Shown in pieces: positions 1-64,000 of a DNA stretch of 64,000 nucleotides (positions are counted from its first letter, which is position 1; each line of letters opens with the position of its first letter). Below the pieces are notes generated by a model. It saw only the letters and a program-made list of their open reading frames with translations. It made no database searches and was not told the origin of the DNA. The position numbers were made by a program, and so were the translations under genes. Source of the stretch: Mariniflexile fucanivorans (GTDB taxonomy: Bacteria; Bacteroidota; Bacteroidia; Flavobacteriales; Flavobacteriaceae); assembly GCF_004341235.1 (NCBI RefSeq), contig NZ_SLUP01000001.1, forward strand, positions 62,001-126,000, read 5' to 3'.

Positions 1-1047
1 CCCCATATCTTTTAAAATATTCAGCTTTCTTTCAATAGCATATTTATTTGCAACCGCACCTAAAGCACCATTATCCTGGTGTAAACAAACACCTAAAATT
101 TTTGTTGGCTCACCATTAAGCGAGAAGCCTTTTTCGGCATCAAAATTAACATAGCGAATACCAAATAATGTGCTGTAATTGTCTACCAATTCGGAGTCTT
201 CATAAATTCTAGTTACAACGCGGTACATGTAAGGGGTGTTTAAACTCCATAATTTGGGATTTAAAACTTCTATAGTTGATGCTTTAGCCAATATTTCTTT
301 AGGGAAAAGTTTTTCTAGGGTTGTTACTTTACCTACTTCTCTGTCATCGGCATCATAAACCTTCGTTTCTAATTTAAACTTTTTGATAAGTCTTGAATTA
401 TTTTGAATAGTTACTTCGTAATTTACCGATGCTTTTTCTTTAGTAACGTTTGGCGTTGTAACGCAAGTACCCCAATGGGCAACGTGCAGTTTTTCGGAAG
501 CGACCAAGCGCACATTTCTATAAATACCCGAACCTGTGTACCATCTGGAATTTGGCTGCTCGGAATTATCAACCTTTACCGCAATCACATTTTCTTGTTC
601 GCCGTAGTTTAGGTGGTCGGTCAAATCGTAAGCAAAAGATATGAAACCATTAGGGCGTTTTCCTAAATAATGTCCGTTAATCCAAACTTCACTATTTCTA
701 TAAACACCTCCAAATTCAATAGAAACTGATTTATCTACCCAATCTTCAGAAATTGTAAACGTTTTACGATACCAACCAATTCCGGCTGGTAATGCACCAC
801 CTTGAACTGTAGTTAGATTCGTTTCGCTAAATGTGCCTTCAATACTCCAATCGTGAGGCAAATTGATTTTTTGCCAATCAGAATCTTGGAACTCTAATTT
901 ACTAGCACCTGGATTTTCTCCCAATTTAAAACTCCAATCGAAATTAAAATCTTCAACAATTCTAATATCTTTTTCCTCAAAACTACAAGCAACAAATAGA
1001 CAAAATACTACACTTAATAAGGCAAAACGTTTCAACAACTCTTTCAT
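1..1047 (-). CDS. Glycoside hydrolase family 2 lipoprotein (beta-galactosidase-like), N-terminal part
   Basis: The minus strand is open from an ATG at 1045-1047 to the window edge (349 codons), so the C-terminal part lies outside. The protein starts with a lipoprotein signal (hydrophobic stretch, then FVAC with Cys21), predicting export and lipid anchoring. The jellyroll sugar-binding domain follows with typical GH2 text (NLPHDWSIEG, GGVYRNSEVWINGHYLG, WYTGSGIYRNV), then the Ig-like domain, then the start of the TIM barrel (GVCLHQDNGALGA). The catalytic glutamates are beyond the edge. Family knowledge: GH2 enzymes remove beta-linked galactose, mannose or glucuronate from glycans; the substrate cannot be read here. 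The layout is closest to Bacteroidota beta-galactosidases. The tRNA-Leu on the same strand lies upstream. Confidence 0.9.
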   Translation of the reverse strand, partial: MKELLKRFALLSVVFCLFVACSFEEKDIRIVEDFNFDWSFKLGENPGASKLEFQDSDWQKINLPHDWSIEGTFSETNLTTVQGGALPAGIGWYRKTFTISEDWVDKSVSIEFGGVYRNSEVWINGHYLGKRPNGFISFAYDLTDHLNYGEQENVIAVKVDNSEQPNSRWYTGSGIYRNVRLVASEKLHVAHWGTCVTTPNVTKEKASVNYEVTIQNNSRLIKKFKLETKVYDADDREVGKVTTLEKLFPKEILAKASTIEVLNPKLWSLNTPYMYRVVTRIYEDSELVDNYSTLFGIRYVNFDAEKGFSLNGEPTKILGVCLHQDNGALGAVANKYAIERKLNILKDMG

Positions 1048-1446
1048 TTTTTTTATTATTGAAATTCAAATGATTCTATTATAAATACTTTTCATAGCAA
1101 TCAATTGAACTTGAATTTTATCATAAAATTATTCATAAACCAAAAGCGCAACGCATAAACAGTTACAACTCTTTTTGATTTACTGTAAAAGTAATATTGT
1201 TTTTGATATTTTCAGTAAGCTCGATATGAATATTACTTATTAAAACCATTTTTAATACAGATGGTTAAAACCACACAAATTCAACAAGCAAAACAAAGAG
1301 GTGCATAGTTGATGTATTTGAATAAGGTCTATAACTCCCGTTTTTTGAAGAAAATAACCTAGTTGTAAATTAATGAAGAAAATTAAATGACAATATAATA
1401 TGAAATCACTACATACTTTATTACTTAAAAGATGCCTATTAAAAAC
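1048..1446. other. Intergenic stretch without a recognised gene
   Basis: About 400 bases between the GH2 start and the tRNA-Leu terminator. The sequence is AT-rich and open frames crossing it are short, lack recognisable domains, and one runs through the tRNA. It presumably holds the GH2 promoter, but I could not find a convincing TTTG/TAnnTTTG pair. Confidence 0.5.
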
Positions 1447-1450
1447 AAAA

Positions 1451-1476
1451 AAAGCCGAATCTTTCGATTCAGCTTT
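1451..1476 (-). terminator. Rho-independent terminator of tRNA-Leu
   Basis: Read on the minus strand, an 11-bp stem (AAAGCTGAATC pairing with GATTCGGCTTT, one G-U pair) closes on a GAAA tetraloop and is followed by a run of T. It starts about a dozen bases after the tRNA 3' end. Confidence 0.85.
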
Positions 1477-1487
1477 TACTTTATTAG

Positions 1488-1569
1488 TGCGGGCGGGGAG
1501 ACTCGAACTCCCACACCTCGCGGCACCAGATCCTAAGTCTGGCGTGTCTACCAATTCCACCACGCCCGC
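1488..1569 (-). tRNA. tRNA-Leu (anticodon UAG)
   Basis: The minus strand folds as a class II tRNA. The acceptor stem is GCGGGCG/CGCCCGC with discriminator A. The anticodon stem CCAGA/TCTGG encloses the loop CTTAGGA, giving anticodon TAG, which reads CUN leucine codons. A long variable arm follows, as expected for leucine, then a T arm with GTTCGAGTC. The 3' CCA is not encoded and must be added afterwards. A promoter and a terminator flank it closely, so it is a single-gene transcription unit. Confidence 0.95.
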
Positions 1570-1579
1570 TAAAGGTCTG

Positions 1580-1609
1580 CAAATATAAACAAGATTTTTA
1601 AATTGCAAA
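1580..1609 (-). promoter_or_regulatory. Bacteroidota-type promoter of tRNA-Leu
   Basis: On the minus strand TTTG (1609-1606) is followed after 18 bases by TATATTTG (1587-1580), matching the Bacteroidota primary sigma consensus TTTG / TAnnTTTG. The -7 box ends 10 bases upstream of the tRNA 5' end. The tRNA-Val promoter at 46722-46751 has the same boxes and spacing. Confidence 0.75.
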
Positions 1610-1694
1610 CTTCTTGGGCACAAAAACATTCTTTTTTTATATTTTTAAATAATTATTCCCTTTTCAAATACCAACTTTTGTAAATATTTCTAAT

Positions 1695-2636
1695 ATGAGA
1701 ATAAAAACAATCCTATTTGCGCTAATTTTCATTGTTAGTTATGCTGTTTTTTCACAATCAAAAAAAGAACCAATTACTTTAAATACTAATTCGGGCAACA
1801 TACAAGGAAGCTTATTAATTGCAGATTCTACTCAAGTCACCCCTATTGTTTTAATTATTGCGGGTTCAGGACCTACCGATAGAAATGGCAACAACCCGAT
1901 GATGGCTAATAATTCTTTAAAAATGTTGGCAGAAGGGTTAGCTCAAAACAAGATTTCATCCATACGTTTTGATAAACGAGGCATTGCCGAAAGCAAACAA
2001 GCCGCAGGAAAAGAAGCAGATTTAAGTTTTGAAAACTATATAGAAGATGTCATTGATTGGTGCCATTTAATTAAAAAAGACAATAGATTCAACAGTTTAA
2101 TAATTTTAGGACATAGCGAAGGTTCTTTAATAGGCCTAATTGCTGCCCAAGAAGGAAGCGCAGATAAATTTATTTCTTTAGCTGGCCCAGGATTCCCTCT
2201 GGGTGATATTTTACGCAAACAACTTAAAGAACAACCAGGGCTAGTGTTACCACTTTCGCTTCCAATAATTGAAAAGTTAGAAAAAGGTGAAACGGTAAGT
2301 AACCCTCCACAAATGCTGGATGCTTTATTCCGCCCAAGTGTTCAACCTTACTTAATTTCGTTGTTTAAGTACAACCCGCAAGTAGAAATCTCAAAATTAA
2401 AAATTCCCATTCTAATTATTCAAGGAACTACCGATATTCAAGTGAGTAATGAAGATGCTGAAATGCTTTCCAACTCCAATAAAAATGCTGAAAAAATCAT
2501 CATCAAAAACATGAATCATATTCTTAAGGAAGCCGATGCGGATCGAACAAAAAATATTCAGACGTATAGCAATCCTAAATTACCATTAATAGAGACCCTT
2601 ATTCCTACCATAGTAAATTTTATCAACCAAGAATAA
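1695..2636 (+). CDS. Secreted alpha/beta hydrolase (EstD-like esterase)
   Basis: A 313-residue protein with an N-terminal signal peptide (about 20 residues, ending VFSQ), so exported. The alpha/beta hydrolase fold is shown by the oxyanion-loop text IAGSGPTDRNG (about 55-65), RFDKRGIAES (91-100), and the nucleophile elbow GHSEG with Ser141. Later GTTDIQVS probably holds the catalytic Asp and MNHILKEA near residue 275 the catalytic His. The SGPTDRNG signature resembles EstD-type esterases. Substrate unknown; hydrolysis of a carboxylic ester is the family expectation. It is not obviously co-transcribed with the M20 peptidase 61 bases downstream, which has its own possible -7 box (TACTTTTG, 2669-2676). 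Confidence 0.85.
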   Translation: MRIKTILFALIFIVSYAVFSQSKKEPITLNTNSGNIQGSLLIADSTQVTPIVLIIAGSGPTDRNGNNPMMANNSLKMLAEGLAQNKISSIRFDKRGIAESKQAAGKEADLSFENYIEDVIDWCHLIKKDNRFNSLIILGHSEGSLIGLIAAQEGSADKFISLAGPGFPLGDILRKQLKEQPGLVLPLSLPIIEKLEKGETVSNPPQMLDALFRPSVQPYLISLFKYNPQVEISKLKIPILIIQGTTDIQVSNEDAEMLSNSNKNAEKIIIKNMNHILKEADADRTKNIQTYSNPKLPLIETLIPTIVNFINQE

Positions 2637-2697
2637 GCCTCAAGCCTAAACAAAACTATTCTTTTTTGTACTTTTGAAGTAACTATAAAAATACTTC

Positions 2698-4086
2698 ATG
2701 AATAACATACAATCTTATATTAAAGAACACAAAACTCGATTTATAAACGAACTTATAGAGTTACTAAAAATTCCTTCGGTGAGTGCCGATTCAGCATACA
2801 AAAACGATGTGTTAAAAACCGCCGAAGCCGTTAAAACCAGTTTAGAAAACGCAGGTTGTAATCATGTTGAAATTTGCCCAACACAAGGGCATCCCATTGT
2901 ATATGGCGAAAAAGTTATTGACAAAAACCTACCAACTATTTTGGTTTACGGGCATTACGATGTGCAACCACCTGACCCTATCAACTTATGGGATTCTCCT
3001 CCTTTTGAACCCGTAATTAAAAAAACAGACCTACACCCCGAAGGCGCTATTTTTGCTCGTGGTGCTTGCGATGATAAAGGACAAATGTACATGCATGTAA
3101 AGGCCATGGAGTTTATGACAACTACAAACCAACTACCATGCAACGTAAAATTCATGATAGAAGGTGAAGAAGAAATTGGCAGTGTTAATTTGGCAACCTA
3201 TGTAAAAGCCAATCACGATAAACTAAAAAACGATGTTATTTTAATTTCAGATACCGGCATGATTGCCAACGACGTACCTTCAATCACCACTGGATTACGC
3301 GGATTGAGTTACGTTGAAGTAGAAGTTACAGGGCCCAACCGAGATCTACATTCTGGTTTATACGGTGGTGCTGTAGCAAACCCTATTAATATTTTAGCTA
3401 AAATGATAGCGTCGCTTCATGATGAAAACAATCACATCACCATCCCTGGTTTTTATGATAAGGTTGAAGAACTTTCAAAAGAAGAACGTGCTGAAATGGC
3501 AAAAGCACCTTTCAATTTAGACGCATATAAAAAAGCTTTAAACATTGAAGCTGTTTATGGTGAAACAGGCTACTCCACCAATGAACGCAATTCCATCCGC
3601 CCCACTTTAGATGTTAATGGCATTTGGGGTGGCTACACGGGCGAAGGTGCCAAAACCGTTATAGCCAGTAAAGCTTATGCAAAAATATCGATGCGTTTAG
3701 TGCCAAATCAAGATTGGGAAGAAATCACGCAACTATTCAAAACTCATTTCGAAAATATCGCACCAAAAGGCGTTACCGTAAACGTAAAACCACACCACGG
3801 TGGGCAAGGGTACGTTACCCCAATAGATAGTATTGGTTACCAAGCGGCAAGTAAAGCCTATCAAGACACCTTTGGCAAAACCCCAATACCTCAACGCAGT
3901 GGTGGCAGCATCCCTATTGTATCACTTTTCGAACAAGAGCTAAAAAGCAAAACCATATTAATGGGCTTTGGGTTGGATAGTGATGCCATTCATTCACCAA
4001 ACGAACATTTCGGTATTTTCAACTATTTAAAAGGTATCGAAACCATTCCGTTGTTTTACAAATATTTCACCGAACTTTCTAAATAA
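2698..4086 (+). CDS. M20 family dipeptidase/metallopeptidase
   Basis: A 462-residue cytoplasmic zinc peptidase without signal peptide. The M20 metal-site motifs are in order: YGHYDVQPP (His86, Asp88), RGACDDKGQM (bridging Asp near 125), EGEEEIGS (catalytic Glu and zinc Glu near 160), and a C-terminal SPNEHFG segment with the last zinc ligand. A dimerisation insert with DLHSGLYGG lies near 215-225. Length and motifs match the M20 dipeptidase group (CNDP/PepV-like), which cleaves dipeptides. The exact substrate cannot be read. A -7-like box, TACTTTTG, lies at 2669-2676, but no good -33 partner is seen. Confidence 0.9.
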   Translation: MNNIQSYIKEHKTRFINELIELLKIPSVSADSAYKNDVLKTAEAVKTSLENAGCNHVEICPTQGHPIVYGEKVIDKNLPTILVYGHYDVQPPDPINLWDSPPFEPVIKKTDLHPEGAIFARGACDDKGQMYMHVKAMEFMTTTNQLPCNVKFMIEGEEEIGSVNLATYVKANHDKLKNDVILISDTGMIANDVPSITTGLRGLSYVEVEVTGPNRDLHSGLYGGAVANPINILAKMIASLHDENNHITIPGFYDKVEELSKEERAEMAKAPFNLDAYKKALNIEAVYGETGYSTNERNSIRPTLDVNGIWGGYTGEGAKTVIASKAYAKISMRLVPNQDWEEITQLFKTHFENIAPKGVTVNVKPHHGGQGYVTPIDSIGYQAASKAYQDTFGKTPIPQRSGGSIPIVSLFEQELKSKTILMGFGLDSDAIHSPNEHFGIFNYLKGIETIPLFYKYFTELSK

Positions 4087-4091
4087 TAATG

Positions 4092-4199
4092 GCGTTACCC
4101 CCGAAGAAAAATCGGGGGTCGCGCTTTCCGTTACAAGTCCTCGTACATCCCGATAAAAATCGGGATGCGCTGCGGGCTTTCCACTGCAATCGCTAACGC
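4092..4199. repeat. GC-rich double-hairpin palindromic element
   Basis: A 108-base element markedly richer in G+C than its surroundings. It is bounded by GCGTTA (4092-4097) and the inverted TAACGC (4194-4199). Inside are two perfect hairpins: ACCCCCGA/TCGGGGGT (4097-4104 with 4112-4119) and CATCCCGAT/ATCGGGATG (4146-4154 with 4159-4167). Both have A-rich loops. The layout is that of a REP/MITE-like dispersed repeat, and similar sequences are familiar from Flavobacteriaceae genomes. It sits between two genes on the same strand. Confidence 0.7.
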
Positions 4200-4220
4200 A
4201 AACAAGCTTAGCATTCCATT

Positions 4221-5081
4221 ATGAAAAACCAACACAGCAACCACTTATTACTACTTACATTAGCCACTTTACTAATTAGCACTTCTGGTTCATTAGGCCG
4301 ATTTATAGATTTACCAACCCCTCTAATTATTTGGTGGCGCAGTTTTTTAGGAGCTTTGTTTTTATTCATTTATTGTAGATATAAAAAAATCGATCTTAAA
4401 ATTCATTCTAGAAAAGATTTTTACACCATTTTGCTAAGTAGTTTATTTTTAGGTGGGCATTGGGTTATGTATTTTTATGCCTTAAAACTATCAAATGTAG
4501 CTTTGGGTATGTTGTCCATGTTTACGTTTCCAATTATGGTAACCTTTTTAGAGCCGCTTTTCACAAAAACAAAATTAAGTTTTATTCATATTGTTTTATG
4601 TCTGCTTGTGTTGTTAGGTATTTATATACTTTCACCCGATTTCGATTTCGAAAACTCGTACACAAAGGGCATTCTTTTTGGATTGTGCTCAGCATTTTTA
4701 TATGCCATTAGAATTTTAATGCTAAAAAAACCTGTGGCTATTTATAATGGCACTTCCCTTATGATGTATCAAGCTGCTTTTTTAACCATTATTTTACTCC
4801 CTGCCATATTTTTAAATGACACGACTAACGTACCCTCACAATTCCCATATATTCTTCTACTTGGATTGGTAACAACAGCTATTGGGCACTCCTTATTTAT
4901 TGGCAGTTTAAAACATTTTTCGGTTAGCAGTGCCAGTATAATTGGTAGTACCCAACCCATTTTCGGAATCATCATCGCTTTTATTTTCTTAAATGAAATG
5001 CCAACCTTAAACACTTTTTTAGGCGGTTCGTTAATTCTTGCTACGGTTGTTATTGAGAGTGTGCGGTCTAGAGATAAATAA
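4221..5081 (+). CDS. EamA/DMT family transporter
   Basis: A 286-residue polytopic membrane protein with about ten hydrophobic segments in two repeats, the hallmark of the EamA (drug/metabolite transporter) family. Typical motifs are the WWRSFLGALFL segment near 38, HWVMYFYALKLSNVALG near 78-95 and, in the second half, SSASIIGSTQPIFGIIIAFIFLNEMP near 235-260. The family exports or imports small metabolites; substrate unknown. It stands alone, with a repeat element upstream and the BlaI operator region downstream. Confidence 0.9.
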   Translation: MKNQHSNHLLLLTLATLLISTSGSLGRFIDLPTPLIIWWRSFLGALFLFIYCRYKKIDLKIHSRKDFYTILLSSLFLGGHWVMYFYALKLSNVALGMLSMFTFPIMVTFLEPLFTKTKLSFIHIVLCLLVLLGIYILSPDFDFENSYTKGILFGLCSAFLYAIRILMLKKPVAIYNGTSLMMYQAAFLTIILLPAIFLNDTTNVPSQFPYILLLGLVTTAIGHSLFIGSLKHFSVSSASIIGSTQPIFGIIIAFIFLNEMPTLNTFLGGSLILATVVIESVRSRDK

Positions 5082-5110
5082 ATAATACATCTTAATTACA
5101 GAATTTACAC

Positions 5111-5172
5111 TCTACACTTGTAGAATCAAAATATTTACTCTATGTTTGTAGAACACATTCTAATTTTGTAGA
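5111..5172 (+). promoter_or_regulatory. Promoter with three BlaI-type operators
   Basis: Three 14-base copies of TCTAnnnnTGTAGA lie at 5111-5124 (TCTACACTTGTAGA, containing the classic BlaI/MecI core TACAnnTGTA), 5139-5152 and 5159-5172. A candidate promoter uses TTG at 5118-5120 inside copy 1 as -33 and TATGTTTG at 5141-5148 inside copy 2 as -7, with 20 bases between. Copy 3 ends two bases before the ATG. A repressor bound here would cover both promoter boxes and the start site, so autorepression by the BlaI-like protein is inferred. Confidence 0.7.
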
Positions 5173-5174
5173 AA

Positions 5175-5540
5175 ATGCAATTATCAAAATCCGAAGAAGA
5201 ATTAATGAATTACCTATGGAAGCTTGAAAAAGCCTTCATGAAAGATTTACTTGAAATTTATCCAGAACCAAAACCAGCAACAACTACGGTCGCTACACTT
5301 TTAAAACGTATGACAGACAAAGGTTTTATAGCCTATAATTTATTTGGGAATTCAAGAGAATACTATCCTTTAGTTAAGAAGAAAGATTATTTCTCAAAAC
5401 ATGTAAACGGACTGATAAAAAACTTTTTTAACGATAGTGCATCACAATTTGCATCGTTTTTTACCAAAGAAACCAATTTAACAAAAGAAGAATTGGAAGA
5501 TTTAAAAAAACTTATAGATAAAGAACTTAAAAACAAATAA
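5175..5540 (+). CDS. BlaI/MecI/CopY family transcriptional repressor
   Basis: A 121-residue winged-helix repressor. It has the family's N-terminal text (SKSEEELMNYLWKLEKAFMKDLLEIYP), the recognition-helix and wing region TTVATLLKRMTDKGFIAY, then a dimerisation helix region that is cut by the partner protease in the BlaR1/MecR1 paradigm. The gene is followed after two bases by an M56 metallopeptidase, the usual sensor partner. No beta-lactamase gene is nearby, so the regulated function is unknown. Three palindromes immediately upstream are its likely operators. Confidence 0.93.
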   Translation: MQLSKSEEELMNYLWKLEKAFMKDLLEIYPEPKPATTTVATLLKRMTDKGFIAYNLFGNSREYYPLVKKKDYFSKHVNGLIKNFFNDSASQFASFFTKETNLTKEELEDLKKLIDKELKNK

Positions 5541-5542
5541 TT

Positions 5543-7015
5543 ATGTTAATCTATCTTTTAAAATCCGGGTTTTGCTTAGCTGTATTTTATGGTTTTTATA
5601 AATTTTTATTGGAAAAAGAAAGTATTCATACTTTTAAACGTTATTATTTATTAACGTCCTTAATAGTATCGTTTTGTATTCCATTAATAACATTTACGCA
5701 ATATATTGAAATCTCCGCTCAAATAGTTCCAGAGTTTACTCCTCAATTTTCAAATGAAACCAACGAAATAATTGCAACAACAAAAAACAACTATCTATCT
5801 ATTTTTTTATGGAGCATTTATGCTTTGGGTGTTTTTATTTTTAGTATAAAATTCATTAAGAATATTTTTGAAATCAACAATAAAATTAAACGAAACCCGA
5901 AACAAAAATTCAAAAAAATCATTCATGTTTTACTAAAAGACACCGTTATACCACATACATTTTTCAATTATATTTTTCTGAATAAAGCCAAATTTGAAAC
6001 CAATCAAATTCCAAAAGAAGTTTTATTGCATGAGCAAACCCATGCCAAACAAAAACATAGTTTAGATGTGTTGTTTATAGAAATACTTCAAATCATTTTT
6101 TGGTTTAACCCCATGATCTATTTTATAAAACATAGCATCAAATTAAACCATGAGTTTTTAGCAGATCGTGCTGTTATTAAGCATGGTGTTACACCTTCAA
6201 CATATCAACAAATTTTATTGGCATTCTCATCAAATGCATCAGAACCTCAATTGGCAAATGCCATTAATTATTCATCAATCAAAAAACGATTTACAATTAT
6301 GAAAACACAAACATCAAAAACAACCCTTTGGGTAAGAAGTTTAATTCTTATGCCCCTATTAGCTATTTTAATTTATGGTTTTAGTGATAAGAAAGTTATT
6401 ACTCAAGTAAAAACTACTTCAGAAGAAAGAAAGCCCACAAAAATAAATTTTAGTTCTAATAATGTATTACAAAAAGACTCATTAATCAGGGACATTTATA
6501 TTTTAATTAATAAAGAAAATGAGATAATATTGAATAATAAACCAACATTTATAAACCGTTTATTGGAAGATATAAATATGTTGAACCCTAATTTAACAGA
6601 CGAACAAAAAAGAAAATTTTTATGGGCTAATATTAAACATCAAACCAACACCCCAAAAGAATTAATTGAGAGCATTCAAAATGTATTGTTGAGAGCTAAT
6701 ATATATAGTAATAGTAACGAAAACATAGAAGTGATAATTAAAAATAATTTGAAGACTGACATTCCGAACCTCCCCTTTATGCCTTTTGATGGCTTAACCA
6801 AGGAAGACGAACCTATTTACAAAGAAAAACTGAACCAATATAAAGAATGGCTGGGTGTAAACAAACCTAACAGCACCTTGGAAGAAACCAAAGGTGGTTT
6901 TATTATAAAAAATGAAAAAGGGGATATAATTACGAGTACAGACCCCAGTATAAAGAGTAAGCCATTTAAATTGGAAAAAGGCTCTCCATGGTCAATAAGC
7001 GTTGACGTTAAGTAA
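5543..7015 (+). CDS. M56 (BlaR1/MecR1-like) membrane metallopeptidase
   Basis: A 490-residue sensor-protease. N-terminal membrane helices lie near 1-25, 30-55 and 85-110, followed by the zinc motif HEQTH (163-167) with FLADRAVIKHG downstream supplying the third ligand. A further helix near 265-280 precedes a periplasmic C-terminal region of about 200 residues. That region lacks the penicillin-binding SxxK domain of true BlaR1, so the signal is probably not a beta-lactam. It forms an operon with the upstream BlaI-like repressor (2-base gap). Odd point: the stop at 7013-7015 is followed in the same frame by another 21 plausible codons to a second stop at 7079-7081. Confidence 0.88.
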   Translation: MLIYLLKSGFCLAVFYGFYKFLLEKESIHTFKRYYLLTSLIVSFCIPLITFTQYIEISAQIVPEFTPQFSNETNEIIATTKNNYLSIFLWSIYALGVFIFSIKFIKNIFEINNKIKRNPKQKFKKIIHVLLKDTVIPHTFFNYIFLNKAKFETNQIPKEVLLHEQTHAKQKHSLDVLFIEILQIIFWFNPMIYFIKHSIKLNHEFLADRAVIKHGVTPSTYQQILLAFSSNASEPQLANAINYSSIKKRFTIMKTQTSKTTLWVRSLILMPLLAILIYGFSDKKVITQVKTTSEERKPTKINFSSNNVLQKDSLIRDIYILINKENEIILNNKPTFINRLLEDINMLNPNLTDEQKRKFLWANIKHQTNTPKELIESIQNVLLRANIYSNSNENIEVIIKNNLKTDIPNLPFMPFDGLTKEDEPIYKEKLNQYKEWLGVNKPNSTLEETKGGFIIKNEKGDIITSTDPSIKSKPFKLEKGSPWSISVDVK

Positions 7016-7081
7016 ATAAATTTTGAGGAATTAAAAAACGACTTACAAATAAAAGCAACACCAATAGAAGTAGAGAGCTAA
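7016..7081 (+). other. In-frame coding-like tail after the M56 stop codon
   Basis: Directly after the TAA at 7013-7015, the same frame continues for 21 sense codons before TAA at 7079-7081. It contains FEELKNDLQIKATPIEVE, which looks like the normal acidic/basic C-terminal end of this protein family rather than random intergenic sequence. This suggests a nonsense mutation that trimmed the protein by about 22 residues, or a readthrough context. Confidence 0.5.
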
Positions 7082-7118
7082 AATACATTAACAATAAAAA
7101 AGTCTTATTTAGAATATC

Positions 7119-7158
7119 AGACCTCACAGGTTTTAAAAAACCTGTGAGGTCTTTTTTT
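7119..7158 (+). terminator. Rho-independent terminator after the BlaI/M56 operon
   Basis: A perfect 12-bp stem, AGACCTCACAGG (7119-7130) with CCTGTGAGGTCT (7141-7152), A/T loop, followed by a run of seven or eight T. The core resembles the hairpin at 58984-59006, so it may be a dispersed repeat serving as terminator. Confidence 0.8.
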
Positions 7159-7226
7159 ATACAATTTTGTAACAAAATAGCAACTTTAACGTTCTAATAG
7201 TCAATCATCAATCAAAACCAATCATT

Positions 7227-8327
7227 ATGTTAAAGCAATTTTTTATTATTTGCTCGGGCTCGGATACCGATATTTTAAACACTTGCTCCAAAGGCGAACA
7301 AAATAAATATGCAGGTATTGGCGCAACCGTATTTTTTACTGCTGTTATGGCTTTTATTGCGGCTAGTTTTGCCCTTTACACTGTTTTCGACAATATATAT
7401 ACCTCCATGTTTTTTGGATTCATTTGGGGTTTACTCATTTTTAATTTGGATCGTTACATTGTTTCAACCATCAAAAAAACGGGTAACTTTCTAGATGAAT
7501 TTTTACAAGCATCCCCAAGAATTATATTAGCAGTTATTATAGCCATCGTTATTTCAAAACCTTTAGAATTGAAAATTTTTGAGAAAGAAATTAATCAAGT
7601 GTTGTTAGAACAAAAAAACGATTTAACGGTAGCTAACAAAAATCAAATTGCAGAACAATTCAACCCAACTATCAACCTTTTAAATAAAGATATTACTGTT
7701 TTACAACAAGATATAGCAACTAAAGAAGCTGAAGTTAACGCTCTTTACAACACATACATTGCCGAAGCCGAAGGAACTGCCGGTACAAAACTATTGGGAA
7801 AAGGCCCTGTTTACAAAGAAAAACGAGACAAGCACGATGCCCTATTAGCCGAATTACAACTCCTTAAAAAAGAAAACCAAGCAAAAATTGCAGCTACCGA
7901 AAATCAAATAGCGTCACTAAAAGGCAATTATGAAACTGAAGTTGCAAATACACAACCCATTATTAATAATTTTGATGGACTTATGGCCCGTGTGAATGCG
8001 CTAAACAAACTTCCTTGGTTACCTTCATTCTTTATTTTCTTGTTGTTTTTAGCTATTGAAACCTCACCTATTATAGCAAAGTTATTATCGCCAAAAGGTA
8101 CTTACGATTATAAGTTAGAGGACGAAGAAACCGCTGTAAAATCCAATGTGCTTCAAAATAAAAATCAAAGAGAAGCCATGTTAAAAGCAAATTTTGCTAT
8201 TAACGACCGTATTTATGCCGATTTAGAAAACGAAGACGAACTTTACAAATACAAGCGTACAAAAGCGAGGGAGCTTATGCAGCTTCAGGCAGATGCCTTT
8301 TATAAACAACAAAAAAATATACTTTAG
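7227..8327 (+). CDS. DUF4407 domain membrane protein
   Basis: A 366-residue integral membrane protein of the DUF4407 family, recognised by its start (ICSGSDTDILNTCSKGEQNKYAGIGATVFFTAVMA in pieces) and by two pairs of membrane helices at about 30-50, 60-75, 95-110 and 265-285. Between helices 3 and 4 lies a long charged, probably coiled-coil region (about 120-240) with NKDITVLQQDIATKEAEV. The LFNLDRYIVSTI segment (about 73-84) is typical. No biochemical function is established that I know of. It lies alone between a terminator and an opposite-strand gene. Confidence 0.85.
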   Translation: MLKQFFIICSGSDTDILNTCSKGEQNKYAGIGATVFFTAVMAFIAASFALYTVFDNIYTSMFFGFIWGLLIFNLDRYIVSTIKKTGNFLDEFLQASPRIILAVIIAIVISKPLELKIFEKEINQVLLEQKNDLTVANKNQIAEQFNPTINLLNKDITVLQQDIATKEAEVNALYNTYIAEAEGTAGTKLLGKGPVYKEKRDKHDALLAELQLLKKENQAKIAATENQIASLKGNYETEVANTQPIINNFDGLMARVNALNKLPWLPSFFIFLLFLAIETSPIIAKLLSPKGTYDYKLEDEETAVKSNVLQNKNQREAMLKANFAINDRIYADLENEDELYKYKRTKARELMQLQADAFYKQQKNIL

Positions 8328-8388
8328 CCTACCGTTTTTAGGTATGACTTTTTCAATGGAAATATTAAAGCGAGGGCTCGAAATTTAA

Positions 8389-8667
8389 TTAAGCAGCTAT
8401 TTCGGTTTTAAAATGGTTGTACAAATCTTTACAACCCGAACCAATAATAGATAAATTTTTATTTTTAGCAATAGCTTCTCTATGAAGTTCTGCTAGGGCT
8501 TTTACACCAGCACTATCAATAGTTTCAACATCTTCAATGCTAATAGTTAATGTTTGTACTTTATCAAAAATATTTTGAAATTCAGTTTGAAATACTCCTA
8601 AATTTTTTTTGTTTAGGACACCCTTAATTTTAAAAAAATTGTTACAATTTGAAATCTTTAAATCCAT
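8389..8667 (-). CDS. STAS domain protein (anti-anti-sigma-like)
   Basis: A 92-residue single-domain STAS protein. The motif ETIDSAGVKALAELH contains Ser52, at the position phosphorylated in SpoIIAA/RsbV-type anti-sigma factor antagonists. This suggests a phosphorylation-switched partner protein acting in the cytoplasm. No serine kinase or phosphatase gene is adjacent, so the partner is unknown. It points toward the DUF4407 gene (convergent, 61-base gap). A separate upstream region of 234 bases without a gene precedes the next plus-strand gene. Confidence 0.8.
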   Translation of the reverse strand: MDLKISNCNNFFKIKGVLNKKNLGVFQTEFQNIFDKVQTLTISIEDVETIDSAGVKALAELHREAIAKNKNLSIIGSGCKDLYNHFKTEIAA

Positions 8668-8901
8668 AATGAGTAAGTTTTAATTAAATTAAATAATAAA
8701 TTTGGGCTATTAATTAGTTTATTATGAAGTAAATATAGATTTATAAAGTCTATAATCATTATTTTTTCGATAAATCGATTTTAACTTTAGATAAACAAAA
8801 ATCAGATGTCAAATTAATCGATGAGTAACACCTATTAAAACTAAGTTTTGATTATTTTTACTCCTTTTTAAAAGCATTATTTTAAATAACACCCTTTTCT
8901 C

Positions 8902-9333
8902 ATGACTAAATTATTCCTTTTGCTTTTTGTTTTATGCACGTTTAATACTTTTTCACAAACCACTGAAAAAGACGATAAAGATGCGATAATGGCTGTTTTA
9001 AAAGCACAACGCATTGCATGGTCTAAAAACAATATTGAGGAATATATGGAAGGCTACTGGAAAAGCGACTCATTAAAATTTTATGGGCCTCATGGTTTAA
9101 CTTCGGGATGGGAAAACACTTTAATACGTTATGAAAAAGCCTATCCTACAGAAGACCACACAGGGAAATTAAGTTACAAAATAAACGTCATTACCAAAAT
9201 AAGTGATGATGCTTATTATGTTTTAGGCGAATACCACATTAAACGTGAAGTTGGAAATGCTGATGGTATTTTTATGCTTGTTTTTAAACGTATTAATGGC
9301 CAATGGAAAATTATAGCCGATACTTCCTGTTAA
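8902..9333 (+). CDS. Secreted DUF4440/SnoaL-like protein
   Basis: A 143-residue protein with a signal peptide (about 18 residues, ending NTFSQ). The mature part has the NTF2-like pattern of DUF4440: DAIMAVLKAQRIAWSKNNIEEYMEGYW, then strands ending in FKRINGQWKIIADTSC. The final Trp-Lys-Ile-Ile-Ala-Asp segment is typical of the family. Such folds bind small ligands or act in stress-related roles; nothing here fixes the function. It stands as a single gene between STAS and obgE, which both face the other way. Confidence 0.8.
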   Translation: MTKLFLLLFVLCTFNTFSQTTEKDDKDAIMAVLKAQRIAWSKNNIEEYMEGYWKSDSLKFYGPHGLTSGWENTLIRYEKAYPTEDHTGKLSYKINVITKISDDAYYVLGEYHIKREVGNADGIFMLVFKRINGQWKIIADTSC

Positions 9334-9450
9334 TTTAAAACTTCATCTTATTTCCGAAAAGTTAGGGTTCAAAATTTTAATACTTTTTTTTGACACACCA
9401 ATAAAAAGATTAACATGTAAAACCCAAGTCTTGTGGTAATGCAAAAAGAA

Positions 9451-10449
9451 TTAATCGTTAAGCATTTTCCAAAGTAAATCCTTTAACTGCGTAATACCTT
9501 GTTGCGCCACAGATGAAATGAATAAATACGGAATTGGCAACTCGTTATCCAACAGCTCTTTTAATTCTGCTTTTAGTTCATCATCCAACATATCGCATTT
9601 TGAAATGGCAATGATGCGTTCTTTATCAAGCATTTCTGGATTATAGCGACGAAGTTCGTCTAACAAAATATCGTATTGTTTTCTAATATCGGGCGCATCG
9701 GCAGGAATTAAAAACAGTAAGATGGAATTACGTTCAATATGACGTAAAAAATAATGTCCTAAACCACGTCCTTCAGCAGCTCCTTCAATAATTCCAGGGA
9801 TGTCTGCCATTACAAAAGTTTGAAAATCGCGATACTGTACAATCCCCAAATTTGGTTTTAGAGTTGTAAATTCGTAATCGGCAATTTTTGGTTTTGCCGA
9901 AGTTACTACCGAAAGTAATGTCGATTTTCCAGCATTTGGAAAACCTACCAAACCAACATCTGCAAGTACTTTTAACTCTAATGTAATGTGCTTTTCTTCT
10001 AGCGGCATTCCGGGTTGGGAATAACGAGGCGTTTGGTTTGTGGCCGTTCTAAAATGCCAGTTTCCTAAACCACCCTTTCCTCCTTCTGCAATAATACGTT
10101 CTTCACCATCTTCAGTTATTTCAAAAATAATCTCGTTGGTTTCAGTATCACGAACCACAGTTCCTAAAGGTACATCTACATACTCATCAACACCATCGGC
10201 TCCAAAACTTCTGCTTTTACTTCCACTCTCACCATGAGTTGCACGAATGTGTTTTTTAAATTTTAAATGTAGAAGCGTCCAAAGATTGGAGTTGCCACGA
10301 AGTATTACGTGCCCACCACGACCACCATCACCACCATCGGGACCTCCTTTTTCTATAAATTTTTCGCGGTGTAAATGCGACGATCCTTTACCTCCGTTTC
10401 CAGAGCTAACATACATTTTTACGTAATCAACGAAGTTGCCTTCTGTCAT
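9451..10449 (-). CDS. obgE: GTPase ObgE/CgtA
   Basis: A 332-residue Obg GTPase. The glycine-rich Obg fold occupies about 1-158 ([30 protein letters not shown]). The G domain follows with G1 GFPNAGKST, the switch region with TTLKPNLG, G3 DIPGIIEGA, and G4 SKCD near residue 300. The C-terminal OCT domain of some Obg proteins is absent, as in other Bacteroidota. Obg associates with the 50S subunit and is essential for ribosome maturation and growth control. It lies downstream of the Hpt-Adk gene on the same strand with a 94-base gap, and a joint transcript is plausible. Confidence 0.97.
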
Positions 10450-10513
10450 CTTAAATGTTTATTTGTTTGTGGTTAAGTTGTTTAGTCGTAAAATCATTAT
10501 CTAGAAAATACCG

Positions 10514-10537
10514 ATTAAACAGTTAAACTATTAAACG
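10514..10537. repeat. Three tandem 8-base NTTAAACN units
   Basis: ATTAAACA GTTAAACT ATTAAACG repeats with an 8-base period in the gap between obgE and the Hpt-Adk gene. The other side of the gap (about 10452-10485) carries partly complementary GTTTA/GGTTAAG runs, so an imperfect stem is possible. Function unknown. Confidence 0.55.
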
Positions 10538-10543
10538 CATCAA

Positions 10544-11653
10544 CTATAATTTATCAATCACACTACTTAAACGTACCGTAATATCTTCAACACTACCTAC
10601 CCCATCAACACCATAATATTTATTTTGTGCTGAATAATAGTCTTTTAAAATAGCTGTTTTGTCGTAATATTCCTTAATACGGTTTCTAATAATCGATTCA
10701 TCAGCATCATCTGCACGACCACTAGTTTTTCCTCTACCAATTAATCTTTTTACTAAAATTTCATCATCAACTTCTAAAGCAACCATGGCGCTAATTGAAG
10801 AGTCTTTACTTTCCAATAAAGCATCTAAAGCTTCTGCTTGCGCATTTGTACGCGGGAAACCATCAAAAATAAAGCCTTTTGCTGTGGCATTTTTTTCAAC
10901 TTCAGCATTTAACATATCAATAGTTACTTGGTCTGGAACAAGTTCGCCCTTATCCATATAAGATTTAGCCAACATACCTAGCGCGGTTTCGTTTTTAATA
11001 TTAAATCTAAATACATCACCTGTAGAGATATGCACTAAATTATATTTCGTTTTTAAAAACTCGGCTTGTGTGCCTTTTCCTGCTCCCGGAGGGCCAAATA
11101 ATACTAAATTTGTCATGAATTTTGTTTCTTTAATTTGATAGACTTCTGGTATATTTCTTCCCAAACCATCGTAGTCTAAGCCATAGCCAACTATAAATTT
11201 ATTAGGAATTTCTATACCTATATAATGTAGTTTAAAATCTTTTTTATAAGCTTCGGGCTTGTAAAATAAGGTCGCAATTTTTAACGATTTAACTTTTTCA
11301 TTCTTAAAAATGCGATGCACCTCTGCCAACGTATTTCCGGTATCAATAATGTCTTCTAAAATAACAACCGTTCTACCTGTTAAATCTTGGGTTAGGCCAA
11401 TTAAACGTTGAATATCTTCAGTAGATTTCACACCCTCATACGATGCCAACTTAATAAAAGTGACCTCGCATGGTTTCGGGTATTTTTTCACAAAATCGCT
11501 CACTACCATAAATGAGCCATTTAAAATACCAATAAAAATAGGAATTTCGTCTCCAATGTCGTTAGCAATTTCTGTTGCCAAACGTTCCATCGCTGCATCT
11601 ATTTCTTGAGCAGAAATAAATGGTTTAAAATATTTATCGTGTAGCTTTATCAC
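10544..11653 (-). CDS. Fused hypoxanthine phosphoribosyltransferase-adenylate kinase
   Basis: One uninterrupted 369-codon frame encodes two enzymes. Residues 1-178 are a hypoxanthine phosphoribosyltransferase (LNGSFMVVSDF, PRPP-binding VVILEDIIDTGNTL near 97-110), salvaging hypoxanthine or guanine to IMP/GMP. Residues 180-369 are adenylate kinase: P-loop GPPGAGKGTQ (187-196), STGDVFR, DGFPRT, and LID start GRGKTSGR, interconverting 2 ADP with ATP and AMP. The linker is only a few residues (KETKF). Met180 (codon at 11114-11116) looks like an ancestral adk start, so a separate Adk could also be made by internal initiation. A TAnnTTTG-type box on this strand (11683-11676) lies upstream. obgE follows. 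Confidence 0.92.
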   Translation of the reverse strand: MIKLHDKYFKPFISAQEIDAAMERLATEIANDIGDEIPIFIGILNGSFMVVSDFVKKYPKPCEVTFIKLASYEGVKSTEDIQRLIGLTQDLTGRTVVILEDIIDTGNTLAEVHRIFKNEKVKSLKIATLFYKPEAYKKDFKLHYIGIEIPNKFIVGYGLDYDGLGRNIPEVYQIKETKFMTNLVLFGPPGAGKGTQAEFLKTKYNLVHISTGDVFRFNIKNETALGMLAKSYMDKGELVPDQVTIDMLNAEVEKNATAKGFIFDGFPRTNAQAEALDALLESKDSSISAMVALEVDDEILVKRLIGRGKTSGRADDADESIIRNRIKEYYDKTAILKDYYSAQNKYYGVDGVGSVEDITVRLSSVIDKL

Positions 11654-11675
11654 CGTTCGTTATTTTTTGAAGGTG

Positions 11676-11755
11676 CAAAGATAATCAATAGATTGCCTAA
11701 ATACGATTTTTGGTTTACGAATTCGAGACTATTTTAAGATTTAAGTGTATTTTTG
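11676..11755. promoter_or_regulatory. Divergent -7 boxes for hpt-adk and purK
   Basis: TATCTTTG reads leftward at 11683-11676, 23 bases before the hpt-adk ATG. TATTTTTG reads rightward at 11748-11755, 34 bases before the purK ATG. Both match TAnnTTTG. I see no clear TTTG -33 partner for either, so confidence is moderate. Confidence 0.5.
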
Positions 11756-11789
11756 CGTAGCATTTAACAATTTTCTGAATAACAAACAC

Positions 11790-12944
11790 ATGAACTACTT
11801 TTCTTCAAATTTTAAACTTGGTATTCTTGGTGGCGGTCAATTAGGTAAAATGTTACTTAACGACACCCGAAAATTTGATATTTATACCTGTGTTTTAGAC
11901 GCAAGTAACGAAGCACCTTGTAAAATTGCCAGTAATGAATTTCATTTGGGTGATTTAATGGATTTTGATGCGGTTTATAACTTCGGAAATCAAGTAGATG
12001 TACTTACAATTGAAATTGAAAACGTAAATGTTGATGCTTTAGAAGCCCTTGAAAAAGAAGGTAAAAAAGTGTATCCATCATCAAAAACATTAAGAACCAT
12101 TCAAAATAAAGCAGCACAAAAATTATTTTATATTGATAATAATTTACCAACCGCTCCTTTTTCGCGTTTCGCCTATCTTTCTGAAATTGAGGATACTATA
12201 AATAATGGCGGTTTAAAATTCCCATTTGTTTGGAAAGCGGCGCAATTTGGTTATGATGGTAATGGCGTAAAAGTAGTGAGACAATTTTCAGATTTAGAGG
12301 GTTTACCAACAGGCGAATGTATTGCTGAAAACTTAGTGCCATTTAAAAACGAATTAGCGGTTATTGTAGCTAGAAATGCTTTAGGCGAAACCAAAACGTT
12401 TCCAGTTGTTGAAATGGAGTTTCACCCAGAAGCTAACCAAGTGGAGTATGTTATTTGCCCTGCAAGAATTCCGGAGGCTGTTGCCAAAAAAGCTGTTGAA
12501 ATTGCTTTAAAAACATCAAAAGCATTCAACCATGTTGGCTTGTTAGCTGTTGAAATGTTTCAAACACAAAACGACGAAATTTTAATAAACGAAGTAGCAC
12601 CAAGACCACACAATTCTGGACATCAAACTATTGAAGCAAGCTATACATCGCAATTCGAACAACATTTACGTGCTATTTTAAATTTACCTTTAGGCAGAAC
12701 GGACAGTAAAGTTAGTGGTGTGATGGTAAATTTAGTGGGTGCTGAAGGTTTTTCTGGAAATGTGATTTATGAAAACATTGAAGCTATAATGAAACTTGAT
12801 GGTGTAACGCCGCATATTTATGGCAAAAAACAAACAAGGCCATTTAGAAAAATGGGACATGTAACTATTGTGAACGAAGATTTAAACGAAGCACGACGCA
12901 TTGCCGAAGAAGTTAAAAAAACTATTAAAGTTATAAGTGAGTAA
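11790..12944 (+). CDS. purK: 5-(carboxyamino)imidazole ribonucleotide synthase PurK
   Basis: ATP-grasp enzyme of 384 residues making N5-CAIR from AIR, bicarbonate and ATP in purine synthesis. The start FKLGILGGGQLGKML is the nucleotide-binding loop typical of PurK. Further signs are FPFVWKAAQFGYDGNGVKV, the ATP-grasp core ENLVPFKNELAVIVAR, and EVAPRPHNSGHQTIEAS near the active site. The ATG at 11790 is chosen; an in-frame GTG 45 bases upstream overlaps the probable -7 box, so it is unlikely. purE follows after 81 bases. Confidence 0.96.
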   Translation: MNYFSSNFKLGILGGGQLGKMLLNDTRKFDIYTCVLDASNEAPCKIASNEFHLGDLMDFDAVYNFGNQVDVLTIEIENVNVDALEALEKEGKKVYPSSKTLRTIQNKAAQKLFYIDNNLPTAPFSRFAYLSEIEDTINNGGLKFPFVWKAAQFGYDGNGVKVVRQFSDLEGLPTGECIAENLVPFKNELAVIVARNALGETKTFPVVEMEFHPEANQVEYVICPARIPEAVAKKAVEIALKTSKAFNHVGLLAVEMFQTQNDEILINEVAPRPHNSGHQTIEASYTSQFEQHLRAILNLPLGRTDSKVSGVMVNLVGAEGFSGNVIYENIEAIMKLDGVTPHIYGKKQTRPFRKMGHVTIVNEDLNEARRIAEEVKKTIKVISE

Positions 12945-12956
12945 ATCACAAAAAAC

Positions 12957-13024
12957 AAATTTCAAATTCCAATTATTTCTGATTAATTAGAGATTTGGAA
13001 TTTGGAATTTAAAATTTGGAATTT
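12957..13024. repeat. AT-rich CAAATTCC/GGAATTTG inverted-repeat filler
   Basis: The purK-purE gap consists largely of direct and inverted copies of TTTGGAATTT and its complement (CAAATTCCAA at 12963 against several TTTGGAATTT copies at 12994-13024). This is the low-complexity intergenic repeat type common in flavobacteria. It can fold into a stem but has no poly-T tail. Confidence 0.55.
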
Positions 13025-13025
13025 T

Positions 13026-13508
13026 ATGAATAAAGTAGGAATCATCATGGGTAGTAAAAGCGATTTGCCAGTAATGCAAGACGCTATTGATATTTTAAAA
13101 GATTTTAATATTGAAGTTGAAGTTGATATTGTTTCGGCACACCGTACACCAGAAAAACTATTCGATTACGGCAAAAACGCCCACACAAAAGGTTTTACTG
13201 TTATTATTGCTGGTGCTGGTGGTGCAGCACATTTACCAGGTATGATTGCTTCTTTATCGCCACTTCCAGTAATTGGTGTCCCTGTAAAAAGCAGTAATTC
13301 TATTGATGGTTGGGATTCTGTTTTATCCATTCTACAAATGCCAGGAGGCGTACCCGTAGCTACTGTAGCGCTAAATGGTGCAAAAAATGCTGGAATTCTA
13401 GCAGCTCAAATTATAGGCTCTAACAATCCATCAGTTTTAGAAAAAATAATTGACTATAAAGAATCTTTAAAACAAAAGGTTTACGAATCGGCTAAAGATT
13501 TAAAATAA
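13026..13508 (+). CDS. purE: 5-(carboxyamino)imidazole ribonucleotide mutase PurE
   Basis: A 160-residue class I PurE that converts N5-CAIR to CAIR, the step after PurK. Conserved text includes GIIMGSKSDLPVM at the start, VSAHRTPEK (catalytic His) near 40, AGAGGAAHLPGM near 70, and GVPVKSS, with PGGVPVATVALNGAKNAGILA toward the C-terminus. The ATG at 13026 matches the family start; an in-frame TTG 24 bases upstream is in repeat sequence and is rejected. purK and purE are in the normal pathway order and probably co-transcribed, ending at the terminator immediately downstream. Confidence 0.97.
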   Translation: MNKVGIIMGSKSDLPVMQDAIDILKDFNIEVEVDIVSAHRTPEKLFDYGKNAHTKGFTVIIAGAGGAAHLPGMIASLSPLPVIGVPVKSSNSIDGWDSVLSILQMPGGVPVATVALNGAKNAGILAAQIIGSNNPSVLEKIIDYKESLKQKVYESAKDLK

Positions 13509-13538
13509 AAAACCTCGAGGGGAATATCCCGAGGTTTT
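13509..13538 (+). terminator. Rho-independent terminator after purE
   Basis: AAAACCTC (13509-13516) pairs with GAGGTTTT (13531-13538), and an inner GGG/CCC extends the stem. It starts on the purE stop codon and ends in a T run, closing the purK-purE unit. Confidence 0.8.
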
Positions 13539-13655
13539 CAAGCTATTAAGAATAATTTTATGAGTTAGTCACTCTTCAAATTGTTGCAGCAAAAATATAA
13601 AAATTTTTATTATGTATGCATAATAAATAATTTATTTTAACTTACTTATTTAAAA

Positions 13656-15701
13656 ATGACACCAAACATCCTATTAAAATCCTTTGAAACCCCTTATAAT
13701 ACTGCTCCTTTTTCTAAAATCAAAAATGATGATTTTCTTCCTGCATTTAAACAATGTATTGAAGATGCTAAAGCAGAAATTGACGCTATTGCAAACAATA
13801 AAGAAGCTCCAACCTTTAACAATACCATTGTAGCATTAGATTTTTCTGGCGAACAATTAGATAGAGTTTCGAGCATCTTTTTTAATTTGAATTCTGCCGA
13901 AACTAACGACGCCATTCAAAAAATTGCTCAAGAAGTATCTCCTTTATTATCAGAATTCAGCAACGATATTACTTTAAATGAAACACTTTTTAAACGTATA
14001 AAATCGGTTTATGATGCTAAAAACACTCTAAACCTTACTACCGAAGAGCAAACACTTCTAGATAAAAAATACAAGAGTTTTTCAAGAAATGGTGCAAATT
14101 TAACAGATGATAAAAAAGCCAAACTTCGTGAAATAGATAAAGAATTAAGCAAATTGAAATTAAAATTTGGCGAAAACGTATTAGCCGAAACCAACAAATT
14201 CGAAATGCTAATTACCGATGAAAAAGAACTTTCTGGACTACCCGAAGGCACTATGGAAGCCGCAAAACAATTAGCCGAAAGCAAAGAAAAGGAAGGTTGG
14301 TTATTCACTTTAGATTACCCAAGTTATATTCCATTTGTTACCTATGCAGATAACAGAGAACTGCGAAAAAAAATAACTTTAGCCGCAGGAAGTAAAGGCT
14401 TTAATAACGATGCTTTAGATAATCAAGATATTGTTCTGAAAATTGCAACATTAAGACATGAACGTGCTAATTTATTAGGCTACAAAACCCATGCACATTT
14501 TGTTTTAGAAGAACGTATGGCAAAAACACCTGAAAAAGTTTTAGCGTTTTCAAATGAATTATTAGAAAAAGCAAAGCCTGCTGCCGATAAAGAATTTCAA
14601 AATCTTCAAAGTTTTGCTAAAGAATTAGATGGTATCGAGCAACTTGAAAAATGGGATGGCTCCTATTATTCTGAAAAATTAAAACAAAAACTATTCAGTT
14701 TGGATGATGAACTATTAAAACCATATTTCAAACTAGAAAATGTCATCAATGGCGCTTTTACTATTGCTAATAAATTATTTGACTTAAATTTTGAGGAAAT
14801 TAAAGACATCGACACCTACCACCAAGATGTTTTAACCTATAAAGTAACCAACAATAGTGGTGATTTAGTTTCTATTTTCTATGCGGATTTCTTCCCAAGG
14901 TCAGGGAAACGAAATGGAGCGTGGATGACATCATACAAACCACAATCAATAAAAAATGGCATAAATGACAGACCTCATATATCCATAGTTTGCAACTTTA
15001 CCAAACCAACAAAAAGCAAACCTTCATTATTAACTTTTAACGAAGTTACTACGCTATTTCACGAGTTTGGGCATGCTTTACATGGTATGTTAGCCAACAC
15101 CACCTACCCAAGTTTATCTGGCACTTCGGTATTTTGGGACTTTGTAGAATTACCAAGTCAGGTGATGGAAAACTGGTGTTATGAAAAAGAATCATTGGAA
15201 TTATTCGCTAAACATTATGAAACGGGAGAAGTAATACCAATGGATTTGGTTGAAAAAATTAAAGAATCTGCCACATTTCACCAAGGTATGCAAACCTTAC
15301 GCCAAATTAGTTTTGGTTTGTTGGATATGAGTTGGCATGCTAACGAATCGCCAGAGTCTATTAAAAACGTAAAAACACATGAAGTTGAAGCGTTTAAAAA
15401 CACAACACTATATCCTGAAGTTACCGAAAATTGTATGAGCACCTCATTTTCTCATATTTTTCAAGGTGGGTATTCATCTGGGTATTACAGTTATAAATGG
15501 GCTGAAGTTTTAGATGCCGATGCCTTTGAATACTTTAAAGAAACTGGGATTTTCAATAAAGAAACCGCTACTAAATTTAAGGCCAACGTGCTTTCTCAAG
15601 GTGGAACCGAAGACCCCATGACACTTTATAAACGCTTTCGCGGAAAAGAACCACAACCAGAGGCTTTGTTGAGACGTGCGGGCTTGATAGAGAAATACTA
15701 A
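13656..15701 (+). CDS. M3 family metallopeptidase (peptidyl-dipeptidase Dcp-like)
   Basis: A 681-residue cytoplasmic zinc peptidase. The zinc motif HEFGH is at 469-473 (LFHEFGHALHGML), followed by GTSVFWDFVELPSQVMENW, which carries the third zinc ligand Glu. The C-terminal FSHIFQGGYSSGYYSYKW and the final GKEPQPEALLRRAGL are hallmarks of the M3A Dcp/OpdA branch. These enzymes release dipeptides from peptide C-termini or cut short oligopeptides. There is no signal peptide, which favours an intracellular peptide-recycling role. Dcp versus oligopeptidase A cannot be decided with certainty. The ECF sigma gene follows after 49 bases with its own -7-like box. Confidence 0.93.
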   Translation: MTPNILLKSFETPYNTAPFSKIKNDDFLPAFKQCIEDAKAEIDAIANNKEAPTFNNTIVALDFSGEQLDRVSSIFFNLNSAETNDAIQKIAQEVSPLLSEFSNDITLNETLFKRIKSVYDAKNTLNLTTEEQTLLDKKYKSFSRNGANLTDDKKAKLREIDKELSKLKLKFGENVLAETNKFEMLITDEKELSGLPEGTMEAAKQLAESKEKEGWLFTLDYPSYIPFVTYADNRELRKKITLAAGSKGFNNDALDNQDIVLKIATLRHERANLLGYKTHAHFVLEERMAKTPEKVLAFSNELLEKAKPAADKEFQNLQSFAKELDGIEQLEKWDGSYYSEKLKQKLFSLDDELLKPYFKLENVINGAFTIANKLFDLNFEEIKDIDTYHQDVLTYKVTNNSGDLVSIFYADFFPRSGKRNGAWMTSYKPQSIKNGINDRPHISIVCNFTKPTKSKPSLLTFNEVTTLFHEFGHALHGMLANTTYPSLSGTSVFWDFVELPSQVMENWCYEKESLELFAKHYETGEVIPMDLVEKIKESATFHQGMQTLRQISFGLLDMSWHANESPESIKNVKTHEVEAFKNTTLYPEVTENCMSTSFSHIFQGGYSSGYYSYKWAEVLDADAFEYFKETGIFNKETATKFKANVLSQGGTEDPMTLYKRFRGKEPQPEALLRRAGLIEKY

Positions 15702-15750
15702 AAAAATCATTTTTTTACCCTATTTTTGAAAAAAAGAAAATTGCTTAACC

Positions 15751-16305
15751 ATGTCTAACCACCAAATTAATCCAAATAAGTGGATCGATTTATATTCCGA
15801 TTACCTATTCAACTACACCATTTCGCGTGTAAGTGATCGAGAAATGGCGCAAGACTTGGTACAAGATACTTTTTTGGCAGCTTTAAAATCGATGAAAAAT
15901 TTTAAAGGTGAAGCCAGCGAACGCACCTGGCTCATTTCTATTTTAAAACGAAAAGTTATTGACCACTACCGTAAAATAAACTCTAAAAAAGGAAAGGCCG
16001 AAATAAGAATTACCTATAATGACGATTCTGAATCTGAAGGAGATTGGTTGGAAGAACGCGTTGCAGACCCGTTTGATAAAACAGCCGAAGATACTATGGA
16101 AAATGAAGAACTTGGTGAAGCCATTTTTAATTGTTTAGCCAAACTACCTGAAAAACAAGCAGATGTTTTTAGAATGAAAACTATTGAAGGACTTGAAACT
16201 GAAGTTATTTGTAATGAACTAAATATTACAGCGTCTAACCTTTGGGTAATTATTCATAGAGCACGCCATGCTATGGCAGATTGCTTAAAAGAAAATTGGT
16301 TTTAA
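15751..16305 (+). CDS. ECF-type RNA polymerase sigma factor
   Basis: A 184-residue group IV sigma factor. Region 2 is at about 15-80 (DYLFNYTISRVSDREMAQDLVQDTFLAALKSMKNF in pieces, then SERTWLISILKRKVIDHYRK). An acidic linker (NDDSESEGDWLEERV) separates it from region 4 at about 125-180, with LPEKQADVFRMKTIEGLETEVICNELNI and the helix-turn-helix ending NLWVIIHRARHAMADCL. It should direct RNA polymerase to a small regulon that cannot be inferred. TATTTTTG at 15721-15728 may be its -7 box. A small zinc-finger-like gene follows after two bases and is probably co-expressed. Confidence 0.93.
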   Translation: MSNHQINPNKWIDLYSDYLFNYTISRVSDREMAQDLVQDTFLAALKSMKNFKGEASERTWLISILKRKVIDHYRKINSKKGKAEIRITYNDDSESEGDWLEERVADPFDKTAEDTMENEELGEAIFNCLAKLPEKQADVFRMKTIEGLETEVICNELNITASNLWVIIHRARHAMADCLKENWF

Positions 16306-16307
16306 TT

Positions 16308-16574
16308 ATGAGCAATAGAATTAAACTTATCTTTAAATGTGACGAAGCAAACCATGTGTGCGATAAAGCACAATATAAAAATGCTTCGTTATGGGAAAAA
16401 ATAACACTCCATATTCATTTAATTTATTGTAATGCTTGCAGAAAGTACACTAAAGACAATGTAAAACTTACTTCAACTATAAAAAAATCTAATATTAAGT
16501 GTTTGGACCATAAATGCAAAGAGAACATGAAAAAGGAATTGAACAAAGCCATTAAAGAAACCTCCATTAATTGA
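16308..16574 (+). CDS. Small zinc-finger protein, possible anti-sigma partner
   Basis: An 88-residue protein starting two bases after the sigma factor stop; the ATG at 16308 is chosen over an upstream in-frame start that would lie inside the sigma gene. It has Cys/His pairs, notably HLIYCNACRKY (H-x3-C-x2-C), the core of the zf-HC2/ZAS zinc-binding anti-sigma motif, plus earlier CDEANHVC. There is no membrane segment, so if it binds the sigma factor it does so in the cytoplasm. Its role is inferred from gene order and the motif. The end overlaps the convergent UbiA-like gene by eight bases. Confidence 0.72.
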   Translation: MSNRIKLIFKCDEANHVCDKAQYKNASLWEKITLHIHLIYCNACRKYTKDNVKLTSTIKKSNIKCLDHKCKENMKKELNKAIKETSIN

Positions 16575-17400
16575 TTAAAAGCCAAAATAATAACCACACA
16601 ACAGGCAAACTTTCTACCCAAAAAGAACTATAATATTTCCCTTGTTCTTTTTTTGAAAATATAACAAAGAGACTTGTTACAAAACAAATGAGCGCAGTAA
16701 CAACTATATTTCTATAAGCAACTTCATCCTTAAAAAATTCTGAAACAAAAAACAAGAACAATAAAATTACTCCCATAATTTTAGTCTGTTTCACTCCTAT
16801 TTTCTGCGGAATGGTAGCCAATTTCAAACTATCATATATTAAATCTCTAATTTCAAAAGGCAACATTAAAACGATGACAAAAATAAATCGTTGTATTCCA
16901 GTTATAATAATATCTACATTTATTGGATAATCGCTATTTATAATAGGCAAAAATACCGTAACTCCCGCCCATACCAAAGCTATAAGGTACACTTTTATGC
17001 CTCCAACATTCCTTAAATTCTGCTTACCATCTAAATACAAATACTTAGGCAAAAAAGGTATGGCGTAAAAAAAGGTAACTACCCCAAACCCCACTATAAA
17101 ATATAAGGTCTCTACTTGTAGCTTAAACACATAATAAAACATCAATAAAAAACAAAAAAAAGAAAACACTTGAATGGTTTTTAGCCAACTTGCTAAGCGC
17201 CGATGATGAAATTTTACTATACCAAAATACTTCACAAAATTATAACCAGAAATAGAGGCGAAAAATATAAAAAACAACAAATCCCTATCAAACAAAACAT
17301 CATATTCCAAAAGCGTAATCCATGTTAATGAAACCACCGATAAAGCCACATGAATACTACTGTTTATGTAAAAATTTAAAAGTTGTTTCAGTATCTGCAT
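16567..17400 (-). CDS. UbiA-like polytopic membrane protein
   Basis: A 277-residue protein with about eight or nine membrane helices. LMLPFEIRDLIYDSLKLATIPQKIGVKQTK (about 185-214) resembles the second Asp-rich motif (DxxxD) and following loop of UbiA prenyltransferases. The first Asp motif of active UbiA enzymes (NDxxDxxxD) is not evident; the corresponding part reads SGYNFVKYFGIVK. It may therefore be an altered or non-catalytic member, or bind a different substrate. Transcription diverges from gcvP. A TATTTTTG box (17412-17405) ends only four bases before the ATG, so the message may be nearly leaderless. Confidence 0.7.
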   Translation of the reverse strand: MQILKQLLNFYINSSIHVALSVVSLTWITLLEYDVLFDRDLLFFIFFASISGYNFVKYFGIVKFHHRRLASWLKTIQVFSFFCFLLMFYYVFKLQVETLYFIVGFGVVTFFYAIPFLPKYLYLDGKQNLRNVGGIKVYLIALVWAGVTVFLPIINSDYPINVDIIITGIQRFIFVIVLMLPFEIRDLIYDSLKLATIPQKIGVKQTKIMGVILLFLFFVSEFFKDEVAYRNIVVTALICFVTSLFVIFSKKEQGKYYSSFWVESLPVVWLLFWLLIN

Positions 17401-17531
17401 CTTACAAAAATAGACAATACCTTTCGCACAGTGTTAATAACGCCTCCAAATGGTTAAAAACTTTCCATTTTATGCAATTAAACACGCAATTTATTGTTTA
17501 TTTTTGCGAATTATTAAACAATTTCCACTTA

Positions 17532-20381
17532 ATGAATACAAACGCTTTTGCATTGCGTCATATAGGACCTAGAGAAGACGACCAAAAACTTATGTTAAAT
17601 ACTATTGGTGTCGATTCTTTAGACCAGTTAATTTACGAAACCATTCCAGATGATATCCGTTTAAAAAAAGGTTTAAATTTAGATGAACCCATGACGGAAT
17701 ATGAGTATTTACTTCATATCCATGAAGTATCTAAACTTAACAAAGCGTATAAAACCTATATAGGTTTAGGGTATCACCCTACCGTTTTGCCTGCTGTTAT
17801 TCAGCGAAATATTCTCGAAAACCCAGGTTGGTACACCGCTTACACACCATACCAGGCAGAAATTGCTCAAGGCCGTTTGGAAGCACTTCTTAATTACCAA
17901 ACCATGGTGATGGATTTAACAGGCATGGAAATTGCAAACGCATCACTTCTTGATGAAAGTACAGCGGCTGCCGAAGCGATGAGTTTATTGTTTTCGATAA
18001 GAGAGCGCGACCAAAAGAAAAATAACGTTAATAAGTTTTTTGTTTCTGAAAATATATTGCCTCAAACCTTATCATTACTTCAAACCAGATCGACACCAAT
18101 TGGTATTGAATTGGTTGTTGGTAAGGAAGAAAATTTCTCATTTTCTTCTGATTTTTTTGGAGCTATTTTACAATATCCAGGAAAAGATGGGCAAGTAACC
18201 GACATTAAATCATTTATCAACAAAGCGAATAACGCTCAAATAAAAGTGGCCGTAGCTGCCGATATTTTAAGTTTAATTAAATTAGAAGCTCCGGGTAAAT
18301 TTGGTGCCGATGTAGTAATAGGAACGACCCAACGCTTTGGAATCCCGATGGGTTATGGAGGTCCACATGCCGCATATTTTGCAACTAAAGAAGCTTACAA
18401 GCGTGATATTCCGGGACGCATTATTGGCGTTACCAAGGACAAAGATGGAAAAAGAGCTTTGCGTATGGCATTGCAAACGCGTGAGCAGCATATAAAACGT
18501 GATAAAGCCACTTCAAACATCTGTACTGCTCAGGTTTTATTGGCGGTTATGGCTAGTATGTATGCCGTTTATCATGGTCCGAAAGGCTTAAAATTTATAG
18601 CTAACAAAGTACACAATACGGCTTCAACGTTGGCAACTGTTTTAAAATCTTTAGGGTACAATCAAACGAATACTGAATTTTTTGATACACTTCAAATTAA
18701 AACCGATTCGAAAAAAATAAAACAAATTGCGAAAGCAAAAAAGGTAAATTTATTTTATCCAGACAAAGAAACGGTGACTATTTCTATAAATGAAACTACT
18801 TCCGTTAGAGATTTAAACTATTTAATTTCTGTTTTTTCTGAAGCTGCAGAAAAAGAAACCATCATAATCAATGCTATTTCTGAAGGCAACAATATTTCAG
18901 AAAACTTAAAAAGACAATCTGATTTTTTAACGTTGGATGTATTTAATACCTACCATTCTGAAACTGAATTGATGCGCTACATTAAATCGTTGGAACGTAA
19001 AGATTTATCTTTAAACCAATCCATGATTTCTTTAGGATCGTGCACCATGAAATTGAATGCCGCTTCCGAAATGTTACCATTAAGTATTTTTAAATGGGCA
19101 AATATCCATCCGTTTGTTCCTAAAAAACAAGCTCAGGGCTACTTAACCATTCTAAAAGAATTAGAAGATCAATTAACCGAAATCACAGGTTTTGCAGCAA
19201 CATCTTTACAACCAAATTCTGGAGCACAAGGCGAATATGCCGGTTTAATGGTAATAAAAGCATACCATGAATCTCGTAATGAAGGACATCGAAATATTTG
19301 CTTAATTCCCTCATCGGCGCACGGAACCAATCCTGCAAGTGCTGTTATGGCAGGTATGAAAGTAATTGTGACAAAATCTACCGCAGAAGGCAATATTGAT
19401 GTAGACGATTTACGCGAAAAAGCCATTTTACACAAAGATAATTTATCATGTTTAATGGTTACTTACCCATCAACGCACGGTGTTTATGAATCGGCTATTA
19501 AAGAAATTACTAAAATTATTCATGATAATGGTGGACAAGTTTACATGGACGGTGCCAACATGAATGCCCAAGTTGGTTTAACAAATCCGGGGAATATTGG
19601 TGCCGATGTGTGCCATTTAAACTTACACAAAACATTTGCTATTCCTCATGGTGGTGGTGGTCCTGGTGTTGGGCCTATTTGTGTTGCAAAACAACTCGTA
19701 CCATTTTTACCTGGAAATCCTATTGTAAAGGTTGGTGGAAAAAAAGCTATTACCGCTATTTCTGCAGCACCTTATGGATCTGCATTAGCTTGCTTAATTT
19801 CGTATGGATATATTAAAATGCTTGGTGCAGAAGGACTTACAGAATCCACTAAAATGGCTATTCTGAATGCCAATTATATTAAGCACCGCTTACAAGGAAG
19901 TTTTGATACTTTATATTCTGGTGAACGTGGTAGAGCCGCCCATGAAATGATTGTAGATTGCAGACCTTTTAAAGCCAATGGCATTGAAGTTACAGACATT
20001 GCAAAACGTTTAATGGATTATGGTTTTCATGCACCAACAGTATCTTTCCCAGTAGCTGGAACTTTGATGATTGAACCAACCGAAAGCGAAAGTAAAGCTG
20101 AAATTGACCGTTTTTGTGATGCTATGATATCAATTAAAAAAGAAATTGATAGCGCTTCAAAAGACGATGACAATAATGTTTTAAAAAATGCACCACATAC
20201 TTTAGAGATGATAACAGCCAATGAATGGTATTTTCCATACACTCGCGAAGACGCTGCATTTCCACTTGACTATGTGCGAGATAATAAATTCTGGCCAAGT
20301 GTAAGACGTGTAGATGATGCTTACGGAGACCGAAACTTAATCTGTTCTTGTGCACCTATTGAAGCCTATGCAGAGGCTTAA
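17532..20381 (+). CDS. gcvP: Glycine dehydrogenase (decarboxylating), P-protein
   Basis: Full-length 949-residue P-protein, fusing the two halves found separately in some bacteria. It decarboxylates glycine with pyridoxal phosphate and passes the aminomethyl group to the H-protein. The start MNTNAFALRHIGPREDD is the family start; the open frame continues 210 bases further upstream but without homology, and a -7 box (TATTTTTG, 17499-17506) lies inside that extension. The PLP lysine is in LNLHKTFAIPHGGGGPG near residue 700. The N-terminal half has the MANASLLDE-like segment MEIANASLLDESTAAAEAM. Other glycine cleavage genes are not nearby. Confidence 0.97.
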   Translation: MNTNAFALRHIGPREDDQKLMLNTIGVDSLDQLIYETIPDDIRLKKGLNLDEPMTEYEYLLHIHEVSKLNKAYKTYIGLGYHPTVLPAVIQRNILENPGWYTAYTPYQAEIAQGRLEALLNYQTMVMDLTGMEIANASLLDESTAAAEAMSLLFSIRERDQKKNNVNKFFVSENILPQTLSLLQTRSTPIGIELVVGKEENFSFSSDFFGAILQYPGKDGQVTDIKSFINKANNAQIKVAVAADILSLIKLEAPGKFGADVVIGTTQRFGIPMGYGGPHAAYFATKEAYKRDIPGRIIGVTKDKDGKRALRMALQTREQHIKRDKATSNICTAQVLLAVMASMYAVYHGPKGLKFIANKVHNTASTLATVLKSLGYNQTNTEFFDTLQIKTDSKKIKQIAKAKKVNLFYPDKETVTISINETTSVRDLNYLISVFSEAAEKETIIINAISEGNNISENLKRQSDFLTLDVFNTYHSETELMRYIKSLERKDLSLNQSMISLGSCTMKLNAASEMLPLSIFKWANIHPFVPKKQAQGYLTILKELEDQLTEITGFAATSLQPNSGAQGEYAGLMVIKAYHESRNEGHRNICLIPSSAHGTNPASAVMAGMKVIVTKSTAEGNIDVDDLREKAILHKDNLSCLMVTYPSTHGVYESAIKEITKIIHDNGGQVYMDGANMNAQVGLTNPGNIGADVCHLNLHKTFAIPHGGGGPGVGPICVAKQLVPFLPGNPIVKVGGKKAITAISAAPYGSALACLISYGYIKMLGAEGLTESTKMAILNANYIKHRLQGSFDTLYSGERGRAAHEMIVDCRPFKANGIEVTDIAKRLMDYGFHAPTVSFPVAGTLMIEPTESESKAEIDRFCDAMISIKKEIDSASKDDDNNVLKNAPHTLEMITANEWYFPYTREDAAFPLDYVRDNKFWPSVRRVDDAYGDRNLICSCAPIEAYAEA

Positions 20382-20412
20382 ATAGAGCGTTGAACATCGT
20401 AAATTAATTAAA

Positions 20413-20480
20413 AAAAAGAATTTGCCTTTTAATATAAACCCGTACTTTTACGCGCAATTAAAAAAGGCAAATTTTTCTTT
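20413..20480. promoter_or_regulatory. Inverted repeat flanking the promoter of the KASIII gene
   Basis: Left arm AAGAATTTGCCTTTTAAT (about 20417-20434) and right arm AATTAAAAAAGGCAAATTTTTCTT (about 20457-20480) are largely complementary. Between them lies TACTTTTA (20443-20450), one base off the -7 consensus TAnnTTTG. The right arm ends directly before the ATG of the next gene. It could be an operator pair, a leader hairpin, or the gcvP terminator with its T-rich tail. Confidence 0.5.
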
Positions 20481-20482
20481 TT

Positions 20483-21541
20483 ATGAATATTAAAATTACA
20501 GGTACAGGGAGTTATATTCCTGATACTATTGAAAAAAACGACGCTTTCCTAGAACATACATTTTTAAATAACGATGGTTCAGTAATTAACTCACCTAACG
20601 ATGTTATTATTGAAAAATTTCAAGCCATTACAGGCATTGCAGAAAGACGTTATGCAGAAAACCACTTAAATTCTTCCGATTTAGGTTTTTTCGCAGCAGA
20701 AAAAGCCATAGCTGATGCTAAAATAGATCCAGAAACTCTTGATTATATTATTGTAGCTCATAATTTTGGAGATATTAGACATAACACCGTCCAAAGTGAT
20801 ATGCTTCCTGGGTTAGCGGCTAGAATAAAACATAATTTACGTATTAAAAACCCTAAATGTGTCGCTTTCGATATTCTTTTTGGTTGTCCTGGTTGGATAC
20901 AAGCCGTTATTCAAGCGAAAGCTTTTATACAAGCAGGCATGGCAAAACGTTGTTTAGTAATTGGTACTGAAACTCTTTCTAGAATAGTTGATAAACACGA
21001 TAGAGATGCCATGATTTTTTCAGATGGTGCAGGTGCTACTGTAATTGAAGCAACCGAAGAAGAAGGTGGTATTTTATCAGAGGAAACAGCTAGCTTTACT
21101 TATGATGAGGCCTATTATTTACATTTTGGAAACTCAAACAATCCAGAAATTAGTAAAGACTTACGCTACATCAAAATGGAAGGTCGTAAAATATATGAGT
21201 TTGGCTTAATTCATGTACCACAAGCTATAAAAACATGTTTAGATAATAGTGGTTATGGCATTAAGGATGTTAAAAAGATTTTTATACATCAAGCCAACGA
21301 AAAGATGGACGAAGCTATTTTAAAACGCTTGTATAGACTTTACAAAACCGATATTCCAGAAAACATAATGCCTATGAGTATTAGAGAACTTGGCAATAGT
21401 TCGGTTGCAACCGTACCTACTCTTTTTGATTTGGTAAGAAACAACAAAATAGAAAACCATAGCCTTAACAAAGGAGACATTATTATATTTGCGAGTGTTG
21501 GTGCTGGTATGCACATTAATGCCATTGCTTATAAATATTGA
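20483..21541 (+). CDS. 3-oxoacyl-ACP synthase III family protein
   Basis: A 352-residue thiolase-fold condensing enzyme. The catalytic triad of KASIII is present: Cys135 in DILFGCPGW, His269 in FIHQAN, and Asn305 in LGNSSVATVPT. The start IKITGTGSYIPDTI is typical. FabH condenses acyl-CoA with malonyl-ACP, but this longer variant with NNDGSVINSPNDVIIEKF differs from the housekeeping FabH (~330 residues), so it may serve a special lipid or polyketide-like product. A methyltransferase and a glycosyltransferase follow on the same strand. An inverted repeat with a candidate promoter lies directly upstream. Confidence 0.88.
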   Translation: MNIKITGTGSYIPDTIEKNDAFLEHTFLNNDGSVINSPNDVIIEKFQAITGIAERRYAENHLNSSDLGFFAAEKAIADAKIDPETLDYIIVAHNFGDIRHNTVQSDMLPGLAARIKHNLRIKNPKCVAFDILFGCPGWIQAVIQAKAFIQAGMAKRCLVIGTETLSRIVDKHDRDAMIFSDGAGATVIEATEEEGGILSEETASFTYDEAYYLHFGNSNNPEISKDLRYIKMEGRKIYEFGLIHVPQAIKTCLDNSGYGIKDVKKIFIHQANEKMDEAILKRLYRLYKTDIPENIMPMSIRELGNSSVATVPTLFDLVRNNKIENHSLNKGDIIIFASVGAGMHINAIAYKY

Positions 21542-21617
21542 AAATAGGTGTTTTGTTATTGAGTTACTAAGGCATTCTTACCAAATAACTCAATAACAAA
21601 CAACTTAAAACCAACCT

Positions 21618-22145
21618 ATGTACGAAAACACTTTTCCGAATAAACGTTTTAAACATACTATCCAATTTTTAGAAAAACATGTTCCCAATAATGAAACTAT
21701 TTTAGATTTGGGCGTTGTAAATCCGTTTTCTGAAATTATGAAAAAACATGGGTACCAAGTTGAAAATACATCAGGTGAAGATTTAGACATTGATACATCA
21801 AACATTGAAAAATCTAAGGCATCAGTAGTTACAGCTTTTGAAATTTTCGAACATTTGTTATCGCCTTTCACCGTTCTTCAATCTATAAAAGCAGACAAAT
21901 TAGTAGCCAGTGTACCATTAAAATTATGGTTTTCTTCAGCCTATAGAAGTAAAACCGATATGCTAGACAGACATTACCATGAATTTGAAGATTGGCAATT
22001 CGATTGGTTATTGGAAAAAGCAGGCTGGAAAATCATAAACCGCCAAAAATGGACAAACCCAACCAAAAAATTAGGTATTCGCCCAATTCTACGTTGGTTT
22101 ACCCCACGATACTACATTGTTTTTGCTGAAAGAATAGTTAAATAA
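21618..22145 (+). CDS. SAM-dependent methyltransferase-like protein
   Basis: A 175-residue class I methyltransferase-like protein. ETILDLGVVNPFSEIM corresponds to motif I, though it is a weak version of the glycine-rich loop. VVTAFEIFEHLLSP matches the EVIEH-type motif II segment of type 11 methyltransferases. RHYHEFEDWQFDWLLEKAGWKI is the usual late segment. The substrate is unknown. It lies between the KASIII and GT2 genes, 76 bases after the former, and the three may act on one lipid or glycan product; this is inferred from position only. Confidence 0.75.
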   Translation: MYENTFPNKRFKHTIQFLEKHVPNNETILDLGVVNPFSEIMKKHGYQVENTSGEDLDIDTSNIEKSKASVVTAFEIFEHLLSPFTVLQSIKADKLVASVPLKLWFSSAYRSKTDMLDRHYHEFEDWQFDWLLEKAGWKIINRQKWTNPTKKLGIRPILRWFTPRYYIVFAERIVK

Positions 22146-22220
22146 AAACATATAAATTTCAACCTAAAAAAGATTTCAAATATAATTGGGATTTGACATT
22201 TAAATATTGAAATTTACAGA

Positions 22221-23069
22221 ATGAACTTTTACATCATCATTCCTGCGCATAACGAATCTAGTTCGATTGGTTTAACTTTAGATTCATTAGTTAATCAAAC
22301 GCTTCAACCAAAACGTGTTGTGGTTGTTAATGATAATTCAACTGATGATACACAACATATTGTTGAAGCTTACACTAAAATACATCCTTTCATTTCTCTT
22401 ATAAACTCAAAATCTTCCAACGAACATTTACCCGGTTCAAAAATTATTAATGCATTTTATAAAGGTTATGAAACTTTAAATGAAGACTATGATCTGCTCT
22501 GTAAATTTGATGCCGATTTAATTTTTCCATCCAATTATTTGGAACAATTAGCTCTTCATTTTAATAAAAATGAAAAACTAGGAATGGCTTCTGGATTCTG
22601 TTATATTGAAAAAAATGGTGATTGGATTTTAGAGAACTTAACCCGTAAAGACCACATTCGTGGTGCTTTAAAAGCTTATAGAAAAAACTGCTTTTTACAA
22701 ATAGGAAAACTTAAACCTTCAATGGGTTGGGACACCGTTGATGAATTGCTTGCTAAATTTTACGGTTGGGATATTTTAACCGATGAATCTTTGCATGTAA
22801 AACATTTAAAACCTACGGGCATTAGCTACAACAAAGCTTCAAAATATTTACAAGGCGAAGCCATGTACAAAATGCGTTATGGTTTTGTGATTACATGTAT
22901 TTCCGCATTGAAATTGGCTTACAAAAAAAGAAGCATTAAGTTGTTTAAAGATTATTTAATAGGATATTTTAAGGCTAAAAACAATAAAATTGATTTTTTA
23001 GTTTCTGAAGAAGAAGGAAAATTTATTAGAAATTTACGCTGGAATGGGATGTTGGGTAAGTTTAAATAA
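22221..23069 (+). CDS. Glycosyltransferase family 2
   Basis: A 282-residue GT-A fold transferase. The start FYIIIPAHNESSSIGLTLDSLVNQT and VVNDNSTDDTQ bind the nucleotide-sugar, and CKFDADLIFPSNYLE contains the DxD-type metal site near residue 98. The C-terminal region has no membrane helix pair, so it is likely a soluble or peripheral cytoplasmic enzyme. Donor and acceptor are unknown. It is the third gene of the KASIII-methyltransferase-GT2 set on the plus strand. A dispersed repeat follows the stop. Confidence 0.87.
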   Translation: MNFYIIIPAHNESSSIGLTLDSLVNQTLQPKRVVVVNDNSTDDTQHIVEAYTKIHPFISLINSKSSNEHLPGSKIINAFYKGYETLNEDYDLLCKFDADLIFPSNYLEQLALHFNKNEKLGMASGFCYIEKNGDWILENLTRKDHIRGALKAYRKNCFLQIGKLKPSMGWDTVDELLAKFYGWDILTDESLHVKHLKPTGISYNKASKYLQGEAMYKMRYGFVITCISALKLAYKKRSIKLFKDYLIGYFKAKNNKIDFLVSEEEGKFIRNLRWNGMLGKFK

Positions 23070-23070
23070 C

Positions 23071-23096
23071 GATGCTTCGACTGCGCTCAGCATGAC
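23071..23096. repeat. Dispersed CTTCGACTGCGCTCAGCATGACA repeat
   Basis: The short element between GT2 and the nuclease gene has arms ATGCT...AGCAT around the core TTCGACTGCGCTC and continues GACAAAC. Sequences of this kind recur between genes in Bacteroidota. A degenerate relative lies at about 36803-36830. Confidence 0.6.
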
Positions 23097-23111
23097 AAAC
23101 AATTACCAAAA

Positions 23112-23936
23112 CTATTTAAAACTCCAATCTTTATAACTACTTGAAGCTTCTAGTTTATTTTCTAAGGCATCTTCTAATTCTGGAAAGAAATCGATTCCTG
23201 TTAAAGCTTCAATAGAATCTACCGAAACCACAAAATCATACAGTGGTTTATTAGAATTTTCATGTGGCATTAAAAATGCAATCATTTTAACGTGGCCAGA
23301 ATTTGTATCAATCAGCACTTTATAAAACTGATTTGGCACTGCTACTTTTTCTGTTCCAATAGTTTTCATATTACCGCTCAAAACACCACCTGTAACTACA
23401 AAAACGCCATCGTATTTACTTGCCCAATAACGCACTTTCTGTTCTAATGTGTTCCAAATTCCAGAATTGAACGCATGTTCTTGCGGAGAAATATTACTGG
23501 TTAAAAAGGTTTCATCGTAGGCAAATTGACTGTAACTTCTATCGCCCGCAGGACATAAATGTCCACGGTCGTAACCCGAGTTTTTATAATTCCTCCAACT
23601 TGCAGCACCCGTTTTTACAGCATTATCAATTTCAAAATAAGGGCGCTTAAAATTAGTGTTTGTTAAGTGCGATTTCTTTAATTCATAAGCAACCCATTCC
23701 GCTTGCTCATGAGGTTCGCTATACGATAACGAATATCCTTCATGGTGCACAATTTGCCCTGTGGTACTTGTTGGCAAAAAATATTCATTGGTATAAGTCT
23801 TTACTTCTTTACCTGCATCAACAATTTCAGCCTTTTCCTCAGTCTTTAAAAAGTGTTCATAACCATAAACGCCTAAAACAAGTATTATAGCTACTAATGT
23901 GTATTTTGTTTTATGGCTCAAACTATTCCAAAACAA
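23112..23936 (-). CDS. DNA/RNA non-specific endonuclease (NUC1 family)
   Basis: A 274-residue beta-beta-alpha-metal nuclease. One N-terminal membrane helix (about 11-27, YTLVAIILVLGVYGY) anchors it or serves as a signal, placing the catalytic domain outside the cytoplasm. The active-site motif DRGHLCPAGDR has His126; FLTSNISPQEHAFNSGIWNTLE supplies the metal-binding Asn and following Glu. The family degrades single- and double-stranded nucleic acids with Mg. The first 14 bases overlap the end of the upstream pafA gene on the same strand, indicating translational coupling, perhaps for phosphate or nucleic acid scavenging. Confidence 0.92.
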   Translation of the reverse strand: MFWNSLSHKTKYTLVAIILVLGVYGYEHFLKTEEKAEIVDAGKEVKTYTNEYFLPTSTTGQIVHHEGYSLSYSEPHEQAEWVAYELKKSHLTNTNFKRPYFEIDNAVKTGAASWRNYKNSGYDRGHLCPAGDRSYSQFAYDETFLTSNISPQEHAFNSGIWNTLEQKVRYWASKYDGVFVVTGGVLSGNMKTIGTEKVAVPNQFYKVLIDTNSGHVKMIAFLMPHENSNKPLYDFVVSVDSIEALTGIDFFPELEDALENKLEASSSYKDWSFK

Positions 23937-25569
23937 ATTCTAAAGGTTGACCAATAGCGCCGTTTGGAAAACTAGTACCTAAAAGTGCAGACATGGTTGG
24001 AGCAATATCCGTTATACTTGTTTTTTGAAACGTTTGCCCGTGTTTAATACCTTTACCAAATAGTAAAAGAGGTACATGGGTATCGTAATTTAAACCTGAA
24101 CCGTGTGTGGAACCTGTTTTACTATAAGAAATATAAGCAGGATCGTAAACAAAAATAACATCGCCAGAACGTTTTTGGTTATAGCCTTTTTGTAATAAAG
24201 TCTCAATTCCTTCGGTAAATTCCGTAGTACTCAAAGTTTTAGCCGTATAAGCTTTATCAATGTTAGGGTAATTTATTATTTCGTTTACTATCGCTTCTTG
24301 TACATCGTCTAAATCTAAATTCAGTTCTTTTACTTTAGCTCTATTTAAAAAAACTTGATTATTACTTACGTTTTCAATAATATCAGCCGTTCCAAATGTA
24401 GTCGTCACAAACTCTGTAAACATGGCTTTTTGTGCGTTAGAATCGATGTAACCTGCTGGGATTTTAACCGTTTGCAAATAGGATGGCACATCTACAGCCG
24501 CATGGTCTGCAGTTAAAAATACGGTATAATTTCCTTTACCAACTTTAGCATCTAAAGCTTTAAAGAAACGTTCTAAATCTTTATCCAGACGGATGTATGT
24601 ATCTTCAATTTCTTTTGAATTCACCCCGAAGTTATGCCCCACGTAATCGGTGCTAGAAAAACTTACTGCTAAGACATCAGTCATATTATCTTGTCCTAAT
24701 TGCTCTCCAGTTAGGGCTGCAATAGCAAAATCTGCTACAATACTATTGCCATAGGCTGTTGCTTTTAAAATATCAAAGCCACCTGTTTGGGTTTTCAATG
24801 CATTTAAATCATACGGAAATGTAGCCGTTTCTTTTCCTGTAAATCCACCTTCAAAATTGTTTAAATCACTGCCGCTTTCTGTATAGGTTTCTATAGGATA
24901 TAAAGTATTCCAAGGTTTTAAATAAGATTCTGCAACACCAGATGCATTAAAATCGTTCACCCATTTAGGCAAACTATGCATGTAAAATGTACTGGTTATA
25001 AAATAACCTTTATCTTTACCGTAAAACCAATACGCCGCATTCGCTGTATGGCCCGCAGGTAAAATAGCACCTCTGTCTTTTACTGAAATCCCTATGGTTT
25101 TTCCGCGCATTTGTGTAAACAACCTGTTTTCATCTGCAAAAGTTGTAGTTTTCATTCTATGAGGAGACATTTGACCATCCTCTGTCTCTGCACCAACCGA
25201 TTGCATACTATCATCACCTGCACAGTAAACCATTTTTTTAATTTCTTTATCATACCAATCATTTGCGATAATACCATGATATTTAGGTGTTGTTCCCGTG
25301 TAAACCGACGCATGACCTGGCCCCGTATATGTAGGGACATAGTTAAAATGATTATTTTTACAATTAAAACCCTCATTCATCATCCGTTTAAAACCGCCTT
25401 CACCATATTTATTATAAAAACGCGTTAAATAATCATAACGCATTTGATCGACCACTATGCCTACTACCAACTTAGGATTGCTATTATTTTGCTTTAAAGC
25501 CCCTTTGTTTTGGGCTTTACAAGAAAATGCGAATGCAAGTGCAACTAATATGTAAACAAAATTTTTCAT
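23923..25569 (-). CDS. pafA: PafA-type alkaline phosphatase
   Basis: A 548-residue exported phosphomonoesterase. The signal peptide ends LAFAFSCKAQ with a possible lipobox Cys17. Zinc-site and nucleophile region: VVDQMRYDYL (Asp41) and YVPTYTGPGHAS, with the nucleophile Thr82 directly before GPGH. Asn103 (GIIANDW) and Lys164/Arg166 in SVKDRGAILP match the substrate-binding Asn/Lys/Arg triad known for PafA. The late zinc ligands are in LTADHAAVD and near STHGSG. The enzyme frees phosphate from organic monoesters without the phosphate repression of PhoA types. It overlaps the nuclease gene by 14 bases. A TATTTTTG box is at 25599-25592. Confidence 0.92.
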   Translation of the reverse strand: MKNFVYILVALAFAFSCKAQNKGALKQNNSNPKLVVGIVVDQMRYDYLTRFYNKYGEGGFKRMMNEGFNCKNNHFNYVPTYTGPGHASVYTGTTPKYHGIIANDWYDKEIKKMVYCAGDDSMQSVGAETEDGQMSPHRMKTTTFADENRLFTQMRGKTIGISVKDRGAILPAGHTANAAYWFYGKDKGYFITSTFYMHSLPKWVNDFNASGVAESYLKPWNTLYPIETYTESGSDLNNFEGGFTGKETATFPYDLNALKTQTGGFDILKATAYGNSIVADFAIAALTGEQLGQDNMTDVLAVSFSSTDYVGHNFGVNSKEIEDTYIRLDKDLERFFKALDAKVGKGNYTVFLTADHAAVDVPSYLQTVKIPAGYIDSNAQKAMFTEFVTTTFGTADIIENVSNNQVFLNRAKVKELNLDLDDVQEAIVNEIINYPNIDKAYTAKTLSTTEFTEGIETLLQKGYNQKRSGDVIFVYDPAYISYSKTGSTHGSGLNYDTHVPLLLFGKGIKHGQTFQKTSITDIAPTMSALLGTSFPNGAIGQPLEFVLE

Positions 25570-25679
25570 GATAACTATTAATTTAATAATTCAAAAATAC
25601 AGCTTTTAAAATATCTTTAATTTAAAATTAAAGTTAAATCCCAGTAACTTTTTTTACTTTAGCATTATTAAAATTGATT

Positions 25680-26417
25680 ATGACCTATCTACATAATATT
25701 GGTGCTTATTTTTTAATGATTGCTGAAATGTTTCGCAAGCCAACTAAATGGTCTGTGATGAAAAATTTGATATTTAAAGATATTGATGATCTAGTAATTG
25801 GCTCTTTAGGCATCATCGCTTTTATATCATTTTTTGTTGGAGGTGTTATCACAATTCAAACCGCTTTAAACATAACCAATCCACTTATCCCAAAATATTT
25901 AGTTGGTTTTGCCACTAGGCAATCGGTTATTTTAGAATTTGCCCCAACGTTTACTTCCGTTATCATGGCAGGAAAAGTAGGTTCGTTTATCACCTCAAGT
26001 ATTGGCACCATGCGTGTTACCGAACAAATTGACGCATTGGAAGTTATGGGAATTAACTCCTTAAACTATTTAGTTTTCCCTAAAGCAGTTGCATTAATGT
26101 TATATCCATTTGCTATTGCAATTGGCATGTTTTTAGGTATCCTTGGTGGTATGGCAGCTTGCGTTTATGGTGGTTTTAGTTCACTTGAAGATTATATCTT
26201 TGGCATTCAAACAGATTTTATCCCATTTCATGTTATTTACGCCTTCATAAAAACCTTTGTTTTTGCTTTTGTATTAGCAACCATACCTGCATATCATGGT
26301 TACTATATGAAAGGTGGCGCCTTAGAAGTTGGTAAAGCCAGTACCACAGCGTTTGTTTGGACCAGTGTTGTTGTAATTCTTTTAAATTATTTCCTAACCC
26401 AAATGCTTTTAAGTTAA
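25680..26417 (+). CDS. mlaE: MlaE-family ABC transporter permease
   Basis: A 245-residue membrane protein of the MlaE/YrbE family. About five hydrophobic helices are visible, with the conserved ITSSIGTMRVTEQIDALEVMGI (about 105-125) and LVFPKAVALMLYPF. It works with the ATPase encoded next and a periplasmic MCE protein in lipid transport between membranes; the MCE gene is not in this window. The ATG at 25680 is preferred to a TTG six bases earlier. The stop overlaps the start of mlaF by one base (TAATG), giving tight coupling. Confidence 0.92.
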   Translation: MTYLHNIGAYFLMIAEMFRKPTKWSVMKNLIFKDIDDLVIGSLGIIAFISFFVGGVITIQTALNITNPLIPKYLVGFATRQSVILEFAPTFTSVIMAGKVGSFITSSIGTMRVTEQIDALEVMGINSLNYLVFPKAVALMLYPFAIAIGMFLGILGGMAACVYGGFSSLEDYIFGIQTDFIPFHVIYAFIKTFVFAFVLATIPAYHGYYMKGGALEVGKASTTAFVWTSVVVILLNYFLTQMLLS

Positions 26418-27184
26418 TGATAGAGGTTAAAGATTTACATAAGTCATTTGGCGATGTTGAAGTTTTAAAAGGCATTAGCACCACCTTCGAAAAAGGAAAA
26501 ACCAATTTAATTATTGGGCAAAGTGGCTCTGGGAAAACCGTATTTTTAAAATGCTTGTTAGGGCTTTTTAATTTTGAACAAGGCTGTATTGCCTATGATG
26601 GTAAAATATTTTCTGAATTATCAGAAGATGAAAAACGAGATTTACGAGGTGATATAGGCATGGTTTTTCAAGGAAGTGCTTTGTTTGATTCGATGACGAT
26701 TGCCGAAAACGTTATGTTCCCACTACGTATGTTTACAAAACAAAGTAAAAGTGAAATGCAAGACCGTGTAGACTTTGTTTTGAACCGAGTAAACCTATCT
26801 GACGCTCATAACAAGAAACCAAGTGAAGCATCTGGAGGCATGCAAAAACGTGTTGCTATTGCCAGGGCTATTGTAAACAAACCAAAATATTTGTTTTGCG
26901 ATGAACCAAACTCTGGACTAGACCCAAAAACATCCATCGTTATTGATAACCTAATTAAAGAAATAACCGAAGAATACGATATTACTACGGTAATAAACTC
27001 GCACGACATGAATTCGGTGATGCAAATTGGTGAAAAAATTGTGTTCTTAAAAAATGGATTAAAAGAATGGGAAGGCTCCAATAAAACCATTTTTAAAACT
27101 GATAATACCGCTGTAACAGACTTTGTTTATTCATCTGAATTGATGAAAAAAGTACGGCAAATGTATATTGAAGAAAGGCAGTAA
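26417..27184 (+). CDS. mlaF: MlaF-type ABC transporter ATP-binding protein
   Basis: A 255-residue ABC ATPase. Walker A GQSGSGKT lies near 36-43, the Q-loop in VFQGSALFDSMT, the signature ASGGMQKRVAIARA in the MlaF-type form, Walker B YLFCDEPNSGLDP, and the switch His in NSHDMNSV. The start at 26417 begins MIEVKDLHKSFG, which is the family start; the longer frame upstream overlaps mlaE and is rejected. With the MlaE permease it would power phospholipid transport for outer-membrane asymmetry. It ends directly against the convergent DUF389 gene, with no bases between. Confidence 0.93.
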   Translation: MIEVKDLHKSFGDVEVLKGISTTFEKGKTNLIIGQSGSGKTVFLKCLLGLFNFEQGCIAYDGKIFSELSEDEKRDLRGDIGMVFQGSALFDSMTIAENVMFPLRMFTKQSKSEMQDRVDFVLNRVNLSDAHNKKPSEASGGMQKRVAIARAIVNKPKYLFCDEPNSGLDPKTSIVIDNLIKEITEEYDITTVINSHDMNSVMQIGEKIVFLKNGLKEWEGSNKTIFKTDNTAVTDFVYSSELMKKVRQMYIEERQ

Positions 27185-28681
27185 TTACTTTTCTCGCTTA
27201 ACTAATAAACTATCCAAACTAAAGCGCTGTTTTAACCAACGTCCTAATTTATCTTGTTGTTTTAAAATATCAGCTTCCTTAACAGAACCGTCCTTCCATT
27301 TTACAGTAAAAACCGAAAGTGTATCTGTTTTAGAAAAGTTTGACGTTATTACTGTAGAATATGATAATCTAGAGACATCTTCATAATTAATTTTTACTTC
27401 CTTCGTTAACTCGTCAAAAGGAATTTGTTGCGCTTCCAACTTCTCTAAATTTTTCAATTTTCCTTCAAGAAATACAATTTTTTGTGATTGAGAAAGTATA
27501 TCTATAGAATCTCGATATCTAATTTGCTCCATATATTTCAAATTATCTAGATTCTTACTTCGGTTTTGGTGCAATATCAAGTTAACATTCTTTAATGCAT
27601 CATAGTTTTTTAACCTATGTTTAAGTAATGCTGCTGTACTTTCAGGAATTTCATCCAACCCAAATGTATTAAGTTCTATTGAGGACAATACTTCATCATC
27701 AGCAGAATATTTAAAAGATGAATTTTTAATAATATAATCAGCATGTGGCAATCCACTCAACTCTCTTTTAATAAAATTTGTAGCATCTTTTTCAAACTTA
27801 CTTTCGGCCAAAACATTAACAAATGTCCACATAGCAGGTATCATAACAATGATTGCTAAAAACATAGCTATTCTACTTATTCGTCTTCTTTTTTCCGAAT
27901 TAGCATACTTTAGCATGGGAAATTTTAAAAGCCTAACTACTATAAACGTAGCTAATGCAATGAAAATAGTATTAATGGTAAACAAATACATGGCGCCCAA
28001 AGCAAACCTCATACCTTTAGCAAAATCATAATCTATAGCAACTGAAAGTCCGTAACCCACAGTACATAATGGTGGCATTAATGCTGTAGCAATTGCAACA
28101 CCAAAAATAACTGAGGCAATAGTACCTCTTTTTGTACGGGCAATTATTAAGGCTAAACCACCAAAAAAAGCAATCAATACATCGCGAATATCTGGTTGAG
28201 TTCTGGCTAATAATTCGGAAGATTCTTCACTTAAGGGGAACAGCCAAAAAAACAGAAATGCGGTTAATACACTTAAAAAAATCATAACGCCAAAATTGAC
28301 TAATGATTTTCTTAAAGTATCAATATCATTAATGGATACCGATAACCCTATACCTAAAATAGGCCCCATTAACGGAGAAATTAACATGGCACCAATAACC
28401 ACCGCTGTTGAGTTGGCATTTAAACCAATGGATGCTACAAAAATAGAACAAACTAAAATCCAAGCTGTTGCGCCTTTAAACGGAATATCACCTTTTATTG
28501 CTTGTATTGTAGCATCACGGTCTGTGTCTTCACGAAAATCTAATAAATCTTTAAAAAAACGTTTGATACTCGCCAACAATCCAATAATATCTTGATGTAC
28601 CGCTTTTTTACTCTCATCAACAGCCTTATCATTATTAGGTTTGCTTTCTTCTGCAGATAAATTAGACTTGTTTTCTTCCAT
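27185..28681 (-). CDS. DUF389 domain membrane protein
   Basis: A 498-residue protein. A charged cytoplasmic N-terminus (1-60) precedes about six membrane helices (70-295) that form the DUF389 domain. Its signature is seen in LNANSTAVVIGAMLISPLMGPILGIGLSV, GLALIIARTKRGTIASVIFGVAIATALMPPLCTVGYGL. The C-terminal 200 residues are soluble and contain a probable coiled coil (370-440: RYRDSIDILSQSQKIVFLEGKLKNLEKLEAQQ). No function is established for the family. The longer C-terminal domain, on the outer face by topology, is a feature of the Bacteroidota branch as far as I recall. It converges on mlaF with no gap. Confidence 0.85.
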   Translation of the reverse strand: MEENKSNLSAEESKPNNDKAVDESKKAVHQDIIGLLASIKRFFKDLLDFREDTDRDATIQAIKGDIPFKGATAWILVCSIFVASIGLNANSTAVVIGAMLISPLMGPILGIGLSVSINDIDTLRKSLVNFGVMIFLSVLTAFLFFWLFPLSEESSELLARTQPDIRDVLIAFFGGLALIIARTKRGTIASVIFGVAIATALMPPLCTVGYGLSVAIDYDFAKGMRFALGAMYLFTINTIFIALATFIVVRLLKFPMLKYANSEKRRRISRIAMFLAIIVMIPAMWTFVNVLAESKFEKDATNFIKRELSGLPHADYIIKNSSFKYSADDEVLSSIELNTFGLDEIPESTAALLKHRLKNYDALKNVNLILHQNRSKNLDNLKYMEQIRYRDSIDILSQSQKIVFLEGKLKNLEKLEAQQIPFDELTKEVKINYEDVSRLSYSTVITSNFSKTDTLSVFTVKWKDGSVKEADILKQQDKLGRWLKQRFSLDSLLVKREK

Positions 28682-28754
28682 TATTATTTACAATTAGCTT
28701 CGAATATATTCAAATTCAATGTTTGTTAATTAACGTTACAAACTACACATTGAA

Positions 28755-29834
28755 CTACCCAAGGTGATTCCCAAATTTATCCTTTACCTTTTGAAGCACT
28801 TTTTTAATATCTTGTTCTTTTGTCTTTGGGTAAATTAACAATACTTCTTCTTTATCAACTATAATATAATCTTGCAAGCCATCAACCACTACAATTTTAT
28901 CTTTTTTAGTTCTAATCATGTTACCCGAAGCATCTTCTGCCAAGGTTTTAGCATGAACTACGGCATTGCCCACCTCATCTTTATCTAATTTGTCGTATAA
29001 ACTACCCCAAGTTCCTAAATCGTTCCAGTCAAATTCTGCAGCAATGACGAATACATTTTTAGAGGTTTCCATAATAGCATAATCTACCGAAACATTTTCT
29101 GCTTTTGGATAGTTTTCTTTTATAAAATCACTTTCCGAATCCGTGTTATATGTTGAAACACCTGTTTCAAATAAGGCGTATAATGATGGTTGATTGGTTT
29201 TAAAAGCTTCAATAACCGTTTTAACGTTCCACATAAAAATTCCGGCATTCCATAAAAAATTACCTTGTGCTATAAATTGCTTAGCAGTTTCGTAATCTGG
29301 CTTTTCTCTAAATTGATTTACGGGTTTTATAACATTAGAAGTTGCTTTATCAAATTCTATATAACCATATCCTGTATTTGGGAAGGTTGGTTGAATACCG
29401 AGCGTCATTAACGCATTGTTTTCTCCACAAAAATCGAAAGCCTGTTGCACGTTTTTAGAGAAGGTAGTTTCATCTTCAATCCAATGGTCGCTTGGTGCCA
29501 CAATCATAACCGCATCTGGATTTTCCTTTTGAATTTTTAATGAAGCATATAAAATACATGGTGCTGTATTTCGCATTGCAGGTTCTAAAACCACTTGGCG
29601 TTGTTTTACTTCTGGTAACTGTTCCAATACCAAATCATTATAACGCTCGTTGGTTAATATGAATATGTTTTCTTTAGGAATTAATCTAGACAACCTTTGA
29701 AAGGTTTTTTGAATTAGTGTATCACCCGTTCCTAACATATCGTGAAACTGTTTTGGAAATGCTTCGGTACTTACTGGCCAAAACCTTGAGCCCACTCCTC
29801 CTGCCATTAATATGGCGTAATAATTTTTATTCAT
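28755..29834 (-). CDS. manC: Mannose-1-phosphate guanylyltransferase
   Basis: A 359-residue nucleotidyltransferase making GDP-mannose from GTP and mannose-1-phosphate. Signature YAILMAGGVGSRFWPVS binds GTP, FPKQFHDMLG follows, PSDHWIEDE carries the metal Asp, and FREKPDYETAKQFIAQGNFLWNAGIFMWN is highly typical. The isomerase domain of bifunctional ManC is absent. The frame extends nine codons upstream to 29861, but MNKNYYAILMAGG at 29834 looks like the true start. GDP-mannose feeds surface glycan synthesis and protein glycosylation. SprT-like gene lies 93 bases or more upstream on the same strand. Confidence 0.93.
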   Translation of the reverse strand: MNKNYYAILMAGGVGSRFWPVSTEAFPKQFHDMLGTGDTLIQKTFQRLSRLIPKENIFILTNERYNDLVLEQLPEVKQRQVVLEPAMRNTAPCILYASLKIQKENPDAVMIVAPSDHWIEDETTFSKNVQQAFDFCGENNALMTLGIQPTFPNTGYGYIEFDKATSNVIKPVNQFREKPDYETAKQFIAQGNFLWNAGIFMWNVKTVIEAFKTNQPSLYALFETGVSTYNTDSESDFIKENYPKAENVSVDYAIMETSKNVFVIAAEFDWNDLGTWGSLYDKLDKDEVGNAVVHAKTLAEDASGNMIRTKKDKIVVVDGLQDYIIVDKEEVLLIYPKTKEQDIKKVLQKVKDKFGNHLG

Positions 29835-29954
29835 TTTTTTGTTTTTTTGATGTTCTGCCACTAATGCACGAATATTATTTACCTACATTCTTTATTAAAA
29901 GTGACATCACAAAATTCATATTTATATCAATTTGCTGTGACTGAAACGGAAAAC

Positions 29955-30548
29955 TTATATCAAATCCACCTCGGCATTTGGGTTAAAAAGATAGGTACGT
30001 CCTGTTTTTACCTCAACACACTCAAACCGTTTGGTTCGCTGTGCTCCTTTTTTAAATATTTTGCCATTGTATATTTTAAATGTTTGCCCTAAAGGTACTT
30101 CAAAAATAAAGATTTTATTATTAGGTTCGTCAAATTGCTTCAATGCTAACGCTAATATAACATCGCTATCGCTAGATGCTTTAGGATTTTTAAAATGTTT
30201 TGCTAAAAGTGGCAGCAATTGTATGGGGAAAATTTCTGGGTTTAAAAACGGCAACATTAAATGTTGAAATGTTTTTTTCCATTCAACCCCATGAGGCTTT
30301 ATAAAACGTCCATAAGTGTTATATGCTTCAAAATGAGCGATTTCATGAATTAAAGTGATTAGAAATCTATATTCGTTTAAATTGGAATTAATAGTAATTT
30401 GATGTTTACCATTAGGCAAACGCATATAATCACCATGACGTGTTTTACGTTCGTTTTTAATTTTTACTGCCAAATGCTCGTGTTCTAAAAGTTTTAAAAC
30501 TTGTGGCATCGCTTTTGGCGAAATGTAATCTTGAAGTTTGTTTTGCAT
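29955..30548 (-). CDS. SprT-like zinc metalloprotease domain protein
   Basis: A 197-residue cytoplasmic protein with the SprT-like zinc motif HEIAHFEAY in LITLIHEIAHFEAYNTYGR and a further His in KPHGVEWKKTFQHL. The start MQNKLQDYISPKAMPQVL at 30548 is chosen over an ATG 51 bases upstream, since the intervening residues lack homology-like character. SprT domains occur in DNA-protein crosslink proteases, but bacterial single-domain forms have uncertain roles. It is upstream of the guanylyltransferase gene on the same strand and may share its transcript. Confidence 0.82.
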   Translation of the reverse strand: MQNKLQDYISPKAMPQVLKLLEHEHLAVKIKNERKTRHGDYMRLPNGKHQITINSNLNEYRFLITLIHEIAHFEAYNTYGRFIKPHGVEWKKTFQHLMLPFLNPEIFPIQLLPLLAKHFKNPKASSDSDVILALALKQFDEPNNKIFIFEVPLGQTFKIYNGKIFKKGAQRTKRFECVEVKTGRTYLFNPNAEVDLI

Positions 30549-30643
30549 CGCTACAAAAATACAGGAATTCTTTAAAGTAGAAAGGATTGATTTTCTCAAA
30601 AAAAATGATGAACTTAGCTAAAACCCAATAGTTTTTCCATAAA

Positions 30644-31072
30644 ATGAAATACATAAAATTATTAATGGTTATTCTCTCCCTTTTTAAAGCAAATGTGACT
30701 TATGCTCAAACTATGGATACCCACAAATGGAATGACAGGTTGATTTTAATTTTAATCGATCAGGAGGCCAATGAAAACTACAATCCCCAGCTTACCGAAT
30801 TTAAAAAGCACATTAAAGGTTTAATTGAACGAAAAGTGGTTATCTATCATATTAAACCAGATGCTTTTAAAAAAGGTTTGAACAATACCAACTGGCAGCA
30901 AGAAAAAACGGTATATAAATTTTATAAAAAAACAGATGAACCTTTTGAAATTGTTTTAGTTGGTCTTGATGGTAGCGTTAAATTGAGACAAACAGAAATT
31001 TTACCCTGTAAAAACTTGTTTTCAATCATTGATTCCATGCCTATGCGGAGGTATGAAGAAAACAAGAAATAA
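30644..31072 (+). CDS. Secreted DUF4174 protein
   Basis: A 142-residue protein with a signal peptide (about 22 residues, ending VTYAQ). The mature part fits DUF4174, a thioredoxin-fold-like domain: THKWNDRLILILIDQEANENYNPQLTEF and the end FEIVLVGLDGSVKLRQTEIL, followed by LFSIIDSMPMRRYE, the usual final motif. No CxxC redox pair is present; a single Cys occurs in ILPCKN. Its function is unknown. Isolated between opposite-strand genes. Confidence 0.8.
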   Translation: MKYIKLLMVILSLFKANVTYAQTMDTHKWNDRLILILIDQEANENYNPQLTEFKKHIKGLIERKVVIYHIKPDAFKKGLNNTNWQQEKTVYKFYKKTDEPFEIVLVGLDGSVKLRQTEILPCKNLFSIIDSMPMRRYEENKK

Positions 31073-31082
31073 CGTTTACCAA

Positions 31083-31718
31083 CTATAATAACTTTAAAAG
31101 CGCATCCATATTATTAAAAATTCTTGTTGCTTCTCCTTCTAACTCATTATTATAGTCGTGCGCTGTAAACCCGAACACATCAAAACCTCCAGCATTAGCC
31201 GCTTTTACACCCGACAAGCTATCTTCTATAACTAAGCATTCTTCAGGCTTAAAACCCATTGTTTCTGCTGCCCATAAAAATACAGCTGGGTCTGGTTTCC
31301 ATTTTTGGATGGCATAACAACTAAAAATCTTGTTTTCAAAATAGGGCAACAAGCCACTTAGCTGTAGATTAAGTTTTATTTTATCTTCAGGTCCGCTAGA
31401 AGCTACACAAAAAGGTATGTTTAAATTAATTAATACATTTTTAATACCATCAACTGGTTTCATGCTTTTTTTAAAAGCTTCAAAACTTTGTTTTCTGTAA
31501 TCGTCTTCAAAAGTATCTTGCAACGGTTTTTTGGTAAGTTTTGAAATTTTTTCAATACATGCATTCATAAAACTACCTTTAAAATGTTTCATACCGTAAG
31601 CCAAATCAATATTAGCGCCATAAGTATTTGCCATATCCACCAATATTTGAATGCTTATGGGCTCGCTGTCTACCAAAACACCATCGCAGTCGAAAATTAT
31701 GCATTTATATTTACTCAT
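31083..31718 (-). CDS. HAD family phosphatase (beta-phosphoglucomutase-like)
   Basis: A 211-residue haloacid dehalogenase-type hydrolase of subfamily IA. Motif I IIFDCDGVLVDSEP holds the nucleophile Asp9 and acid Asp11, motif II is VASSGP near 112, motif III Lys is in WKPDPAVFLWAAE near 140, and motif IV is LVIEDSLSGVKAANAGG near 162. It would dephosphorylate or isomerise a small sugar phosphate, as for related YfbT/YniC/PgmB enzymes. The substrate is not readable. TATTTTTG at 31745-31738 is a candidate -7 box. Confidence 0.88.
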   Translation of the reverse strand: MSKYKCIIFDCDGVLVDSEPISIQILVDMANTYGANIDLAYGMKHFKGSFMNACIEKISKLTKKPLQDTFEDDYRKQSFEAFKKSMKPVDGIKNVLINLNIPFCVASSGPEDKIKLNLQLSGLLPYFENKIFSCYAIQKWKPDPAVFLWAAETMGFKPEECLVIEDSLSGVKAANAGGFDVFGFTAHDYNNELEGEATRIFNNMDALLKLL

Positions 31719-31845
31719 AAATTAGTTTTTTGTGAATCAAAAATATTGAAGTATTTAGATATAAGCATCTTCAAAAGAAAATATTTCAAAATAAAAAATA
31801 TATAGTAATGTTTCCAAAAAAATCAATAATATTACGTCATTTAAA

Positions 31846-32433
31846 ATGAGCGATATGTCTTCTAAAATTTATGGGTATTTTTTTATAGCAACTACAATTT
31901 TATTATTATTTTCAAATATTACAAATGCACAACCAAAAAAAGGTGAGTTTATTCAAGGTTCAATAGGTTTGGGAATGAGTGCTCCTTATGAAGAATATAA
32001 TATAATGGGTACTGGTTTTTATGCACAGGCTGAATACGTATATGCATTTAAAAAATGGCTTGGGGTAAGGCCTTATGCCGGATTTATATCAACAACCCCT
32101 AGCGAAAGTGGTACCGACACCAACTTATCCGAATACAGAGTAACCTCTAAAGCTTTTTTATTAGGTGGAAAAGCACGTATATGCGCACCCATACCTTGGG
32201 TAGCTCCCTATTTTGAATTGGGTATTGGACTTTCAGCAGGTTCTTTTGAAACGTATACACCCACTGATAATATAAAAGAAAACGGAGTATTAATGCATAT
32301 TCCTGTTACTCTTGGACTAGCATTGGGAAAAGATAATGGTGTTGAAGTTGCCTTTACTTATTATTATCATCCTACTATAAACCAATTTAGTGGAGCTGCA
32401 GCGATAGGATTATCTTTTCCAATAAACAGATAA
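31846..32433 (+). CDS. Outer-membrane beta-barrel-like protein
   Basis: A 195-residue protein with a signal peptide (about 27 residues, ending ITNAQ) and alternating hydrophobic strands (FYAQAEYVYAFKKWLGVRPYAGFI, APYFELGIGLSAGSF, VEVAFTYYYHPTI) that end in AAIGLSFPINR, as in small outer-membrane barrels of the OmpA/OMP_b-brl type. About eight strands fit the length. Ligand or role unknown. A second in-frame ATG at 31855 could be the true start. It converges on the SDR gene with a ten-base gap. Confidence 0.7.
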   Translation: MSDMSSKIYGYFFIATTILLLFSNITNAQPKKGEFIQGSIGLGMSAPYEEYNIMGTGFYAQAEYVYAFKKWLGVRPYAGFISTTPSESGTDTNLSEYRVTSKAFLLGGKARICAPIPWVAPYFELGIGLSAGSFETYTPTDNIKENGVLMHIPVTLGLALGKDNGVEVAFTYYYHPTINQFSGAAAIGLSFPINR

Positions 32434-32443
32434 CAACTGTAAA

Positions 32444-33127
32444 TTAAGGCGTTGAATTAGATACCTGCAACAACTTACCATTATAATATTTATGTCCGTT
32501 AAGGGAAAAATCGAAAATATATTGCGCCATTTCTATAGCGGTAGTTGATGCGATATAACCTGGAAAAGCTTCTTCGAGCATTTCGGTTTGAACAGCTCCT
32601 AATGCCAACACATTAAACGAAATTCCAAAGGCTTTATATTCTTCGGCTAATAATTCGGTTAAGGTAATTACTGCAGCTTTACTAGAACTGTAAGCCGCCA
32701 AACCAGGAAACTTCATACTCCCTTGTACACCACCCATAGAACTGATGGTTACTACATGACTTTCTTTTTTCATGAATGGTAAAACGATTCGTGTTAATTC
32801 GGCAACTCCAAATACGTTGGTTTTATAAACGTTTTCAAAATCTTCCATAGAAATTTCCGAAAACGGTTTATTGACTAATGCACCCGCATTGTTAATTAAA
32901 ACATCTACGTGCTCCCAATCGCTATCAATAAAATCTTCAACTTTTTTATAGGCTTGAGCATCATTCAAATCAAACGAAAATGATGTCACATTAGCTAGTT
33001 TTAAACTTTGAATCGGTTTTTCATTCCGCGAAAGCGCTAAAACTTGATGGCCAGCTTTGGCAAAAATTTGTACCAACTCATAGCCAATACCTCTGCTTGT
33101 ACCTGTTATTATTATGTTTTTACCCAT
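32444..33127 (-). CDS. Short-chain dehydrogenase/reductase
   Basis: A 227-residue classical SDR. The nucleotide-binding motif GTSRGIG is at the N-terminus (NIIITGTSRGIGYELV), NNAG near 81, catalytic Ser in TISSMGGV near 131, and YSSSK giving Tyr145 and Lys149. It reduces or oxidises an alcohol/ketone with NAD(P). The substrate is unknown. The next gene on the same strand upstream, pdhC, ends 92 bases earlier and is separated by a terminator, so the SDR is likely transcribed alone. Confidence 0.9.
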   Translation of the reverse strand: MGKNIIITGTSRGIGYELVQIFAKAGHQVLALSRNEKPIQSLKLANVTSFSFDLNDAQAYKKVEDFIDSDWEHVDVLINNAGALVNKPFSEISMEDFENVYKTNVFGVAELTRIVLPFMKKESHVVTISSMGGVQGSMKFPGLAAYSSSKAAVITLTELLAEEYKAFGISFNVLALGAVQTEMLEEAFPGYIASTTAIEMAQYIFDFSLNGHKYYNGKLLQVSNSTP

Positions 33128-33149
33128 GCTTTATTCGAGTTTAAATATG

Positions 33150-33185
33150 AAAAAAAACCTGTTTCAATTATTATGAAACAGGTTT
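33150..33185 (-). terminator. Rho-independent terminator after pdhC
   Basis: Read on the minus strand, a perfect 12-bp stem AAACCTGTTTCA / TGAAACAGGTTT (33185-33174 with 33166-33155), 7-base loop, and a run of eight T. It closes the pdhA-pdhC unit. Beside it (about 33198-33213) lies CTGCCTGCGCAGGAA, part of a common flavobacterial short repeat. Confidence 0.85.
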
Positions 33186-33219
33186 AATATAATGAGATTT
33201 CTGCCTGCGCAGGAAATAA

Positions 33220-34869
33220 TTACACTAACATAGTTACAGGATTTTCAATGTATCCTTTCAACGTTTGAAGGAACATCGCTCCTGTAGCACCATCAACGGT
33301 TCTGTGATCGCATGCTAAAGACAATTTCATAGTGTTTCCAACTACTATTTGTCCGTTTTTAACCACTGGTTTTTCAACAATATTTCCAACAGAAAGAATC
33401 GCTGAATTTGGTTGATTAATAATAGACGTAAATGTATCTATACCAAACATACCTAAATTAGAAACAGTAAACGTACTACCTTCCATTTCGGCAGGCGTTA
33501 ATTTTTTGTTTTTAGCTTTTCCAGCAAGGTCTCTAACAGCTGCTCCTATTTGAGGCAATGATTGCTCATTTGCAAATTTAACCACTGGCACAACCAATCC
33601 GTCTGGAACTGCTACTGCTACTCCAATATGCACATGGTTGTTCAAGCGCATTTTATCTGCAAACCACTGTGAGTTTACTTGTGGGTGTTGTTTTAATGCT
33701 AAAGCACATGCTTTTACCACAATATCGTTATAAGATATTTTAGTATCTGGAATGGTGTTGAATTGTGTACGGAATGCAATCGCGTTTTCCATATCAAATT
33801 CCACACTTAAATAATAATGGGGTGCAGAAAACTTGGAATTTGTTAATGCTTTTGCAATGGCTTTACGCATTTGAGAGTTAGGAACATCTTCAAAATCTTC
33901 TTGACCCGTTGGTAAGAACTTACCAACTGATGCTCCAGCGGCTGTTGCAGCAGGAACAAAATTCTCTACATCAGTTTTTACAATACGTCCATTTTCACCA
34001 GAACCTTGCACTTGTGATAAATTAATACCTTTTTCCTCAGCTATTTTTTTAGCTAATGGCGATATAAATAAACGTCCGTTAGAAGATGCTGTGGCAACTG
34101 GTTTTGTTGGTTTTGCTTCTGCTTTAGGAGCCTCGGCTTTAACTTCAGCTTTAGGAGCTTCTTGCTGTTTTGGAGCTTCTTCTTTCTTAGCGGCTGGTGC
34201 TGCTGTTGAAAAATTAGCGGCAACTCCAGAAACATCTGTTCCTGCAGGCCCAATAATAGCTAATAAAGAATCAACTTTAGCAGATTCTCCTTCTTGTAAT
34301 CCTATATATAGTAAAGTACCAGATTGGAATGATTCAAATTCCATCGTCGCTTTATCTGTTTCAATTTCTGCTAGAATATCACCTTCAGATACATTATCAC
34401 CTACTTTTTTAAGCCATGTAGCAACTGTACCTTCTTCCATGGTATCACTTAAACGTGGCATAGTAACTACTATAACACCTTCTGGCAATTCTGCTTTAGC
34501 TGGAGCTTCTTCTTTTGCAGGAGACTCTTCAGCTTTTTCTGTTTTAGCGGGTGTTTCTTCTTTAGCTTCAGGAGCAGCAGCTTCTTTAGAAGTATTGCCT
34601 CCACCATTTAACAAGCCGGAAATATCTTCACCTTCTTCACCAATAATAGCTAAAAGTTCATCAACCTTAGTAGTTTCGCCTTCTTGAATACCAATATAAA
34701 GTAATGTGCCTTCATGAAATGATTCGAATTCCATGGTTGCTTTATCAGTTTCAATTTCAGCTAAAATATCGCCTTCAGTAATTTTATCTCCAACTTTTTT
34801 TAACCAAGTAGCGACTGTTCCTTCTTCCATCGTATCGCTTAAACGCGGCATATTAATAATTTCTGCCAT
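33220..34869 (-). CDS. pdhC: Pyruvate dehydrogenase E2, dihydrolipoamide acetyltransferase
   Basis: A 549-residue E2 with two N-terminal lipoyl domains (about 1-75 and 133-210), each with the lipoylation motif ETDKATMEFES around Lys. They are joined by Ala/Pro/Glu/Lys-rich linkers. The peripheral subunit-binding domain lies near 270-305 (ISPLAKKIAEEKGINLSQVQGSGENGRI). The catalytic acetyltransferase domain (about 325-549) ends with the active-site ACDHRTVDGATGA. It transfers acetyl to CoA, forming the core of the complex. pdhA lies three bases upstream, so the two are one operon. The E1 beta gene is elsewhere. Confidence 0.97.
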   Translation of the reverse strand: MAEIINMPRLSDTMEEGTVATWLKKVGDKITEGDILAEIETDKATMEFESFHEGTLLYIGIQEGETTKVDELLAIIGEEGEDISGLLNGGGNTSKEAAAPEAKEETPAKTEKAEESPAKEEAPAKAELPEGVIVVTMPRLSDTMEEGTVATWLKKVGDNVSEGDILAEIETDKATMEFESFQSGTLLYIGLQEGESAKVDSLLAIIGPAGTDVSGVAANFSTAAPAAKKEEAPKQQEAPKAEVKAEAPKAEAKPTKPVATASSNGRLFISPLAKKIAEEKGINLSQVQGSGENGRIVKTDVENFVPAATAAGASVGKFLPTGQEDFEDVPNSQMRKAIAKALTNSKFSAPHYYLSVEFDMENAIAFRTQFNTIPDTKISYNDIVVKACALALKQHPQVNSQWFADKMRLNNHVHIGVAVAVPDGLVVPVVKFANEQSLPQIGAAVRDLAGKAKNKKLTPAEMEGSTFTVSNLGMFGIDTFTSIINQPNSAILSVGNIVEKPVVKNGQIVVGNTMKLSLACDHRTVDGATGAMFLQTLKGYIENPVTMLV

Positions 34870-34872
34870 AAC

Positions 34873-35871
34873 TTATATTTTGTGTTTAATAAATGGATAA
34901 TCTTCTTGTTCGTAAACCATATCATAAAGTTGTTGTGGTTCTGGATATGGTGATTCGTCTGCGAATTTTTCACATTCTGTCACTAAATCTTTTACACGTT
35001 TATCAATAACTTTTAGATCGTCTTCGGTTGCGTATTTTTTATCAAGAATAACCTCTTTAATTTGGGTGATTGGGTCGATTTTTTTATATTCTTCAACCTC
35101 ATCTTTCGTTCTATAATGTTGAGCATCACTCATTGAATGACCTCTATAACGATATGTTTTTAATTCTAAGAATGTTGGTCCGTCACCACGACGTGCACGT
35201 TGAATAGCTTCATCAAATGCTTCAGCCACTTTAATAGGGTTCATCCCATCAACAGGGCCACATGGCATATTATATCCTAAACCTAATTTCCAGATTTCGG
35301 TATGATTTGCAGTACGTTCTACCGATGTTCCCATCGCATATCCGTTGTTTTCACAAACAAATACAACTGGAAGGTTCCAAAGCATTGCCAAGTTAAATGT
35401 TTCATGAAGCGAACCTTGTCTTGCAGCACCATCACCAAAACAACATAATGTTACACCATCAACATCGTGGTATTTATCACCAAAAGCTATACCTGCACCT
35501 AAAGGAATTTGACCTCCTACAATACCATGGCCACCATAAAAACGGTGTTCTTTTGAGAAAATATGCATAGAACCACCCATACCTTTAGATGTTCCTGTAA
35601 CTTTTCCATATAATTCTGCCATAACACGTCTTGGGTCTACACCCATACCAATTGGTTGTACGTGATTTCTATAAGCAGTAATCATTTTATCTTTAGTCAA
35701 ATCCATAGCGTGTAAAGCACCTGCTAATACGGCTTCTTGACCATTGTATAAATGAAGAAATCCTCTTACTTTTTGTTGAATGTAAACGGCTGCAAGTTTG
35801 TCTTCAAACTTTCTCCAGAATAACATGTCTTCGTACCATTTGAGGTAAACCTCTTTTGTGATTTTTTGCAT
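34873..35871 (-). CDS. pdhA: Pyruvate dehydrogenase E1 component, alpha subunit
   Basis: A 332-residue E1 alpha. The thiamine diphosphate motif is GDGAARQGSLHETFNLAMLWNLPVVFVCENN (starting near 155 and read in parts). Other conserved parts are YNGQEAVLAGALHAM, GHGIVGGQIPLGAGIAF, and the phosphorylation-loop-like YRYRGHSMSDAQHYRTKDE. With E1 beta it decarboxylates pyruvate and loads acetyl onto E2. A 20-base palindrome and a TAGTTTTG -7 box lie upstream (35906-35934). pdhC follows after three bases. E1 beta is not nearby, as is usual in flavobacteria. Confidence 0.96.
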   Translation of the reverse strand: MQKITKEVYLKWYEDMLFWRKFEDKLAAVYIQQKVRGFLHLYNGQEAVLAGALHAMDLTKDKMITAYRNHVQPIGMGVDPRRVMAELYGKVTGTSKGMGGSMHIFSKEHRFYGGHGIVGGQIPLGAGIAFGDKYHDVDGVTLCCFGDGAARQGSLHETFNLAMLWNLPVVFVCENNGYAMGTSVERTANHTEIWKLGLGYNMPCGPVDGMNPIKVAEAFDEAIQRARRGDGPTFLELKTYRYRGHSMSDAQHYRTKDEVEEYKKIDPITQIKEVILDKKYATEDDLKVIDKRVKDLVTECEKFADESPYPEPQQLYDMVYEQEDYPFIKHKI

Positions 35872-35905
35872 TGACTCCTTTTAAATTTTAATTACGTGAA
35901 ACATC

Positions 35906-35934
35906 CAAAACTAAATTTTGTTGCTCAACAAAAT
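35906..35934 (-). promoter_or_regulatory. pdhA promoter box beside a 20-base palindrome
   Basis: TAGTTTTG reads leftward at 35913-35906 and fits the -7 consensus. Directly upstream, ATTTTGTTG and CAACAAAAT (35915-35923 and 35926-35934) form a perfect inverted repeat around CT, where the -33 region would be. This is a candidate regulator-binding site. The rest of this 300-base gap (35935-36173) is very AT-rich with no gene. Confidence 0.5.
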
Positions 35935-36173
35935 GATTATTTGAACGCACCAATTTATTCATTGAAAAAAAATATTTTTTAACACATGAATTACAAAAGT
36001 AATACATTGTAGGTTATTGCAAAAATGCAATCCGCTTAAAGTCTAAAAAATATAAAAAAAAATAGCACTTTATATTCTAAATTGCTTAATTACTAATTTT
36101 TGATAACAAAAATTGATGTATTGAAAATTTCAAACGTTTAAATTATCTGAAAAACCATCAAATACATAAATAA

Positions 36174-36656
36174 TTATAATACAGATTTATCAAAAATAAA
36201 CGGTAATAAGTTAGCTAATGACATTGATTTTGCGATTTTACCTGTTTCACCCATAAAATAAATTTCGATAGGTGTTTCTTGCTTCACTTCATATTCGGCT
36301 ATAGCTTGCCTACAAGCTCCACATGGCGGAATGGGGCTTTGTGTTGGTTTGTTTTTTGAAGTTGCTGAAATTGCCATTCTTAGCACTTTAGCATTTGGAT
36401 ATTGAGATCCTGCATAATAAATTGCAGTGCGTTCGGCACATAAACCAGATGGATAGGAGGCATTTTCTTGATTGCTTCCTATAATAATCTCACCGTTATC
36501 CAAAAGTATGGCTGCACCTACATTGAAATTTGAATAAGGCGCATAGGCTTTATCTCTAGCTTCAAAAGCTTTTTGCATTAAAACTGCTGCCTCATTAGGA
36601 AGTTCATCAAAAGTTTCAAAAACGTAAAATGTAGATTCAATTTTCACTTCCTTCAT
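36174..36656 (-). CDS. cdd: Cytidine deaminase
   Basis: A 160-residue tetrameric-type cytidine deaminase. FNVGAAILLDNGEIIIGSNQENASYPSGLCAERTAI holds the zinc Cys and catalytic Glu (CAE), and PPCGACRQAIAEY holds the other two zinc cysteines. It converts cytidine or deoxycytidine to uridine or deoxyuridine for pyrimidine salvage. It lies between porV and pdhA on the same strand, an order I recall as common in Flavobacteriaceae, but with gaps of about 300 bases on each side, so it is likely a separate unit. Confidence 0.95.
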   Translation of the reverse strand: MKEVKIESTFYVFETFDELPNEAAVLMQKAFEARDKAYAPYSNFNVGAAILLDNGEIIIGSNQENASYPSGLCAERTAIYYAGSQYPNAKVLRMAISATSKNKPTQSPIPPCGACRQAIAEYEVKQETPIEIYFMGETGKIAKSMSLANLLPFIFDKSVL

Positions 36657-36970
36657 ATATTTTCTTTTTTATAAAGTTATAAAACTATTTGAATGTGTGT
36701 GCGATTTAACTTTATTTTTATAACACTGAATATTAACAAATTAAAAAAAAATGCATGAATGATAGCAGCAAAAACCTATTTAAATTCGGAAATTCAAAAC
36801 ACCTTTCGACTGTACTTAAGGTGACAAGCGTTGATATTATTGGCAAATTCGCAATTAAATATAACATCTAATGTAAAACTCACTTTATTTTAAACAAAAA
36901 AACTATTGCGATTTGCAATAGTCTTTTTAGATGTTTTGATTTTCACTTTGTGTGAATTGAAAAGCTTTCG
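36657..36970. other. Intergenic region with repeat remnant and porV terminator
   Basis: There is no gene here. At about 36803-36830 lies CTTTCGACTGTACTTAAGG then TGACAAGC, a degenerate copy of the element at 23071-23096. At 36902-36922, ACTATTGC pairs with GCAATAGT; on the minus strand it is followed by seven T and is a good terminator for porV. The remainder is AT-rich without visible structure. Confidence 0.65.
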
Positions 36971-38179
36971 TTAATACTCACGATATTCTCCCGCTCCAAT
37001 ATTAAGCGTTATTGAAAAACGCAATGTACTATCTAAAGGACTCTGTACTTTTGATGCCGAAAATAAATATGCTAAATCTATGTTTACAACATTCGCTTTA
37101 AAACCCGCTCCTAATGTAAAAAATTTTCTTGCACCTTTTTCCTCAGCTTCATTGAAATAACCTCCTCTAAAAGCAAAAGAATCTTGATATACATACTCTG
37201 CACCTAATGAATAAGTAAACTCTTTTAATTCTTCACTAAAACCATCTGGCGCATCTCCAAACGATTGAAACATACCTTGTAAAAAACCTACATCAGGATC
37301 TTTACCTTTAACTATAACAACATCTTCAGAAGCGCTATCATACTCACCATTATCGTTAGAATCAACAAATCCATAAATTGGAGGTGTTGGCACCAATAAT
37401 TTAGTAACTTCGGCAGTAACTGCTATTTTATTGTATTGATCGAATATAAAATCGAATCCTGCTCCTAAACGTAAATTAGTTGGTTGAAAGTTTTCTGACC
37501 CTCCTTCATCGTATGTGAATTTAGGGCCTATATTTTGAAGTGCAAAACCCATTCTCCATCGTCCATTAAAATCAGCATAAGCCTCTTCTTCACTTTGATA
37601 GTATCCTGAAATATCAACCCCAAAAGAATTCGCTGATTTAGCATCTATATTTTCGTCGTAATTAAGTCTCAAGTCAGAACGCAAATACCTCATAGCAACA
37701 GACATAGCGAATTGGTCGCTTAATTTTAAGGCATATGAAACATCTAACGCCAACTCATTTGGTTTTACTGTTTCTATAGGATTGCCCGAAATATCGGTAA
37801 GTTCAATATTACCTAAACCAAAATATTTAAAACTTGCTGCAAACGCACTACGCTCATCTAAACGATTGAAATAAGTTACATAACCTACTCCAATATCATT
37901 AACTAGTTTTTTTAAGTACGGTGTATAACTCAAAGAAATACCCGATTTTGTTTCTGAAAACACATATTTTGAAGAATTCCATTGTTGCGAAAAAGCATCA
38001 ACAGAAGTTGCAACCCCCATATCGCCCATACCAGCTGCTCTAGCATCTGGTGCAATCAATGTAAATGGCATGCCTGTGGTTATAACTCTTCTATCTTGAT
38101 TTGGAAAAGTAATAGTTTCTTGTGCGTTTACTTTTAAAACAAAAACAAATGCGATAATTAGTAATACTTGATTCTTCAT
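36971..38179 (-). CDS. porV: Type IX secretion system outer membrane protein PorV
   Basis: A 402-residue outer-membrane barrel of the FadL-like PorV (LptO) family, with a signal peptide ending KVNAQ. Typical text is TTGMPFTLIAPDARAAGMGDMGVATSVDAFSQQWNSSKY near residues 35-75 (read in parts), and the barrel ends FSITLNIGAGEYREY. PorV receives T9SS cargo proteins from the translocon and acts with PorU, whose gene is immediately upstream. A TTG-N19-TATATTTG promoter within the last bases of porU may give it independent transcription. The terminator at 36902-36922 follows. Confidence 0.95.
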   Translation of the reverse strand: MKNQVLLIIAFVFVLKVNAQETITFPNQDRRVITTGMPFTLIAPDARAAGMGDMGVATSVDAFSQQWNSSKYVFSETKSGISLSYTPYLKKLVNDIGVGYVTYFNRLDERSAFAASFKYFGLGNIELTDISGNPIETVKPNELALDVSYALKLSDQFAMSVAMRYLRSDLRLNYDENIDAKSANSFGVDISGYYQSEEEAYADFNGRWRMGFALQNIGPKFTYDEGGSENFQPTNLRLGAGFDFIFDQYNKIAVTAEVTKLLVPTPPIYGFVDSNDNGEYDSASEDVVIVKGKDPDVGFLQGMFQSFGDAPDGFSEELKEFTYSLGAEYVYQDSFAFRGGYFNEAEEKGARKFFTLGAGFKANVVNIDLAYLFSASKVQSPLDSTLRFSITLNIGAGEYREY

Positions 38180-38197
38180 GAATTAAATTTAGTTTGA

Positions 38198-38227
38198 CAA
38201 ATATAAATCTTTATTAGAGTATAACAA
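38198..38227 (-). promoter_or_regulatory. Probable porV promoter at the end of porU
   Basis: On the minus strand TTG (38227-38225) and TATATTTG (38205-38198) are 19 bases apart, matching the Bacteroidota consensus. The -33 box lies inside the last codons of porU and the -7 box in the gap, 18 bases before the porV ATG. Confidence 0.6.
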
Positions 38228-41200
38228 GTTTCTCTATTTTTTCTACTTTTTTATTTAATAAGTCGGATTGTACCGTTAGTTTGTAAATATACACACCTTT
38301 TCCTATTCTATCTCCAAAATCGTCTCTACCATCCCAAACAATATCTCTTGATAAGGAACTGTTTATAATGTTACCACCCGATGTTTGTCCGTTTAAAGTT
38401 CTAACCAGTTTCCCAGATACGGTGAATATCTGTATAGAAACGTTTAAAGATGTAGAACTATTGTGATTGAACCAAAATTCGGTATAATTTACAAACGGAT
38501 TTGGATAATTTAATACGTTGTTTATTTGTAAAACCTCGTCCTCGTCATACACAATGAATTGAATTTCAGATATTGAGGAATTATTATACACATCCCAAGC
38601 TTTAATTGTTAAAGTATGCAACCCAGGCTCTAAATCTCGAAATGGGAAACTCACCACGCCTTTTTGGTAATCATCAACTTCGGTTTGGTAGTAATCGTTC
38701 AAAACATAAGGGTTTGTTTCATCACCATCTAAAATAGCTACAATGTCGTGCCCTACACCACTGGCCGTATTTATGCCGTTTGCATCTTCTAATTTTGCCA
38801 ATAATGTAGGCGATTCGTTGGTAATGCCACCAGACACAAAGTTTTCATCGTTCATGTAAAGTGTAATAACGGGGCCAATATTATCTTCTTCGGCATCGCT
38901 GTTCAATCCGCCAATTTTAACGGTGTTAACGCTTGCACCTGCTTGATCATCCAATAAGGCTTCATTTTTTGAATAAAAACTCACTTTTCCGAATCCAACA
39001 GGGATGCTAATATCTTTTGGCACGACAAAATCAAATTCAAATTGTCCATTTTTAACGGATGCTTGTCCTCTAAAAATAATTTCACCAAGTGTTTTAAAAT
39101 CCAGTTTTACTAAACTACCATTTAACGTCGTTCCATCATTTGCTAACGTCTGTCTATCAATATCTTTATCATAAATAGTCACAGATAATGTTCCACTATA
39201 ATCCGTAAGTAAATTTCCTGAAATATCGGTTACTTCCCCGGCTAATTTCACATAACTTAAAGCTTTTAAAGTATCGGTTGATTGTGCAATAGGCAAATCA
39301 TTAATTTTTGTAAGTTGAATATTTGGCTTCGGAAATGCCAATTTCATAGCGGGATCTCCTATGAAAAAGATGAGACGGTTTTGACTTTGACCCGCTAATG
39401 AAGGGTTGTTTTTTGCCAATCTTAAAGCCTCAGCCATAGATGGGTATTCATAATCTGCATAGGCATCATCATCACTGTACGAAAACAGATATTGTCCTAA
39501 TAAATTATTAAACGAAATAGCAAAACTCACAAATATTTGTCTGGTTGTAGTAATTAAACCAATGGCTCCTGCTTGTTTATTCCAATAAGTAAATTCGCCC
39601 GCAGTTTCTTTGTATGGGTTATCGAACTTTGTAAATTCGCAAGTTACGGTTACAAAGCAATTATATTTATTAAAATTACGAAAGTCTTCAATATCCGTCT
39701 TTAATAGAATACGTTCTTGGGCCAACCCATCTTCACCACCATGTCCAAAATAATTTATAACCAATGCACCATTATCAATAGCATTTACAAACTCGGTAGT
39801 TACTTGCGGGTATCTATTCCCTCCAGCTGAAGTTTCTTGTTTATAAGCATCCGAATGAATTTTCACCACATTCATAAAAGGTTTATTCGTACTAACCAAA
39901 TTACCTATATTATCGGTGGTTTCTTCCAAAATACCTTCCCAATCTTTATCAACATCATCAGAAACAACTACAAAATTATTTCGCCAGCTACCAAACGATT
40001 CTTTATCATAATAGGATACCACTTTATCCACCAACCCTTTGGCACGTTGCGGAGTATCTGCCAACACTCTACCAACAGCAATATCAAGTCTATCACTGGT
40101 TCCCAATGTGCCTTCATTAGTATCCATCATACCATAAAAATCGTCAGAAACAAACGAACTTGTTAAGTTAAAACTACCGTAAGAATGCCATGTAGGCACT
40201 ATATTTGTGTTATTTGACACTCTATCTTTATAGTCGAAAGAACCATCGCCAAATAAGCACAGATATTTTATTCTTTTCTCAGGAGCACTTGCATTATCGT
40301 ATACATATTTCACCAAATTACGAATAGCACCAATATCTTGATTGCCTGTACTAAATTCATTATAAATTTCATCTAAACCATAAACCTTTACATTTAAATT
40401 GTATTGGTTTCTGTTTATTTGCGCCAATCGTTCTGCTTGGGTAAGCATGTTATCTGGTGCCACTATAATATAATCAACATCTTGAAATTCACCTTGATTA
40501 TTTAAAAACACCGTACCTTTTATATTCTGATTGCTTATGGTTGTTTTAGAGTCGAATTTAGGCTCAAAATAATCTTTTGAAGTTACAGCAACATAGGTTT
40601 TTAAAACACCCATGGCGGCGGTAAACGTAAAATTTGGAGCAGCATCTGTATTTAATGTATTGGATACATTATAAATATCCGTCACATCCCAAACTTCTGA
40701 AAGTTGCGATGCATTTGCTATGGTATATTGTCCAATACCTGTTGCCAAAGACACCGCACTATTTTTAAATTGAAATTGCTTATCACTAAAGTTTAAAGCA
40801 CGAGTAGCCTCAATAGAAATAAAATCTAAATACCCCAAAGCACTGGGGTTTCCTTGCTTATCGTAATTTAAACCTACCGTTATTTTTGGCGTACTTACAT
40901 TAACGATGTTATTGTAAATAGATTCGTTTGCCAAACTTGGGCTTGATGCACCTGAAATGGACATTGTAGATACAGCAGCACCATTTACTGTTAATTTCAT
41001 TGAGGTTTGGGTAGACGACACTGCTGCTACATAAACCTTTAAACGAATAGGTGTTGTTGTTACTAAATCCGGAAAATCGAAATTAAATGTTTTGTTGGTA
41101 TCTACATCAAATCGGTCTCCAAACCAACGTCTTCCTAATAAAGCGATGTTATATTCATCTACTTCATGAAACTTATAATCTTCAAACGAGTTAATTACTA

Positions 41201-42098
41201 AATCGACATTACCACTAGGTTGCACAAATGGCTGAATACGCTTACCTGTACCAGAACTTACATTTATATAATAATAGGTTTTATCTGTATAACAATTAAT
41301 ATTGGTAATACTTTCCGAGTTATAACCTCTTGGCCCTTCAGCATAAAATAAAATATAATCTTCATTATTAAAAACACCATCTGCTTCACCAACAAACTTA
41401 ATCGCATTTTCTTCAACATCAAAAGGATAAGCAACCGCATTTGAATACGGAATCATCCCTCCACCATTACCATATAATTTAATAGTTCTTGGATCTACAT
41501 CATTCACTTTCACACCCAAACGCTGTAAAAAACTTTTCGACAACTTAAAAACACCTGTAGTATCTACATAAAAACGAAACCACTCGCCCGTACTTAACAC
41601 CGAATTTGTAACGGCGTTCGTACTACTTATTTTATTTAATGAAGAAATCCTGTTTGAGTTTCCGCCAGAAGTATAATTGATTTGAAAAGAGGTCACTTTT
41701 TTATAAGTTCCGTTCGTTTCCTTTATAATGGGCACTAATTGAAAAACCGCAAATTGCTTATCTCTTGCTACCGAATTTTTTAAACTGAAAGTTAATTGGT
41801 TTGGAATGGTATTAATATCCAAATCCTTTAAGTCGTTTTTGGAAATAGATGCATAGGAAACATTACTAACCGTAATTGAAGCTTCGTTTACCGTATTTGA
41901 AATAGCAAATTGTGCAACAAACTGCAAACCTTCATCAAAACCAAAACTAAAATTCTCTTCATTGAACGACGGGATTTCTAAAGAATAAGACCCACCAGAA
42001 ATCTGCTTAGACGACTCCCAATTAACAGTAAAATTTTGTTGTTGTGCAAACACAACAGAGCAACTAATATATAGTAAAAGTAAAATTTTCTCTTTCAT
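38214..42098 (-). CDS. porU: Type IX secretion C-terminal signal peptidase PorU
   Basis: A 1294-residue secreted protease of the gingipain family C25. A signal peptide (ending CSVVFAQ) leads to beta-rich N-terminal domains. The catalytic pair is His786 in NYFGHGGEDGLA and Cys820 in VTVTCEFTKFD. A C-terminal Ig-like domain with NYPNPFVNYTEFWFNH and GKGVYIYKL resembles the T9SS C-terminal signal. PorU is the surface sortase that removes cargo C-terminal domains and attaches them to lipopolysaccharide or releases them. porV lies immediately downstream (34-base gap), and gldJ diverges upstream. A TATTTTTG box is at 42170-42163. Confidence 0.95.
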   Translation of the reverse strand: MKEKILLLLYISCSVVFAQQQNFTVNWESSKQISGGSYSLEIPSFNEENFSFGFDEGLQFVAQFAISNTVNEASITVSNVSYASISKNDLKDLDINTIPNQLTFSLKNSVARDKQFAVFQLVPIIKETNGTYKKVTSFQINYTSGGNSNRISSLNKISSTNAVTNSVLSTGEWFRFYVDTTGVFKLSKSFLQRLGVKVNDVDPRTIKLYGNGGGMIPYSNAVAYPFDVEENAIKFVGEADGVFNNEDYILFYAEGPRGYNSESITNINCYTDKTYYYINVSSGTGKRIQPFVQPSGNVDLVINSFEDYKFHEVDEYNIALLGRRWFGDRFDVDTNKTFNFDFPDLVTTTPIRLKVYVAAVSSTQTSMKLTVNGAAVSTMSISGASSPSLANESIYNNIVNVSTPKITVGLNYDKQGNPSALGYLDFISIEATRALNFSDKQFQFKNSAVSLATGIGQYTIANASQLSEVWDVTDIYNVSNTLNTDAAPNFTFTAAMGVLKTYVAVTSKDYFEPKFDSKTTISNQNIKGTVFLNNQGEFQDVDYIIVAPDNMLTQAERLAQINRNQYNLNVKVYGLDEIYNEFSTGNQDIGAIRNLVKYVYDNASAPEKRIKYLCLFGDGSFDYKDRVSNNTNIVPTWHSYGSFNLTSSFVSDDFYGMMDTNEGTLGTSDRLDIAVGRVLADTPQRAKGLVDKVVSYYDKESFGSWRNNFVVVSDDVDKDWEGILEETTDNIGNLVSTNKPFMNVVKIHSDAYKQETSAGGNRYPQVTTEFVNAIDNGALVINYFGHGGEDGLAQERILLKTDIEDFRNFNKYNCFVTVTCEFTKFDNPYKETAGEFTYWNKQAGAIGLITTTRQIFVSFAISFNNLLGQYLFSYSDDDAYADYEYPSMAEALRLAKNNPSLAGQSQNRLIFFIGDPAMKLAFPKPNIQLTKINDLPIAQSTDTLKALSYVKLAGEVTDISGNLLTDYSGTLSVTIYDKDIDRQTLANDGTTLNGSLVKLDFKTLGEIIFRGQASVKNGQFEFDFVVPKDISIPVGFGKVSFYSKNEALLDDQAGASVNTVKIGGLNSDAEEDNIGPVITLYMNDENFVSGGITNESPTLLAKLEDANGINTASGVGHDIVAILDGDETNPYVLNDYYQTEVDDYQKGVVSFPFRDLEPGLHTLTIKAWDVYNNSSISEIQFIVYDEDEVLQINNVLNYPNPFVNYTEFWFNHNSSTSLNVSIQIFTVSGKLVRTLNGQTSGGNIINSSLSRDIVWDGRDDFGDRIGKGVYIYKLTVQSDLLNKKVEKIEKLVIL

Positions 42099-42368
42099 GT
42101 GCTAAAATAACGTCATTAATGTCGTGTTATTATTAAATAAATAACAAAATTAAAAACTGTAGCAAAAATACAATAATAAATTAGTAAATAGTGCGTTAAT
42201 ATAACTCAAATGAACGGTGGAAAACGGCCAAAACATCGTTATAATGACTGAAAAATAGGGTGAAATACACTTTTTTTTAGATAAAATGAAAAAAATAGCT
42301 TGTGGTGTTCGGTTTAATTCTTATATTGCACCACCAAAAATATTATTAGCTTACTTAAACGTATGGAT

Positions 42369-44051
42369 ATGAAAAAAGTAGTAGCATTCAAGGTTTTATT
42401 AGTTTTAGCGTTAACTATAGCTGCAACTGGTTGTAAAAAATCTTCGAGTTCAAAGAATAGTTCTAGAGCTACCGGATGGGATATTAACTCCAGAGAAGGT
42501 GGTTTTCAGTACAACACTGATTTTAAAGAACAAGAAACCTCTCCAGGACTGGTATTTGTTGAAGGAGGAACTTTCACAAAAGGTCGTGTACAAGATGACG
42601 TGATGCACGATTGGAACAACACACCCAACCAACAGCACGTTCAATCTTTTTACATGGACGAAACAGAGGTTACCAATGCTATGTACATGGAGTATTTAGA
42701 TTGGATTAAACGTGTTTACCCACCATCAGACGAGAATTTTAGAGCCATTTATCATGGTGCCCTACCTGATACACTGGTGTGGAGAAACCGATTAGGTTAC
42801 AATGAAGTAATGACAGAAAATTATTTACGTCACCCAGGTTATGGCGAATACCCTGTTGTTGGTGTAAGCTGGATTCAAGCTGTTGAATTTGCCAATTGGA
42901 GATCAGATCGTGTTAACGAATATAATTTAGAGCAAGCAGGTTACTTAAAACGTGATGCTAAAATAGTTGACGTTGGTCCTGAATCTACTTTTAGCACCGA
43001 TACCTATATCAACGCACCTACATTAACATACGGTGGCAATGAAGAAGTTATTAACCCTGATAAAGGTAATAAAAGATATGTTAGAACAGATGCCGATGGT
43101 AACGAATCTAACATTTATGCAACCAAAGAAACAGGTATCATTACACCTAAATACAGACTCCCAACCGAAACAGAATGGGAATATGCCGCTTTAGGATTGA
43201 GTGAAATAAGAAGTTACAATTTATACCGTGGTCGTAAAAAATACCCATGGGATGGACAATATACACGTGACGGCTCTCGCAAGAAAAGAGGTGACCAATT
43301 AGCAAACTTTAAACAAGGAAAAGGAGATTACGGCGGAATCGCGGGATGGTCTGACGATGGTGCAGATATCACAAATGCTGTTAAATCTTATGCTCCAAAC
43401 GATTTTGGTTTATATGACATGGCTGGTAACGTTGCAGAATGGGTTGCCGATGTTTACAGACCTATAATTGATGATGAATTCAATGATTTTAATTACTACC
43501 GTGGAAACGTTTATACTAAAAATGCTATTAGTGAAGATGGTTCTGTAAAAGTAGTAACTGTTGATGATATTGTTTACGATACTTTATCAAACGGTAAAAT
43601 AGTAGCAAGAAATTTACCAGGTGAAATATTACAAGTACCTGTTGATGAAAATGAAACTTATTTACGTACCAATTTTGATAAGAGTGACGAAATAAACTTT
43701 AGAGACGGAGATAAACGATCATCTCGTCGTTTTGAAAGTTTCAATGAAGAAGATGAAAATGGTGAAATTTCTCAAACCAGCAAAATGTATAACTCACCTA
43801 ATAATGTTATTACTAGAGATTCAGCAGGAAATATAATTAGAGAATATGACAAATCTAATAACAGATCTTCTTTAATAAACGATGAAGTAAGAGTTTACAA
43901 AGGTGGCTCTTGGAAAGATAGAGAGTATTGGTTAGACCCAGCACAAAGACGCTATTTCCCTCAAGATATGGCTACCGATTACATAGGATTTAGATGTGCT
44001 ATGTCTCGCGTAGGTTCAAAATCTAAAGACAATAGCAAAAAGAAGAATTAA
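42369..44051 (+). CDS. gldJ: Gliding motility lipoprotein GldJ
   Basis: A 560-residue lipoprotein of the gliding/T9SS machinery. The lipobox IAATGC places the lipid Cys at residue 22. The body has the formylglycine-generating-enzyme/sulfatase-modifying fold: GLVFVEGGTFTKGR, MDETEVTNAMYMEYLDWI, YPVVGVSWIQAVEFANWRSDR, YRLPTETEWEYAALG, NDFGLYDMAGNVAEWVADVY, and the end VYKGGSWKDREYW...YIGFRCAMSRV. GldJ is needed for gliding and for stability of other Gld proteins such as GldK. The frame also opens at 42363 (two codons earlier). It diverges from porU, and murF follows after a terminator. Confidence 0.95.
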   Translation: MKKVVAFKVLLVLALTIAATGCKKSSSSKNSSRATGWDINSREGGFQYNTDFKEQETSPGLVFVEGGTFTKGRVQDDVMHDWNNTPNQQHVQSFYMDETEVTNAMYMEYLDWIKRVYPPSDENFRAIYHGALPDTLVWRNRLGYNEVMTENYLRHPGYGEYPVVGVSWIQAVEFANWRSDRVNEYNLEQAGYLKRDAKIVDVGPESTFSTDTYINAPTLTYGGNEEVINPDKGNKRYVRTDADGNESNIYATKETGIITPKYRLPTETEWEYAALGLSEIRSYNLYRGRKKYPWDGQYTRDGSRKKRGDQLANFKQGKGDYGGIAGWSDDGADITNAVKSYAPNDFGLYDMAGNVAEWVADVYRPIIDDEFNDFNYYRGNVYTKNAISEDGSVKVVTVDDIVYDTLSNGKIVARNLPGEILQVPVDENETYLRTNFDKSDEINFRDGDKRSSRRFESFNEEDENGEISQTSKMYNSPNNVITRDSAGNIIREYDKSNNRSSLINDEVRVYKGGSWKDREYWLDPAQRRYFPQDMATDYIGFRCAMSRVGSKSKDNSKKKN

Positions 44052-44070
44052 GAACTTCATATAAATAATT

Positions 44071-44106
44071 AAAAAAGTCCTAGCAAATGTTAGGACTTTT
44101 TTTATA
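44071..44106 (+). terminator. Rho-independent terminator after gldJ
   Basis: AAAAAAGTCCTA (44071-44082) pairs with TAGGACTTTTTT (44091-44102) around an 8-base loop, followed by more T. It separates gldJ from murF. Confidence 0.85.
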
Positions 44107-44218
44107 CATTTAATTTTGAAACTTAACACCATTTCATCTTTTGAAATGAGCCAGAATAACTTTAAAAACAAGAGTAAACTGTTTAATGGCAAATAGTAAA
44201 ACAAATAAGCATTACCCG

Positions 44219-45496
44219 ATGAAAATAGAACAACTCCATCAACTTTTCTTAGAGTGCCAAAGCGCATGTACCGATACTAGAAAAATTAAAATTGACGATA
44301 TGTTTTTTGCCCTTAAAGGCGACAATTTTAATGGAAACACTTATGCAGAACAAGCCATACAAAATGGTGCCAAATATTGTATTGTTGATGAGACTGAGTT
44401 TAACACATCAACCCAAACTATTTTAGTGAATGATGTACTTGAAACACTTCAAGCATTGGCAACATTTCATCGAATATTTTTAAATATCCCTATTATTGCA
44501 CTAACAGGTAGCAATGGAAAAACTACCACCAAAGAACTTATAAACGCTGTTCTTTCGCAAAAATACATCACCACTGCAACTGTTGGCAATCTAAACAATC
44601 ATATAGGCGTTCCTTTAACTCTTCTTTCAATGACTAAAAACACAGAAATTGGCATTGTTGAAATGGGAGCAAACCACCAAAAAGAAATTGAATTTTTATG
44701 TAGTATTGCAAAACCAGACTATGGCTATATCACCAATTTTGGCAAAGCACATTTAGAAGGTTTTGGAAGTGTTGAAGGTGTTATTAAAGGAAAAACCGAA
44801 TTATATAATTTCTTAATAGAAAATAACAAAACCATATTTGTAAATGGCAACGATGTCATTCAAATGGAAAAAAGCAAGCATGCTAACACATTCTCGTTTG
44901 GAAACAATGCAAATTTTAATATTAAAATTGAATTTATTGAAGCACAACCTAATGTAAAGGTTCGTTACAATAATCTTATTATTGAAAGCCATTTAATAGG
45001 CGAATACAATTTCAACAATATTGCTGCTGCCGTTTGTATTGGTCATTATTTTAAAGTTGAAGATTCATCCATAAAAACAGCTATTGAAGCCTATATACCT
45101 AACAACAACCGCTCGCAAGTTTTAACTAAGGGTTCTAATAAAATAATTTTAGATGCTTACAACGCAAACCCTACTAGCATGCAAGCAGCTTTATTAAATT
45201 TTGAAAAATTAAACGATACTAACAAAATTGCTTTTTTGGGTGATATGTTTGAATTAGGACAAGATGCTGAGGTGGAACATCAAAATATTATAAACTTAAT
45301 TGAGAATCTGAACTTTCAAGCTGTATTAATTGGTGAAAATTTCAATAAAACAACAATCAATTCAAATAAAGTGTCAATTTTTAAAAATTTTGATGCTTTT
45401 AAGAATGAGTTTGATACTTCAAAACTAACAAACCATACCCTGCTAATTAAAGGCTCTCGTGGTATGGCTATGGAACGTATATTGGAAATGCTCTAG
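44219..45496 (+). CDS. murF: UDP-N-acetylmuramoyl-tripeptide--D-alanyl-D-alanine ligase
   Basis: A 425-residue Mur ligase that adds D-Ala-D-Ala to the peptidoglycan precursor in the cytoplasm. Text includes TDTRKIKIDDMFFALKGDNFNGNTYA near the N-terminus, the ATP loop ALTGSNGKTTTKELI, NLNNHIGVPLTLLSM, EMGANHQKEIEFL, and the C-terminal LDAYNANPTSMQAALLNFE. The start MKIEQLHQLF at 44219 is chosen; an ATG 33 bases upstream has no homology-like residues. It follows gldJ, an arrangement I recall as common in Flavobacteriaceae. Confidence 0.95.
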   Translation: MKIEQLHQLFLECQSACTDTRKIKIDDMFFALKGDNFNGNTYAEQAIQNGAKYCIVDETEFNTSTQTILVNDVLETLQALATFHRIFLNIPIIALTGSNGKTTTKELINAVLSQKYITTATVGNLNNHIGVPLTLLSMTKNTEIGIVEMGANHQKEIEFLCSIAKPDYGYITNFGKAHLEGFGSVEGVIKGKTELYNFLIENNKTIFVNGNDVIQMEKSKHANTFSFGNNANFNIKIEFIEAQPNVKVRYNNLIIESHLIGEYNFNNIAAAVCIGHYFKVEDSSIKTAIEAYIPNNNRSQVLTKGSNKIILDAYNANPTSMQAALLNFEKLNDTNKIAFLGDMFELGQDAEVEHQNIINLIENLNFQAVLIGENFNKTTINSNKVSIFKNFDAFKNEFDTSKLTNHTLLIKGSRGMAMERILEML

Positions 45497-45523
45497 CTTA
45501 TTTAAAAAATTTTATATCACAAA

Positions 45524-45575
45524 AAAGCACCTATATCATATTATAAAAATAATACAACTAGGTGCTTTCTCTTTT
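45524..45575 (+). terminator. Terminator after murF
   Basis: AAAGCACCTA (45524-45533) pairs with TAGGTGCTTT (45559-45568) around a 25-base AT-rich loop, followed by CTCTTTTT. The other strand also has a T run, so it may work in both directions. Confidence 0.7.
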
Positions 45576-45636
45576 TAATTCTCCCTAAGAACTAATTAAT
45601 AGCATAACAAATATGCACTATTAAGAACAGGCTTGC

Positions 45637-45655
45637 AATACTCAATTTGAGTATT
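45637..45655. repeat. Perfect 19-base palindrome
   Basis: AATACTCAA and TTGAGTATT flank a single T. It lies in the convergent gap between murF and the LuxR-type gene. There is no T run next to it, so it does not look like a terminator. It may be a protein-binding site or a 3' UTR stem. Confidence 0.5.
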
Positions 45656-45733
45656 GAGATAAGATTTTCGTTAAAATACAATCATATTCTTTAACATTCT
45701 TTATTTGTAGCTGTATCTTACAGTTATTGAAAG

Positions 45734-46504
45734 TTAAATGATACTTGAATTCATTTTTAATACTGCAATTAGTTCTCCTGTTGAAGAAATGTTTAATTTT
45801 TTAAGAATATTACGTCTATGTGTATCTACCGTATTCGAACTAATATTTAATTTTTTGGCAATCGCCTTACTGGAATGGTTTAAAACAAGTAACCGTATAA
45901 TATCGCGTTCCCTATTGCTAACAATATCTGTTAATAGCTTTTGAGAAAAATTATTAAAGTACTTAGTTTCATACTCATTATTGTCATTTAATAGTTTTGC
46001 AGATGCACAAATTTCCATTTTTATTCTAGAATCAAGTACCGTGTAATGTGCTAAACCAATTATCGGCTTATCATTTCTATCAAATTCTATAGGTGTTGTG
46101 TTTTGAATGATATTTACATACTCATCATCAGCATTTTTAATACGATAATTCCATGTGTAACTCATTCTACTTCTATCTTCTAAGGCTATTTCATTTAACG
46201 TGAAATTCATTAATTCGTTTAAAGCTTGCAACCAAGACTCAATATCTTCAGGATGCATTCTACCCCAAAAATACCGCATACCTTGTGTTACAAATAAGTC
46301 CTTACTTAAACCCAAGCATGAAGACATATTCTTACTAATGTATTCAAACGTTAAATCCCTTGTGTTAGTGATACAGAAAAATGTGGAACTATAGGGCAAG
46401 TAAGCATCCAATTCTATAATTTTTTGAACGTGCTCTTCCAAAGAAGGATGGTCGTACGACTTGAAAACTTCTTTATAAATACCCTTTATATCACTAATTT
46501 GCAT
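45734..46504 (-). CDS. LuxR-type transcriptional regulator with PAS-like N-terminus
   Basis: A 256-residue regulator. The C-terminal 65 residues form a LuxR/GerE helix-turn-helix: SNRERDIIRLLVLNHSSKAIAKKLNISSNTVDTHRRNILKKLN. The N-terminal 170 residues look like a PAS sensor, with FEYISKNMSSCLGLSKD, MHPEDIESW and SYTWNYRIKNADDEYVNIIQNTTPI. No receiver domain is present, so control is probably through a ligand or partner at the PAS-like domain. Neighbours do not reveal targets. The gene lies alone between murF and tRNA-Val. Confidence 0.88.
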   Translation of the reverse strand: MQISDIKGIYKEVFKSYDHPSLEEHVQKIIELDAYLPYSSTFFCITNTRDLTFEYISKNMSSCLGLSKDLFVTQGMRYFWGRMHPEDIESWLQALNELMNFTLNEIALEDRSRMSYTWNYRIKNADDEYVNIIQNTTPIEFDRNDKPIIGLAHYTVLDSRIKMEICASAKLLNDNNEYETKYFNNFSQKLLTDIVSNRERDIIRLLVLNHSSKAIAKKLNISSNTVDTHRRNILKKLNISSTGELIAVLKMNSSII

Positions 46505-46595
46505 ATATAAAAATTAATCTATGACTATGAGATTGATGTGAAGATACTATTTTATAAAAAAACGAGCAAACTAAGAAACAAAAACTCTTGAAAAC

Positions 46596-46630
46596 AAAAA
46601 ATCCTAAAGCTTTCGCTTTAGGATTTTTTT
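46596..46630 (-). terminator. Rho-independent terminator of tRNA-Val
   Basis: On the minus strand a 15-bp stem AAAAAATCCTAAAGC / GCTTTAGGATTTTTT closes on a GAAA tetraloop and runs into TTTTTGTTTT. It begins right at the tRNA 3' end. The tetraloop matches the one after tRNA-Leu. Confidence 0.87.
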
Positions 46631-46707
46631 GGTGGGCAATGAGGGATTCGAACCCCCGACCCTCTCGGTGTAAACGAGATGCTCTGAACCAACTGAGCTA
46701 ATTGCCC
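46630..46707 (-). tRNA. tRNA-Val (anticodon UAC)
   Basis: The minus strand folds as a standard cloverleaf: acceptor GGGCAAT/ATTGCCC, D arm GCTC-AGTTGGTTCA-GAGC, anticodon stem TCTCG/CGAGA with loop TTTACAC, giving anticodon TAC (reads GUN valine), and a T arm with TTCGAAT. The discriminator is A and the 3' CCA is encoded, unlike in the tRNA-Leu of this window. The terminator begins at once after it. Confidence 0.96.
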
Positions 46708-46721
46708 TTGTTATCGGTGTG

Positions 46722-46751
46722 CAAATATAAGCTAGATTTTGAATCTGCAAA
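46722..46751 (-). promoter_or_regulatory. Bacteroidota-type promoter of tRNA-Val
   Basis: On the minus strand TTTG (46751-46748) and TATATTTG (46729-46722) are separated by 18 bases. The tRNA begins 14 bases after the -7 box. Same design as the tRNA-Leu promoter. Confidence 0.75.
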
Positions 46752-46769
46752 AACTTTTTTCAAAAAAAA

Positions 46770-47987
46770 TTAAATTATTTCTGCTACTACAAAAGTGCTA
46801 CCGCCAATAAATATAAAATCTTCTGAAGAAGCTTTATCTAAAGCATGTTTATACGCCTCATTAACAGATTCATAAGCTTCACCCTTCAGCCCACAACCAT
46901 TCAATGTTATTTTTAGTTGATTTGCATCTAAACCACGCGGAATATCAGGTTTACAAAAATAGTAAGTCGCTTTTTTAGGCAATAAATCTATTATAGAGCT
47001 TAAATCTTTATCATTTACAACGCCAAAAACAATATGCAGAGCATCAAACTCTTCATTTGATAATTGTTTCATCACATAACTTAAACCATCTCTATTGTGT
47101 CCCGTATCACAAACTACTTTAGGATTCGTTTGCAATGTTTGCCAACGCCCCATTAAACCCGTGTTTTTTACAACTTTGAGCAATCCTTGTTTTATGTTTT
47201 CATATGAAATATTAAAACCTTTCTTTTGAAGTTCTTTAACCGTTTGTACTACAGTAACTATATTTTTAGATTGATAAATACCCGTTAAATCTGAAGTAAA
47301 ACTTTCTGTTTTTTCTTTATCAGCAAATACAATATTTGCATTATTTTTTTTTGCCAATTCACTAAATACAGATGTGGTTTCCGTTTGTGTTTCACCTATA
47401 ATTACGGGAATATTGGGCTTTATGATACCGCCTTTTTCAAAAGCAATAGCTTCGAGTGTATTACCAAGATATTGTGTATGATCAAAACCTATATTAGTTA
47501 TAACGGATACTTCGGGAACAATAATATTTGTGGAATCTAACCTGCCACCCATACCAACTTCAATAACGGCGATATCTACTTTTTCTTTTGAAAAAAATTC
47601 AAATGCCATACCTACGGTCATTTCAAAAAAAGACAGCGAATTGGTTTCAAAAAACAACTTATGCTTCTTTATAAACCTTGTTACAAATTGTTTGCTTACA
47701 ACTTTACCATTAATCTTTATACGTTCTCTAAAGTCTTTTAAATGTGGTGAAGTATATAAACCCACTTTATAACCCGCTTCTTGCAAAATAGATGCTAACA
47801 TGTGGCTTGTAGAACCTTTTCCATTAGTTCCAGCGACATGAATGGATCTAAAACCTTTCTCTGGGTGTTTTAGTTCTTCTGCTAGTTTTATGGTATTGGA
47901 TAAATCTTTTCTGAATGCAGATTGACCTTGCCTTTGATACATTGGCAGTTGTGAAAACATCCAATTTAATGTATCTTGATACGTCAT
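46770..47987 (-). CDS. folC: Bifunctional folylpolyglutamate synthase/dihydrofolate synthase
   Basis: A 405-residue Mur-ligase-fold enzyme adding glutamate to dihydropteroate or folates. The ATP loop VAGTNGKGSTSHMLASIL is near residue 50, with the companion SPHLKDFRERIKINGK, the second conserved EVGMGGRLDSTNII near 142, and the C-terminal CDTGHNRDGLSYVMKQL. The start MTYQDTLNWMFSQLPMYQRQG is typical. It lies three bases after the tonB-like gene and probably belongs to the exbB-exbD-tonB-folC transcript, ahead of the separately promoted tRNA-Val. Confidence 0.95.
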   Translation of the reverse strand: MTYQDTLNWMFSQLPMYQRQGQSAFRKDLSNTIKLAEELKHPEKGFRSIHVAGTNGKGSTSHMLASILQEAGYKVGLYTSPHLKDFRERIKINGKVVSKQFVTRFIKKHKLFFETNSLSFFEMTVGMAFEFFSKEKVDIAVIEVGMGGRLDSTNIIVPEVSVITNIGFDHTQYLGNTLEAIAFEKGGIIKPNIPVIIGETQTETTSVFSELAKKNNANIVFADKEKTESFTSDLTGIYQSKNIVTVVQTVKELQKKGFNISYENIKQGLLKVVKNTGLMGRWQTLQTNPKVVCDTGHNRDGLSYVMKQLSNEEFDALHIVFGVVNDKDLSSIIDLLPKKATYYFCKPDIPRGLDANQLKITLNGCGLKGEAYESVNEAYKHALDKASSEDFIFIGGSTFVVAEII

Positions 47988-47990
47988 GAA

Positions 47991-48836
47991 TTATTGAGAT
48001 AATGAGAATCTATATATTATTCTTCCAACTTGTTTTGATTGTCCATTTAAATCCGGTTCCCATCTAGTTTTTAGTGCAGCTTCTTTCGCTTTTGTCAATA
48101 AACAGGAAGCTATATTTGTAGAACCTCTTACTCCTGGTGTAGCTTTAATCACTTTACCATTTACATCGACTTCAACACTAACAAAAACTAAACCTTCTTC
48201 ATTACAATCATATTCTGGTTTTGGACTATTTAAAGGTTTTCTTTTCCCTAATTGGTAATCACCATTTCCACCACTACTCCCGTTGCCGGTGTTCCCATTT
48301 GCATATGGATCGCCGTCCGTCCTCCCTTTATCTCCCGCTTTATTATCATTGCCTTCACCGCCAGTTGCTGTTCCTTTGGAATTAACAATCCCACCTACTA
48401 AAGCATCGTTTTTTCTTTTAATCTCTTCCTGTCTCTGCTTTTCTTTAGCTACCCTTTCGGCTTCCGCTTTCGCTTTAGCATCAGCATCAGCTTTTGCTTT
48501 TGCTTCAACTGCTTTTTGCTTTTTTATAGCTATTTCTTCTGCATTATCTGCCGTTAAAACTTCTTCTCTTGTTTCAGCCGCTTTTGTAGGTTGTGTTTTT
48601 GTAACTTCTGGTTCAGCGGGACGATTAATATCCAACGGTTCCGATTTTATAGGTTTTAAAGGTTGAACAGTGCCCGAACCAAATTCGGTAGTTCCAAAAT
48701 TTACTTCCATACCATATTCTTCTGGCGGATCCATATATTTGGTGCCAACAACAAACAATAACAGCAAAATAATAACAGAAATTAATGCTGTTAATTTTGC
48801 TGAGTCTCTTTCATGTTTGGTTTGTAAATACTTCAT
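47991..48836 (-). CDS. TonB-like energy transducer protein
   Basis: A 281-residue protein with a short cytoplasmic N-terminus, one membrane helix (about 17-32, LISVIILLLLFVVGT), and a long periplasmic linker. The linker has an Ala/Lys/Glu-rich helix-like stretch (about 105-145, repeated AKADADAKAKAEAERVAK) and a Gly/Asn/Asp-rich stretch (150-195). The C-terminal domain (195-281) resembles TonB, with VFVSVEVDVNGKVIKATPGVRGST and KTRWEPDLNG. It should couple ExbB/ExbD proton flow to outer-membrane receptors. exbD and exbB lie just upstream in the same direction. Confidence 0.87.
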   Translation of the reverse strand: MKYLQTKHERDSAKLTALISVIILLLLFVVGTKYMDPPEEYGMEVNFGTTEFGSGTVQPLKPIKSEPLDINRPAEPEVTKTQPTKAAETREEVLTADNAEEIAIKKQKAVEAKAKADADAKAKAEAERVAKEKQRQEEIKRKNDALVGGIVNSKGTATGGEGNDNKAGDKGRTDGDPYANGNTGNGSSGGNGDYQLGKRKPLNSPKPEYDCNEEGLVFVSVEVDVNGKVIKATPGVRGSTNIASCLLTKAKEAALKTRWEPDLNGQSKQVGRIIYRFSLSQ

Positions 48837-48900
48837 GTAGGCTTGTTAATTTCTTCAATTAGTTCAAACTAAAATCGTGCCGTTTTACGCATAAAGCGTA

Positions 48901-49293
48901 TTATTCAGGCTTTACAGCTAAAATGACTTTTAACTTATTTCTGTTGGCAATGTCCATGACCTTAACCACATTTTCAATAGGTACCGATTTTTCGGCTCTC
49001 AACACAATGGTTGGTTTTTCTTCTGAAGCTAATGCAGCTAATAATTCGGACTCTAAAACACTTTCACCTACGCGACGTTGGTCTATATAATAGGTTAAAT
49101 CTTCCTTAATGCTTACTGCAATAGATTTTTTGTTTTCGGTTTTTCCACTGGCTTTTGGTAATAAAATATCAATAGCGTTTGTGGTTACCAACGTAGAGGC
49201 GAGCATGAAGAAAATCAATAACAGAAACACAATATCTGTCATAGATGCCATACTAAACTCTGGCGTTATTTTATTTCTACCTTTTAAATTCAT
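48901..49293 (-). CDS. exbD: Biopolymer transport protein ExbD
   Basis: A 130-residue ExbD/TolR protein. The N-terminal cytoplasmic start has the family text RNKITPEFSMASMTDIVFLLLIFFMLASTL, with the membrane Asp (MTDIVF) that carries protons. The periplasmic domain follows, ending MDIANRNKLKVILAVKPE. It works with ExbB, encoded three bases upstream, and the TonB-like protein encoded 64 bases downstream, in energising outer-membrane uptake. Confidence 0.94.
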   Translation of the reverse strand: MNLKGRNKITPEFSMASMTDIVFLLLIFFMLASTLVTTNAIDILLPKASGKTENKKSIAVSIKEDLTYYIDQRRVGESVLESELLAALASEEKPTIVLRAEKSVPIENVVKVMDIANRNKLKVILAVKPE

Positions 49294-49296
49294 TTG

Positions 49297-50001
49297 TTAT
49301 GTAGGTTCATTTAAATGATCTAAAAACTCTAGCGAATTAGCTTCCATTTGATAGACAACTTTATCGGTTTTTACAACTAGATGATTGTACGCCATATATC
49401 CAACAATACCAACAATTAAACCGGCAACGGTTGTTGTCATAGCTGTATATAACCCATCGGCAAGTAGTTTAATATCTATTTGACCTCCTGAGTTTGCAAT
49501 TTCAAAAATGGATAAAATCATACCTATAACCGTTCCTAAGAATCCAATCATAGGGGCTGCTCCAGAAATAGTTGCTAGAATACTCACATTTTTTTCTAAA
49601 CCGTAAACTTCTAGCCTACCTGCATTTTCAATAGCGGTATTAATATCGGCTAAAGGTTTTCCAATTCTTGAAATTCCCTTGCCTATTAATCTTGACACGG
49701 GTGAATTCACTTGTGCACATAATATTTGTGCAGAATCTATTTTACCATGGGATACATGGTCCTTTATTTGATTCATGAAATTAGCATCAATTTTTGAGGC
49801 TGCTTTAATAGCGAACAAACGTTCAAAATAAATATAAATAGCACCTACCAACATTAAAAACAGTAATGCAATGATAACTTGTCCTGCTACGCCACCACTA
49901 CTAATTAATTCTATAATAGAAAGTGTTTTTTCAACGGGTTGCTCTGTATCGGGAAGCATCTCTACACCTTCTTGTGTTGTTTGTAATAATATGTTTAACA
50001 T
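49297..50001 (-). CDS. exbB: MotA/TolQ/ExbB proton channel family protein
   Basis: A 234-residue inner-membrane channel subunit. Three membrane helices appear near 36-55 (VAGQVIIALLFLMLVGAIYIYF), 145-165 and 185-205. The TolQ/ExbB core has LATISGAAPMIGFLGTVIGMILSIFEIA and LADGLYTAMTTTVAGLIVGIVGYMAYN. It pairs with ExbD to form the proton-driven motor. First gene of the probable exbB-exbD-tonB-folC unit. TAATTTTG at 50050-50043 is a candidate -7 box, and the nhaD terminator lies just upstream. Confidence 0.94.
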   Translation of the reverse strand: MLNILLQTTQEGVEMLPDTEQPVEKTLSIIELISSGGVAGQVIIALLFLMLVGAIYIYFERLFAIKAASKIDANFMNQIKDHVSHGKIDSAQILCAQVNSPVSRLIGKGISRIGKPLADINTAIENAGRLEVYGLEKNVSILATISGAAPMIGFLGTVIGMILSIFEIANSGGQIDIKLLADGLYTAMTTTVAGLIVGIVGYMAYNHLVVKTDKVVYQMEANSLEFLDHLNEPT

Positions 50002-50100
50002 ATAATTTGTGTTTCTTGGTTTTTAAAACGCTGATTTTTGGGCAAAATTATATTAAAAAAATAAGGTAGAGGTATTTTAGTGTATATTTTAGTAAAAATT

Positions 50101-50134
50101 AACCCTTTCAGCGATAAAAAACGCTGAAAGGGTT
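50101..50134 (-). terminator. Terminator after nhaD
   Basis: A perfect 13-bp stem, AACCCTTTCAGCG (50101-50113) with CGCTGAAAGGGTT (50122-50134), and 8-base loop. The minus strand continues AATTTTTA, so it ends nhaD transcripts 26 bases after the stop. Confidence 0.82.
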
Positions 50135-50159
50135 AAAAATTTATATTACTTTAAAATTC

Positions 50160-51551
50160 CTAAAACCACGTTCTAGTCACCATAAAGGTAGCGCATCCTA
50201 AAAGGAAACCTACTAAAGCTAACCAAGAGATTTTTTTAAGATACCAGAAGAAATCTATTTTTTCCATTCCCATAGCAACAACTCCAGCTGCTGAACCAAT
50301 AATTAACATACTACCTCCAGTACCAGCAGAAAAAGCCACAAAATGCCAAAGTTCATTATCAATTGGTTCAGAGAACATACCCAAACTAGCCGCAACTAAC
50401 GGCACGTTATCTATAACAGCAGAACCTACTCCTAATAATATCATTACCAAATCGGAAACACCTGTATGATGTAATTCAGTACCCAACATAGGCATACCTT
50501 CTTTTAAAGACTCAGCAAAACCGAACAATATTCCTAAAGATTCCAAAGCAGCAACTGCCATTAGGATACCCAAAAAGAATAATATACTTGGTAATTCGAT
50601 TTTTGACAATGAATGGTGCACTGGACTGTGATGTGCATGAGCATCACTTGCTTGCGAATCTGCACTAGATATACTAAATTTAGAATTACTATAAACCTCA
50701 GCAAAAACGGCTACTACACCCAAAGACAACATCATACCAACATAAGGAGGTAAATGTGTTACTGTTTTGAATATAGGCACAAATACAATAGCGCCTAAAC
50801 CTAGATACAGCATGATAGCACTATATTTAGATTTCCTTTTCTCCACGACTTCTTCAATTTCCAAATCACCTTTAAAAACCGGTAAAAAGGAAGCAATTAA
50901 TGTTGGAACTGCCATACACACAAAGGATGGCAACAATAAATACCCCATTAAATGACCCGTTGATACTTTTTTACCTATCCATAACATGGTTGTTGTAACA
51001 TCTCCAATAGGAGACCAAGCACCACCTGCATTGGCGGCAATAATGATTAAACCTGCATACCAAATACGAATATCTCTATCTTTTACAATTTTTTGAAGAA
51101 TAGAAATAAGCACTATGGTAGCAGTAAGATTATCTATGATTGCCGATAAAATGAATGCTAAAAAGCCAAATAGCCATAATATTTTCGTTTTTTTCTTAGT
51201 TTTTACAAAGTTTTTTATGGTTGAAAATCCATCGAAATAATCAATGATTTCAACAATGGTCATCGCACCTAAAAGGAAAACCAATATTTCAGCAGTTTTT
51301 CCCAAATGATGCAATAAGGTTTCTTCCATTAAATGCATTTTTTCTTCTGGAGCGAATCCTGCAAACCCTTCTACCAAACTATGTTTTGCTGAATCGAACC
51401 AATTAGGAAAACTCTCTAACCCTAATGCTATTAATGCCCAACAAATAGCCATCATAACCAACGCGGGGATAAGTTTATCTATTTTTAGATTATGCTCTAG
51501 CGTGATAGCCAGATAACCTATTACAAATACTAAAATAATTGCTGCTTCCAT
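50160..51551 (-). CDS. nhaD: Sodium:proton antiporter NhaD
   Basis: A 463-residue polytopic antiporter of the NhaD branch of the ion transporter superfamily. It has about 12 hydrophobic segments. Conserved parts are HHLGKTAEILVFLLGAMTIVEIID, AIIDNLTATIVLISIL, GLIIIAANAGGAWSPIGDVTTTMLW, and, late, VIDNVPLVAASLGMF and FSAGTGGSMLIIGSAAGVVAMG. Exchange of Na for protons fits a marine, salt-exposed lifestyle. A His-rich cytoplasmic loop near 305-315 (DAHAHHSPVHH) is notable and could respond to pH or metals. It stands alone behind its own terminator. Confidence 0.94.
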   Translation of the reverse strand: MEAAIILVFVIGYLAITLEHNLKIDKLIPALVMMAICWALIALGLESFPNWFDSAKHSLVEGFAGFAPEEKMHLMEETLLHHLGKTAEILVFLLGAMTIVEIIDYFDGFSTIKNFVKTKKKTKILWLFGFLAFILSAIIDNLTATIVLISILQKIVKDRDIRIWYAGLIIIAANAGGAWSPIGDVTTTMLWIGKKVSTGHLMGYLLLPSFVCMAVPTLIASFLPVFKGDLEIEEVVEKRKSKYSAIMLYLGLGAIVFVPIFKTVTHLPPYVGMMLSLGVVAVFAEVYSNSKFSISSADSQASDAHAHHSPVHHSLSKIELPSILFFLGILMAVAALESLGILFGFAESLKEGMPMLGTELHHTGVSDLVMILLGVGSAVIDNVPLVAASLGMFSEPIDNELWHFVAFSAGTGGSMLIIGSAAGVVAMGMEKIDFFWYLKKISWLALVGFLLGCATFMVTRTWF

Positions 51552-52014
51552 AAAAAAATTTAAATTATATAAGTTGGTTTAATGCAATTTTAAAAGCGGT
51601 TGCATTAACGCCTGTTTTTAATTGGTTTTTTGTTATAAATATGCACTATTGCTCTACTAACTTTTGTTTGATATATTTAATATTATAAATCATGGACATC
51701 TATAATTTGTTAACTATGCTCCATAAAAATAGGCAAACTCACGCGTCCACCTTTGTTTATTATAAAATTTGACAAAAAAAATATTCTTGTTATAACTATG
51801 GTTTACAAAAGTCTTAAAAGAAAATCCTGATCTACTAACAAACTTTTTAACCATTGGAAATAACTCCTAAGCCTATATTAACTAATTTAACAAACTAGTT
51901 TTATTTTGATTTTAAAAATATAAAAGCAAAACTACAACTAAATCATTTTGAAAGTTATTTAATCATTAAGTTAACAAATATAAAAAAAACAAAAAGCCTA
52001 GTTTATGGTTTTTG
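51552..52014. other. Long intergenic region upstream of nhaD
   Basis: About 460 AT-rich bases with no open frame of note. Near nhaD, AATGCAA (51581-51587) and TTGCATT (51600-51606) form an inverted repeat that could bind a regulator or fold in the leader. The rest presumably holds the nhaD promoter and the anmK 3' end; no further structure stood out. Confidence 0.5.
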
Positions 52015-53085
52015 TCATTTTTTAAAATTAAATATTTTTCCAGAACAATGGTTTTTAGTGGCTCCAGTAACACTTTTTAGGCAATTTACTTGATTTCCTA
52101 GTCTTAAAACACCTAAAAAACCAAAAATTAAGGCTTCTTTAAATTCTACAATAGATTTTGAAGGCATCACAATATTATTTTTAGTATACAGTTGAAGCCT
52201 CTTTACTAAATACTTATTATAGACACCTCCACCAGTTACTAGCACCGAAACATCGTTTTTCTTATTTATTTCCAAGGCAAGTTGCAAAGCGATATGCTCT
52301 ACAAATGTTGCTAGTATATCTTTAACATCTAATTGAAAAGAATTTATAAGTGGAAATATATTTTTATCGACCCATTCCAACCCTAATGATTTTGGGTAAG
52401 CAGCTTTATAAAACTCTAAGTTGTTTAACTTTTTAAGCAATTCATTATTAACAGTTCCTGTAGAAGCGATGTTGCCTTCATCATCATAATCAAACCCCAG
52501 TTGTTTCACATAATGGTTCAACACGATGTTAACGGGGCAAATATCATAGGCAATTCTTTCAAAACCAATTTCAGTGGAAATGTTTGCAAATCCACCTAAA
52601 TTCAAACAAAAATCGTATTCAGAAAACAACAATTTATCACCTATGGGTACTAACGGCGCACCTTGACCGCCCAAGGCTACATCTTGCACTCTAAAATCGC
52701 AAACCACCGTTTCTTCCAAAAGTTGTGCTAAATGAGGCATATTGCCAATTTGATAAGTTAACCCTTTTTGTGGCTGATGTAACGCTGTATGTCCATGAGA
52801 ACAAATGGCATCAATATCCTGTATTTTATGGATATTAATAAAATATTTAATTTTTAAAGATAGGTAGTTGGTGTATAGAAAATCAATTTCTTTCAACGCT
52901 TCTAAAGAACAAGAAACCAAGCCTTTTAAGGTTTCAACCCATTGCGAATCGTAGCTAACCGTTTCAGAATATATGATTTCAAAATTCCAAACTCCATCAA
53001 AATGAAATTTCACATAAACAAGGTCTATACCATCTAATGATGTACCCGACATTACCCCTATAACTTTATATTCATTGTTTATCAT
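52015..53085 (-). CDS. anmK: Anhydro-N-acetylmuramic acid kinase
   Basis: A 356-residue kinase that cleaves and phosphorylates 1,6-anhydroMurNAc for cell-wall recycling. VIGVMSGTSLDGIDL near the start is the AnmK signature, followed by CSHGHTALHQPQKGLTYQIGN, VVCDFRVQDVALGGQGAPLVPIGD, and FCLNLGGFANIS. A late VTGGGVYNKYLV is the sugar-kinase glycine motif. The start at 53085 is chosen; the longer frame start at 53103 lies upstream of a TATTTTTG box (53099-53092), which would then fall inside the coding region. The message may be almost leaderless. Confidence 0.94.
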   Translation of the reverse strand: MINNEYKVIGVMSGTSLDGIDLVYVKFHFDGVWNFEIIYSETVSYDSQWVETLKGLVSCSLEALKEIDFLYTNYLSLKIKYFINIHKIQDIDAICSHGHTALHQPQKGLTYQIGNMPHLAQLLEETVVCDFRVQDVALGGQGAPLVPIGDKLLFSEYDFCLNLGGFANISTEIGFERIAYDICPVNIVLNHYVKQLGFDYDDEGNIASTGTVNNELLKKLNNLEFYKAAYPKSLGLEWVDKNIFPLINSFQLDVKDILATFVEHIALQLALEINKKNDVSVLVTGGGVYNKYLVKRLQLYTKNNIVMPSKSIVEFKEALIFGFLGVLRLGNQVNCLKSVTGATKNHCSGKIFNFKK

Positions 53086-53091
53086 ACTGAA

Positions 53092-53140
53092 CAAAAATAA
53101 CAATCCTCTTTAAATAATTAGCACCAAAAAGCTATATTTG
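53092..53140. promoter_or_regulatory. Divergent -7 boxes for anmK and acyl-CoA dehydrogenase
   Basis: TATTTTTG reads leftward at 53099-53092, six bases before the anmK ATG. TATATTTG reads rightward at 53133-53140, about 40 bases before the acyl-CoA dehydrogenase ATG. Good -33 partners are not clear. Confidence 0.5.
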
Positions 53141-53179
53141 TAAATATTTTTTAATGAATAACTGTTTTAATTGAGAATT

Positions 53180-54322
53180 ATGAATTTCAATCTTTCCGAA
53201 GAACATATTATGATTCGTGACGCTGCTCGCGATTTTGCCCAAACCGAATTACTTCCTGATGTTATTGAACGTGATGATAATCAACATTTCCCTAAAGAGT
53301 TAGTGAAAAAAATGGGCGATTTGGGTTTTTTAGGAATTATGGTAGATCCTAAATATGGCGGCAGTGGGATGGATGCCATATCCTACGTGTTAATAATGGA
53401 AGAATTATCAAAAATTGATGCTTCGGCTTCTGTTATAGTTTCCGTTAACAATTCATTAGTTTGCTATGGTTTGGAAGCATTTGGAAGCGAAGTTCAAAAA
53501 CAAAAATTTTTAACAAAATTAGCCACTGGAGAATTTATTGGAGCATTCTGTTTAAGTGAACCTGAAGCTGGTAGCGATGCGACTTCCCAAAAAACCTCAG
53601 CCATCGACAAAGGCGACCATTACATATTAAACGGCACAAAAAACTGGATTACGAATGGCGGACGTGCCGATGTATATTTAGTAATTGCACAAACCGATAG
53701 AGATAAAGGTTCACACGGTATCAATGCTTTTATTGTTGAAAAAGGTACCGAAGGGTTTCATGTTGGCCCCAAAGAAAATAAATTGGGCATTCGCGGAAGC
53801 GATACACATACCCTACAATTTAACGATGTAAAAATTCCTAAAGAAAATAGAATTGGTGAAGATGGATCTGGATTTAGATTTGCCATGAAAACCTTGTCTG
53901 GTGGCAGAATTGGCATTGCATCTCAAGCTTTAGGAATAGCTGCTGGAGCTTATGAGTTGGCTTTAAAATATTCCAAAGAACGAAAAGCTTTTGGAACAGA
54001 AATTTGCAACCATCAAGCCATTGCTTTCAAATTAGCAGATATGTATACCGACATTGAAGCAGCTCGCCATTTGGTGATGAAAGCGGCTTGGGATAAAGAC
54101 CAAGGCAATAATTACGATGTATCGAGTGCTGTGGCTAAATTATATGCTTCAAAAGTAGCTATGGAACATACCGTTGAAGCGGTTCAAATTCATGGTGGCA
54201 ATGGCTTTGTAAAAGATTACCATGTAGAACGGTTAATGCGCGATGCAAAAATTACACAGATTTATGAGGGCACTTCCGAAATTCAAAAAATTGTGATTTC
54301 TAGAAGTTTAATCAAACAATAG
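53180..54322 (+). CDS. Acyl-CoA dehydrogenase
   Basis: A 380-residue flavoprotein of fatty-acid beta-oxidation, short/medium-chain type. FAD and substrate regions read GAFCLSEPEAGSDATSQ and NWITNGGRADVYLVIAQT. The catalytic base Glu is in the late QIYEGTSEIQKIVISR. The start MNFNLSEEHIMIRDAARDFAQ at 53180 fits; a TTG nine bases earlier is less likely. It would oxidise acyl-CoA to enoyl-CoA and pass electrons to ETF. No other beta-oxidation gene is adjacent. Length and motifs resemble butyryl-CoA dehydrogenase-type enzymes, but chain length cannot be fixed. Confidence 0.95.
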   Translation: MNFNLSEEHIMIRDAARDFAQTELLPDVIERDDNQHFPKELVKKMGDLGFLGIMVDPKYGGSGMDAISYVLIMEELSKIDASASVIVSVNNSLVCYGLEAFGSEVQKQKFLTKLATGEFIGAFCLSEPEAGSDATSQKTSAIDKGDHYILNGTKNWITNGGRADVYLVIAQTDRDKGSHGINAFIVEKGTEGFHVGPKENKLGIRGSDTHTLQFNDVKIPKENRIGEDGSGFRFAMKTLSGGRIGIASQALGIAAGAYELALKYSKERKAFGTEICNHQAIAFKLADMYTDIEAARHLVMKAAWDKDQGNNYDVSSAVAKLYASKVAMEHTVEAVQIHGGNGFVKDYHVERLMRDAKITQIYEGTSEIQKIVISRSLIKQ

Positions 54323-54461
54323 AATTCATTCAATTTTTTAGCATAAACATAACATTCAAGTTCATTATTTACAAAACTAAATAATGAACTTTTTTTGTTA
54401 AGTATTTCAAAACCATCCGACTTAAAACCAATAGATTTTTATCTTTAAGGAAAAATATATT

Positions 54462-54797
54462 ATGCAAAAAACATATTACGACCCAGCCGATTTAAAAAAG
54501 TTTGGAAAAATCTCTGAATGGAATGAAGAATTAGGTGCTAAATTTTTTGAATACTACGGAAAAGTTTTTGAAGAAGGCGCTTTAACCGAAAGAGAAAAAT
54601 CGTTAATCGCATTGGCTGTTGCTCATACCATACAATGCCCTTATTGTATTGATGCCTACACGGGCGACGGCTTACAACGTGGCATCACCAAAGAAGAAAT
54701 GATGGAAGCCTTACACGTTGCTGCGGCCATTCGTGGTGGTGCATCCTTAGTACACGGCGTACAAATGATGAACAAAGTGAATAAATTGGACATGTAA
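54462..54797 (+). CDS. Arsenosugar biosynthesis-associated peroxidase-like protein (AhpD-like)
   Basis: A 111-residue protein of the carboxymuconolactone decarboxylase/AhpD fold. It has a CxxC pair (Cys59, Cys62) in AHTIQCPYCIDAYTGDGLQRG. The residue three after the second Cys, usually His in AhpD, is Tyr in CIDAYT. In AhpD the pair reduces partner proteins. It is the first gene of the arsenosugar set, 88 bases before arsS, and its family is named for this linkage. A thiol redox or arsenic-handling role is inferred; no direct evidence in the sequence fixes the substrate. Confidence 0.87.
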   Translation: MQKTYYDPADLKKFGKISEWNEELGAKFFEYYGKVFEEGALTEREKSLIALAVAHTIQCPYCIDAYTGDGLQRGITKEEMMEALHVAAAIRGGASLVHGVQMMNKVNKLDM

Positions 54798-54885
54798 ATA
54801 TGATTTACGAAGTTAGATTTACAATTTTTGAATTTATTCACATTTTGAAATCGTAATTCGTAAACCGTAATTCTAAAATCTAAAT

Positions 54886-55938
54886 ATGATTAAATCCCTG
54901 CATAAACGCAAAAGTGAACTAGCAAATAGTAATAGACAATTAGAAATTTTATCGAACAGTATTTTTCAAAGTGGAGAATTACCAACTTTTAAACACAAAA
55001 TTTCTGAAACAGGTCAATTTCCTCTGAAAGCGAAAAAGCTTGAAATTTTACAAATTAACGTAGGCTATATGTGCAACCAAGTATGTACACATTGCCATGT
55101 AGACGCTGGTCCGGACCGAAAAGAAATTATGACGCGCGAAACCATGAACCAGTGTTTGGATGTTATAAAAAAAACAGGCGCCCATACGTTAGATTTAACG
55201 GGTGGTGCCCCAGAAATGAACCCCAATTTTCGATGGTTTGTTGAAGAAGCTTCAAAAGCTGGAATTAAAGATTTTATTGTTCGCTCCAATTTAACCATTA
55301 TTACAGCTAATAAAAAGTACCACGATTTGCCTGAGTTTTTCAAAAAGCATAATGTACACGTTGTAAGCTCGATGCCGCATTGGACTAAAGGCAAAACAGA
55401 TAAACAACGTGGTGATGGCGTTTTCAATGCCTCCATTGAAGCTTTAAAAATGCTTAACGCTGTGGGTTATGGCATGCCTGACAGCAATTTGCGATTGGAT
55501 TTGGTTTACAATCCTTCGGGTGCTTTTTTACCAGGTAATCAAAAATCGTTAGAAAAAGATTTTAAAAAATCGCTTCTTGAGGAATTTAATATCCAATTTC
55601 ATAATTTATTTGCCATCACTAATTTACCCATTAGCCGTTTTTTAGATTATTTAATTGCATCTGAAAATTATGAAGATTATATGTATTCTTTAGTTGAAGC
55701 TTACAATCCTTCGGCAGTAAAAAATGTTATGTGTACCAACACCCTATCCATAAGTTGGGATGGTTTTTTATTTGATTGTGATTTCAACCAAATGCTGGAA
55801 CTGCCTGTAAACAGTAAAGCGAAACATATTTCAGATTATAATGAAGATTTATTAGAAGGTAGAGACATCGTAATTTCTCAACATTGCTACGGTTGTACCG
55901 CAGGTGCAGGAAGCAGTTGCCAAGGAAGTGTTATTTAA
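54886..55938 (+). CDS. arsS: Arsenosugar biosynthesis radical SAM enzyme ArsS
   Basis: A 350-residue radical SAM enzyme. The cluster motif CxxxCxxC is Cys63, Cys67 and Cys70 in GYMCNQVCTHCHVDAGP, with the GG motif TGGAPEMNPNF. Near the C-terminus CYGCTAGAGSSCQGS carries the Cys-rich tail; in some relatives one of these positions is selenocysteine, here all are Cys. ArsS-family enzymes move the 5'-deoxyadenosyl group of SAM to dimethylarsenite, giving the precursor of dimethylarsinoyl ribosides. A secreted rhodanese gene follows 16 bases later. arsM lies four genes downstream. Confidence 0.93.
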   Translation: MIKSLHKRKSELANSNRQLEILSNSIFQSGELPTFKHKISETGQFPLKAKKLEILQINVGYMCNQVCTHCHVDAGPDRKEIMTRETMNQCLDVIKKTGAHTLDLTGGAPEMNPNFRWFVEEASKAGIKDFIVRSNLTIITANKKYHDLPEFFKKHNVHVVSSMPHWTKGKTDKQRGDGVFNASIEALKMLNAVGYGMPDSNLRLDLVYNPSGAFLPGNQKSLEKDFKKSLLEEFNIQFHNLFAITNLPISRFLDYLIASENYEDYMYSLVEAYNPSAVKNVMCTNTLSISWDGFLFDCDFNQMLELPVNSKAKHISDYNEDLLEGRDIVISQHCYGCTAGAGSSCQGSVI

Positions 55939-55954
55939 AAATTTTATTTTCAGA

Positions 55955-56446
55955 ATGAAACAACTCATTTTTATATTACTTTTTTTTATTACACCTCTTA
56001 GTTTTTGTCAAAATTCATTATCAGATTTACTAAGCAAACACAACACAAAAAACATTGCTTACATGTCTGTTCAAGAACTCGCAATGCCAAAAACCAAGGC
56101 TCTAATTTTAGATGCAAGGGAAGTTAATGAATTCAATACAAGTCATTTAAAAAATGCCATTTATGTGGGATACAATGATTTTAACATTAAAACTATCAAA
56201 GATTTATTTCCGAATAAAACCAGCCAAATAGTAGTATATTGTTCCATAGGAATTCGTTCTGAAACCATCGCAAATAAATTAAAAAAAGAAGGTTATACAA
56301 ATATTTATAACCTTTATGGTGGTATCTTTGAGTGGAAGAATCATGGGTATCCTGTTTATAATTCTGAAGAAAAACAAACCGAAGAAGTTCACACGTTTTC
56401 TAAAGAATGGCGTAAATGGCTAACCAAAGGTAAATCTGTTTATTAA
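55955..56446 (+). CDS. Secreted rhodanese-like domain protein
   Basis: A 163-residue protein with a signal peptide (MKQLIFILLFFITPLSFCQ), so likely periplasmic. The rhodanese domain reads KTKALILDAREVNEF, with the active Cys96 in VVYCSIGIRSE and the end YTNIYNLYGGIFEWKNHGYP. The active-site loop CSIGIRSE is shaped for a sulfur or oxyanion substrate; arsenate reductase activity is possible by analogy with Acr2/CDC25-type rhodaneses but unproven. The ATG at 55955 is chosen because the earlier in-frame start lies inside arsS. The stop is adjacent to the next ATG with no gap. Confidence 0.83.
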   Translation: MKQLIFILLFFITPLSFCQNSLSDLLSKHNTKNIAYMSVQELAMPKTKALILDAREVNEFNTSHLKNAIYVGYNDFNIKTIKDLFPNKTSQIVVYCSIGIRSETIANKLKKEGYTNIYNLYGGIFEWKNHGYPVYNSEEKQTEEVHTFSKEWRKWLTKGKSVY

Positions 56447-57118
56447 ATGGGATTATTTAGTACCAACGACTCCACTGGAGATAATGAAATAGCGTTCGAT
56501 TTTCATTTTCCGAGCTCAAAAAAGGCCTTAATTATTTTTACAAGAAACCCAGAATTGGGTAAATGCAAAACCCGATTAGCAAAAACTATTGGGGATGCCT
56601 CAGCTTTAGACATTTACAAATACCTTTTAAAACATACTGCAGAAGTTGCCAAAAGCATCCCTGCAGATAAGTATTTATTTTATTCTGAAACCATTCAAAA
56701 AAATGACATTTGGGATTCTGCCGTTTTTAGAAAAAAATTGCAAAAAGGAATAGATTTAGGCACAAAAATGCATAATGCGTTTTCCGATCTTTTTTCATTA
56801 GGCTACCAAAAAGTCATCATCATAGGAAGCGATTTGCTCGATTTAAAACCTTCACATATCAATTTAGCTTTTGAAGCTTTAAATGAAAACGACTTTGTTA
56901 TCGGGCCCGCAAAAGACGGTGGTTATTACCTTTTAGGAATGACTGCGCTGCAAAACAACATTTTTGAAGATAAAGCCTGGGGCACTTCTACCGTATTAAA
57001 AGAAACCTTAAATAATTTAAAAAATTCTAGCTTTCATCTCATAGAAGAATTAAATGATATTGATACTTTTGAAGATATGAAACACTATCAAGAACTCGAA
57101 AAATACTATAAAAAATGA
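56447..57118 (+). CDS. TIGR04282-type arsenosugar biosynthesis glycosyltransferase
   Basis: A 223-residue nucleotidyltransferase/GT-A-like protein (DUF2064 type, formerly rSAM/selenodomain-associated transferase 1). It has KALIIFTRNPELGKCKTRLAKTIG, a nucleotide-binding start as in MobA/CofC-like enzymes; VIIIGSDLLDLKPSHINLAFEAL with a DLxxL motif; and FVIGPAKDGGYYLLGM. It probably activates or transfers a group to the arsenic-containing sugar. The start follows the rhodanese stop directly and its end overlaps the PNP start by four bases (ATGA), so translation is coupled. Confidence 0.86.
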   Translation: MGLFSTNDSTGDNEIAFDFHFPSSKKALIIFTRNPELGKCKTRLAKTIGDASALDIYKYLLKHTAEVAKSIPADKYLFYSETIQKNDIWDSAVFRKKLQKGIDLGTKMHNAFSDLFSLGYQKVIIIGSDLLDLKPSHINLAFEALNENDFVIGPAKDGGYYLLGMTALQNNIFEDKAWGTSTVLKETLNNLKNSSFHLIEELNDIDTFEDMKHYQELEKYYKK

Positions 57119-57927
57119 TTAAATATATAGAAGAAACCGTTACGTATTTACAAGACAAAGGATTTGAAAACCCTGAAATTGGCATTATTTTAGGCACTGG
57201 TTTAGGGCAACTTATAGATGAAATTGAAATTTTAAAAGAAGTTAGCTATAACCACATTCCTAACTTCCCAACTGCCACCGTAGAGTTCCATAAAGGGAAA
57301 TTAATTTACGGCATTTTCGAAGGCAAAAAAGTGGTGATTATGCAAGGGCGTTTCCATATTTACGAAGGCTACTCGCTACAAGATGTTACTTACCCGGTTC
57401 GCATCATGGAAAAATTAGGCATCAAAACCCTATTAATTTCCAATGCCGCAGGCGCTATCAATTTAAATTTCAAAAAAGGTGAATTAATGCTTATTGAAGA
57501 CCACATGAACCTTCAGGGAAGTTCTCCTTTAGCATTTAAAGGTGTTGAACAATTAGGGGAACGTTTTGCCGATATGAGCGCTCCTTACGATGCCGAAATC
57601 AATACAAAATTTAAAGCTATAGCAAAAAACAACAACATCACTTTGCACGAAGGTGTGTATGCCAGCGTTGTTGGTCCGCAATTAGAAACCCGCGCCGAAT
57701 ACCGTATGCTAAAAATTTTGGGCGCCGATGCCGTAGGCATGAGTACCGTTCCTGAAATTATTGTCGCAAACCATTTAAAATTAAAAGTAGCTGCAGTGTC
57801 AGTTTTGACCGATGAATGCGACCCAAATAACTTAAAGCCTGTAGATATTTCAGAAATTATTGCCATGGCAGAAAAAGCAGAACCAAACATGATTACGTTA
57901 TTTAAAGAATTGATAAAAACACTATAA
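57115..57927 (+). CDS. Purine-nucleoside phosphorylase
   Basis: A 270-residue trimeric-type phosphorylase. Signature segments are IGIILGTGLGQLIDEI (phosphate-binding Ser replaced in context by Thr-Gly), MQGRFHIYEGYSLQDVTYPVR, ISNAAGAINLNFKKGELMLIEDHMNLQG, VYASVVGPQLETRAEYRMLKILGADAVGMSTVPE, and SVLTDECDPNNLKP. It splits purine nucleosides with phosphate to base and ribose-1-phosphate. The location inside the arsenosugar set, overlapping the transferase gene by four bases, suggests it also depurinates the adenosyl-arsenic product of ArsS. That role is inferred; general purine salvage is equally possible. Confidence 0.93.
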   Translation: MIKYIEETVTYLQDKGFENPEIGIILGTGLGQLIDEIEILKEVSYNHIPNFPTATVEFHKGKLIYGIFEGKKVVIMQGRFHIYEGYSLQDVTYPVRIMEKLGIKTLLISNAAGAINLNFKKGELMLIEDHMNLQGSSPLAFKGVEQLGERFADMSAPYDAEINTKFKAIAKNNNITLHEGVYASVVGPQLETRAEYRMLKILGADAVGMSTVPEIIVANHLKLKVAAVSVLTDECDPNNLKPVDISEIIAMAEKAEPNMITLFKELIKTL

Positions 57928-57929
57928 AT

Positions 57930-57996
57930 AGTTTACAGTCGCAGTCTTAGTTTTCAGTCTAACTGATGCTGCAAACTGTGACTGAGACTGAATACT
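57930..57996. repeat. CAGTCNCAGTC-type intergenic repeat
   Basis: The PNP-arsM gap contains several short copies of CAGTC/AGACTG in both orientations (CAGTCGCAGTCTTAGTTTTCAGTC in parts, then GTGACTGAGACTGAA). This low-complexity palindromic filler is of a kind often seen between flavobacterial genes. It could fold weakly. No promoter was recognised in it. Confidence 0.55.
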
Positions 57997-58003
57997 AAAA
58001 ATA

Positions 58004-58972
58004 ATGAGTTACCTAGAAACCACACATAATGTATATAAAGAAGCAGCCTTAACCCCAGATGTTGGATTATGCTGTACCACAAACCCTATTTGGGAATTAC
58101 CAGGTTTAAAAATTCCTAAAATAATGCAGGAAATGAATTATGGCTGTGGTTCCACAGTGCATGCACGCGATTTAACCAACAATCCAAAAATGTTATATGT
58201 TGGTGTTGGTGGCGGTATGGAATTGTTACAATTTTCATATTTCAATCGACAAAAAGGAGGCGTTGTTGGTATTGATGTGGTTGATGAAATGCTGGAAGCA
58301 TCTCGCAAAAATTTTATAGAAGCTGAAGCACAAAACCCATGGTTTAAAAGCAACTTTGTAGACCTTAAAAAAGGAGATGCCATGAACCTTCCTGTTGAAG
58401 ATAACAGTATTGATGTGGCTGCACAAAATTGTCTATTCAATATTTTTAAAGCAGACGATTTAAAACAAGCCATCGCCGAAATGTACCGAGTACTAAAACC
58501 TCATGGCAAACTGGTAATGAGCGACCCAACCTGTGAACAGGAAATGAACGACGAACTTAGAAACGACGAACGCTTACGTGCACTTTGCCTAAGCGGAAGT
58601 TTACCAATTGCAGACTATATAAAAGCATTAACCGATGCTAGTTTTGGCACTATTGAAATTAGAGCCAGAAAACCATATAGAATTCTAGATTCAAAACATT
58701 ATCTGACAGATGAGCTCATCTACATCGAATCTATTGAAGTCGCCGCAATTAAAGACCCTATGCCAAGTGATGGCCCTTGTATATTTACAGGAAAAGCCGC
58801 TATTTATTATGGCACGCAAGATTATTTTGATGATAAACAAGGACACGTATTGCTAAAAAACCAACCATTAGCTATTTGCGATAAAACGGCGGGTGCTTTA
58901 GCTTCATTAAATAGAGACGATATTTTTATTAGCGAATCTACCTATCACTATGATGGTGGTGGGTGTTGTTAA
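58004..58972 (+). CDS. arsM: Arsenosugar biosynthesis arsenite methyltransferase ArsM
   Basis: A 322-residue class I methyltransferase. The SAM-binding motif is MLYVGVGGGMELLQFSYF, then GVVGIDVVDEMLEASRKN and MNLPVEDNSIDVAAQNCLFNIF. Arsenic-binding cysteines are plentiful: a vicinal pair Cys23-Cys24, Cys48, Cys in AQNCLF, DPTCEQ and RALCLSG, and a C-terminal GGGCC pair. ArsM enzymes methylate arsenite to mono- and dimethyl forms, the substrate of ArsS. This form with paired cysteines at both ends is the arsenosugar-linked type. It lies downstream of PNP on the same strand. Confidence 0.92.
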   Translation: MSYLETTHNVYKEAALTPDVGLCCTTNPIWELPGLKIPKIMQEMNYGCGSTVHARDLTNNPKMLYVGVGGGMELLQFSYFNRQKGGVVGIDVVDEMLEASRKNFIEAEAQNPWFKSNFVDLKKGDAMNLPVEDNSIDVAAQNCLFNIFKADDLKQAIAEMYRVLKPHGKLVMSDPTCEQEMNDELRNDERLRALCLSGSLPIADYIKALTDASFGTIEIRARKPYRILDSKHYLTDELIYIESIEVAAIKDPMPSDGPCIFTGKAAIYYGTQDYFDDKQGHVLLKNQPLAICDKTAGALASLNRDDIFISESTYHYDGGGCC

Positions 58973-58983
58973 ATTATAAGACT

Positions 58984-59006
58984 CTTCAGGTTTTTAAAAC
59001 CTGAAG
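58984..59006. repeat. Hairpin repeat CTTCAGGTTTT-T-AAAACCTGAAG
   Basis: Two perfect 11-base arms around one T between arsM and the desaturase gene. The same AGGTTTTxAAAACCT core is seen at 7119-7152. T run after it is short (GTTT), so termination would be weak and the downstream genes may still be read from the arsM transcript. Confidence 0.65.
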
Positions 59007-59026
59007 GTTTGTCACTGTACCAAATC

Positions 59027-59914
59027 ATGGAAAAATACATAAACATCATAAAAAAATCCTATTCAGGTTATTGGAATTACTTGAAACACGAGTTAATTTC
59101 CATTAACCACTGGGATAACTTTTTTTATGGTTTAATTGTTATTTCTTTAGTGGTTTGGTTTCTTGAAATTATTTTTCCTTGGCGAAAAAACCAATCCATT
59201 TTCAGGAAAGATTTTTGGTTGGACACGTTTTACATGTTCTTCAATTTCTTTCTTTTAAATTTAATTGTACTTATTGCATTATCAAACACTGCTGCCGAGT
59301 TATTAAATGATGGATTAAAAAATATTGGGCTTTCTGTTTCTAAGCTTCAACTTTTTGATGTAGATGATTTACCTAAATGGTTGGGTTTATTTATTTTCTT
59401 TTTGGTTTCAGACTTCGTACAATGGAACACGCACCGCTTATTACATCGTGTTCCTTTTCTTTGGAATTTCCATAAAGTACATCATTCCGTTAAAGAAATG
59501 GGTTTTGCTGCACATTTGCGTTACCACTGGATGGAACCTGTAGTTTACAAATCGTTTTTATACATTCCAATAGCAATTATCGGAGGTTTTGATGCACAAG
59601 ACGTGGCCATTGTTTACTTCTTCAGTATTGTTATAGGCCATCTAAACCATGCTAATTTGGGGTGGGATTATGGTTTTTTAAAATACATATTCAATAACCC
59701 AAAAATGCATATATGGCACCACGCTAAAGAACTGCCAAAACATGCTAGATATGGCGTTAATTACGGACTCACCCTAAGCATTTGGGATTATATCTTTAAA
59801 ACCGACTATATTCCGCATAACGGAAAAGACATAGAACTTGGTTTTAATGGCGATGAAACGTTTCCGAAAGATTTTATAAGTCAGGAGATATACCCTCTTA
59901 ATGATAAATCATGA
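59027..59914 (+). CDS. Fatty acid hydroxylase/sterol desaturase family membrane protein
   Basis: A 295-residue diiron membrane enzyme. The helices are at about 32-50, 68-90, 123-140 and 180-215. The three His boxes are HRLLHRVPFLWNFHKVHHSV (HxxxH and HxxHH) and HIWHHAKELPKH. The family oxidises membrane lipids or hydrocarbons using oxygen. The start ATG at 59027 is chosen because the earlier in-frame TTG lies in a repeat hairpin. Its end overlaps the next gene by four bases. It sits in the middle of the arsenosugar genes, hinting at arsenolipid formation or modification; the substrate is not readable. Confidence 0.88.
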   Translation: MEKYINIIKKSYSGYWNYLKHELISINHWDNFFYGLIVISLVVWFLEIIFPWRKNQSIFRKDFWLDTFYMFFNFFLLNLIVLIALSNTAAELLNDGLKNIGLSVSKLQLFDVDDLPKWLGLFIFFLVSDFVQWNTHRLLHRVPFLWNFHKVHHSVKEMGFAAHLRYHWMEPVVYKSFLYIPIAIIGGFDAQDVAIVYFFSIVIGHLNHANLGWDYGFLKYIFNNPKMHIWHHAKELPKHARYGVNYGLTLSIWDYIFKTDYIPHNGKDIELGFNGDETFPKDFISQEIYPLNDKS

Positions 59915-60612
59915 AAAAACACCACTACATTATAATTGCATTACTTTTTAGCTTTACAATTAATTCGCAAAATTTCAATCACTCCCCTTGGAACACGTTA
60001 CTTCAAAAACATGTTTCAACTGATGGGCATGTAAATTATAAAACATTTAAAAGCGACAACAAAGCTTTAGGCAATTATATAAAATCTTTAGGTGCACATA
60101 CGCCACAAGATTATTGGACAAAAGAAGAAAATCTTGCCTATTGGATAAACGCCTATAACGCATTAACCATCGATTTAATTCTACGCAATTACCCTATTAA
60201 AAGCATTAAAGATATTAAAAATCCTTGGGGTCAAAAACTTTGGCAATTAGGAGATACATGGTATAATTTAAGCGATATTGAACATGAAATTCTACGTAAA
60301 ATGGACGAACCCCGCATTCATTTTGCCATTGTTTGTGCTTCGGTTTCTTGTCCGAAATTATCAAACGAAGCTTATTCATCAAAAAATCTAAACCATCAAC
60401 TTACAAAAGCAACAAAAGATTTTTTAAGTGATTCTAGCAGAAATTTCATTTCGAAAGACACATTAGAACTATCTAAAATATTTCAATGGTTTAGTAAAGA
60501 TTTCAAACAAAACGGCGATTTAATCGATTTTCTAAACCTATACACAAACTTTCAAATTTCAGCGAAAGCGAAACTTAATTACAAAGATTATAATTGGAAT
60601 TTAAATGAATAA
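59911..60612 (+). CDS. Secreted DUF547 protein
   Basis: A 233-residue protein with a signal peptide (about 20 residues, ending FTINSQ). The DUF547 domain covers most of the rest: VNYKTFKSDNKALGNYIKSLG, ENLAYWINAYNALTIDLILRNYPIKSI, IHFAIVCASVSCPKLSNEAYSSKNLN, and LSKIFQWFSKDF. The conserved Cys pair and Asn/Tyr suggest a peptidase- or transglutaminase-like fold, but the activity is not established. It starts within the stop of the desaturase gene and ends eight bases into the next transferase, so it is part of the same translationally coupled string. Confidence 0.87.
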   Translation: MKKHHYIIIALLFSFTINSQNFNHSPWNTLLQKHVSTDGHVNYKTFKSDNKALGNYIKSLGAHTPQDYWTKEENLAYWINAYNALTIDLILRNYPIKSIKDIKNPWGQKLWQLGDTWYNLSDIEHEILRKMDEPRIHFAIVCASVSCPKLSNEAYSSKNLNHQLTKATKDFLSDSSRNFISKDTLELSKIFQWFSKDFKQNGDLIDFLNLYTNFQISAKAKLNYKDYNWNLNE

Positions 60613-61333
60613 AATTTCAATCATTATCCCCATTCTTAATGAAGCAGAAAACATTGAAAATCTGCTAATCCATATTCTTAAAAACACTTCAAAAGAAAAT
60701 ATTTCAGAAATTATTGTTGTTGATGGTGGGAGTATCGATGAATCTTTAAACATTGTTAACGAGTTCGTATCGAGTATTTATAAGTCAAAATCTAATAAAA
60801 TAACCGTATTAAATTCCGAAAAAGGACGCGCCAAACAAATGAACCTGGGAGCAAAACATGCCTCTGGAAACATCCTCTACTTTTTGCATGCCGATTCCTT
60901 TCCCCCTGAAAATTTTGATAAATACATACTAAAAGAAATAGAAAAAGGTCTTGAAGCGGGTTGTTTTATTATGAAGTTCAATAGCAACCATTGGTGGCTT
61001 AAACTCGCTGGCTTTTTAACAAAACTACCATGGAAATCTTGTAGAGGTGGCGACCAAAGTTTGTTTGTTTCAAAATCACTTTTCAAAAATATAGGTGGTT
61101 TTGATGAAACTTTTGTTATTTATGAAGACAACGATTTTATTCGTAAACTATACGCCCGAAAACAATTTGTAGTAATTCAAAAATGGCTAACTACCTCTGC
61201 CAGATGCTATAACACCAATGGTGTTTTTAAACTTCAGTACCATTATTTTATGATATATCTTAAAAAATGGCTTGGAGCTTCACCCGAAAATTTAAATGCT
61301 TATTATAATAAGCATGTAAATGTTAAAAACTAA
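60605..61333 (+). CDS. TIGR04283-type arsenosugar biosynthesis glycosyltransferase
   Basis: A 242-residue GT-A family 2 transferase (formerly rSAM/selenodomain-associated transferase 2). KISIIIPILNEAENIENLL, IIVVDGGSIDES, and AKHASGNILYFLHADSFPPENF hold the nucleotide-sugar and metal sites (HADS). GGFDETFVIYEDNDFIRKL is the usual acceptor-side motif. Together with the TIGR04282-type protein it is a named companion of ArsS. It likely adds or transfers the sugar moiety of the arsenosugar. It overlaps the DUF547 gene by eight bases and is the last gene of the coupled string. Confidence 0.88.
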   Translation: MNKISIIIPILNEAENIENLLIHILKNTSKENISEIIVVDGGSIDESLNIVNEFVSSIYKSKSNKITVLNSEKGRAKQMNLGAKHASGNILYFLHADSFPPENFDKYILKEIEKGLEAGCFIMKFNSNHWWLKLAGFLTKLPWKSCRGGDQSLFVSKSLFKNIGGFDETFVIYEDNDFIRKLYARKQFVVIQKWLTTSARCYNTNGVFKLQYHYFMIYLKKWLGASPENLNAYYNKHVNVKN

Positions 61334-61410
61334 TAAAACTGTCTTAAGGAAATTTTAAATGTTATCGCTAGCTGGTTTAATCGTATACTTTTACATAAAA
61401 AAACAGCTAC

Positions 61411-62931
61411 ATGAAACACTTCTACTTAGTTTACCTAGCATTTATTTCTATTTCATTCTACAGTTTTTCTCAAGAATCCATTAATGCCAAAATACTCGAT
61501 TCTATATCAAACAAACCCGTTGCTTTTGCTACTATTTCTATAAACAAAAGTTCTGGAGTTATTAGTAATGATACTGGTAATTTTTTAATGTATTTAAATA
61601 AAAAAGCTTCAGAAAAAGACTCTTTAATTATTAGATGTTTAGGTTATGAAAGCAAACGGTATTTAGTTAAAAAATTTCAAGATAGTATTGTTTTTTTACA
61701 TCCAAAATCTATAGAATTAGATGAAATTTTGGTTACGAACAAAAACTATTCAACCGAAGAAATAATTGAAAAAGCAAAAGAAAATCTTGCTAAAAATTAC
61801 GAGTACAACATTACTAAAAGCAAACTGTTTTATAGAGTTTCAAACGCAACAAAAATTCTTAAAAACGATGTAACTATAAAAGAAACAAGTATTCCTGAAT
61901 TAAATCAAACCTTTGCAGATTCCGTTCTAAAAGCAGTACCAAAATACAATGAAGAACATAGCGAAATTTTAGCAAATTTATATAATGAAACCAGCAAAAA
62001 CGAAGCAAAACTAGATATTATAAAAGCGGCTTACTTATTTGACAAAAACACAGAATTGAACTTTGATGCTTATGAAAAGAAAATTCAATCTATTTTAAAA
62101 AAACACGTAAAACGCGACTCTTATTTTAAAATTAAATCTGGGATATTTGGAACCAAACAAGATATTGACGCTGCATTCTTCGATTCAGAAAAAACAGAAA
62201 AACCGAACGAAACTGATGCTTTTATTGAAGAAAAAAAGAAGGAAGAACAAGATAGAAAAAACAACTTTTCAAAATACAAAAAAAGCGATATTTCAAATCT
62301 ACAACGCAACAGTTTCACTTTTGAAGATAGCGACTTAAACTTTTTAGAAAAATCAAACAGATATAATTTTAAACTGGAAGACTACAGTTACTTAAACGAT
62401 GATTTTGTTTACAAAATAAGCTTTAACCCTAAAAGAAGTGAGGATTATAAAGGTATTATATACATTAACACAGCCGATTTTGCGATATTAAGAGTTGACT
62501 ACCAAAATACAAAAGACTTAAAAAACTTCAACCTTCTAGGTGTTTCGTATAAAGCCTTTCTAAAAAAAGGAACTTTGATATATAACAAAAATTCAAAAAA
62601 TAAATATTCGCTTAAATATGTTGAAGAAGAAACTGCAAATAAATTTGGATTTAAAAGACCTTTAAAAATTATTGAGAAGAACAAACACACCAAAGGAAGA
62701 AGGAAACAAAACGAATTAACTGCCGACCTCCATTTTATTCTATACAATAGTGAAAAGAAAGAAATGATTGTTTTTGAAAATGAAACAATTTCTGAAAGTA
62801 CGTTTTTAAATTTTGAAGAAAAACCTAATATTACACCAGTATCATTATCAAAATACGATGCAGATTTTTGGAAAGGAGAAACTATTATAGAACCCAATGA
62901 AGCTATAAAAGCATTTAAAAGTTTGGAATAA
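61411..62931 (+). CDS. Secreted CarboxypepD_reg-like domain protein
   Basis: A 506-residue exported protein. The signal peptide ends SFYSFSQ. Residues 21-105 form a carboxypeptidase-regulatory-like Ig domain (NAKILDSISNKPVAFATISINKSSGVISNDTGNF). The rest is charged, Lys/Glu-rich, probably with a coiled coil near 270-300. It ends with a beta-rich domain like that in DUF5686-type envelope proteins, though no barrel is visible. Role unknown; a cell-surface or periplasmic structural role is likely. It follows the arsenosugar string after a 77-base gap in the same direction, so a link is possible but not shown. Confidence 0.7.
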   Translation: MKHFYLVYLAFISISFYSFSQESINAKILDSISNKPVAFATISINKSSGVISNDTGNFLMYLNKKASEKDSLIIRCLGYESKRYLVKKFQDSIVFLHPKSIELDEILVTNKNYSTEEIIEKAKENLAKNYEYNITKSKLFYRVSNATKILKNDVTIKETSIPELNQTFADSVLKAVPKYNEEHSEILANLYNETSKNEAKLDIIKAAYLFDKNTELNFDAYEKKIQSILKKHVKRDSYFKIKSGIFGTKQDIDAAFFDSEKTEKPNETDAFIEEKKKEEQDRKNNFSKYKKSDISNLQRNSFTFEDSDLNFLEKSNRYNFKLEDYSYLNDDFVYKISFNPKRSEDYKGIIYINTADFAILRVDYQNTKDLKNFNLLGVSYKAFLKKGTLIYNKNSKNKYSLKYVEEETANKFGFKRPLKIIEKNKHTKGRRKQNELTADLHFILYNSEKKEMIVFENETISESTFLNFEEKPNITPVSLSKYDADFWKGETIIEPNEAIKAFKSLE

Positions 62932-63000
62932 CACTTTTAAAACCATTGGGAATAATCCACTATTTTTATTATGAAACGCCTTTGTTATATAAAATTTTGT

Positions 63001-63732
63001 TTAATCTTTATTTCGGCCTTTTTCATTTGGATATAAACTAGGCAAAACATCACTTTGATGAAATACTTTGGTATCAACATCCATAATTGATATTTTTCCT
63101 TTAAAAGCGGCACCGGTATCAACGTTCCAAACATTAAAAGCTTGCATAGGCACGCCACAATTAAAGTTGGTGGTGGGTGTATGCCCAATATAAATTTCTT
63201 TATAATGCGTTAAACGTTTTGGGAAAAACTGGGAGCCTTCTTCTATGCTTTTATCCATGGTTAAAGCCATTTCCCAAAGGGTTCTATCAAAATAAAAAGA
63301 TTGATTAAATATTTCTTTTTCTACACCATGCATCGAGGTAAAACCTGCATGAACAAACAATCGGTTTTCATTATCAATATGGTATAAAGGCATATTTTTA
63401 AAAAACTCTAAATGCTCTTTTTTTTCTTCTTCAGAAAAACCTGCATAACTTTCCATGGTTTCCTTGCCTCCGTGCATGTACCAAGTAAGATCTACATGCC
63501 CAGATTCTAACCAATTTTCACACCAAACGTCGTGATTTCCTTTTATAAAAACACAATTAATTTTATCTGAAAGTTGCATTAAAAAAGCGACTACTTGTGC
63601 AGCTTCACTCCATCCATCCACATAATCGCCCACAAAAACAAGCGTATCACCCTCTTTAACTTCCACTTTATTTAACACCTGTATCAAGGCTTTTAAACCT
63701 CCATGAATATCACCAACAACATATACGCTCAT
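63001..63732 (-). CDS. Calcineurin-like metallophosphoesterase
   Basis: A 243-residue metallophosphoesterase of the PPP serine/threonine phosphatase-like branch. Motifs in order are GDIHGG (9-ish), GDYVDGW near 35, GNHDVW near 65, then HAGF near 122 and IGHTP near 174. They bind two metals. Single-domain bacterial forms hydrolyse phosphoproteins, diadenosine tetraphosphate or nucleotides; the exact substrate cannot be told. TAGTTTTG at 63758-63751 is a candidate -7 box. The start MSVYVVGDIHG is typical. It lies alone beside the GH113-like gene on the same strand. Confidence 0.92.
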   Translation of the reverse strand: MSVYVVGDIHGGLKALIQVLNKVEVKEGDTLVFVGDYVDGWSEAAQVVAFLMQLSDKINCVFIKGNHDVWCENWLESGHVDLTWYMHGGKETMESYAGFSEEEKKEHLEFFKNMPLYHIDNENRLFVHAGFTSMHGVEKEIFNQSFYFDRTLWEMALTMDKSIEEGSQFFPKRLTHYKEIYIGHTPTTNFNCGVPMQAFNVWNVDTGAAFKGKISIMDVDTKVFHQSDVLPSLYPNEKGRNKD

Positions 63733-63813
63733 AAATTAAATAGTTTAATACAAAACTAAAAGATTATTATTAAAAATAGAAACGATGAAGTTTAACTTTA
63801 TATTAAAACTTAT

Positions 63814-64000
63814 TTAACGCGAATATTGCGCTTTAACCAAAGCTTCAACCGGTTTGTTTTGTGGTGTAAACCTACTGTCGTTTTCTCCACCAGCTTCATT
63901 ATGGTTGTGAAACCATTTCCATAAAAAACCACCAGCAAACCAGTCTTCATCCCAAAACTCTTCAAAAATCACCTGCATCGTGTTTGTTTGTGCTTCCATA
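63814..64000 (-). CDS. C-terminal end of a GH113-like TIM-barrel protein
   Basis: The minus strand is open from the right edge to TAA at 63816-63814, about 62 codons. It ends FEEFWDEDWFAGGFLWKWF, then FTPQNKPVEALVKAQYSR. The WFAGGFLWKW and FTPQNKPVE text is that of the C-terminus of GH113-type (beta-mannanase-like) TIM-barrel proteins found in Bacteroidota. The catalytic residues and start lie beyond the edge. The Met at 63999 is probably internal. It hints at polysaccharide breakdown genes continuing rightwards. Confidence 0.72.
   Translation of the reverse strand, partial: MEAQTNTMQVIFEEFWDEDWFAGGFLWKWFHNHNEAGGENDSRFTPQNKPVEALVKAQYSR

Follow-up and report, generated by a model that had tools for sequence, protein, structure and literature searches.

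The window analysed here, a 64,000-nucleotide stretch of the Mariniflexile fucanivorans genome, contains a set of nine genes at 54462-61333, all on the + strand. All nine open reading frames were confirmed using the ORF list and the sequence, and in a profile scan each encoded protein scored above a curated family cut-off, so the set is present as the initial annotation had described it. It begins with an AhpD-like companion (54462-54797; TIGR04169, 194.7 bits against a cut-off of 120), followed by the radical SAM enzyme ArsS (54886-55938; TIGR04167, 444.5 against 300), a rhodanese-domain protein (55955-56446; NF045521, 203.7 against 145), a TIGR04282/DUF2064 protein (56447-57118; 213.4 against 134) and a purine nucleoside phosphorylase (PNP; 57115-57927; NF006054, 345.7 against 218). 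Downstream lie ArsM of the arsenosugar subfamily (58004-58972; NF038099, 570.8 against 400), an FA_hydroxylase-family membrane protein (59027-59914; PF04116, 94.3 against 31), a DUF547 protein (59911-60612; PF04784, 97.5 against 27) and a TIGR04283 family-2 glycosyltransferase (60605-61333; 224.8 against 182). Two of these starts were chosen by us: ATG at 55955 for the rhodanese (the listed GTG at 55904 would overlap ArsS) and 59027 for FA_hydroxylase (TTG at 59009 is also possible).

At three junctions the neighbouring genes overlap, by 4 bases (TIGR04282/PNP and FA_hydroxylase/DUF547) or by 8 bases (DUF547/TIGR04283), as had been claimed, and the rhodanese and TIGR04282 genes abut. The remaining four junctions have gaps of 88, 16, 76 and 54 nt, so the description of the cluster as mostly translationally coupled holds for four of its eight junctions and not for the others. 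The PNP/ArsM gap (57928-58003, + strand) folds as a hairpin (-26.7 kcal/mol, z -4.94), and the ArsM/FA_hydroxylase gap, which folds with a z of -2.79, contains a perfect 11-bp inverted repeat at 58984-59006 (no strand assigned). Scans for promoters and terminators found fewer sites in the cluster than in shuffled sequence on average, and we therefore claim no transcript boundaries. Neither ArsR, arsenate reductase nor an efflux gene, as would stand alongside in a plain ars resistance operon, occurs among the nine genes, and a Pfam scan that took in the adjacent downstream gene and another 10 genes (at 44-54 kb and 63-64 kb) likewise found no ars gene; within this scope the earlier remark that none is nearby stands. 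The genome does carry an acr3 gene, on another contig.

ArsM followed by ArsS forms the core of the arsenosugar pathway, and the activities of both families are known. The ArsM-ArsS pathway of cyanobacteria was reportedly described by Xue in 2019 and Cheng in 2021; it shares both families with the window, which differs in adding PNP, FA_hydroxylase and rhodanese in one compact cluster. Synechococcus elongatus, used as a control genome, gave matches to ArsS and TIGR04283, and no match to the NF038099 ArsM model at an E-value of 1e-90. By analogy with its family, the window ArsS would adenosylate arsenic, and the cysteines of its CxxxCxxC motif (C32, C36 and C39) are invariant in seven aligned ArsS sequences. 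The NCBIfam arsenosugar set (TIGR04167, TIGR04169, TIGR04282, TIGR04283 and NF038099), together with NF045521, covers six of the nine genes, whereas PNP, FA_hydroxylase and DUF547 received no arsenic-related name in the scan. The arsinothricin cluster of Burkholderia gladioli, as presented in an excerpt of PMC12159101, also combines ArsM with radical SAM chemistry but leads to another product, and its three genes sit in an arsenic resistance operon.

Profile searches of 199 Flavobacteriaceae genomes (E-value limits: ArsS 1e-40, PNP 1e-30, TIGR04283 1e-45, ArsM 1e-90) detected ArsS in 148, the PNP family in all 148 of these, and NF038099 ArsM in 117, every one of which also carries ArsS. TIGR04283 and ArsS occur together in 130 genomes, with 18 having ArsS only and 8 TIGR04283 only. 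Across 81 neighbourhoods the gene set and order of the window recur in many genera, which is more than chance, and the TIGR04169 companion is present in 77. PNP lies within 9.5 kb of ArsS in 55 of the 81, a count that understates the linkage because one variant of the cluster has SusC/SusD-like and other genes in between. A 20-kb count was therefore used, covering the matches listed for PNP (149 of 175 genomes) and TIGR04283 (136 of 138). Where both were listed, PNP was near ArsM in 98 of 99 genomes and near TIGR04283 in 113 of 121; the corresponding counts for ArsS were 94 of 117 (to ArsM) and 96 of 128 (to TIGR04283). The initial annotation had named scattered companion genes as the pattern that would speak against it, and in the 27 of 126 genomes where PNP is far from ArsS it still neighbours TIGR04283 in 24 of 25; ArsM is present in 21 of these genomes, and PNP is close to it in 20. 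Families, gene order and phylogenetic profile thus support its view of an arsenosugar-type organoarsenic cluster and not a plain resistance operon.

Taking the ATG nearest -4, a choice that favours overlaps, we found an ATG at -20 to +5 relative to the stop codon of the gene before it in 40 of 50 TIGR04282-PNP junctions, 25 of 39 DUF547-TIGR04283 junctions and none of 14 SusC-SusD junctions. Relatives of Pit-type phosphate (arsenate) transporters occur in 7 of the 81 neighbourhoods and in 5 of 82 from a second locus set, with 10 of these 12 adjoining ArsM or ArsS. In 20 neighbourhoods from other Bacteroidota families, no PNP was found beside ArsS. Among the 148 ArsS genomes, 31 are without NF038099 ArsM, including one from the window's own genus, and these may therefore begin from imported methylated arsenic. 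Together with the SusC/SusD-like genes inside one cluster variant, this could indicate that the cluster imports and degrades algal organoarsenicals instead of synthesising them. Such a role is improbable, as the cluster in the window is without SusC/SusD, its transferases look synthetic, and ArsS reportedly forms the carbon-arsenic bond (PMC12159101, in excerpt).

The PNP family is also present in 27 of the 51 ArsS-negative genomes, which rules out the idea that only genomes with ArsS carry it. Thirteen ArsS-negative PNP loci were fetched: five (G001, G018, G037, G129 and G184) retain a TIGR04282-PNP-TIGR04283 module, seven have only the PNP, and one (L212) is truncated where its contig ends. 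The five module-keeping genomes are without ArsM too, and a TIGR04283 protein occurs in three further ArsS-negative genomes (G104, G158 and G183). Module and PNP type are therefore not specific to arsenic. From this it could be argued that a rhodanese-TIGR04282-PNP-DUF547-TIGR04283 module turns a non-arsenic 5'-modified adenosine into a glycolipid and that ArsS and ArsM joined later; likewise, the PNP scores of the five (469-484 bits) resemble those of ArsS genomes in which PNP and ArsS are split (474-491). A PNP tree was built from 89 of 112 PNP matches, excluding 13 distant matches, a duplicate of the window copy and nine other PNPs, and holds 10 of the 27 split genomes. The five and these 10 form one set (97/91), within which the five are scattered, requiring four changes, at least two of them forced by starred branches (bootstrap not settled). 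This scatter fits repeated loss of ArsS and, with the co-occurrence of TIGR04283 and ArsS noted above, makes a late arrival of the arsenic genes quite unlikely.

In the window PNP, Ile replaces the His that contacts the 5'-OH, equivalent to human H257, which contacts O5' according to an excerpt of PMC5147791. Ile or Val occupies this position in 55 of 55 cluster PNP copies, and the 11 members of a separate PNP clade all have His; the solved PNPs 4lna and 4m1e also have Leu there. The same excerpt attributes the use of 5'-substituted nucleosides by methylthioadenosine (MTA) phosphorylase (MTAP) to a hydrophobic 5' pocket. Asp at the human N243 position, considered as a further MTAP-like sign, was dropped, as this base-binding residue is common to His-type PNPs and therefore says nothing on base preference. 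The window protein narrowly passes the model for inosine/guanosine-specific PNP (TIGR01700; 298.8 bits against 293.35), which expects the 5'-OH-contacting His that is replaced here, and is below the cut-off for MTA phosphorylase (TIGR01694; 92.7 against 274.85). It belongs to the PNP family, and any likeness to MTA phosphorylase, in proposed reaction type and in having no His at the 5' position, would concern only how it works. On these residues, we propose that the cluster PNP phosphorolyses arsenical adenosine. Alternatively, PNP might be the enzyme by which the cell salvages MTA or 5'-deoxyadenosine and sit in the operon for unrelated reasons, with another enzyme opening the arsenical adenosine and TIGR04282 and TIGR04283 using another sugar, and the occurrence of the same PNP type alone in seven loci without ArsS agrees with this. 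We consider it unlikely, given the tight linkage of PNP to ArsM and TIGR04283 even with ArsS elsewhere, how often its reading frame overlaps that of TIGR04282, and a DeoD phosphorylase already encoded in the genome for ordinary purine nucleosides.

A scripted count in the second locus set placed an MTA phosphorylase close to ArsS at 11 of 82 loci, against 0.3-0.4 expected, and Burkholderia glumae has one by annotation in addition to these 11. The set comprised 80 loci that were the best 80 of at least 590 confirmed, ranked by likeness to the first ArsS of alignment A1; it includes many short contigs and one record titled Halobacteria, and two of 84 loci (L229 and L276) were left out because the gene calls there included no ArsS. 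These calls came from a naive ORF picker, which is likely to overlook genes where GC content is high and did miss the annotated B. glumae MTA phosphorylase. Likewise, among 250 genomes of one order, MTAP was within 20 kb of ArsS in 6 of the 55 with both listed (0.6 expected; the count used the 140 of 196 matches listed, and one of the six is the genome picked as centre). The linkage is a minority pattern, with some Pseudomonadota clusters carrying MTA phosphorylase in place of PNP. In seven of eight genomes examined, the MTA phosphorylase near ArsS was the only one found at an E-value of 1e-40 and therefore probably serves general salvage too, which is a further point for a salvage role of the PNP.

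The initial annotation had counted TIGR04282 among the transferase families, and although the protein passes that cut-off, the name may mislead. Its model (mean pLDDT 90.5) is nearest in fold to 3cgx, a member of its own family, followed by a 3-phosphoglycerate guanylyltransferase (Z 21.7), MM2497 and FbiD. Glycosyltransferases first appear at rank 31 (Z 14.6) and tie with IspD and GlmU at Z 14-15; on the whole, the likeness to guanylyl- and cytidylyltransferases exceeds that to glycosyltransferases. CofC/FbiD guanylyltransferases (7p97, 6bwg and 6bwh) share the fold and a K-T-R-L stretch but only ~15% identity, and the closest characterised nucleotidyltransferases use phosphoglycerate, phospholactate or PEP, not pentose-1-phosphates. 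NCBIfam names TIGR04282 a glycosyltransferase, yet calls the model glyco_like_cofC, and a TIGR04282 gene is already annotated fbiD in one paper (PMC8801600, in excerpt). This suggests that the family bears a misleading functional name. A fold by itself does not establish activity, and from the modelled fold we tentatively propose a nucleotidyltransferase that would make an NDP-arsenosugar.

The initial annotation had also seen candidates for every remaining step. PNP, TIGR04282 and TIGR04283 can be tied to the pathway and given a proposed order, but as a whole the claim was too broad. FA_hydroxylase, with His clusters visible by eye and no PHROGs match, is present in 28 of the 81 neighbourhoods and therefore looks like an optional tailoring enzyme. 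The rhodanese has a signal-like N-terminus by eye, and in the second locus set it was detected at 1 of 82 loci. DUF547, to which no activity is assigned, recurs in both locus sets, also has a signal-like N-terminus by eye, and has invariant His137, Cys142 and Cys147 in an alignment of 11; its model (mean pLDDT 89.9) had no PDB match below a Foldseek E-value of 2.0 and no VIA row at Z of at least 5 among 286 chains, which is not proof of a new fold.

Arsenosugars are in general the main water-soluble arsenic species of marine algae, as stated in an excerpt of PMC11009773. Among the matches listed in our literature search, titles and the beginnings of abstracts tied no nucleoside phosphorylase to arsenosugar synthesis. 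We somewhat favour a conserved arsenosugar operon in which PNP, TIGR04282 and TIGR04283 act in that order after ArsS. As known for these families, ArsM would dimethylate arsenite and ArsS would attach the dimethylarsenic to SAM's adenosyl group at its 5' carbon, yielding 5'-deoxy-5'-dimethylarsinoyl adenosine. Each later step, and the acceptor, we infer as follows. PNP would use phosphate to strip off adenine and leave 5-deoxy-5-dimethylarsinoyl-ribose-1-phosphate, as MTA phosphorylase does with methylthioadenosine, and the CofC-type nucleotidyltransferase TIGR04282 would join this sugar phosphate to a nucleotide. TIGR04283 is then proposed to pass the activated arsenosugar to an alcohol acceptor, for which known arsenosugar chemistry makes glycerol or a phosphatidylglycerol-type lipid the likeliest choice. 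FA_hydroxylase, DUF547 and rhodanese may tailor, move or protect the product. Weighing against this reading are the module and PNP type found without ArsS, the Leu of 4lna and 4m1e, the ArsS genomes that have no NF038099 ArsM or no TIGR04283, the 20 neighbourhoods from other Bacteroidota families with no PNP beside ArsS, the minority status of the MTA phosphorylase linkage, and the substrates of the closest characterised nucleotidyltransferases.

We know of no enzymes assigned to the steps that convert the ArsS product into the sugar. The conserved linkage suggests three enzymes, in order, for these missing middle steps, and the phosphorylases of two phyla, though different, indicate one and the same chemical step. 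Tentatively, and with slightly less than even confidence, we suggest that NDP-arsenoribose would be made from arsenical adenosine by a phosphorylase and a CofC-type enzyme and put on lipid or glycerol by a family-2 transferase, that PNP in Flavobacteriaceae and MTA phosphorylase in some Pseudomonadota would be two separate recruitments, and that the three genes may constitute a general pathway by which 5'-modified adenosines become glycosides.

The nine-gene cluster occupies 54462-61333 on the forward strand, with ORF positions and junctions read from the sequence, and family scans placed all nine genes above curated cut-offs: TIGR04169 (AhpD), TIGR04167 (ArsS), NF045521 (rhodanese), TIGR04282, purine nucleoside phosphorylase (PNP), NF038099 (arsenosugar ArsM), PF04116 (FA_hydroxylase), PF04784 (DUF547) and TIGR04283. 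The 4 or 8 base overlaps between neighbours described in the initial annotation were found at three of the eight junctions (4, 4 and 8 bases), and one junction is abutting. Longer gaps of 88, 76 and 54 nt at 54798-54885, 57928-58003 and 58973-59026, respectively, leave AhpD and ArsM standing alone beside two close-set blocks, one running from ArsS through PNP and the other from FA_hydroxylase through TIGR04283. Each of these gaps folds into a hairpin (RNA folding z -3.54, -4.94 and -2.79), and the hairpins could lead to different transcript levels. A perfect 14-bp inverted repeat between an acyl-CoA dehydrogenase gene and the cluster (54358-54391) is perhaps a transcript end. The reported absence of nearby ars resistance genes also held, with none among 11 other window genes scanned, and an acr3 gene of this genome is on a different contig.

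Of 199 Flavobacteriaceae genomes, representing 198 genera, 148 carry ArsS, covering 147 genera. Stepping evenly through the 134 ArsS-positive genomes with ArsS >10 kb from the contig start, we took 80 neighbourhoods of ~20 kb and added the window (n = 81). These contained AhpD (77), TIGR04282-like (73), PNP (55), rhodanese (50), DUF547 (45), ArsM (45), TIGR04283 (41) and FA_hydroxylase (28) genes, the last of which looks optional, and the gene-order comparison that the initial annotation had proposed recovered the window's order in many of them. One variant has other genes lying in between: SusC/SusD-like ones, one encoding a phosphoesterase and one whose product is weakly symporter-like (for example loci L046, L047, L059 and L103, with a 444 aa symporter-like protein and a metallophosphoesterase, relatives of which also repeatedly adjoin ArsS in Pseudomonadota), while in another AhpD-ArsS is separated from the remaining genes, often with a TetR gene alongside. 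Across 11 aligned DUF547 sequences, His137, Cys142 and Cys147 were invariant.

Using the same 199 genomes for phylogenetic profiling, NF038099 ArsM was present in 117, every one ArsS-positive, and TIGR04283 in 138 (130 with ArsS, 8 without, and 18 with ArsS only), while the PNP family was present in 175, including all 148 ArsS genomes. Where both genes were listed, PNP lay ≤20 kb from ArsM in 98/99 genomes, from TIGR04283 in 113/121 and from ArsS in 99/126. ArsS itself was near ArsM in 94/117 and near TIGR04283 in 96/128, which indicates that ArsM and TIGR04283 are more tightly linked to PNP than they are to ArsS. Scattered companion genes had been proposed as evidence against the cluster, yet in the 27 genomes with PNP far from ArsS, PNP was still ≤5 kb from ArsM in 20 of the 21 having it and ≤6 kb from TIGR04283 in 24 of 25.

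Alignment of the window PNP with solved PNPs placed Ile at the site of a His in three of the five best matches and of Leu in the other two (4lna, 4m1e). In human PNP this residue, H257, contacts O5', while the hydrophobic 5' pocket of methylthioadenosine (MTA) phosphorylase (MTAP) admits 5'-substituted nucleosides, as described in PMC5147791. All 55 cluster copies in the fetched loci have Ile or Val at this site, and 11 His-type copies form a separate clade (support 100/100), ten from ArsS-negative genomes and one a second copy in genome G033, which holds both types. The window's genome also encodes a DeoD-type phosphorylase, so ordinary purine salvage need not rely on the cluster PNP.

The predicted TIGR04282 model (mean pLDDT 90.5, 37 sequences) was closest to 3cgx, a functionally uncharacterised protein of the same family, followed by 3-phosphoglycerate guanylyltransferase 7p97 (Z 21.7), MM2497 (20.3), FbiD (18.6), IspD and TarI. 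Glycosyltransferases first appeared at rank 31 (21 in Foldseek's own ordering), where mannosylglycerate synthase scored Z 14.6, much the same as many IspD and GlmU entries, and the sequence profile also matched 2i5e, 7p97 and 6bwg. We read the protein as a putative nucleotidyltransferase, although fold alone is no proof. The PNP step would supply it with a sugar-1-phosphate, and TIGR04282 would in turn provide an activated sugar for TIGR04283.

Beside ArsS in 20 neighbourhoods from other Bacteroidota families no PNP was found, so the step there needs another gene or a distant PNP. Plasmids from Acinetobacter portensis and from Burkholderia glumae carry ArsS, TIGR04282, TIGR04283 and DUF547 together with an annotated MTA phosphorylase. 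Script analysis of 82 ArsS loci, drawn mostly from the best of at least 590 matches and nearly all titled Pseudomonadota or subgroups thereof, counted TIGR04283 in 49, TIGR04282 in 45, ArsM in 15, DUF547 in 12, MTA phosphorylase in 11 (4 with no gene between it and ArsS) and FA_hydroxylase in 6. Thirteen distant PNP matches in this set, MTA phosphorylases where checked, have Ala or Val at the 5' site. Other ArsS neighbours were a fused VTT (TVP38-like) membrane domain and mercuric-reductase-like flavoprotein (31/82; L220:13293-15539, domain scan on one member), a DUF3047 family (10 loci; L259:12352-13131) and a TIGR03169-type oxidoreductase family (7 loci; L272:657-1769). So that loci were not hand-chosen, we examined 250 genomes of one order, with ArsS in 80 and the MTAP family in 196; MTAP was ≤20 kb from ArsS in 6/55 genomes with both listed (expected 0.6), one of the six being the set's centre genome, picked for having the pair. 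All six score at least 290 bits, a line of our own choosing, giving linkage in 6/11 ArsS genomes with such a copy versus 0/44 with lower-scoring copies only. The ArsS-MTAP linkage is real, yet a minority pattern.

It is possible that the TIGR04282-PNP-TIGR04283 module serves a non-arsenic use, as five ArsS-negative genomes retain rhodanese-TIGR04282-PNP with TIGR04283 near; however, in the PNP tree these are scattered among split-layout ArsS genomes (a set of 15, support 97/91), consistent with repeated ArsS loss. The corresponding loci (L200, L201, L206, L209 and L211), ArsS- and ArsM-negative, keep DUF547 and/or TIGR04283, and genome search placed TIGR04283 beside PNP in genome G018. Seven further ArsS-negative loci have an Ile/Val-type PNP alone. 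Among the 148 ArsS genomes, 18 lack TIGR04283 and 31 lack NF038099 ArsM by genome search (E 1e-90; L087 of G134, from the window's genus, and 30 others), and the latter may rely on methylated arsenic from other organisms. Pit-type phosphate transporters are a known arsenate entry route, and their relatives (one checked with Pfam, one annotated) occurred in 7/81 Flavobacteriaceae and 5/82 second-set neighbourhoods, 10 of the 12 adjoining ArsM or ArsS, which is consistent with arsenic as the substrate.

The cluster is real and conserved, and is very likely an arsenosugar pathway. What this adds beyond the family names is a testable order of steps, in which phosphorolysis would be followed by nucleotidyl activation and then glycosyl transfer.
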